DNA of 26,556 nt from Spirochaetia bacterium (GTDB lineage: Bacteria > Spirochaetota > Spirochaetia > Treponematales > Breznakiellaceae), in contig BNUY01000024.1 of the NCBI GenBank assembly GCA_025997715.1, positions 1-26,556 on the forward strand, given 5' to 3'. Of this stretch, positions 1 to 26,556 are shown in pieces (the first letter of the stretch is position 1; every line of letters starts with the position of its first letter). The notes beneath the pieces were generated by a model, which was not told where the DNA came from, made no database searches, and saw only the letters and a program-made list of their open reading frames with translations. The translations under genes and the position numbers were made by a program.

Positions 1-684
1 AGGGGGAGTAATCTCACCGATATTGAGCAACATATACCTTCACGAAGTGCTGGACAAGTGGTTTGTGGAAATGGTAAAGCCCTGCCTCAAAGGGAGAGCA
101 TTTATGGTGCGATATGCGGATGATGCATCGGAAACTACCGTTTCCGCCATCGGCTGTGAGCTGCAAGAGGATGCGAACCGGATAATGAAGGTCTTGCCCC
201 TCCGGTTTGCAAAGTATGGACTAACCATACATCCCGAAAAGACAAAACTAATTGACTTCACGGCACCACAGGGAAACAACCGGAAAGGGAAGGGCAGCTT
301 CACGTTTCTTGGCTTCAAACATTTTTGGAAGAAGTCGAGGAAAGGCAAAGGGTTGTATACCACAAAACAGACAGCAAACGGTTGGCGTCGAACCTTTGGT
401 TCGCAGCAACGGCGGCAATTACCCAATGGTGTAGGCGCTTTCGGGATACGCCGCAAAAAGAACAACATGCAATGCTGGCGGCAAAACTGAAAGGACATTA
501 CGCATACTACGGGATTACGGGCAACTATAAGAGCATAGCGCTATTTTATCATTTAGTTCAGGTGGTATGGCTAAAATGGCTCAACCGCCGGTCTAACCGA
601 AAATCCTATACCTGGGAGCGATTTGCGGAGTACTTGAAACAGTTCCCCCTACCAGCACCCAGGATTGTACACTCATATGGTTAA
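1..684 (+). pseudogene. ltrA-like: Group II intron reverse transcriptase/maturase, 5'-truncated by the window and frameshifted
   Basis: The frame is open from base 2 and starts mid-domain with GGVISPILSNIYLHEVLD, the segment before the polymerase active site. The catalytic YADD box follows (RYADDASE, about base 110-130), then FLGFKHFW. At about 345-380 the family similarity passes from this frame to the next one, where KTDSKRLASNL, QWCRR, LKGHYAYYGITGN and the C-terminal PLPAPRIVHSYG are found, ending at 684. This is the maturase (domain X) part. The frame change fits loss of one base. The split is read directly from the sequence; a sequencing error is the alternative. The protein normally splices its host intron and reverse-transcribes it into new sites. 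It lacks the features of a diversity-generating retroelement RT as far as visible. Confidence 0.85.
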
Positions 685-777
685 GCGAATCTTTTACCAG
701 AGGAGCCGGATGCCTTAATTGGGCATGTCCGGATCTGTGGGGGTTCCGGGTGGGTGACTGCCCGGTTCTACCCGACC
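1..777 (+). mobile_element. Group II intron, 3' part (5' end outside window), probably decaying
   Basis: The 3' portion of a group II intron: the end of an intron-encoded reverse transcriptase/maturase reading frame (to 684), then RNA domains V and VI. Domain V lies at about 703-737, beginning GAGCCGGATGCC with the return strand GGGCAT-GT-CCGGATC, so the two-base bulge is present. Domain VI follows as a GC-rich hairpin ending in the typical tail CTACCCGACC at 768-777. The domain V loop is TTAATT rather than a GNRA tetraloop, and the usual G-U pair next to the catalytic AGC triad is a G-A opposition. Together with the frameshift in the protein this suggests an inactive copy. The intron class cannot be assigned from this fragment. 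Confidence 0.8.
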
Positions 778-858
778 GGGCCGCATGCATCCGGTTTCCC
801 TGCGTCGGGAGACCTATTCAGGCCCCCTGGGGCCGGGCTCCCAGAGCAGACTCCCCGG

Positions 859-1107
859 CTAGCATGAGCGCCCGGCATGCCCCTCTCCCCCCGGCTTTAC
901 CGACATGCCCCCCTCTTTTTTAGCCTCCCCCCGGTCCTTGATGTCCGCGATACCGATGAATACCGCGATGAGGCCGATAAAGGCCGCTATGACCGGCAGG
1001 CAGCCCCGGAGAAAGGCCAGCACTTCCCCCCACCAGCCAAGGCCCGCGGGCAGGACCGCGCAAACCGCCGCGGCGATAATCACCAATCCAAGAATCAACG
1101 CTTTCAT
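859..1107 (-). CDS. Small membrane protein, two transmembrane segments, unknown function
   Basis: About 82 residues. The start is placed at the ATG at 1107 (MKALILGLVIIAAAV) because GGAGGG lies 4 bases upstream on the minus strand; a longer frame from a TTG would begin inside that ribosome-binding site. Two hydrophobic stretches (residues about 2-25 and 35-55) are joined by a short loop containing GWWGE. The C-terminal 25 residues are charged and glycine-rich. It directly follows the minus-strand gene ending at 1123, so the two are probably one transcript. No family is recognised; it could be an inner-membrane accessory protein. Confidence 0.6.
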   Translation of the reverse strand: MKALILGLVIIAAAVCAVLPAGLGWWGEVLAFLRGCLPVIAAFIGLIAVFIGIADIKDRGEAKKEGGMSVKPGGEGHAGRSC

Positions 1108-1122
1108 TATACCCTCCAATAG

Positions 1123-1425
1123 TTAATGCCGAAATTTGCGGATAACCATAAGCAAAAATGCGGCTATGTAGAAACATGCCGGCAGATTGGACAGTATCAG
1201 GGTGGGCAGCGGGATGGAACCCACCATGAGAACCATTCCCTCGAAGCTTATGCCAAATATGCCAAGAATGACGTATACGGTTTCGGCATAGGCCGCTATG
1301 GTCCCGATAACCATGAGCATCCAGGCCGCATCCCTGGTTTTTGCCCAGAGCATGATGGCAAAAAAAGCCGCCAGGGCTCCTAAAATCAGGCGGCTTGATA
1401 GGTAGATCAGTTCCCCACTATCCAT
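1123..1425 (-). CDS. Small polytopic membrane protein, unknown function
   Basis: About 100 residues from the ATG at 1425 (MDSGELIYLSS). A TTG at 1461 would add 12 polar residues but has no better ribosome-binding site. Three to four hydrophobic segments span nearly the whole protein, with a basic end (MVIRKFRH) that would sit in the cytoplasm. It is followed 15 bases later by the second small membrane protein, which has its own strong ribosome-binding site. Both are divergent from the DctP-like gene at 1538, with about 110 bases between the starts. No recognised domain; the neighbour suggests a possible link to transport, but that is only inference. Confidence 0.6.
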   Translation of the reverse strand: MDSGELIYLSSRLILGALAAFFAIMLWAKTRDAAWMLMVIGTIAAYAETVYVILGIFGISFEGMVLMVGSIPLPTLILSNLPACFYIAAFLLMVIRKFRH

Positions 1426-1472
1426 GGCTTTAGTATTATCAGTTGGGGGGGAGAATTTCAAGGGTATCCACG

Positions 1473-1501
1473 TTGACGGGATAAGGATAAAGCGATACTC
1501 T
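1473..1501 (+). promoter_or_regulatory. Possible promoter of the dctP-like gene
   Basis: TTGACG, a 17-base spacer, then TACTCT. The -35 matches 5 of 6 consensus bases and the -10 only 3 of 6. The spacing and position (about 35 bases before the start codon) are right, but the weak -10 keeps this tentative. Confidence 0.35.
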
Positions 1502-1537
1502 TTTATCTACTGAAGTAAGAATTAAGGAATGATGGGA

Positions 1538-2575
1538 ATGAAAAAATCCTGGTATAGCGTGTTAATGTGCCTTGTCTGTCTTTGCGGGGCCGGTTCGGTA
1601 TTCGCGGGTCCTCAGGGCGAATCCGCCCCTGCGGCTCCGCAGACAATCACCATCAAAATGGCGTCCCTGGTTCCCGAAAATACCCCCTGGGGAGCGGCCT
1701 TTAACCGGATGGCGGCGGACTGGAAGAGGATAACCAACGGCGAAGTGGAACTGGTGGTATACCATAACGGTATTGCGGGGAACGAGGCCGATGTGCTGAG
1801 GAAGCTCAAGATGAACCAACTCCAGGCGGCGGTTTTAAGCACCCTTGGGCTCAATACCATTACCCCGGGAATTATGACCCTGAGCGTACCCTTCCTTGTC
1901 AGGGATAATACGGAACTGGATCTGGTATTGAATGATTTGAAGCCGGAACTGGAAAATCAGATCAGCGCCCAGGGCTTTTATACCCTGGCCTGGTCAAAGG
2001 TAGGGTGGGTCAAGTTCTTTTCCAAGGCGCCGGTCTTTGTTCCCGATGACCTGAAACGGCAGAAACTGGGGACCGACGAGAATGAACCGGCCCTGATGGA
2101 CGCCTTAAAGGCTATGGGTTTTCAACTGGTTCCGGTGAACATGAATCAAGTCCTGATCAACCTCAACGGCGGGATGATTGATGCGGTATACCAGAGCCCG
2201 GTCATAGCGGGAGGGTTGCAACTATTCGGCGTGGCAAAGAACATGGCGAATATTAACGTAGCGCCCTTTATGGGGGCTGTTGTCTTTAACGGAGCCGCAT
2301 GGCGCTCTATACCGGAAAAGTATAAGCCGGAACTGATTCGGAGCGCCAGGGAAATGGAGCAGAGCTTTGATACTTCCATTCAAGCGCTTGAGGATGAGGT
2401 AATTGATACCATGCACCGGTACGGGCTGGTGATCAACGAGCTTACGCCGGCCCAGAAACAGCTCTGGTACGATACGTCAAACCAGATTGTCCCTTCTTTT
2501 ATGGGTACGCCTGTTAACCAGGCAATGTTTAGAAGAATGGAGACGCTTCTTAAAGCTCACCGGGCGGGACGGTAA
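1538..2575 (+). CDS. TRAP-type transporter periplasmic substrate-binding protein, DctP family
   Basis: 345 residues from the ATG at 1538. AAGGA at 1524-1528 lies 9 bases upstream; the ATGs at 1529 and 1532 are too close to it. Residues 1-24 form a signal peptide with a likely cleavage after SVFA. The mature protein has the DctP layout: IKMASLVPENTPWGAAF at its start, the GNEADVLRKLKMNQLQAAVLS segment in the first third, and GGMIDAVYQSP followed by GLQLFGVAKNM in the second half. DctP proteins capture small organic acids in the periplasm and hand them to DctQ/DctM permeases. No permease or TPR partner lies in the window. It resembles treponemal P31-type proteins, whose ligand may not be a simple dicarboxylate. 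Its last 26 bases overlap the opposite-strand gene at 2550. Confidence 0.85.
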   Translation: MKKSWYSVLMCLVCLCGAGSVFAGPQGESAPAAPQTITIKMASLVPENTPWGAAFNRMAADWKRITNGEVELVVYHNGIAGNEADVLRKLKMNQLQAAVLSTLGLNTITPGIMTLSVPFLVRDNTELDLVLNDLKPELENQISAQGFYTLAWSKVGWVKFFSKAPVFVPDDLKRQKLGTDENEPALMDALKAMGFQLVPVNMNQVLINLNGGMIDAVYQSPVIAGGLQLFGVAKNMANINVAPFMGAVVFNGAAWRSIPEKYKPELIRSAREMEQSFDTSIQALEDEVIDTMHRYGLVINELTPAQKQLWYDTSNQIVPSFMGTPVNQAMFRRMETLLKAHRAGR

Positions 2576-3428
2576 AACATTTCGCCAGCTTCGCTTCCTC
2601 CCCCGCCGACAGTACCCCCGGCAGCATAAGCGGCTGGTCCTGTGCTGGGGGGATAAGGAAGCCCTGTTCCAGAAAATGCTTAAAAATTTCCGCATAGACG
2701 TACTCGTCTGCGGTTTCATCCACCATGTCTGCGCCGCAGTAAAGGTATATGCCCCGCCTTTGCCACACACTTTTTGTAAGGGCCTCCTCTATGCGGGGAT
2801 AGTGTACGCGTCCACGGGCCGGTGTTGCGGCGATAAGGTCGTAGACACTGCGGGTTGCGGCGGCCAGGGTAAGCGGGGATAGCAGTTCCGAAGCGGGAAA
2901 GGCAGTGTCGGCTTCCTGCAGGGTGGACGGCAGAACCAGGACTCGGGGGGCGTCGGGCCAGGGCAGGGGGAGTACCGGGATAAGGGGGCGGTCCGGGGGC
3001 AGGTCCAGGAAGGGCCGCCACCGTATTGGTGTGGGTGCCGGGGGCAGCGGGGACAGTGCCGGGTCGGAGAAAGATGCATCCTCCGGGACAGAGCAGCCGC
3101 CGGCTGCCAGGGCATGGCGGAGCGCAGTATCGCTGCGGTAGAAACGAAAGGTCAGGCCGGTGGTTCCGCCGGTACCGGCGCCTGCAAAAAGGCTGGACAG
3201 GGCTTTGATGAGACGCTTTTCCTGGGGATGGGGAAGGGGGGCGAAAAGACCCCGTTCGGCGGTGTTTTTCAGTGTCCGGAGCAGCCCCGCCGGGGTGTGG
3301 CCCAAAATCGCGGCGCCGCCATACTGCCAAAGGTCAACCAGGCGGCGGCCATTTTGGGTGTAAAGGCGGAAGTCACGGGCCCGGAGTATGGGCGGGACAA
3401 GGCGCAACAGCGGCTTGTTATGCATCAT
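2550..3428 (-). CDS. Unknown protein with a short region like class III aminotransferases
   Basis: 292 residues. Residues about 15-60 (RDFRLYTQNGRRLVDLWQYGG, then AILGHTP) resemble the N-terminal start of class III PLP-dependent aminotransferases such as glutamate-1-semialdehyde aminomutase, where the cofactor-binding fold opens. The protein is far shorter than those enzymes (about 430 residues). I see no catalytic lysine segment, and the middle is a proline-rich stretch (residues 125-160). It may be a degenerate or re-purposed relative. The ATG lies inside the 3' end of the helicase gene (11-base overlap, ATGATGCATAA), so the two are translated from one mRNA. Its 3' end overlaps the convergent dctP-like gene by 26 bases. 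Confidence 0.55.
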   Translation of the reverse strand: MMHNKPLLRLVPPILRARDFRLYTQNGRRLVDLWQYGGAAILGHTPAGLLRTLKNTAERGLFAPLPHPQEKRLIKALSSLFAGAGTGGTTGLTFRFYRSDTALRHALAAGGCSVPEDASFSDPALSPLPPAPTPIRWRPFLDLPPDRPLIPVLPLPWPDAPRVLVLPSTLQEADTAFPASELLSPLTLAAATRSVYDLIAATPARGRVHYPRIEEALTKSVWQRRGIYLYCGADMVDETADEYVYAEIFKHFLEQGFLIPPAQDQPLMLPGVLSAGEEAKLAKCFTVPPGEL

Positions 3429-5796
3429 TACCTATCTTCGTATACTTTGAGCTTTGGTGCAGGCTGAGAAAACGAATATCCTTTCCGGTTTCAAACTTGA
3501 CCCGGATTACCGGCCCCTCATCGCTTTCCCGGATTTCCATTACCGCGCCGTACCCTTGATCATCGTGGAATACCCGGTCCCCTACTTTCCAGCGGCCGTC
3601 CGATGATGCGACAGGGGCTTTGGTTTGTACACCACCCGAACCGTAGCTCGCAACCCCACGCTTGGTGAAACCATAAGGGGCCTTTCCCAGGACCCGCAGC
3701 GCCTTTTTGTCCGCTTCGCCCAGAAAAAGTGAGGGCTCCATGGGCATGGTACGGCCAAACATGCGGCGCATGGCGCAGGACGTCAGGTAGAGCTCGTCCA
3801 TTGCCCGTGTTGCGCCCACGTAGAAGAGGCGGCGCTCCTCCTCCAGGTCATCACCATTTTTGTCGTCCCGGGGGAAGACCCCCTGTTCAATGCCGGTCAT
3901 GATCACCCGGTGGAATTCCAGGCCCTTGGTATTGTGCACCGTGATGAGCGTTACTACCCCACGTTCCTCTTCGTCCCCAGCAGGTCCCTGTTCTATAGAA
4001 CGATCCAGCTCAATATGCTCCAGGAATTCCAGCAGCCCCGAATGGGTAGCGGGGTAGATGCTGGCGGCGTTGGCCAGTTCCTGGAGATTAGCGATACGCT
4101 GCTGCCCGGTGATGTCATCGTGGGTCAGGTGGTATTCCCCAATTCCCGAATCCTCGATGAGCCGTACCACACAGGGCGAAAGCCCTTCTCCGGCGGCCAG
4201 GGGATTCCCGCCGTCCCGCTTGCGGCCTTTTTTGGAATGTTTTTCCAGTTTTTCGACAGCCTTGTTTCCGGCGGATTTGCCCCCCGTAGTATTACTGTTT
4301 TCCGGTACAGCGTCGTCCGGGGTTAGTAGAAACAGACCCCCATCCAGAGCCTTGAAGAAAGCCGCAACCCCGGAATGGGCCTTGGCGCTTAGGGCCGGCA
4401 TGATCCGCCGGGCCGCTTCGGCGATATCCCCTGCGCTGCCATCGGTTATGCCGCCTATGGTAGCCTCCCCCACGATGCGATCAACCGTAGCGGGTCCAAC
4501 GCCGCGGGTCGGTTTGTTCACCACCCGGCGGAAGGCGATCTCGTCACGGGGGTTCACCAGGAAGGAGAGAAGGGCAAGGGCATCCTTGATTTCTTCCCGC
4601 TCGTAGAACTTGAGGGAGCCCACCACCCGGTAGGGAATACGGCGGCGGAGGAATTCGGTTTCGAAGCCCAGGGATTGGGCGTTGGTGCGGTAAAGGATTG
4701 CCCAATCGGAGTAGAGAGCCCTACCGGTCTGAGCGCCGGGGGGCGCAGCTTCCTTGTGTTTCCCGGCGTTTCCGGCTTTCGGAGGATTTACGGAATTTTC
4801 GATCAGCTCCGCGCAGAAGGCCGCCTCGGCATCCTGATCCGGGAGGAAAGCCAGGGTCGGGGTTTTGCCGGGTCCCCGGTGGGCGACGAGGGTTTTCCCC
4901 AGGCGGCCTTCGTTGTGGTCCACCACCGAGGAGGCCAGGTCCAGGATGGGGGAAAAGGACCGGTAGTTCCGTTCCAGCCGGATGATGTCGGCCCCCGCAA
5001 AGCGGTCGGGGAATTCCAGGATGTTCCGCACCTCCGCTCCCCGGAAGCGGTAGATGGACTGGTCGTCGTCCCCCACGACGCAGATGTAGGTGGAGGGGCC
5101 GCAGAGTGTTTTGAGCAATTCAAACTGGGCGATATTTGAGTCCTGATATTCGTCCACCATGATGACCCGGAACCGGTCCCGAAACCGCTGGGTCACCTCG
5201 GGGTTGGCGCGGAGTATGTCCACGGGTTTTTTTATCAGATCCCCGAAATCAACGTTCCCGATCTGGGCCAGCCGTTCCTCGTATTGGGCATAGATACGGC
5301 GAAATTCCTTCCGGTGATCTATCAGGGCCAGTTCCGGGTCATCCGGTGAAAGGAAGTAGTCCTTGGCCCGGGCAATGGCGTGGGCGGTCTGCTTCACCGT
5401 TGCCTTTGGAAGATCCGGCAGGAGGGTGGCGAGCAGGGCCACCGAGTCGTCATCATCATAAATAACAAAGTTGGAAGGGAGACCACCAAGGTTTCCGTTA
5501 CGCCGGAGAAACCAGGCCCCGAAGGAGTGGAAGGTCCGCAGCATGGCAAAACCCGCCCGGTCGTCGATGAGCCGCGCCCGGTCCGCCATTTCCCGGGCCG
5601 CCTTATTGGTAAAGGTCACCGCCAGGATGGAACGCGGGTCCAGCCCCTGCTCCCGAATGAGCCAGGCGATCTTTGTGGTGATAACCCGGGTTTTCCCCGA
5701 ACCTGCCCCGGCCAGGATCAGCAGGGGTTTTCCGGTATGGAGCACCGCCGCACGCTGTTCCGGGTTGAGGGCTTCCAGATAGGGGGGGGTGGTCAT
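3418..5796 (-). CDS. pcrA: UvrD/PcrA/Rep-family superfamily 1 DNA helicase
   Basis: 792 residues with the full set of SF1A helicase motifs in order: Q-motif LNPEQRAAV (10-18), Walker A AGAGSGKT (29-36), motif Ia TFTNKAAREM, Walker B VDEYQDSN (about 215), motif III GDDDQSIYRFRGA, motif IV RLERNYRS, motif V TVHNTKGLEFHRV and motif VI EEERRLFYVGATRA. The C-terminal 55 residues (KVGDRVFHDDQGYGAVMEI) match the Tudor-like tail of PcrA/UvrD that contacts RNA polymerase. It unwinds DNA 3'-5' in repair and replication restart. A basic low-complexity insert (around residues 480-530) sits in domain 2B. The minus strand upstream of the ATG reads TATACTCCTCCT, which is not a ribosome-binding site, so a very short leader is possible. 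Eight C bases occur just after the start codon. Confidence 0.93.
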   Translation of the reverse strand: MTTPPYLEALNPEQRAAVLHTGKPLLILAGAGSGKTRVITTKIAWLIREQGLDPRSILAVTFTNKAAREMADRARLIDDRAGFAMLRTFHSFGAWFLRRNGNLGGLPSNFVIYDDDDSVALLATLLPDLPKATVKQTAHAIARAKDYFLSPDDPELALIDHRKEFRRIYAQYEERLAQIGNVDFGDLIKKPVDILRANPEVTQRFRDRFRVIMVDEYQDSNIAQFELLKTLCGPSTYICVVGDDDQSIYRFRGAEVRNILEFPDRFAGADIIRLERNYRSFSPILDLASSVVDHNEGRLGKTLVAHRGPGKTPTLAFLPDQDAEAAFCAELIENSVNPPKAGNAGKHKEAAPPGAQTGRALYSDWAILYRTNAQSLGFETEFLRRRIPYRVVGSLKFYEREEIKDALALLSFLVNPRDEIAFRRVVNKPTRGVGPATVDRIVGEATIGGITDGSAGDIAEAARRIMPALSAKAHSGVAAFFKALDGGLFLLTPDDAVPENSNTTGGKSAGNKAVEKLEKHSKKGRKRDGGNPLAAGEGLSPCVVRLIEDSGIGEYHLTHDDITGQQRIANLQELANAASIYPATHSGLLEFLEHIELDRSIEQGPAGDEEERGVVTLITVHNTKGLEFHRVIMTGIEQGVFPRDDKNGDDLEEERRLFYVGATRAMDELYLTSCAMRRMFGRTMPMEPSLFLGEADKKALRVLGKAPYGFTKRGVASYGSGGVQTKAPVASSDGRWKVGDRVFHDDQGYGAVMEIRESDEGPVIRVKFETGKDIRFLSLHQSSKYTKIGNDA

Positions 5797-5856
5797 AGGA
5801 GGAGTATAGCATAGTTAGGGGGAAATGGGGAGTAACGATTCCTGACTATTTTTCTC

Positions 5857-7425
5857 TCACTCGCCAATCTTCCATTCGCCCAGGGTGTGTTTTTCGTTAT
5901 CGAACACCACCCCGGTCTTTACCAGCTTCTTCCCCCCGGCGGTAAAGGGAATAAGATAGCCCTTGTCGTCTATTTGTGTAAGCGCTTCCATTGCAGTGCC
6001 ATTACCGGAAAGCTTAAACTCAAAGCAATACACCGCGTCCGTCATGGTAACAACCACATCGGCGCGGCCTGCGGCGCATTGCAGTTCCGCCTGGGCAAAC
6101 TGGCCCATAAGGCGTATCAACAGATAAAATAATGACTGGTAATGGTATTCACTCTGTTCTTTTACCGGGTAGGGGATGCTGTAAAATAAAGCCTTCAGGC
6201 GGGTCAGGAATTTTTCGATATTCCCCGTATCCAAATCCTCTATAAACTTTCCCACATAAAACCCCTGGCTTTCCTGTACCGGAGGCAAATACACCCGCAG
6301 CAGTTCTTCCAGAAAACCATATTCCACTTCTTCATTGGGGAACCCCAGGACATATTTACCCCTTTGGGAATCGTAATCCTTTATGGTCAGGTAGCCGCTC
6401 TGATAGAGCAGGGGTATGGGATTGCCGCCAGTCGCCCGGTAATCGGTGAGAGAATTTTCCGTGACAGTAACATCCCTGGTGTATTCCAGCAGGTTGATAT
6501 TATGGTTCTTAATTTCCTTTAACAGGACGCTGGGGGTTCCGGTCTCGAACCAGTAATAGCCGAATTTTTGGTCCGCCAGGGTATTTAACACCCCAAAGGG
6601 ATTAAACATCCCCTCCGCACCGGGAACAAAATGATAGCCATTGTAGAGCCGCTGCATCTTCGCCAGGGCTTCGTCGTAACTCAGGTTGTTTTCTTCCGCC
6701 AGGGCATCCAGTTCCGGCCTAAAATTATCAACCAGTTCCTCTGCGGAAATGCCGCAGATATTCGCAAAGTTCTTGTTCAGGCTCATATCCCTCAGCTGAT
6801 TCAAATCACTAAAGACGCTCACCTTGGAAAATTTGGTAACCCCCGTAAGCAGCACAAAGCGCAGGTACTGGTCCGAGGACTTGAGAATACTGTAGAAGCT
6901 GCCCAGGGCCATCCGCATCTCCTCAAGGAATTCGCTCTTGTCCAGATTCTGAACCAGGGGCTTGTCATATTCGTCTATTAGGACCACCACCTTCTTTCCG
7001 GATTTCTCAGCTGCCCGGCGGAGAAGACCCTGGAACCGGGCGCCGGGAGTATTCCCCGCATCCGGCGGATTTTTTCCCCACTGTTCTTCCGGGAGGGCTA
7101 AATTAGCTTCCAGTTCCGAATCAAGCCCCTCAAGGCTGTTGTATCTTCCGCCGCTCAGGTCAATGTGGAATACCGGGTGTACCGGCCAGTCCTGTTCCAG
7201 ATCCGCTATGGCTAATCCCTCAAACAGTTCCTTTTTCCCCTGGAAATAGTACTTCAAGGTGGATTGCAGCAGGCTCTTGCCGAAACGCCGGGGGCGGCCC
7301 AGAAAACACTGGGTTCCCTCGTTTGCCAGCCGGTAGACCAGGGCGGTTTTATCCACATAGACAAAACCGCCGGTTCTGATTTTTTCAAAGTCCTGTACCC
7401 CAATGGGCATTTTTCGAAGATTCAT
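5857..7425 (-). CDS. AAA-ATPase-like protein with C-terminal DUF1703 PD-(D/E)XK nuclease domain
   Basis: 522 residues from the ATG at 7425 (MNLRKMPIGVQDFEKIR), which matches the usual N-terminus of this family; the open frame extends 37 codons further but overlaps the regulator gene. It has the typical VYVDKTALVYRL segment, a modified P-loop FLGRPRRFGKSLL (41-53), Walker B VVVLIDEYDKPL (about 150) and a second ATPase motif LLTGVTKFSK. The C-terminal domain has ADVVVTMTDAVYCFEFKLSG, the D...E-x-K signature of PD-(D/E)XK nucleases. The family is greatly expanded in Treponema, Bacteroides and other host-associated bacteria; its role is unproven, with mobile-element or defence functions suspected. 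It starts 4 bases after the stop of the XRE gene, so it is co-transcribed with it. Confidence 0.85.
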   Translation of the reverse strand: MNLRKMPIGVQDFEKIRTGGFVYVDKTALVYRLANEGTQCFLGRPRRFGKSLLQSTLKYYFQGKKELFEGLAIADLEQDWPVHPVFHIDLSGGRYNSLEGLDSELEANLALPEEQWGKNPPDAGNTPGARFQGLLRRAAEKSGKKVVVLIDEYDKPLVQNLDKSEFLEEMRMALGSFYSILKSSDQYLRFVLLTGVTKFSKVSVFSDLNQLRDMSLNKNFANICGISAEELVDNFRPELDALAEENNLSYDEALAKMQRLYNGYHFVPGAEGMFNPFGVLNTLADQKFGYYWFETGTPSVLLKEIKNHNINLLEYTRDVTVTENSLTDYRATGGNPIPLLYQSGYLTIKDYDSQRGKYVLGFPNEEVEYGFLEELLRVYLPPVQESQGFYVGKFIEDLDTGNIEKFLTRLKALFYSIPYPVKEQSEYHYQSLFYLLIRLMGQFAQAELQCAAGRADVVVTMTDAVYCFEFKLSGNGTAMEALTQIDDKGYLIPFTAGGKKLVKTGVVFDNEKHTLGEWKIGE

Positions 7426-7429
7426 GGTT

Positions 7430-7840
7430 CTAGTATAGGGCATTTGGAGGGAAATTGCCAGGAGAACTTCCGGGCTGTCCGGCCGGGTTTTCTGCCGGCG
7501 GTTCGGCGTTGAGCGTTTTTTCCAGCCCCTGTCCAATGGCTAATAGAATCAGGTCGGTAAAAGCGCCCTTGCCCTCAGGGGTGAGTTTCGCATAAAACTC
7601 CCGTGCTTCTCTATTTATGGCAGAAAGCGACCGGTCCTCCTTAAAAAACTGGTAGGGCTCCACCTTCAGCACCCCGGCGATTTTTTCGACCATTTCTATA
7701 GAAGGGAATTTTCTGCCTATTTCGATTTCCCCGATGTAGCTTGCGGCGGTATCACACTTTTCCGCCAGTTTCATCTGCGAAAGTCCCTGGGATTTTCTGA
7801 TTTTCTTCAAATTCCGGATGAAAATGTCCCTCAGACTCAT
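7430..7840 (-). CDS. XRE-family helix-turn-helix transcriptional regulator
   Basis: 136 residues. Residues 8-66 form a Cro/CI-type helix-turn-helix: IRNLKKIRKSQGLSQMKLAEKC, then SYIGEIEIGRKFPSIEMVEKIA and the closing VEPYQFF. The remaining 70 residues are a short helical region (REAREFYAKLTPEGKGAFTDLI) and a proline-rich tail. The gene is immediately upstream of the AAA-ATPase/nuclease gene, with 4 bases between them, so it most likely controls that operon and itself. Two copies of CTAATAGCT lie between it and the divergent transglutaminase gene and are candidate operators. No ribosome-binding site is evident. Confidence 0.85.
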   Translation of the reverse strand: MSLRDIFIRNLKKIRKSQGLSQMKLAEKCDTAASYIGEIEIGRKFPSIEMVEKIAGVLKVEPYQFFKEDRSLSAINREAREFYAKLTPEGKGAFTDLILLAIGQGLEKTLNAEPPAENPAGQPGSSPGNFPPNALY

Positions 7841-7848
7841 ATTTTATG

Positions 7849-7921
7849 CTAATAGCTAGTAAATGGGCTTTACAATGAGCTATAGACTGATTAAAATGTA
7901 GTATTTAGTTACCTAATAGCT
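7849..7921. promoter_or_regulatory. Pair of 9-base direct repeats (CTAATAGCT), candidate operators
   Basis: CTAATAGCT occurs at 7849-7857 and again at 7913-7921, 64 bases apart, about six helical turns. The first copy is 9 bases upstream of the XRE start codon; the second touches the -35 box of the divergent transglutaminase-like gene. This placement fits autoregulation plus control of the divergent gene by the XRE protein. The repeat is seen directly; the binding is inference. Confidence 0.4.
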
Positions 7922-7949
7922 TGCATTATTTTTGGATATGGGGTATAAT
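7921..7949 (+). promoter_or_regulatory. Sigma70-type promoter of the transglutaminase-like gene
   Basis: TTGCAT, exactly 17 bases, then a perfect TATAAT (7944-7949). Transcription should start near 7956, giving a short leader that holds the GAGGA ribosome-binding site at 7962-7966. Confidence 0.7.
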
Positions 7950-7972
7950 GGATGGATAAGTGAGGAATGGCT

Positions 7973-9442
7973 ATGAAAAGATTTTATATTTTAGTGTTGT
8001 GCAGTATCATATGTGTGTCGGGTTTTGCGCAAGAGGATACTGCTGAAATCGGCGTGTCCACCGGTGTGCCGTCGTCCAGCATGTTGCCGCCTGCTGTTAC
8101 CACCGCGCTTGCTGATAATGGGGCAGAAATACAGCAGGCTATGCGGGATGGCAATTGTTCATATCTGTACGACTTTTTGCTTCAGGCCGGACCGGCGGAT
8201 AAATACACCGGCAATCCTCAGAGGGAAACTATTCAAAAATTTATTAATCAGGCATATACTGTCAGCCGGGCCTATACTAATCACGATAGGAAAACGGAAC
8301 TTTATCGGACGGGAAAAATGGAGGCGCAGGTGCGCGAAGTGCCGTTCGATATGATGACGCAGGTATTTGCCTCGCCTGAACCGGTGTTACCGCAGGTTGT
8401 TGCGGTGTTGCTAAAACGCTCACCAGATGTTTTTGATAAAGTAAAAGTAATGCATGATTGGATCTGTGACAATATCGCCTACGATTACGAAATGTATAGT
8501 TCCGGAAAAACAGAAAATCAGGATTATATATCCGTACTAAAAAAGAAAAAAGCCGTGTGTTCCGGTTATTCAAATTTGCTCCAAAAAATGTGCGAAATTG
8601 CAGGAATTGAGGCGCTTGTCATAAACGGATCACTTAAAAGTAAAGAGTACGGTTGGACAGGGAAAGTGCCTTCGGGCGATCATGCGTGGAACAGTGTGCG
8701 TATAGGCAATAAATGGTACCTTGTGGATGCGACGCTCGATGCGGGCAATGTGGTGGATATGAAAGCCTTTGTAAAACGCTATTCCACCGAATATCTTTTT
8801 CTTGATTCACGATCGTTTCTCTACACGCACTTTCCCGAAAATCCTGAATTGCAGTACTACGGCCCCGCAATAAGCGCGGAAACATTTGAACAGGAAACTG
8901 CCGTGCCCGGTATCTTTTTTCAATACGGACTTTCGTTTGATAAAGATACCCCGCTTGAAGTCAACGCGGTAGCAAACGGTGTGTATATTTTTAGTCTATA
9001 TCATTCAAAGCTGAATGTAAATGTTCACACGACTATATCTGACGGTGAATCTATCTCGATAGACCGTAACGAGAAAGGATTAAAAACAACGGTGGTAGGC
9101 TATATTCTTCCGGAACCTCCTTCCAATGACTATGAGTGTATAGTTGAGGCCCGTTATACCGATGAAGAGAACTGGCTGCGTGAGGTAGATGCGGCCGTTT
9201 TTGAAGATGATTGGATGAAGAGGGTGCGTAGATTTAAAGACGAAAAGCAAATCACGGCGTATGAGATGCTTATATTCAAAGGCTCATATTTCAAGGTTGC
9301 CTCGGCGAACAAATACTATTTTGCGGAGGACCTATTCGACACGAACAAAAACAACGTTGTCAAAAAAATGCTTCGCTTATTACAACAACCGTTTAACCTT
9401 CCCCGTACAGTACTGACATTCAGTGTAAAAGAGGGAGGATGA
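7973..9442 (+). CDS. Secreted transglutaminase-like (cysteine peptidase fold) protein
   Basis: 489 residues from the ATG at 7973, 6 bases after GAGGA; an ATG at 7967 abuts that site. Residues 1-20 are a signal peptide ending SGFAQ. The transglutaminase-like core lies at about 155-260, with VMHDWICDNIAYDY followed by the catalytic triad in family order: Cys196 in AVCSGYSN, His237 in DHAWNSV, and Asp252 in WYLVDATLD. All three residues are present, so an active cysteine hydrolase or acyltransferase is plausible. The C-terminal half (from about 290) shows a beta-rich segment of the kind often following such cores in Gram-negative surface proteins. The substrate is unknown; cell-wall peptides or surface proteins are possible. 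Confidence 0.8.
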   Translation: MKRFYILVLCSIICVSGFAQEDTAEIGVSTGVPSSSMLPPAVTTALADNGAEIQQAMRDGNCSYLYDFLLQAGPADKYTGNPQRETIQKFINQAYTVSRAYTNHDRKTELYRTGKMEAQVREVPFDMMTQVFASPEPVLPQVVAVLLKRSPDVFDKVKVMHDWICDNIAYDYEMYSSGKTENQDYISVLKKKKAVCSGYSNLLQKMCEIAGIEALVINGSLKSKEYGWTGKVPSGDHAWNSVRIGNKWYLVDATLDAGNVVDMKAFVKRYSTEYLFLDSRSFLYTHFPENPELQYYGPAISAETFEQETAVPGIFFQYGLSFDKDTPLEVNAVANGVYIFSLYHSKLNVNVHTTISDGESISIDRNEKGLKTTVVGYILPEPPSNDYECIVEARYTDEENWLREVDAAVFEDDWMKRVRRFKDEKQITAYEMLIFKGSYFKVASANKYYFAEDLFDTNKNNVVKKMLRLLQQPFNLPRTVLTFSVKEGG

Positions 9443-9484
9443 TTCCTATAAATACACAGGGATAATACAGTATGATGTGGCACA

Positions 9485-9874
9485 ATGGTGAATGGTCAAG
9501 AAAAAGACATTGTCGAAAAACTCTTATCAATATATGAAAACAAAATGCCTGGAAAGCTGGGTGAAATATATTGCATAAAGGAAATGAAAAATATTGCGAT
9601 TGATTTCTCAAAGGAGATTGAAGTCAGTACTATATTTTTAAATACTACTTTAAAGTTTTTAAATAATGCGAGAGATTTAATTGCTGATTACGGCAATGAT
9701 TTCTATGGACATTATTTAAATATTTTAAAGGAAATAAATGATTATTATTTAAACATAACCATGAAAGAAGGGGAAATCACTGCGGAGAAACAATTTCGCC
9801 ATGTCTGTTTTGATTTTCCTTCGGATGATCAATTAGTATCAGAAATAAAAAGGAGGAAATACAAATGGTGCTAA
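9485..9874 (+). CDS. Hypothetical protein, AT-rich, helical
   Basis: 129 residues with no recognised domain. It is predicted largely helical and acidic-basic mixed (KDIVEKLLSIYENK; KEMKNIAIDFSKEIE), with no signal peptide or membrane segment. The start at 9485 has no clear ribosome-binding site, so translation may depend on the preceding gene, which ends 42 bases upstream. Base composition is clearly more AT-rich than the transglutaminase gene. Its last codons contain an AGGAGG site and the ATG of a second, short frame, an arrangement typical of translational coupling. Confidence 0.55.
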   Translation: MVNGQEKDIVEKLLSIYENKMPGKLGEIYCIKEMKNIAIDFSKEIEVSTIFLNTTLKFLNNARDLIADYGNDFYGHYLNILKEINDYYLNITMKEGEITAEKQFRHVCFDFPSDDQLVSEIKRRKYKWC

Positions 9875-9948
9875 TACGGCATGATATTATCACATATCCC
9901 TTTCCCTCCATTCCCGTATCCGGGCCTTCCTGCTTTCCTCTGCGTTAA
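9865..9948 (+). pseudogene. Short reading frame with a strong ribosome-binding site; probable truncated gene start
   Basis: AGGAGG at 9851-9856 is followed after 8 bases by an ATG at 9865 that overlaps the stop region of the preceding gene. The frame (starting MVLIRHDIITYPFPS) ends after 27 codons, well inside the 3' end of the convergent 772-residue gene. A consensus initiation signal leading into such a short frame suggests that a former second cistron was cut off when the neighbouring DNA was acquired. A genuine 27-residue peptide cannot be excluded. Confidence 0.35.
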
Positions 9949-12208
9949 TAACCTGCCCCAATGAAAGCAGGTGAGCTTGCCGGAGCCACCAAAAAGCTTC
10001 ATAGAGACGCTGCGTATGGCGGCATTGAGAAATAGAATCTCTCAGGAAGTCGAGCCGCTTAATAGTTTTTTTTAATTGACCTTGTACATCAGGGGATGGG
10101 TCGTTTTTTTGATATTCTTCAAGAATATTTTTGTAAAAATGCCTTCTTTCCCCTTTTACTTCAAGGTCGGCTAAGGCTCTGACATACGCATACCTGAACC
10201 AAGGGCTTGGTTCATTATATGTTTCGTCAAAGCCGGTCTCTTCCCGTTCAAGCGGTGTGTAGCTATCCGGATTTCGCTTCTCTTTAGCGTCAGGTTTGAG
10301 ATATTTTATAAAATCATGGGCCATATCAAGTCTGAGCTGTTTAAGGGCATCCTGATCGCGCCGCTTGAAGAAGTGCATTATTTCATGGACTAAAGCATGT
10401 TTGGGCGACAGGTCCGGGTTCACCAAAGGTGTTTTTGAATTTCTAAAGACCCGCATGAGAGGGTTAAGCCCATGCCAAAGGCTTTTTTGTGTAACATACC
10501 AAGCGGCCGCTCTTACGAATTCAAAAACCGGTTCCCATTGTTCAATTTGCATTTTGCTGAAAACCGTATTGAGGAATGTAGAGCATGTTTTATAAAGCCA
10601 CTCTTTTTTATTTACCGGCAATGTGTATTCAATCTGAAGCAGCGTAAACAGCTCTATATGATTGCCACTTGTATCCTGTTCCGCTCTTTGAAGGCACATC
10701 TCCAGGAAGGATGCTTTTATTTCAGCAGACAGAAGGATCAATTTTTCTTTTCGATTCCCCATGTCGGTGTCATCTTTCCGGTCAATAATCGCAGTGCAGA
10801 GGCTCTCTATTTTCCGAATCATTTCTCTGCGATCCTCATATGTATTACCGGTTTTTTCGTATAAGGATTGCAGTACCACCGGAAAAAACGCGGAATCGTC
10901 AACCAGGGGATACACGAATAAATCAAATGGTATATCGAAAAGATGATCCTCCAGGTAGAAAGGCTGTTTTTTCTCCAATGCCAGGCAGTAAAGCTGGCAG
11001 CATATCTGCTTGCTGCCGATAATTGATTTATAGATTTCTTCACAAAAGGCTAAGGCGTGTTCCGGGTCTTTGCAGCCTTGAACATAGAGGAGATACAAAA
11101 GATGGGCGCTTTCATCACTAAGCGGATATTTACTGCTCTTTAGGATCGGTGAAATTTGGGCTAAGATGTTTTCAGGTAAAGCATGCGGCTTTCCCGAAAT
11201 GACTTTTTCAATAGCCTTTTCTGTTGACGTTTTCTTTACAACTTTCCCCTTCGATGATAAAAGAGAAATACTGATAAAATGGGCGAACCATTGATAATCA
11301 TAAAGGCACGCTTCTTCCTTTCCTGAATCAAGCGAAATCCGGAGAAGGTCATGAAGCATCTCTTCGTCAAAATACGGGGCAATAAGCGGGTCAAGTATCG
11401 GGAAATCGTCCAACCGTATGTAACCGTCTTGGCAATCAATAAACCGGTACCAATAGTGGGCAAGACGAAGCACATCATCGCGGCTGTTTGGTTTAACCAA
11501 CGCTAAATATCTTTTGAATACCGTATATTCAAAATAACCCATGTCACCGCGCCGATAATTCTGAAAACTTTCTACCGGAAAAAAATCTTGTACCGGGAAA
11601 TGTGCAGCCTTTGCAGCAATTTTTTCAACCAGTTCAATTTCGGGGAATTCCTGGATTATATATTCGACGAACCTTCCACAGGCACGACGCCCATCCTTAT
11701 ACAACATAGGAAACGCGGCTTGAACAGTTATAATATCCGGTTTGTTTTTATCCAGGGCACTCAAAAACGATGAATACAAAAACCTCTCAAATTCTTTTTT
11801 GTCCGGAATTTTGCACTGTTCGGCTTTGTTCTTAGCTAAATGCTTGTCATAGGTATTCCGAAATTGTTCATTTTCGTTGTAATATGCTGTCACCGCATCA
11901 CCTATTAATTCCCAATTCCATCTACCTATTTTGGGAACCGCCTTTATACGAGCCTCGTGGATCTTCTCCGCGTCAATAAATTTAGAAGTTATTTGCGGAC
12001 AGAATAAAAGAAATATTTCATACACCATGCCATGATTGTTTATAACATTGGTGTATTCAATGAATATGCCAATGTCCCTTGCCATTATACAATCACCGGA
12101 CTGGTATTTTTCTTTCATCAATGAACGAAGGTATGTTTTGCCTTTCTCATCCCATATATTCGATAACGCCGCATCAAGGGTTATCATATCACCATCTATG
12201 TAATCCAT
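9890..12208 (-). CDS. Large hypothetical protein, unknown function
   Basis: 772 residues, no signal peptide, no membrane segment and no motif I recognise. The start is well supported: AGGAGG lies 7 bases upstream of the ATG on the minus strand. The sequence is rich in aromatic and charged residues and appears mostly helical, which could suit a repeat scaffold (for example the segments SAFLSALDKNKPD, LLYLLYVQGCKDPEHALAF and LYEAFWWLRQAHLLSLGQV). The codon use is more AT-rich than the rimO operon upstream. The gene stands alone, convergent with the small genes at 9485-9948, and has a structured leader. It looks like an acquired accessory gene; function is not guessed. Confidence 0.7.
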   Translation of the reverse strand: MDYIDGDMITLDAALSNIWDEKGKTYLRSLMKEKYQSGDCIMARDIGIFIEYTNVINNHGMVYEIFLLFCPQITSKFIDAEKIHEARIKAVPKIGRWNWELIGDAVTAYYNENEQFRNTYDKHLAKNKAEQCKIPDKKEFERFLYSSFLSALDKNKPDIITVQAAFPMLYKDGRRACGRFVEYIIQEFPEIELVEKIAAKAAHFPVQDFFPVESFQNYRRGDMGYFEYTVFKRYLALVKPNSRDDVLRLAHYWYRFIDCQDGYIRLDDFPILDPLIAPYFDEEMLHDLLRISLDSGKEEACLYDYQWFAHFISISLLSSKGKVVKKTSTEKAIEKVISGKPHALPENILAQISPILKSSKYPLSDESAHLLYLLYVQGCKDPEHALAFCEEIYKSIIGSKQICCQLYCLALEKKQPFYLEDHLFDIPFDLFVYPLVDDSAFFPVVLQSLYEKTGNTYEDRREMIRKIESLCTAIIDRKDDTDMGNRKEKLILLSAEIKASFLEMCLQRAEQDTSGNHIELFTLLQIEYTLPVNKKEWLYKTCSTFLNTVFSKMQIEQWEPVFEFVRAAAWYVTQKSLWHGLNPLMRVFRNSKTPLVNPDLSPKHALVHEIMHFFKRRDQDALKQLRLDMAHDFIKYLKPDAKEKRNPDSYTPLEREETGFDETYNEPSPWFRYAYVRALADLEVKGERRHFYKNILEEYQKNDPSPDVQGQLKKTIKRLDFLRDSISQCRHTQRLYEAFWWLRQAHLLSLGQVINAEESRKARIREWRERDM

Positions 12209-12344
12209 AGGTGTTCCTCCTGAAAAAAGTTTTCAGAACCAAGTTCTCTTGCGAGATTGGCGGGATTCCCTTACGGGGCAGCCTGAAAAGGCTAGATCCC
12301 TTAGTGCTGGATATAAGACTAATCTTTAAATGAAAATTTGTCAA
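12209..12344 (-). promoter_or_regulatory. Promoter and hairpin-rich leader of the 772-residue gene
   Basis: On the minus strand a perfect TTGACA (12344-12339) is followed 17 bases later by a weak TAGTCT. Between this and the ribosome-binding site the leader can fold into several short hairpins: AGCC-TTTTCA-GGCT, CCC-GTAA-GGG, TCTC-GCAA-GAGA (a GNRA-type loop) and AGAAC/GTTCT, the first two enclosed by GGGAT/ATCCC (12300-12296 with 12266-12262). This looks more structured than an ordinary leader; no known riboswitch class was recognised. Confidence 0.4.
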
Positions 12345-12378
12345 GTAGTTTTTTAGGTCCACATGACATAGATGACTT

Positions 12379-13740
12379 TCATCCTACCGGCGTTACTTCC
12401 AAATCAAACCCCGCCCGCCCAAACACCCGCCCCTGTATGAAGGTTCCCGGTGTCAGCGGTTTGTCGGAGCGTATTACCGCGGAACCATCCACCTCCGGGG
12501 CCTGGCAGTAGAGCCGGCCCAGGTAAAGCCCCTCTTCCTCATCCACAACCTCCTCTACCAGCACTTCCAGTGTCCGGCCTATGAAGCGCTCCATCCGCCC
12601 TTCGGTGATCGCCATTTGATGTTCCTCGATCATGGCTTTCCGTTGGGCTGCGGTCTTCTTGGGGACCCGGGGCTTCATGTTATATGCGGGGGTGTCGTCT
12701 TCGCGGGAATAGGTAAAGACCCCAAGCCAGTCCAGTTCCGCCTGGGCCTGGAAATCCAGCAAATCCCGGAAGTCTTCTTCGGTTTCGCCGGGGAAGCCCG
12801 TAAGGAAGGTGGAACGGATCACCGCATCGGGAAGGGCGCTGCGGATTTCTGCTATCAGGGCACGATAGGCGGCGGCATCCAGGCGGCGGTTCATGGCGCG
12901 GAGGATTTTGGCGGAACCGTGCTGGAAGGGAAGGTCGAAGTAAGGGAGGAAGCGCTTGTCCCGGCGGCAGATTTCCAGGATGGACCGGGGGAAATGGTCC
13001 GGGTGTATGTAGAGGAGCCGTACCCAGAAATGGCCCTGAAGGGTGGAGAGGGCTTCCAATAGTTTCGGGAGCCCGGTTCCGTCGCCAAGGCCAACGGCCC
13101 GGTCCGCGCCGTAGGACCCCAGGTCCTGGCCGATAAGGCAGAGTTCCCGGATGCCCCGGTCAAGGAGTCGGCGGCACTCGTCCAGTATATGAGGAATGGG
13201 CCGGGAGCGCAGGGGGCCGCGGATGTTCGGGATGGCGCAGAAGGAGCAGCGGTTGTTGCAGCCCTCGGCAATTTTGACGTAGGCTGAGCCGGGCAGGGAG
13301 AGGAGCGGGCGATTTCCTAACAATAGTTCTGCGGGTCTCCGGCTTGCATCATCATCAGTAGTACTAATGCCGGTAATACGGTTTGCTATTTTGGTTATCC
13401 CCGCAAGGTCTGAGTTGCCGAAAAATGCGTCCGCTTCGGGAAGGGATTCCGCAAGTTCTTTGGCGTAGCGCTGGGCAAGACACCCGGCGAGGAGTATTTT
13501 CTTATCGGGATACTGTTTCCGGTAGGCGAGGACGGCGTTGATCGATTCCTGTTTGGCGCTTTCGATAAAGCCGCAGGAATTGATGATGATAAGGTCGGCG
13601 GCGGCGGGCTCCTCCGCAGGGGACCATGCCGATTGGTCCAGGACGGCCATCATGGTTTCCGCATCCACCTGGTTTTTTACGCAGCCGAAGGGGTCGAGAT
13701 AGTAGCGTGCGTCGTAACGTGCGTAGTAACGCTTCGGCAT
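12379..13740 (-). CDS. rimO: Ribosomal protein S12 methylthiotransferase (radical SAM)
   Basis: 453 residues. The N-terminal UPF0004 domain has its three cluster-binding cysteines (DPFGC at 20, INSCGF, LAGCLAQR). The radical-SAM domain starts with EGCNNRCSFC (CxxxCxxC, about 160-170) and continues with IPNIRGPLRSRP. The TRAM RNA-binding domain covers the last 65 residues. RimO adds a methylthio group to an aspartate of ribosomal protein S12. FGCVKNQVDAE and the YIHPDHFP segment favour RimO over the tRNA enzyme MiaB. The N-terminus is extended by about 10 residues encoded by three near-copies of a 12-base unit (RYYA-RYDA-RYYL). It is third in a lolA-rodZ-rimO operon, 13 bases after rodZ. Confidence 0.92.
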   Translation of the reverse strand: MPKRYYARYDARYYLDPFGCVKNQVDAETMMAVLDQSAWSPAEEPAAADLIIINSCGFIESAKQESINAVLAYRKQYPDKKILLAGCLAQRYAKELAESLPEADAFFGNSDLAGITKIANRITGISTTDDDASRRPAELLLGNRPLLSLPGSAYVKIAEGCNNRCSFCAIPNIRGPLRSRPIPHILDECRRLLDRGIRELCLIGQDLGSYGADRAVGLGDGTGLPKLLEALSTLQGHFWVRLLYIHPDHFPRSILEICRRDKRFLPYFDLPFQHGSAKILRAMNRRLDAAAYRALIAEIRSALPDAVIRSTFLTGFPGETEEDFRDLLDFQAQAELDWLGVFTYSREDDTPAYNMKPRVPKKTAAQRKAMIEEHQMAITEGRMERFIGRTLEVLVEEVVDEEEGLYLGRLYCQAPEVDGSAVIRSDKPLTPGTFIQGRVFGRAGFDLEVTPVG

Positions 13741-13753
13741 TAGTCCGGCGCCT

Positions 13754-14872
13754 TTAGTCGATCCGGTTCAGAACCAGGCGGTAACGGCCGTCATTCTCCC
13801 GGACCCAGACGATATCCGCCACCACAACCTCACCTACACCGCCGATATTATCCAGGGGAACCGTCCGGCCGCCGCCTGAAATCTCAAGCTTTACCACCGT
13901 GGCGTTGGATACCCAGATGCGGACGCCGTTCTGAATTTGGGGGATAGGAAGCACTTCGCCCCGGGAAAAGTACCGTTCCTGCCGATCCTGCCGGTCCCGC
14001 TCCCGGAGGATTTCCCAGCGGAACAGGCAGTAGCCCTGGAAGGATGCCTGGAGGAGAAAGGGATAAGCGTTAGATGGCCCGAAAATAACCTGGGCGTTGG
14101 CGCCCGGAGCGCTTTCCGGGGCGGCGTTCACGGCAGCCGGCGGCGGCAGGCTTTCGGCGCCCGTGCCCTCACTGAGCATCCCCATATCCGTACTAAGGTC
14201 AAACCGGAGCATGACCCCCATGGCGGGGTCGTTCCGCACAAAATCCTGGGCGCTTATCCGGATATCCCCCAAACCATCACTGTTGATATCCACGTTTACC
14301 TCCTGACCTAAATCCAGGATCACGTTTCCCGTGGGCGCCTGCAGGGTCACCGCTTCTCCAAGGTTCGAGAGGTCAATCTTATACTGATTTCCCTCCAGGG
14401 GTATCAGCACCGAATCCCCCCGGTACAGCCGCCGCTCAAGAAAACTGCCTTCCAGGGTATACACCACCGGGGAACGTTGGGCCGCCACTGCGGTATCCTT
14501 TGTCCAGGGGATATGCATAAAAAAATATACCCCGCCGCCCACCGCAGCAAGCCCTAGGAGGATTAGAAAACAGGTGAGCAGGACCTTGGGCGCCCTTGAG
14601 GGGGATCTGAGCAGCTTTTCTATCGGGACGGGCTGTTCCTGGAGCTTCAGCCCCCGGTACAGGAACAGCAGTTCGTCCACATCAAGACCTAAGTATTCGC
14701 CGTAGTTTCGCAAAAAACCCAGCAGATAGGGCTCTCCGGGGAAGGCCGAAAAGTTTTCGGTTTCCAGGGCTTCCAAATAACGGGTGGCGATATTGGTTTC
14801 CCGGCCTATATAATCAAAGGTATACCCCTTACTTTCACGGGCTGTTTTTAACTTATCCCCCAGGGACTCCAC
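13754..14872 (-). CDS. rodZ: RodZ-like membrane protein with N-terminal helix-turn-helix
   Basis: 372 residues. Residues 1-75 form the RodZ-type helix-turn-helix (LGDKLKTARESKGYTFDYI, then TNIATRYLEALE and the characteristic GEPYLLGFLRNYGEYLGLD). A single transmembrane helix follows at about 113-136 (VLLTCFLILLGLAAVGGGVYF). The rest is periplasmic: a beta-rich region, a Pro/Ala linker (about 240-255) and a DUF4115-like C-terminal domain. RodZ binds MreB through its cytoplasmic domain and links cell-shape control to wall synthesis; in a spirochaete that role is inferred. It starts 18 bases after lolA and is in the same operon. Confidence 0.82.
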   Translation of the reverse strand: MESLGDKLKTARESKGYTFDYIGRETNIATRYLEALETENFSAFPGEPYLLGFLRNYGEYLGLDVDELLFLYRGLKLQEQPVPIEKLLRSPSRAPKVLLTCFLILLGLAAVGGGVYFFMHIPWTKDTAVAAQRSPVVYTLEGSFLERRLYRGDSVLIPLEGNQYKIDLSNLGEAVTLQAPTGNVILDLGQEVNVDINSDGLGDIRISAQDFVRNDPAMGVMLRFDLSTDMGMLSEGTGAESLPPPAAVNAAPESAPGANAQVIFGPSNAYPFLLQASFQGYCLFRWEILRERDRQDRQERYFSRGEVLPIPQIQNGVRIWVSNATVVKLEISGGGRTVPLDNIGGVGEVVVADIVWVRENDGRYRLVLNRID

Positions 14873-14890
14873 AGAATTCCTCCTCAGGAA

Positions 14891-15610
14891 CTAATCGGTA
14901 TCACTAAATAGAAAATTATTATAATTATTAGCGGACGCAGGGGAATCATAGATGAACCGCTGCTCCGGAATGCCCTGGTTAATTTTTATATCGGTAAAGT
15001 CAAACCGGACCTGAACCTCCGCGATGGTCCTCCCCGAAATACGCCGTATCAGACGGGTGGACGGGTTGACGCTCAGGATGATCTCCCGGAACCCTTCGGA
15101 GATAGACCGCCGGGAGAGCCGCAGGTTTACCACCATCTCATTGGACCCGCCCTCCAGAGGCGTTGGATCGGGGCCGGTCACAAAGGCGGGGATATAATTA
15201 CGCCTGAGTAATGCCAAGCCCTGGGCGCTTGCCAGGTTGGCCCCCGAGGCCCCGCTGCTTTTGCGGCTGGGAGTAATAGACTGGTTCAGGGTGGCCCGGT
15301 ATTCGGGCAGATATATCGTCAGCATTTCCCCGTTAAAGGCGACAACCTGTTCCAGGGGCTTGGTAAAATCTATCCGCAGAAAAGACGGGGCAAGGTGGCT
15401 GACCGTTCCGAACATCTCGGTATTGCCGGATTTGATAGTGAGCCGCGCCTCATAGTCCCGGATGCTTCCGTACCGCTCGGCAACCATCTCCAGGTACCGT
15501 TCGGCGGTAATAATTTCCTGGGCGACTGCGGCGGTAACGCCCACCGTGAAAAGCCCGATTAGGGACAAAAGCAGCATAAAACACCGGTTTTTCACCGTAC
15601 TAAACCCCAT
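14891..15610 (-). CDS. lolA: Outer-membrane lipoprotein carrier LolA-like protein
   Basis: 239 residues from the ATG at 15610, preceded by GGAG at 6-7 bases. A signal peptide occupies residues 1-30 (FMLLLSLIGLFTVGVTAAVAQ). The LolA half-barrel pattern follows: ERYLEMVAERYGSIRDYEARLTI, then APSFLRIDFTKPLEQVVAFNG and LTIYLPEYRATLNQS. LolA shuttles lipoproteins across the periplasm. The region FTDIKINQGIPEQRFIY near the end matches the family's last strand. First gene of the lolA-rodZ-rimO operon. The minus-strand promoter candidate is TTGTTT-17-TAGTAT at 15658-15630. Confidence 0.85.
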   Translation of the reverse strand: MGFSTVKNRCFMLLLSLIGLFTVGVTAAVAQEIITAERYLEMVAERYGSIRDYEARLTIKSGNTEMFGTVSHLAPSFLRIDFTKPLEQVVAFNGEMLTIYLPEYRATLNQSITPSRKSSGASGANLASAQGLALLRRNYIPAFVTGPDPTPLEGGSNEMVVNLRLSRRSISEGFREIILSVNPSTRLIRRISGRTIAEVQVRFDFTDIKINQGIPEQRFIYDSPASANNYNNFLFSDTD

Positions 15611-15629
15611 TAAGCGCTCCTATCATCAT

Positions 15630-15658
15630 ATACTAGTAAAGGGCCGTAAAAAAAACAA
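15630..15658 (-). promoter_or_regulatory. Likely promoter of the lolA-rodZ-rimO operon
   Basis: On the minus strand TTGTTT, 17 bases, TAGTAT, about 20 bases before the lolA start codon and divergent from the gene at 15711. Confidence 0.45.
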
Positions 15659-15710
15659 GGGGTGGGAAAGTCCGGAAAAATAGTCTATTATAGAAGAAAG
15701 GAGCCCATAT

Positions 15711-16196
15711 ATGAGAAGGAAAGATCGGGAAGTAACGGATATTGAGGAAAAGTTGGCAATACTTCGGCGTTGTAAGGTGCTTCGCCTGGGCCTGTCGGAG
15801 CAGAACCAGCCCTATATCGTCCCCATGAATTTTGGCTTTGACTACCGGGATGGCATTCTGACCCTCTACCTGCACGGCGCGCAGGAGGGCAAAAAGGTGG
15901 ATATCCTCCTCCGGAACAAGCAGGTCTGCTTTGAGGTGGACGGGGAACATTCCCTGATCACGGGCAAGGAGGCGGCTCAGTACAGTTTTGCCTACGAGAG
16001 TATCATCGGCTTTGGGACCGGGGAAATCCTGGGAAAGGACGATGAAAAGGTCTACGGCCTTAACGCATTGATGAAGCACCAGACCGGAGAGGAAAAGGAA
16101 TATACCTTTACCGAAGCGCAATTGCGGGCGGTAAACGTGTTCAGGGTACGGGTCAGTTCCTTTACGGGGAAACGGCATTCGTTACCGGAGAAATGA
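15711..16196 (+). CDS. Pyridoxamine 5'-phosphate oxidase-fold flavoprotein, Nim-like
   Basis: 161 residues with AAGGAG 8 bases before the ATG. The pattern is that of the NimA-like branch of the split-barrel FMN-binding family: an N-terminal EIEEKLAILRRCKVLRLG-type helix and strand, QPYIVPMNFGFDY, ILTLYLHGAQEGKKVDIL, VCFEVDGE, and SFAYESIIGFGTGEIL. Members bind FMN or haem; some reduce 5-nitroimidazoles, and many have unknown substrates. The conserved His in LHGAQEGKK is present. The stop codon overlaps the pyrF start (ATGA), so the two genes are translated together, though no pathway connection is evident. Confidence 0.82.
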   Translation: MRRKDREVTDIEEKLAILRRCKVLRLGLSEQNQPYIVPMNFGFDYRDGILTLYLHGAQEGKKVDILLRNKQVCFEVDGEHSLITGKEAAQYSFAYESIIGFGTGEILGKDDEKVYGLNALMKHQTGEEKEYTFTEAQLRAVNVFRVRVSSFTGKRHSLPEK

Positions 16197-17092
16197 TGAC
16201 TTACAATATGGACAGGTTGTACGAAGCGGTGGAAGCTAAAGGCCACGTTTGTGTGGGCCTGGATACCGCCACGGAGTATATTCCCCCGGTGGAATTCCGG
16301 CGAGCCCCCTCGCAGGCGGCGGCGGTGCTGGCCTATAATTCGGCGCTCATTGATGCAACCCTGGATCTTGCCGCCTGTTATAAGGTGCAGATTGCCTGCT
16401 ACGAGGAACTGGGGCTGGCAGGGCTTGAAACCTACGCCGGGACCTTGAGGTATATTCGGGAACGGGGCGGGCTTGTCATTGCGGACATCAAGCGCGGGGA
16501 CATAGCGGACACCGCCGCCCGCTACGCCAAAGCCCACTTTGCCGGTGACTTTGAGGCGGACTTTGTCACCCTTTCCCCCTATATGGGGATGGATTCCATT
16601 GAGCCCTGGCTTTCCTGGGCGGAGACTGCGGGCAAGGGCGCCTTCGTGCTCATGCGGACCTCAAATCCGGGTATGCGGGATTTTGAGTACCGGGAACTGA
16701 AATCAGGCGGTCATCTCTACGATGCCGTGGGAGACCGCCTGGGAGAACTCGCCGCCGCCCATCCTGGACGGTACGGCTACGGGGCTTTCGGCGCGGTGGT
16801 GGGATGTACCGAGCGGGAAGAGGCTGCCGCTATCCGAAGCAAGCGGTCCAGCCTGTTCTTCCTCATCCCCGGTTACGGCGCACAGGGCGGGGCTGCAGAT
16901 GACGCCGCATTGCTGCTGCGTAAGGGCAACGGCGGTGTGGTAAACGCCTCCCGGTCCATCCTCAGGGCCTGGATGGCGGAGGTTCACAGTAACGCTGCGG
17001 CGGCTAATGCGGATAACCGTGTTGCGGCGGAGGCGGCCCGGAATGCGGCGGCGGCAATGCGGGACGCGATATGGGCGGCGGTACGGAAGTGA
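16193..17092 (+). CDS. pyrF: Orotidine 5'-phosphate decarboxylase
   Basis: 299 residues, the length of the longer (type 2) bacterial PyrF group. It carries the phosphate- and base-binding segments CVGLDTA (20-26) and YNSALIDAT, the catalytic VIADIKRGDIADTA (95-108, with the Lys-Asp network in DIKRGD), VTLSPYMGMDSIEPW, and the C-terminal LIPGYGAQGG and NGGVVNASRSI phosphate loops. It makes UMP from OMP, the last step of de novo pyrimidine synthesis. It overlaps the upstream flavoprotein gene by 4 bases. The C-terminal tail is alanine-rich (NAAAANADNRVAAEAARNAA). It is the last core gene before the noncoding region and the cassette array. Confidence 0.93.
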   Translation: MMTYNMDRLYEAVEAKGHVCVGLDTATEYIPPVEFRRAPSQAAAVLAYNSALIDATLDLAACYKVQIACYEELGLAGLETYAGTLRYIRERGGLVIADIKRGDIADTAARYAKAHFAGDFEADFVTLSPYMGMDSIEPWLSWAETAGKGAFVLMRTSNPGMRDFEYRELKSGGHLYDAVGDRLGELAAAHPGRYGYGAFGAVVGCTEREEAAAIRSKRSSLFFLIPGYGAQGGAADDAALLLRKGNGGVVNASRSILRAWMAEVHSNAAAANADNRVAAEAARNAAAAMRDAIWAAVRK

Positions 17093-17147
17093 CCACCGTT
17101 TGGGCAATCCGCTTGGTCAGCAATTCTCATTTTACATCAAGAATAAC

Positions 17148-17428
17148 GTCTACACCTGTAGACACCCGGGCTTAGTACCGGGATAGGGGGCCGGTCCACC
17201 GGGGGGCTTTATGGATCCCGGCATCACCGCCTGCGCGGAGGGGCGGTGCTGACCCATCAGACCAAGGTCTGGGATCCTCGGGCGCCCATTCGCTTTTTAA
17301 TCAAGGTAGGTTTCGCATAGGTTCTTCCATTGGAATGAACCCTTCCATGCTGCCGGATGAGTGGGGTGAGCCTGCCGCTCTGTCCTAAGGCTCAGGCTGT
17401 CCGGGGGAGTGCTTCCGGACAGCCTTTT
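17148..17428 (+). ncRNA. Candidate structured noncoding RNA (unidentified)
   Basis: No credible protein frame lies between pyrF and the cassette array. This GC-rich stretch can form successive hairpins: GTCTAC/GTAGAC (17148-17163), CCCGG/CCGGG (17165-17182), CCGG/CCGG (17191-17202), an outer GGATCCC/GGGATCC helix (17213-17219 with 17271-17277) enclosing CACCGCC/GGCGGTG and AGAC/GTCT, then GGTTCTTCC/GGAATGAACC (17320-17341) and GAGCCT/AGGCTC, before a terminator. It does not show the signatures of RNase P RNA, tmRNA, SRP RNA or 6S RNA that I could recognise. The transcript could instead be a long pyrF 3' UTR. No convincing promoter was found, so the 5' end is a guess. Confidence 0.4.
17395..17428 (+). 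terminator. Rho-independent terminator
   Basis: A perfect 10-bp GC-rich stem, GGCTGTCCGG (17395-17404) with CCGGACAGCC (17415-17424), and a 10-base loop followed by TTTT. It ends the candidate RNA and would isolate the cassette array from upstream transcription. Confidence 0.8.
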
Positions 17429-17540
17429 AGGTGCGGTAGTTTTATTGGCGAAGCGTTCTGTCCTGAAAATCCGGAGTCCCTTGGATAGGGTGGAAGTGGG
17501 GGATGACTAAAAGGTTCGTATATATCGCTGGGTTGGGGTA

Positions 17541-17577
17541 TTATGCGAAATGGGTTGCGTATACAGGGAGTTATGCG
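17541..17577 (+). other. attI: attI-like integron insertion site
   Basis: The core GTTATGC at 17570-17576 is the junction where the first cassette begins; the R'' of the first attC (GCATAAC, 18034-18040) is its exact reverse complement. Upstream lies GCGTATAC, an L-box-like sequence resembling CGTCGTATAG next to the attC cores, so a simple L-R site is present. TTATGCGAAAT is repeated 30 bases upstream at 17541, comparable to the accessory direct repeats of attI sites. There is no inverted R''/L'' partner upstream, which distinguishes it from an attC. Confidence 0.65.
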
Positions 17578-17636
17578 AAATTGGGGCTAAGCTTTTTGTA
17601 AATATTAAGAAAAGAATAAATCATATTAAAATAATA

Positions 17637-17665
17637 TTGACAAAAAAGTTATAAAATAATAGAAT
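17637..17665 (+). promoter_or_regulatory. Promoter of cassette 1
   Basis: TTGACA, 17 bases, TAGAAT. The predicted start near 17672 leaves a very short leader that begins at the ribosome-binding site. Confidence 0.75.
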
Positions 17666-17684
17666 AAATGTGAGGATATATTTT

Positions 17685-17993
17685 ATGATAATTTTAAATG
17701 GAAAATTAAGATTTTTTTATTTTCTCAATGTTATATTTATAATTATATCAAGTATTATTTTGTGGATAATATATTTTATTAATAATGGATTAAATAATTT
17801 TAAAAATATTTTTTCATTAATAATATTGTCAAATATCGTATTGATTGGAGTTTCATTTGGTTTATTATTTCTTATAGTAAATATAATAGTATTACTAAAA
17901 TATAAAAAACTTATATCATTAATAATATGTTTATTTGTATTGTTATGGGTATTATTTTCATTTCATTTTATGTTATTTGGAGTATTGCCATAA
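17685..17993 (+). CDS. Cassette 1: small membrane protein, unknown function
   Basis: 102 residues from the ATG at 17685, 8 bases after GAGGA; a GTG at 17670 would precede that site. Three strongly hydrophobic segments (residues about 8-30, 38-65 and 72-97) leave almost no soluble domain. The base composition is extremely AT-rich, in sharp contrast to pyrF, which fits foreign origin. The gene is the first of the array and has its own promoter. No family is recognised; small membrane proteins of unknown role are common integron cargo. Confidence 0.7.
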   Translation: MIILNGKLRFFYFLNVIFIIISSIILWIIYFINNGLNNFKNIFSLIILSNIVLIGVSFGLLFLIVNIIVLLKYKKLISLIICLFVLLWVLFSFHFMLFGVLP

Positions 17994-18033
17994 AAACATT
18001 AAAATATAGAATAATGGGGTACGCCCCAACTTC

Positions 18034-18202
18034 GCATAACATACGCTATACGCTGCGCCGCAGTAGCGGCTTGGCCTACAGAAAAACGCAGTCGGCCTAC
18101 GGCCTTTGTGCGTTTTTCTTCCGGCACATTTTTGCGGTTGCTGGAAACCTACGGTTTCCTTTATCGCAACCGCAAAAACGTCGTATAGCTTTCACGTTAT
18201 GC
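18034..18202 (+). repeat. attC: attC site 1
   Basis: 169 bp from R'' GCATAAC to R' GTTATGC. L boxes GCTATACG and CGTATAGC pair. Internal arms: GCCGC/GCGGC, AAAAACGCA/TGCGTTTTT enclosing GGCC/GGCC, and GCGGTTGC/GCAACCGC capped by GGAAACC-TAC-GGTTTCC. Confidence 0.92.
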
Positions 18203-18242
18203 GAAATTGGGCCTAACATTTGTTAGAATATAAAAAAATATA

Positions 18243-18271
18243 TTGACAAAATAATAAAACCATAATATTAT
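18243..18271 (+). promoter_or_regulatory. Promoter of cassette 2
   Basis: TTGACA, 17 bases, TATTAT, just downstream of attC 1. Confidence 0.8.
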
Positions 18272-18290
18272 TAAATAAAAGGAGCATTTT

Positions 18291-19112
18291 ATGAAAAAGA
18301 TAAGTTGCGTTTTTTTTGTATTTATATTGGCAATTACTTTGATTCTTCCAGCATTTGGACAAAATGAAGCAGAATTTTCCGTCGCACTTAATATCGCGGG
18401 TGATGGCGTTGCAATCACAGGTTATACCGGCATAAGTACGACAATAAGAATCCCGGCCACAATACAAGGTATGCCGGTAAAGGAAATAGCCACACAAGCT
18501 TTTAGAAATTTCACTCCATTGGGGGATGGTCCTGCTATAACTAGCGTTACAATCCCCGAAGGTGTTGTGGTTATTAGAAATGCTGCTTTTCAAAATTGTA
18601 AATCACTCCGTACAATTACATTTCCGGCAAGTTTGCGAATTATTGAGTCCTATGCTTTTAATCTTTGTGAAAGTCTTAATACAATAGAAATACCAGAGGG
18701 CGTATCTGAGATTCAGTCAAATGCTTTTGTTGATTGTACTTCTCTCAAGGCAGTTAAACTGCCCAAAACTCTTACTATGATAAAAGGTGGTACTTTTTCT
18801 GGTTGCAGGAGTTTGAAAAACATTACAATTCCAGAAGGTATTACTGTAATTGAAGGGGGATTTAATGGATGTCGTTCATTAGAATCTGTAGTCTTGCCTT
18901 CCACAATTTCTGAAATACATGGTGGGTCTTTTATGAATTGTGAAAATCTTATTACCGTTACTATTCCTGATTCAGTGGTAACCATAGAGTTTACAGATGG
19001 GAGAGGAGGGGTATGGCGCAGTAAGGCTCTTAATTGTTTTGAAGGTTGTAAAAGGCTCAATATTGCTTCGCAATCGGCCCTTAGAAAACGAGGTTACGAA
19101 GGTGTTTTTTAG
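18291..19112 (+). CDS. Cassette 2: secreted leucine-rich-repeat (BspA-like, LRR_5) protein
   Basis: 273 residues with AGGAG 7 bases before the ATG. A signal peptide spans residues 1-24 (MKKISCVFFVFILAITLILP, cleavage near AFG-Q). From about residue 45 there are seven or eight repeats of about 23 residues with the BspA/TpLRR pattern, for example SVTIPEGVVVIRNAAFQNC, TIEIPEGVSEIQSNAFVDC and NITIPEGITVIEGGFNGC. The repeat is I/L-x-I-P-x-x-V-x-x-I-x-x-x-A/T-F-x-x-C. Such proteins are exported and often mediate adhesion or protein binding in Treponema and Bacteroidetes. The last repeat is irregular (an insert with GRGGVWRSKAL). It is a surface-type cargo in a cassette, and GC content is higher than in cassettes 1, 6 and 7. 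Confidence 0.85.
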   Translation: MKKISCVFFVFILAITLILPAFGQNEAEFSVALNIAGDGVAITGYTGISTTIRIPATIQGMPVKEIATQAFRNFTPLGDGPAITSVTIPEGVVVIRNAAFQNCKSLRTITFPASLRIIESYAFNLCESLNTIEIPEGVSEIQSNAFVDCTSLKAVKLPKTLTMIKGGTFSGCRSLKNITIPEGITVIEGGFNGCRSLESVVLPSTISEIHGGSFMNCENLITVTIPDSVVTIEFTDGRGGVWRSKALNCFEGCKRLNIASQSALRKRGYEGVF

Positions 19113-19165
19113 AAAGTAATTATATGAAAAAATTGAAAATAAATTATGGGGTACGGCCCAACTTC

Positions 19166-19336
19166 GCATAACACACGCTATACGCTTCGCCGCCAGTAGG
19201 CGGCTCGGCCTCCACAAAAACGCAGTCGGCCTGCGGCCTTTGTGCATTTTTGTTCCGGCACATTTTTGCGGTTGCTGGAAACCTGCGGTTTCCTTTATCG
19301 CAACCGCAAAAACGTCGTATAGCTTTCACGTTAGGC
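19166..19336 (+). repeat. attC: attC site 2
   Basis: 171 bp, R'' GCATAAC to R' GTTAGGC. The first arm is changed on both sides relative to other copies (GCCGCC/GGCGGC). The last arm matches attC 1 (GCGGTTGC/GCAACCGC), and its cap is GGAAACC-TGC-GGTTTCC. Confidence 0.92.
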
Positions 19337-19402
19337 GAAATACGATTTTTAACGTGGTCCCCAAAAATATAAGAAAAATCATATGAAATTCCGTATAAAG
19401 TA

Positions 19403-19431
19403 TTGACTAAACCGAAATGTTGTATTATATT
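19403..19431 (+). promoter_or_regulatory. Promoter of cassette 3 (toxin-antitoxin)
   Basis: TTGACT, 17 bases, TATATT, ending 18 bases before the antitoxin start codon. It lies downstream of an in-frame ATG at 19417, arguing that translation starts at 19450. Confidence 0.75.
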
Positions 19432-19449
19432 ATGTACAAGAGGTATATT

Positions 19450-19728
19450 ATGATAGATTTAGTCCAGAATATTAAGCCGATTTCTTATGTAAAGGCACAT
19501 ACCACCGAGATTGTTAAGAATGTGGGAGAAACAAAATCTCCCATAGTAATAACTCAAAATGGCGAGGCAAAGGCGGTAATTATAGACATTGATAGTTACC
19601 AAAGGACATTAAATGCTATAAATTTGGCAAAATTATTGAGTTTCAGTGAAATTGACTTAAAAAATGGCAATATTGTGACCCATGAAAATGCAAAAAAACG
19701 TTTTGAAAAAACATTGGGTAGAAAATAA
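19450..19728 (+). CDS. Cassette 3: Phd/YefM-type antitoxin
   Basis: 92 residues from the ATG at 19450 (MIDLVQNIKPISYVKAHT), preceded by AGAGG. The N-terminal half matches the Phd/YefM DNA-binding fold: ISYVKAHTTEIVKNVGETKSP followed by IVITQNGEAKAVIIDIDSYQ. The C-terminal part (HENAKKRFEKTLGRK) is the flexible toxin-wrapping tail. The protein binds its own promoter and neutralises the toxin encoded immediately after it. One base separates the two genes. Antitoxin-toxin pairs are frequent in large cassette arrays, where they are thought to stabilise the array. Confidence 0.88.
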   Translation: MIDLVQNIKPISYVKAHTTEIVKNVGETKSPIVITQNGEAKAVIIDIDSYQRTLNAINLAKLLSFSEIDLKNGNIVTHENAKKRFEKTLGRK

Positions 19729-19729
19729 G

Positions 19730-20065
19730 ATGAGAGAAATTATTTGGGCAAAACATGGGGAAAATGCCCTTGATGATATTTTAAAATATATCATAGAAAA
19801 TTCTGGCCCAATTAATGCACGGAAAGTATATGATGAAATAATAGGTAAAATTGAATTATTAAAATCCGAGAGAGTTACCACCAGAAAATCACTTGAATTA
19901 TCAGAAATTGGTATTAATGATATTCATGAAATAAATATAAAACCATGGAAGATATATTATAAAATATTGAATGATAATAAATTAGTGTCAATACAATATA
20001 TATTAGACACCAGAAGAAATATAGAAGAAGTATTATTAAATTTAGTAATAGAAAATAAATTATAA
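19730..20065 (+). CDS. Cassette 3: RelE/ParE-superfamily toxin
   Basis: 111 residues from the ATG at 19730, one base after the antitoxin stop; a frame from 19682 would overlap the antitoxin by 47 bases and is less likely. The ParE-like order is visible: AKHGENALDDILKYI (first helix), ARKVYDEIIGKIELL (second helix), then strands in HEINIKPWKIYYKILNDNKLVSIQYILDTRRN-type order, including the closing arginines of DTRRN. RelE members cleave ribosome-bound mRNA, and ParE members poison gyrase; sequence alone does not decide which. It is the downstream member of the pair, in the order antitoxin then toxin. Confidence 0.85.
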   Translation: MREIIWAKHGENALDDILKYIIENSGPINARKVYDEIIGKIELLKSERVTTRKSLELSEIGINDIHEINIKPWKIYYKILNDNKLVSIQYILDTRRNIEEVLLNLVIENKL

Positions 20066-20081
20066 AGAAAAATCGTACTTC

Positions 20082-20251
20082 GCCTAACATACGCTATACG
20101 CTGCGCCGCAGTAGCGGCTTGACCTACGAAAAACCCCAGTCGGCGCAGTAGCGCCTTTATGGGGTTTTTCTCCGGTACATTTTTATGGCCCTGGAAACCT
20201 ACGGTTTCCTTATTCGGGCCATAAAAACGTCGTATAGCTTTCACGTTATGT
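20082..20251 (+). repeat. attC: attC site 3
   Basis: 170 bp, R'' GCCTAAC to R' GTTATGT. Arms: GCCGC/GCGGC; AAAAACCCC/GGGGTTTTT enclosing GGCGC/GCGCC; and ATGGCC/GGCCAT capped by GGAAACC-TAC-GGTTTCC. Confidence 0.92.
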
Positions 20252-20285
20252 GCAATAAAAATGCAGAAATTTTCAGAAAAAACTA

Positions 20286-20314
20286 TTGACATAAAAATAA
20301 AATTATGTTAATAT
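20286..20314 (+). promoter_or_regulatory. Promoter of cassette 4
   Basis: TTGACA, 17 bases, TAATAT. The expected transcription start is at about 20321, adjacent to the ATG of a 13-codon leader frame at 20322. Confidence 0.8.
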
Positions 20315-20321
20315 GAAAGCC

Positions 20322-20363
20322 ATGGATTTTCTTAAAATGTTTTCAATACCTCGTATGGGGTAA
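20322..20363 (+). CDS. Possible 13-codon leader peptide
   Basis: ATG to TAA encoding MDFLKMFSIPRMG. It lies between the cassette 4 promoter and the first structural gene and has no ribosome-binding site, so it would have to be read from a leaderless mRNA. Supported only by position and by the folding potential that follows it. Confidence 0.25.
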   Translation: MDFLKMFSIPRMG

Positions 20364-20376
20364 AAAAGTTAGGTGG

Positions 20377-20403
20377 CTGTGCTCCTTAATAGCACAGAAG
20401 GAG
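20377..20403 (+). promoter_or_regulatory. Possible ribosome-binding-site switch in the cassette 4 leader
   Basis: CTGTGC (20377-20382) can pair with GCACAG (20392-20397). CTCCTT (20382-20387), in the loop of that hairpin, is the exact complement of the ribosome-binding site AAGGAG (20398-20403). The two pairings are mutually exclusive, so the leader could switch between an exposed and a hidden site. Confidence 0.4.
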
Positions 20404-20412
20404 AAAATGGTT

Positions 20413-20850
20413 ATGTCAGCATTAAAATCTGGTATAGTGTTGGGAGAAGGTGAAAACCTTGTCATGGAACTAGAGGCGGAATTATGGGCGACAAGCTCCA
20501 ATCCAATCGCTCGGTTTTTTGGAGAAGTCGCTAAATTTATCGCGAAAATTTTTGGGACAAGAATCTCTGGTTTTTTGGTGATTACCGACAAACGAGTTTG
20601 TGAAGTCAAAACACAAATTGCTTGTTATTGTTTCACCGTTGGAAGACAGGTTAAATATGTTCTTCCAAGTAGTGTAAAAGAAATTGGCTATGATAGATCT
20701 GCAACATTTGCTTGCTGTTGCCCAGCGTATCATCTCTACTATGAAGGATTTACTCAACGTACTTCAGTTCTGTTAAAAGGTGTTGATGAAGCAGGTGCGA
20801 AGAAAGCAGCCGATGCTTTCTATAACGCAATCGTTCATAGTCAGAAATAA
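20413..20850 (+). CDS. Cassette 4, gene 1: soluble protein with possible PH-like domain
   Basis: 145 residues. AAGGAG at 20398-20403 is 9 bases before the ATG at 20413 and only 3 before the ATG at 20407. The segment GTRISGFLVITDKRVCEVKTQ resembles the opening strands of bacterial PH-like domains (G-x-L-x-I-T-D-K-R), followed by a YVLPSSVKEIGY strand, and the C-terminal helix DEAGAKKAADAFYNAI would cap the barrel. A cysteine cluster (FACCCP, about residue 103-108) is unusual and could bind metal or be lipid-modified. It is first in a three-gene cassette with two membrane proteins. The assignment is weak. Confidence 0.6.
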   Translation: MSALKSGIVLGEGENLVMELEAELWATSSNPIARFFGEVAKFIAKIFGTRISGFLVITDKRVCEVKTQIACYCFTVGRQVKYVLPSSVKEIGYDRSATFACCCPAYHLYYEGFTQRTSVLLKGVDEAGAKKAADAFYNAIVHSQK

Positions 20851-20867
20851 TCGGGGATTGTGTTCCT

Positions 20868-21284
20868 GTGCAGACATTTAGATTTTTGTATATTAACATT
20901 TACGCTTTTCTTTTGTCTGCATTAGGAATACTTGTCGTTGTAATACCATTGTATAAAATAACATGGATTCTGTTGGTAGTTCAATGTTTGATAGCAATAA
21001 AACTCTTTGTAATTTCGATACAACTATTTTCTACATGGGATTCAAAGAAAAGGGAACTCATACTTTTAAAAAATCGAAATAGTATAAAATTTCGACCGGA
21101 TACATTCAAAATTTATATGCAAGCACCATGTTCGCGATTAGTTGTCCGGTCTGTCCTGGGTGACTTAAATTTGCAAAATAAATATAAAGAATTGCTGGTT
21201 TATAAAAAACCCTTTTTTGCTATGATTAAGGAAAATTTACAGCCCGTAAAACAAAGTATCTATATTAACGAGGATTATCTATGA
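20868..21284 (+). CDS. Cassette 4, gene 2: membrane protein, unknown
   Basis: 138 residues from a GTG at 20868, with GGGGA 10 bases upstream. Two hydrophobic helices (residues about 8-30 and 32-52) form a hairpin anchor with a short loop, followed by about 85 cytoplasmic or periplasmic residues rich in Lys and Arg (SKKRELILLKNRNSIKF). No known domain. The stop overlaps the next start codon (ATGA), indicating coupled translation with gene 3. Confidence 0.6.
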   Translation: MQTFRFLYINIYAFLLSALGILVVVIPLYKITWILLVVQCLIAIKLFVISIQLFSTWDSKKRELILLKNRNSIKFRPDTFKIYMQAPCSRLVVRSVLGDLNLQNKYKELLVYKKPFFAMIKENLQPVKQSIYINEDYL

Positions 21285-21922
21285 GTACTATTTTACTATT
21301 GCTATGCGTTGGCATTGCTATTTTGTTGGCAATTCTTGTTAATAAAAAAATCATAAGTAAATATGAAAACACGACAAAAAACGTGTTGTATGTGGTAACA
21401 TTTGTAGTATTTATATTGGCAGGATTGTCGGTTTTTGCTATTTCAAGAGTTCAAAAATGGGTTGCTGAAATTATTGTAGAGAAAATCGATTTTGTCGAAG
21501 AAATTATTGTCACTGCATACCCTGACAATGTTTTGGTAACTTCTGGTATAAATAGTGACGAAGTTCAAGATGGTATTGATGAATTGCGCGATTTATTTCC
21601 CGTTTCTATTATTGACGATGATGGTCTTTTTACGGCAATAATTGAAAGCCAATATAAAAACTATATTGATATTGTGTTCAATAAACTTGAATCAAAAATA
21701 AATTTGATTACACGGTTTGCAGAAAATGATGTTGTAACTTTATCATCTTTTCTTGTGGCCATAGAGACCATAGCGTTTTCATATTGTAACAAAGCGTTTT
21801 TAATTGTATATTTGATTGTTTTTGTAATTATAGGAATATATTTGATTTGTTGTGTTGTTATGCGAAACAAAAATATAATTTCGTATAATAAATCAATAAC
21901 TTTTGGTGGAGAAGATACTTAA
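21281..21922 (+). CDS. Cassette 4, gene 3: membrane protein, unknown
   Basis: 213 residues. Two N-terminal transmembrane segments (about 2-20 and 36-55), a 110-residue soluble acidic region between them and the last helix (KWVAEIIVEKIDFVEEIIV; DELRDLFPVSIIDDDGLF), and a C-terminal transmembrane helix at about 175-195. The topology suggests a domain held between membrane anchors. It overlaps gene 2 by 4 bases. No family is recognised. Together, genes 1-3 look like a single membrane-associated complex. Confidence 0.6.
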   Translation: MSTILLLLCVGIAILLAILVNKKIISKYENTTKNVLYVVTFVVFILAGLSVFAISRVQKWVAEIIVEKIDFVEEIIVTAYPDNVLVTSGINSDEVQDGIDELRDLFPVSIIDDDGLFTAIIESQYKNYIDIVFNKLESKINLITRFAENDVVTLSSFLVAIETIAFSYCNKAFLIVYLIVFVIIGIYLICCVVMRNKNIISYNKSITFGGEDT

Positions 21923-21968
21923 CTCAATGTTTGACAGTAAAGACTGTGTGTAGCAGCATTTTTACTGC

Positions 21969-22140
21969 ACATAACATACGCTATACGCTGCGCCGCAGTA
22001 GCGGCTTGACCTACGAAAAACCCCAGTCGGCGCAGTAGCGCCTTAGTGGGGTTTTTCTCCGGCACATTTTTAGTGGCGCTGGAATGCTACGCATTCCTTT
22101 ATCGCGCCACTAAAAACGTCGTATAGCTTTCACGTTATGT
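21969..22140 (+). repeat. attC: attC site 4
   Basis: 172 bp, R'' ACATAAC to R' GTTATGT. The last arm is AGTGGCGC/GCGCCACT with cap GGAATGC-TAC-GCATTCC, both changed by compensating bases relative to attC 3. Confidence 0.92.
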
Positions 22141-22170
22141 GCAATACCGCCTAAACTGGTTGAATAATTA

Positions 22171-22199
22171 TTGACTAAATTTAAAGAATAATATAAAAT
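22171..22199 (+). promoter_or_regulatory. Promoter of cassette 5
   Basis: TTGACT, 17 bases, TAAAAT. Confidence 0.78.
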
Positions 22200-22220
22200 A
22201 ATTATTAAGGAGTATTTAGA

Positions 22221-23009
22221 ATGAATAACAATGAAGGATTAAAAGATTTTTATACAAAATGTATAAATTGTGAGCTGTGTCCGTGTTTGACTTTAGACAA
22301 ATTTGAACATGAACGTGAAATTGAACAAAAACTTAAGCAAAAAGGGGAAAGCCTATATCCGTTAAAATGTGAACCTTATTTTCTAAGAGACATAGAAAAA
22401 GGAATTCCTCCACGAGGATTTTATTTCCAAAATTCTCCAGTTGAAATTCTTGTTGTTGGCCAAAACCCTGGTCATCCTTTTGAAGATGAAAAGTTAAAAT
22501 TGCAAAGAAAACCAGGCGAAAGTCTTATTGAAAGGTGGTTCTGTTTTTTTAAAAAAATTTATGATAAAATACCAAATTCTACAGATCAAACATTGATATT
22601 TCATAAAAATCTTTTTAGGTATATCAGTTTTATACTTGATATCACAGACAATCTCATGGATTTCAAAAATGTCCAAGAGAATTATAATCCCAATATTTTC
22701 AACGAAACATATCGACGTATAGCTTTTACTAATTTAGTAAAATGTAGTACCCGCAATGAAAGGCAAAAATTAACTGATGATTTAATTGCCCCTTGTTATA
22801 AAAAGTATTTTTTGAATGAAATTAAATATTTTCAGCCAAAGGTAATTTTAGCATTGGGAAGAGATGTTGAAAATTATCTTAAGAGACAGAAGAATTATCC
22901 TAAAAAACAAATTATAAATATAAGACATCCCACTCTTTTTTATCGAAAAGAGGAAGAGAAAGAAAAACTTGAAAATATAAAAAAATCAATACACGAATTA
23001 TTAAAGTAA
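22221..23009 (+). CDS. Cassette 5: uracil-DNA glycosylase superfamily protein (family-4-like)
   Basis: 262 residues; AAGGAG 8 bases before the ATG. The UDG-fold motifs appear in order: ILVVGQNPGH (76-85, the water-activating motif), FTNLVKCSTRNER (169-181), CYKKYFLNEIKYFQPKVILALGRDV (split here: CYKKYF and PKVILALGRDV, 192-216) and the DNA-binding NIRHPT (233-238). Cys14, Cys17, Cys175 and Cys192 can form the iron-sulfur cluster typical of family 4, and Cys175-x16-Cys192 has the right spacing. An extra Cys-rich start (CINCELCPC) and an insert before the second motif make it longer than typical family 4 (about 200 residues). It may repair deaminated DNA, or act on other nucleic acids, as several accessory UDG-like proteins do. 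Confidence 0.8.
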   Translation: MNNNEGLKDFYTKCINCELCPCLTLDKFEHEREIEQKLKQKGESLYPLKCEPYFLRDIEKGIPPRGFYFQNSPVEILVVGQNPGHPFEDEKLKLQRKPGESLIERWFCFFKKIYDKIPNSTDQTLIFHKNLFRYISFILDITDNLMDFKNVQENYNPNIFNETYRRIAFTNLVKCSTRNERQKLTDDLIAPCYKKYFLNEIKYFQPKVILALGRDVENYLKRQKNYPKKQIINIRHPTLFYRKEEEKEKLENIKKSIHELLK

Positions 23010-23036
23010 AATAATAATAGGGTACGGCGGTACTGC

Positions 23037-23206
23037 ACATAACATACGCTATACGCTGCGCCGCAGTAGCGGCTTGGCCTACGAAAAATCCCAGTCGGCG
23101 CAGTAGCGCCTTTGTGGGGTTTTTCTCCGGCACATTTTTATGGCCCTGGAAACCTACGGTTTCCTTATTCGGGCCATAAAAACGTCGTATAGCTTTCACG
23201 TTAGGT
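23037..23206 (+). repeat. attC: attC site 5
   Basis: 170 bp, R'' ACATAAC to R' GTTAGGT. The middle arm has AAAAATCCC opposite GGGGTTTTT (one G-T wobble); otherwise close to attC 3. Confidence 0.92.
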
Positions 23207-23237
23207 GCAATATTTTTTGAAATTTGTTGAAAAATAA

Positions 23238-23266
23238 TTGACAAAAATAAAAACATATTATAAAAT
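23238..23266 (+). promoter_or_regulatory. Promoter of cassette 6
   Basis: TTGACA, 17 bases, TAAAAT. Confidence 0.8.
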
Positions 23267-23301
23267 TGTATGTATGAAAAAATATATATGGAGGAAATAT
23301 T

Positions 23302-23850
23302 ATGAAAATTAAAATAAAGAAAATAAAAGTGGAAGAAAAAGAAATATTAAGAAATTTAATGGAAAAATACCTTTATGAATTTTCTCAATATGAGGATACT
23401 GATGTTAATAAATTGGGCTTATACGGTTATAATTGGTTAGATTGTTATTGGACTGAAAAAAATAGATATTCATATTTTATATTAGTGGATAATGTTTTAG
23501 CCGGTTTTGTTTTGATAAATGATTACCCTGAAAATAATATAAAAACGGATTATACAATGGCTGAATTCTTTATAATGTATAAATACAGACGTTTTGGTAT
23601 AGGAAAATATATTGTATATAACGTTTTGAATAAATATAAAGGAAAATGGCAAATAATGTATCACCCAAAAAACATAGGTTCATTAAAATTTTGGAATAAT
23701 ATAATAAAAGAATATACAAATGGACAATATAGAATTATAAAAGATAATAAGGAAGCATTATACAGAGACGGAACGATGGGAGAAGTAATAATATTTGATA
23801 ATAAAAACATGGAAAACAAGGATATAAAAATAAAAGAAAGAAATATATAA
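23302..23850 (+). CDS. Cassette 6: GNAT-family N-acetyltransferase
   Basis: 182 residues; GGAGG 8 bases before the ATG. The GNAT order is visible: N-terminal KIKVEEKEILRNLMEKYL, the strand YFILVDNVLAGFVLIND, then motif A AEFFIMYKYRRFGIGK (about 92-107, with the acetyl-CoA pyrophosphate loop R-R-x-G-I-G-K) and motif B PKNIGSLKFWNNII. The substrate is unknown. GNAT enzymes are common in integron arrays and may modify antibiotics, tRNA-linked toxins or proteins; no specific subfamily is assigned. The C-terminal tail (NKNMENKDIKIKERNI) is low-complexity and probably disordered. Strongly AT-rich. Confidence 0.82.
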   Translation: MKIKIKKIKVEEKEILRNLMEKYLYEFSQYEDTDVNKLGLYGYNWLDCYWTEKNRYSYFILVDNVLAGFVLINDYPENNIKTDYTMAEFFIMYKYRRFGIGKYIVYNVLNKYKGKWQIMYHPKNIGSLKFWNNIIKEYTNGQYRIIKDNKEALYRDGTMGEVIIFDNKNMENKDIKIKERNI

Positions 23851-23865
23851 AGCAAAAAATACTGC

Positions 23866-24035
23866 ACCTAACATACGCTATACGCTGCGCCGCAGTAGCG
23901 GCTTGACCTACGAAAAACCCCAGTCGGCGCAGTAGCGCCTTTGTGGGGTTTTTCTCCGGTACATTTTTGTGCCCCTGGAAACCTACGGTTTCCTTATTCG
24001 GGGCACAAAAACGTCGTATAGCTTTCACGTTATAC
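23866..24035 (+). repeat. attC: attC site 6
   Basis: 170 bp, R'' ACCTAAC to R' GTTATAC. The last arm is GTGCCCC/GGGGCAC, again compensated on both strands. Confidence 0.92.
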
Positions 24036-24150
24036 GCAATTTTTTTACCCAAATTTGTCACTGAAAATACCCTTCATGGCGCTTGAAATTGACTTTGTTG
24101 CAATGCTAATTCTTTATATTATAAGGAATTATAAAATATTTTAACGCCTC

Positions 24151-24179
24151 TTGACAAAAATAAAGATATGATGTTATAT
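24151..24179 (+). promoter_or_regulatory. Promoter of cassette 7
   Basis: TTGACA, 17 bases, TTATAT. Confidence 0.78.
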
Positions 24180-24196
24180 AAATTAAGGAGAAAAAA

Positions 24197-24937
24197 ATGG
24201 GTATTCAAACATCAAAATCTGGCGTGAAAATTTATGACAATTTCAGGGAAAATCTTATTATTTCTAGGTATGACAATCAATTTGTTAATATGCGGGGCAA
24301 AAAAATTGAATGTTTGAAAAGTAGTAATAGCGAAGATGCTTTAACATGGAATTATTTTAAATCTTTAAGAGAAATTAATCCAGAGGCATGGTTGCCCAAA
24401 TTATTTGAGTATTCTTTTGGTAATGGATATAATTATCCATTAGACAATATAGGTATATATTTGTGGAAAAACATATCAGCTCCTCCTTCAATTACTGAAA
24501 TTCAGAAAGATGAGGGTGATTCTGAAATTGATATAATAATAGAATCAAATCAGTTTGTTTGGTTTTTAGAAGCAAAATATACATCTGACATTTCTTTAAA
24601 CACGAAAAACAACGAAAACAGGGATCAAATAATTAGGAATATTGATGTTGGTTCTTATTATGCTGGAGTTAAGGATTTTTATTTTTCATTAATATATTTT
24701 GATGAAAATAAATCAAAATTGGGTATTGGAAAAGTAGCCGAATATAAAAATTTAAAAACCGCTGAATTAAAAAAAATATTACCGCATCGCCATGATTCTT
24801 TGGAAAATATAAAAGGAATTGGATATTTAAAGTGGATTGATTTATTCAAAAATAAAATAAAAATAAATAATCCTTGTGAAGAGGATATTTATGATAAATT
24901 GTGTGATTATATAGAAAATCTAGGTATTAGAAATTAG
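24197..24937 (+). CDS. Cassette 7: PD-(D/E)XK nuclease-like protein
   Basis: 246 residues; AAGGAG 7 bases before the ATG. The N-terminal half has SNSEDALTWNYFKSL (43-57) with an acidic residue often part of this fold. The core DSEIDIIIESNQFVWFLEAK (108-127) gives Asp112 and Glu125-x-Lys127, the D...ExK metal-binding triad. RDQIIRNID (about 143-151) supplies a Q-containing helix, as in restriction-type nucleases. It is the layout of restriction-endonuclease-like proteins with an uncertain target. No methyltransferase is encoded nearby, so it is not a simple restriction-modification system. A role in defence or in DNA processing is inference. Confidence 0.7.
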   Translation: MGIQTSKSGVKIYDNFRENLIISRYDNQFVNMRGKKIECLKSSNSEDALTWNYFKSLREINPEAWLPKLFEYSFGNGYNYPLDNIGIYLWKNISAPPSITEIQKDEGDSEIDIIIESNQFVWFLEAKYTSDISLNTKNNENRDQIIRNIDVGSYYAGVKDFYFSLIYFDENKSKLGIGKVAEYKNLKTAELKKILPHRHDSLENIKGIGYLKWIDLFKNKIKINNPCEEDIYDKLCDYIENLGIRN

Positions 24938-24959
24938 TTGTAAGGGGTAAAAAAACTGC

Positions 24960-25131
24960 GTATAACATACGGTTTGCGGTTCGGGGCTAAAGCCCCTCCG
25001 GGTTCCGTTCGCCTAGGTCAGTCGCTGCGCTCCTTCCCACGGCTCACTCCACCCACATTTTGGCGGCCCTGGTCTTGCTACGCAAGCCCTTATTCGGGCC
25101 GCCAAAACGTCGCAAACCTTTCACGATAGAC
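24960..25131 (+). repeat. attC: attC site 7, diverged and probably damaged
   Basis: 172 bp. R'' GTATAAC correctly complements the start of cassette 7 (GTTATAC). The L boxes are replaced on both sides (GGTTTGCG with CGCAAACC), the first arm is GGGGC-TAAA-GCCCC, and the last is GGCGGCCC/GGGCCGCC capped by CTTGC-TAC-GCAAG. The terminal R' reads GATAGAC, with A in place of the conserved T of GTT, so recombination here is doubtful. Confidence 0.8.
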
Positions 25132-25237
25132 GAAATTTTTTTTGTCCAAGACGGGAGGAGCGCCCTCCATGGCGCAAGAGATTTATTGTTTTTTATTTTA
25201 ACCACGTGTTGCGCCACGTAAAAACGAACCATAGGGG

Positions 25238-25266
25238 TTGACAAGTAAACAGTGTAGACTTATTAT
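25238..25266 (+). promoter_or_regulatory. Promoter upstream of the SUMF1-like gene
   Basis: TTGACA, 17 bases, TATTAT, with the same architecture as the cassette promoters although it lies beyond the last attC. Confidence 0.75.
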
Positions 25267-25321
25267 GTATTCAATAGTCCCGGTTGTTCATGATACTGGC
25301 GAAGGGTTTTGGGAGATAGTT

Positions 25322-25393
25322 ATGGGGTACGGAAAGTGGTTTAACTCAAACGAAATACAGACTGCAAATAAATTAAGGGGAATAGGGAAGTGA
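25322..25393 (+). CDS. Possible 23-residue coupled leader ORF
   Basis: GGGAG at 25311-25315 is 6 bases before an ATG at 25322. The frame (starting MGYGKWFNSNEIQ) ends with a TGA that overlaps the GTG start of the next gene (GTGA). It could couple translation. The same frame is open back to 25265, but that ATG lies within the -10 box. Evidence is positional only. Confidence 0.3.
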   Translation: MGYGKWFNSNEIQTANKLRGIGK

Positions 25394-26235
25394 AGAAGTT
25401 TTTTACAGGTATAGCGTTGTTTTTGTTATGCTGTATTTGCTGGGGGCAGCAACCCGAAGGCTTTGTCCGCATCCAGGGCGGTACATTCCTCATGGGCAGC
25501 CCGCCATCGGAAGCAGGTCGCAGTGATAATGAAACACAACACCGGGTAACGGTGAGCGCTTTTTACCTGGGTAAGCACGAAGTAACCCAGGCAGAATATG
25601 AAGCGATGATGGGCAACAATCCGAGCAACTGGAAGGGTGCGAACCTGCCGGTAGAACAGGTAAACTGGTATGACGCGGTGGAATACTGTAATGCACGCAG
25701 TAAACAGGAAGGATTAACCCCGGCGTACACGATACACAAATCCAGTTCAGACCCGAATAACCGAAACAGCAATGACAACGTACGCTGGAGCGTAACATGG
25801 AACAAAAATGCGAACGGCTACCGCTTGCCCACCGAGGCTGAGTGGGAATATGCCTGCCGTGCGAACACCACAACGCCCTTTAGTACGGGAAATACTATAA
25901 CCACCGACCAGGCGAATTATAACGGTAACTCCCCCTATGCGAATAACCCCAAGGGAACCTACCGGGAAAAGACAACGAAGGTCGGCAGTTTCGCCCCCAA
26001 TTCCTGGGGCTTATACGACATGCACGGGAATGCGTGGGAGTGGTGCTGGGACTGGGACGGTGGATACAGCATGACAGACCAGACAGACCCCACGGGTGTC
26101 GTTTCGGGGTCTAACCGCGTGTATCGCGGCGGTAGTTGGTACAGCAGCGCCGTGATGCTGCGGTCGGCCTTTCGGCGCAGCTATACCCCTTCGGCCCGTT
26201 ACGCCAGCATCGGTTTTCGCGTTGTCCGTCCCTGA
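25390..26235 (+). CDS. Secreted SUMF1/formylglycine-generating-enzyme-fold protein with probable variable C-terminus
   Basis: 281 residues from a GTG at 25390 with AAGGGG 9 bases upstream. A signal peptide spans residues 1-20 (FFTGIALFLLCCICWGQ). The SUMF1/FGE fold follows: FVRIQGGTFLMGSP, HRVTVSAFYLGKHEVTQAEY, LPVEQVNWYDAVEYCN, YRLPTEAEWEYACRA, GLYDMHGNAWEWCWD and VYRGGSWYSSAV. The C-terminal cysteine pair of true formylglycine-generating enzymes is absent, so it is not a sulfatase activator. The C-terminal 35 residues match the layout of variable repeats in Treponema variable proteins (TvpA type), where diversified positions sit in RGGSW...RSA.R...P..R...IGFR. The protein is probably a surface or periplasmic ligand-binding protein. 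Confidence 0.8.
   Translation: MKKFFTGIALFLLCCICWGQQPEGFVRIQGGTFLMGSPPSEAGRSDNETQHRVTVSAFYLGKHEVTQAEYEAMMGNNPSNWKGANLPVEQVNWYDAVEYCNARSKQEGLTPAYTIHKSSSDPNNRNSNDNVRWSVTWNKNANGYRLPTEAEWEYACRANTTTPFSTGNTITTDQANYNGNSPYANNPKGTYREKTTKVGSFAPNSWGLYDMHGNAWEWCWDWDGGYSMTDQTDPTGVVSGSNRVYRGGSWYSSAVMLRSAFRRSYTPSARYASIGFRVVRP
26134..26232 (+). repeat. Possible variable repeat (VR) of a diversity-generating retroelement
   Basis: It encodes WYSSAVMLRSAFRRSYTPS and then ARYASIGFRVVRP. Conserved anchors (RSAFR, TP, R, IGFR) alternate with blocks of 2-4 differing residues. Many of the differing codons end in C (TAC, AGC, AGC; CGC, AGC; TAC, GCC, AGC), as expected if they derive from AAC by adenine mutagenesis. 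No Asn is left here, although the rest of the gene uses many AAC codons. No template repeat or retroelement reverse transcriptase is in the window. Confidence 0.45.
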
Positions 26236-26314
26236 GTTCTGCCAAATGAAAAAAAGGGAACAGAAACAGGGCGCGGAATCCGGCAGAAATTCTTGGAAGA
26301 ATTAGGAGAATGAA

Positions 26315-26556
26315 ATGGAAAATTCAAACGAATTGGTGCTTGTAACTGGCGGTTCAGGGTTTATAGCTGTTAATTGTATTGTAAAATTACTTCAACAGGG
26401 TTATGCGGTCAGAACAACCTTGCGTTCATTGAGTCGGCAGAATGAAGTAAAATCAATGCTTAAAAATGGAGGCGTTACATCATTTGATAATCTTTCATTT
26501 ATTGAAGCTGATCTTTCGAGCGATAAAAACTGGAATGATGCCGTTAAAAATTGTGA
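26315..26556 (+). CDS. NAD-dependent epimerase/dehydratase or reductase, 5' part (truncated by window)
   Basis: 80 codons are visible. AGGAGA at 26304-26309 lies 5 bases before the ATG at 26315. The protein opens with the Rossmann dinucleotide-binding motif LVLVTGGSGFIA (TGxxGxxA variant), then VKLLQQGYAVRTTLRS, the position where an Arg favours NADP, and FIEADLSSDKNWNDAV, the adenine-binding D segment. This is typical of short-chain extended reductases such as dihydroflavonol-4-reductase-like proteins. The substrate cannot be told from this fragment. Confidence 0.8.
   Translation, partial: MENSNELVLVTGGSGFIAVNCIVKLLQQGYAVRTTLRSLSRQNEVKSMLKNGGVTSFDNLSFIEADLSSDKNWNDAVKNC

Follow-up and report, generated by a model that had tools for sequence, protein, structure and literature searches.

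Cassettes and borders of the array

The window, i.e., the whole stretch of 26,556 nucleotides that was analyzed, belongs to a MAG (completeness, 77%) of a termite-gut-type spirochaete that shares its genus with Treponema primitia. It holds seven tandem cassettes, between positions 17571 and 25125, and seven attC-like sites that measure 169 to 172 bp from the first base of R'' to the last base of R'. The listed cassette genes share a single direction, the cassettes are AT rich, and the array lies where the initial annotation had placed seven such units with attC sites of about 170 bp. Its elements are as follows.

17492..17570, + strand: attI-like left border, ending GGGAG and preceding the first cassette core; putative function
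17571..18196, + strand: cassette 1; ORF 17670-17993 for a 107-aa hydrophobic protein, no family
17637..17665, + strand: promoter-like site of cassette 1; others like it start at 18243, 19403, 20286, 22171, and 23238
18034..18202, + strand: attC 1 (R'' to R', as for all attC below)
18197..19330, + strand: cassette 2; BspA-type LRR_5 protein, 18291-19112 (PF13306, E = 1.3e-41)
19166..19336, + strand: attC 2
19331..20245, + strand: cassette 3; Phd/YefM antitoxin, 19450-19728 (PF02604), and ParE-family toxin, 19727-20065 (PF05016)
20082..20251, + strand: attC 3
20246..22134, + strand: cassette 4; three ORFs, 20407-20850, 20868-21284, and 21281-21922, no family
21969..22140, + strand: attC 4
22135..23200, + strand: cassette 5; uracil-DNA-glycosylase superfamily protein, 22221-23009 (PF03167, E = 1.1e-9)
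23037..23206, + strand: attC 5
23201..24029, + strand: cassette 6; GNAT acetyltransferase-like protein, 23302-23850 (PF00583, E = 2.9e-5)
23866..24035, + strand: attC 6
24030..25125, + strand: cassette 7; 246-aa protein, 24197-24937, no family
24960..25131, + strand: attC 7, divergent; R' (GATAGAC) runs into the flanking sequence; right end of the array

Pfam matches supported the cargo first proposed as regards the Phd/YefM-ParE pair, the UDG superfamily, GNAT, and LRR_5 proteins; the proposed "nuclease" and "membrane operon" found no such backing, as the cassette 7 protein (24197-24937) and the cassette 4 ORFs (20407-21922) had no Pfam or PADLOC match at an E value of 0.001. By eye alone, the cassette 7 protein has a PD-(D/E)xK-like motif; the N terminus of the cassette 2 LRR_5 protein likewise looks signal-like by eye. 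Cassette 3 recurs in the recombinase-headed array of T. primitia, with 96% and 88% amino acid identity and with its paired ends kept. Promoter-like sites are present in six of the seven window cassettes, where shuffles lead one to expect 0.1 of 7. Elsewhere, they were found in 6/12 cassettes of G004, 1/34 of Breznakiella, 1/5 of T. primitia, and 0/3 of G018, and the low frequency in the last three led us to drop a general rule of one promoter per cassette.

The left border is 82% identical over 99 bp to that of a close relative (G072), where it also precedes a cassette. When the window's border was aligned with the DNA that leads up to the first cassette downstream of the T. primitia recombinase, the score was 41, compared to 16.4 ± 3.2 for shuffles (0/500 reached 41). 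The initial annotation had named repeats dispersed in the genome without cassette structure as the finding that would speak against an array. This applies only in part: further attC do lie on other contigs of the source genome, and six of these come with end-complementary cassettes.

Paired cassette ends and attC folding

A GTT core and a tandem layout are present, and in 7/7 cassettes R'' is complementary to the core at the start of its own cassette (for cassettes 1 to 7, TTATGC, TTATGC, TTAGGC, TTATGT, TTATGT, TTAGGT, and TTATAC). This matching, including the switches, had been noted at the outset, and the pairing extends beyond that claim, to 18 to 22 nt with a sole break at position 11. 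An attC model gave 121 hits, of which 88 were full length and 84 had both boxes placed, leading to 61 cassettes. Among these, matching to the cassette's own start versus the next cassette's start was 0.95 versus 0.51 to 0.56 at positions 5 to 7 and 0.89 to 0.97 versus 0.33 to 0.38 at positions 13 to 16, with position 12 near constant (1.00 and 0.87). Own-end complementarity has a median of 18 nt in cassettes of this new type versus 8 to 9 nt in canonical cassettes. At least five of the six positions 12 to 17 matched in 54/61 new-type cassettes versus 0/55 canonical ones, the latter a set with noisy boundaries (own match of 0.62 to 0.65 at positions 4 to 7), part of them misplaced; 10 canonical cassettes of G027, parsed separately, matched at 0.9 to 1.0 at positions 1 to 8 and at 0.0 at position 9.

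The mismatch at position 11 is fixed (91/92 attC) and is A/C, read on the bottom strand as a T-G wobble. It was also present in 57/59 cassettes identified de novo outside the treponeme type and 32/32 within it; these were chosen by end complementarity and inform linkage and position 11, not complementarity itself.

At all 61 treponeme sites, including the 7 in the window, the bottom strand folded with paired R and L arms and was more stable than the top strand, as was the case for 90/92 attC; the 31 nontreponeme attC were hand-picked where the start of the following cassette fixes R'. The circle form was more stable than the array form in 60/61 cases (mean, -10.7 kcal/mol), and such folding differences follow in part from complementarity itself: the hairpin is far stronger in the excised circle because the cassette ends pair over so long a stretch. 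An extrahelical base at L'', the one base that this comparison covered, was found in 0/92 new-type attC (7 of them from the window) versus 63/70 canonical sites, which were kept by a detector that required arms of at least 9 pairs and thereby favored bulged sites, while permitting unbulged 9-pair sites. The 7 other canonical sites had an L' bulge, and none was unbulged. A sequence-based count at 13 comparator sites gave a bulge as the best arm in 12 and misparsed 1. Some T. primitia and G018 attC permit, by eye, a GG/CC pair across one base beside L'', so an extrahelical base is possible there.

Complementary ends that flank every gene, several with T-runs, could conceivably serve as transcription terminators or as shields between cassettes and have no part in recombination. 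Within the array, however, the pairing partner lies across the gene, and therefore no local hairpin is expected; moreover, a recombinase arm would be predicted at the site of the fixed mismatch. We regard this explanation as extremely unlikely.

A recombinase without I2 and its linkage to arrays

The initial annotation had reported no integrase in the window, and this held. Across the source genome, eight stretches matched the IntI model TIGR02249, all on contigs other than that of the window and all below the cut-off (best, 72.6 bits versus 265). None was accepted as IntI: the two best resemble, by eye, housekeeping XerC/XerD beside ftsZ-like, topA-like, and hslU-like genes, and the others resemble phage-type integrases.

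The arrays of relatives are headed by a tyrosine recombinase that is ~40 residues shorter than IntI exactly at the I2 insertion. The spacing of its catalytic motifs is 58 to 65 aa in 76/76 parsed loci (80 in all) and 57 to 65 aa in 116/120 protein hits. Of the other 4 hits, 3 are artefacts of the pattern and 1 lacks the motif, and an insertion is seen in none. Canonical IntI has I2 and a spacing of 100 aa in 120/120 sampled proteins. The residues R, K, HxxR, H, and Y, which we take to be catalytic, are invariant in 16/16 aligned I2-less recombinases. TIGR02249 scores of the relatives' enzyme were 186 to 219 bits, below the 265 cut-off in 8/8 tested. An AlphaFold model (16 sequences) had a pLDDT of 77 and a pTM of 0.45, with uncertain domain packing, and the absence of I2 is claimed independently of it. 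In a tree with 8 Xer-type sequences, the I2-less group had a UFBoot support of 97, IntI had 100, and the clade joining them had 98, which makes the two groups sisters. An N-terminal extension appears, by eye, to be common to both.

In the complete genome of Breznakiella homolactica, 39 attC model hits, one of them partial, follow the recombinase, and in that of T. primitia ZAS-2, attC start 0.8 kb downstream of it and are spaced over ~27 kb. Downstream of nontreponeme-type loci, 110 kb contained 59 end-complementary cassettes, which were present at 16 of the 19 loci with 1 kb or more; the control counts were 2 for 84 kb of upstream DNA and 3 for shuffled sequence, and L213, L215, and L217 had no cassette under the criterion used. 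Treponeme-type loci (L166-L212 and L239) had 32 cassettes in 86 kb downstream, compared to 1 in 60 kb upstream and 2 in shuffled sequence; 14 of 25 such loci with at least 1 kb had a cassette, and 11 had none that was end complementary. L240-242 gave 0, 0, and 1 weak hit. The recombinase lies upstream of the array, in the same direction, at most loci seen; at the treponeme-type loci L188, L207, and L209, attC hits near it are on the opposite strand. The pairing of an I2-less recombinase with bulge-free, long-armed attC was also found in Breznakiella, Paenibacillus, Saccharibacillus, and others.

Linkage also bears on the notion that a host XerC/XerD or another phage-type recombinase moves the cassettes, as XerC/XerD do for pdif modules. 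XerC and XerD (by eye) and other tyrosine recombinases are indeed encoded in the source genome, but the Xer-type matches are far from the arrays in the complete genomes of both Breznakiella (54 to 60 kb versus 3.52 Mb) and T. primitia (1.62 Mb versus 2.03 Mb), and the sites carry integron-like arms, which makes this explanation highly improbable. Similarly, XerA (NF040815, "site-specific tyrosine recombinase/integron integrase") differs from the new recombinase, which adjoins cassette arrays, mostly has an extra N-terminal stretch, and joins IntI rather than two XerA sequences in the tree.

The IntI search spanned 145 genomes, which include, by handle numbers, the 58 genomes of a family sample. 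In this sample, 36 genomes had an attC match and none of these had IntI; 3 had canonical IntI and none of these matched this attC. Eighteen of the 36 attC-positive genomes had no recombinase, and 4 of 22 recombinase-bearing genomes had no match to the attC query; most are fragmented MAGs. Among 146 genomes of the order, 51 had IntI, 35 had recombinase matches, and 1 had both, the matches to the recombinase (P0001) in other families (G145 onward) being scored by similarity, irrespective of I2. No copy of the I2-less recombinase was found in the source genome (77% complete) or in G072 (90% complete).

Relation to integrons and the origin of I2

The new type resembles the canonical integron, specifically the same-direction Treponema type (Wu et al. 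2013, PMC3607928), in its one-direction tandem cassettes, G|TT core, R''/R' and L''/L' arms, bottom-strand hairpin, R'' that fits its own start, and, at most loci, recombinase upstream in the same direction. It differs in having neither I2 nor the L'' extrahelical base and in pairing its ends over a longer stretch with a fixed mismatch; attC are also longer, ~170 bp here versus 63 to 68 bp in T. denticola (PMC3607928). A strict-sense integron has an IntI with I2; nothing exceeds the cut-off in the 77% assembly, and the relatives' recombinase has no I2. Under the definition of a CALIN as two or more attC that have no integron integrase in their vicinity, the window, with 7 attC and no IntI, is one, and it resembles CALINs as passages of the IntegronFinder paper (PMC9024848) describe them; unlike CALINs, the arrays of relatives carry a linked recombinase that scores under the TIGR02249 cut-off.

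The initial annotation had offered a CALIN or an integrase outside the window. The array is real and the window has no IntI, yet we find it improbable that a T. denticola-type integron has simply lost its IntI and that the I2-less recombinase near similar arrays is incidental. Such a loss would agree with the failure to find either IntI or the new-type recombinase in the source genome, and intI loss is among the CALIN origins proposed in passages of PMC8618304. On the other hand, genomes of the family sample that bear IntI have no such attC, canonical attC are unlike these in arm length and bulge, and arrays are linked downstream of the recombinase across phyla. The placement beside T. denticola-type integrons is thus not upheld: IntI-bearing genomes of the family are without this attC, and an I2-less recombinase heads the relatives' arrays.

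The array, the paired ends, the mismatch, the missing L'' bulge, the missing I2, and the recombinase-array linkage are evident from sequence. They lead us to propose that the cassettes in the window probably belong to a widespread sister lineage of integrons and are moved by an I2-less IntI-like recombinase; we infer that this enzyme acts on these sites, with strand choice and an insertion bias. Its gene, upstream of the array in relatives, would be lost, elsewhere, or unassembled in the source genome. The attC bottom strand would form a hairpin, with the recombinase binding the long R arm and the L arm, and exchange with attI would occur at the G|TT core. Because each cassette end complements its own start at such length, the full R arm would exist only in the excised circle; in the array, R'' would face the start of the next cassette and the outer arm would be lost, favoring insertion over excision. 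The reactive strand may be distinguished by the A/C mismatch at position 11, which would stand in for the extrahelical bases read by I2.

Passages in PMC7790495 and PMC4792948 describe I2 as necessary for cassette capture and found in no other protein and treat its coevolution with the extrahelical base as a chicken-and-egg paradox. A hypothetical I2-less ancestor (Escudero et al. 2016, PMC4792948; eLife 2020, PMC7790495) resembles the recombinase described here in being IntI-like, without I2, and sister to IntI; there it is assumed to use double-stranded sites, whereas the natural enzymes adjoin arrays of folded attC. The lineage may show integrons as they were before I2 evolved. In its full form, we offer this reading only tentatively: a living sister branch would have kept the pre-I2 state, with I2-less capture through folded attC lacking the L'' bulge, an ~18-bp R arm formed by the two ends of one cassette, strand choice set by a fixed wobble, and direction set by pairing that exists in the circle alone. 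It is also conceivable, although we think it rather unlikely, that I2 was lost secondarily from an I2-bearing ancestor and that the extended arm compensates. Sister groups with a common N-terminal extension (by eye) could descend from such an ancestor, but an IntI-sized insertion is missing from the Xer-type outgroup (4/4 rows shown; 8 outgroup sequences in the tree), so that loss costs one step more than if I2 was gained once, in IntI. The tree samples mostly spirochaete-like IntI, too narrow a set to decide between gain and loss.

A natural I2-less recombinase with attC free of the L'' base makes the chicken-and-egg question directly testable, and if the pre-I2 reading is true, folded cassettes are older than I2 and the published problem is resolved. 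In the open-access papers that were searched, no title or abstract pointed to an I2-less integron integrase, Paenibacillus integrons, or extended cassette-end complementarity. Arrays that an IntI-based search counts as CALINs gain a likely owner. Integron-like arrays extend to Paenibacillus and Saccharibacillus in the Firmicutes, where integrons are extremely rare according to passages of PMC9024848. Finally, T. primitia, reported in 2013 to have no integrons (PMC3607928), carries a locus with an I2-less recombinase and an array, which revises that report.

Cassette ends of the window array

The initial annotation described seven tandem cassettes, each with an R'' complementary to the core at its own cassette start. 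Both points were borne out: the array lies at 17571-25125, every cassette is closed by an attC-like recombination site of 169 to 172 bp, and the complementarity was present in 7/7. In these seven cassettes, pairing between end and start extends beyond the core to 18 to 22 nt, the sole break being position 11, with A in the start and C in the end. Since R'' in the array stands opposite the start of the next cassette, pairing with the start of its own cassette exists in the circle only.

New-type sites, from arrays tied to a recombinase lacking I2 (the insertion typical of the canonical integron integrase, IntI), numbered 92: 61 treponeme, 23 Firmicutes, and 8 other spirochaete. The canonical comparators were six arrays of IntI-bearing spirochaetes (genomes G190, G178, G146, G187, G242, and G027); G187 would be T. 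succinifaciens, its coordinates agreeing with those in PMC3607928. With position 11 allowed, the complementary run had a median of 18 nt and reached at least 15 nt in 41/61 new-type cassettes, and it was 9 nt or less in canonical cassettes (n = 55). The known extrahelical base, seen as a bulge of one base in L'', was found in 63/70 canonical attC but in 0/92 new-type attC; one Firmicutes new-type site preferred a bulge in L'. At positions 12 to 17, at least five of six matches occurred in 54/61 treponeme new-type cassettes, whereas no canonical cassette (0/55) had as many. Position 11 was A opposite C in 88/92 new-type sites and non-Watson-Crick in 91/92, the A/C pair implying a T/G wobble on the bottom strand. 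DNA folding predicted a bottom strand more stable than the top in 90/92 sites and a circle form stabler than the array form in 60/61 (mean, -10.7 kcal/mol). Contacts of the extrahelical base are given in PMC3053210.

The recombinase linked to the arrays

In Breznakiella homolactica, T. primitia, and genome G018, a tyrosine recombinase of ~390 to 420 aa lies upstream of the array on the same strand; 39 attC model hits (one partial) follow it in B. homolactica. The recombinase was found in 22/58 family genomes, 18 of which were attC positive. At 47 treponeme-type loci (L166 to L212), the contig ends no more than 1.5 kb downstream of the recombinase match in 29, and a cassette-like core lies 57 to 620 bp from the match in 22 (raw count). 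Unlike at the other loci, attC hits near the recombinase are on the opposite strand at L188, L207, and L209. The complete 3.86-Mb genome G028 carries two broken copies near its few attC, one carrying a frameshift and the other an internal deletion, which looks like decay of the system.

Recombinase copies in G028
L062, 6619-7293
L063, 14491-15546

The GKGxKDR-type motif and HxLRH are separated by 58 to 65 aa in 76/76 parsed loci (of 80) and by 100 aa in 120/120 canonical IntI, and the alignment gap of the I2-less recombinases falls on the I2 segment of 2a3v. Among the best 120 of 7,021 protein hits, the spacing was 57 to 65 aa in 116; the remainder, three pattern artefacts and one protein without the motif, showed no insertion in their sequences. 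None of the 120 was named "integron integrase"; they were annotated as XerD, as integrase of the phage, tyrosine-type, or site-specific kind, or as hypothetical, or bore no name. The catalytic residues did not vary in 16/16 aligned I2-less recombinases. Of the NCBIfam models, TIGR02249 scored 186 to 219 bits, under its cut-off of 265, for 8/8 recombinases tested; NF040815 scored 205 to 241 bits and its cut-off of 220 was passed by 3/8, so that some members may already be "site-specific tyrosine recombinase/integron integrase" at NCBI.

A tree of 61 sequences (34 I2-less, 19 IntI, and 8 Xer-type; 291 columns) gave a support of 97 for the clade of I2-less recombinases, 100 for the IntI clade, and 98 for the two joined. 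Because the Xer-type outgroup rows shown (4/4) have no insertion, the most parsimonious account is a single gain of I2 along the branch leading to IntI; the I2-less state would be either ancestral or arisen by loss. In the literature, I2 has been called necessary for cassette capture and a chicken-and-egg question raised (PMC7790495, PMC4792948), and the additional domain is retained in archaeal IntI (PMC9668308). Judged from these sequence comparisons, the window array is a member of a broad integron sister lineage, and this placement, with a linked recombinase lacking I2 and sites lacking the matching extrahelical base, is what is new here.

An extra N-terminal stretch of ~90 aa is common to I2-less recombinases (for example, protein P0001, 1-80, and that of locus L221) and the IntI of L050. 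It has a W..P..K.W..P pattern, HARP-like by eye, and gave no Pfam match in the four proteins scanned.

Host genome and distribution

The window is the complete contig C24 (26,556 bp) of a 3.38-Mb MAG in 447 contigs. The array had been read as a CALIN or as an integron with its IntI outside the window; no stretch of the MAG (completeness, 76.9%) reached the IntI cut-off. Routes by which CALINs arise are listed in PMC8618304. One attC query gave 20 matches in this genome, 8 of them on the window's contig, and end-complementary cassettes also occur on contigs C92, C36, C53, C97, C111, and C107. The host genus includes T. primitia ZAS-2 (G038 is of the same genus and carries the ZAS-2 recombinase); for T. 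primitia and T. azotonutricium, PMC3607928 reports integron traces as absent.

An attC match was found in 36/58 family genomes and canonical IntI in 5/145 genomes; attC of this kind were absent from all three IntI-bearing genomes within the 58-genome family sample. Order-wide, 51 of 146 genomes had IntI, 35 had I2-less recombinase matches, and one (G177) had both. Three matches to the I2-less recombinase were seen in G231.

Among the best 80 of 201 matches, recombinase relatives with 41 to 53% identity came from Paenibacillus and Saccharibacillus (both Firmicutes), Acididesulfobacillus, other Spirochaetes, Aminicenantes, Caldisericum, Krumholzibacteriota, Ignavibacteriae, Bacteroidetes, a Saliniplasma archaeon, and Woesearchaeota. 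At non-treponeme loci offering 1 kb or more of sequence, end-complementary cassettes lay downstream in 16/19, two or more in 12/19. The downstream side held 59 cassettes in 110 kb, compared with 2 in 84 kb on the upstream side and 3 in shuffled sequence. IntI was above cut-off in 0/11 searched genomes with such loci. For Firmicutes, one complete integron and a few CALIN are reported in PMC9024848.

Cassette mobility and the left border

Cassette 3 (Phd/YefM-ParE) recurs in the T. primitia array with 96% and 88% aa identity and identical paired ends; its attC there is interrupted by what by eye is an IS-like insertion. Array flanks differ between genomes: the close relative G072 has pyrF and then other genes, and the surroundings of the T. 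primitia locus showed none of the window's flanking genes. At the left border, 17492-17570, the sequence is similar to that preceding the first T. primitia cassette (0/500 shuffles reach the score) and to a pair of borders at different places in G072, each lying immediately 5' of a cassette-like stretch.

attI-like borders in G072
L142, 4605-4703
L143, 3609-3681

No I2-less recombinase was found in G072. The left border of the window would be an attI, with its recombinase acting in trans or lost.

Closely similar short cassettes of ~160 bp, probably geneless, are repeated inside the Breznakiella array at L057 (3016-3480 and 7642-7805). The window segment 17165-17309 is a repeat with several dispersed matches in G072, six at 87 to 90% over 139 to 145 bp and others shorter. 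By eye, a group II intron-type reverse transcriptase fragment with a YADD motif occupies the contig start (2-490), and a SUMF1/formylglycine-type protein (HGNAWEWCWD) lies right of the array at 25390-26235.
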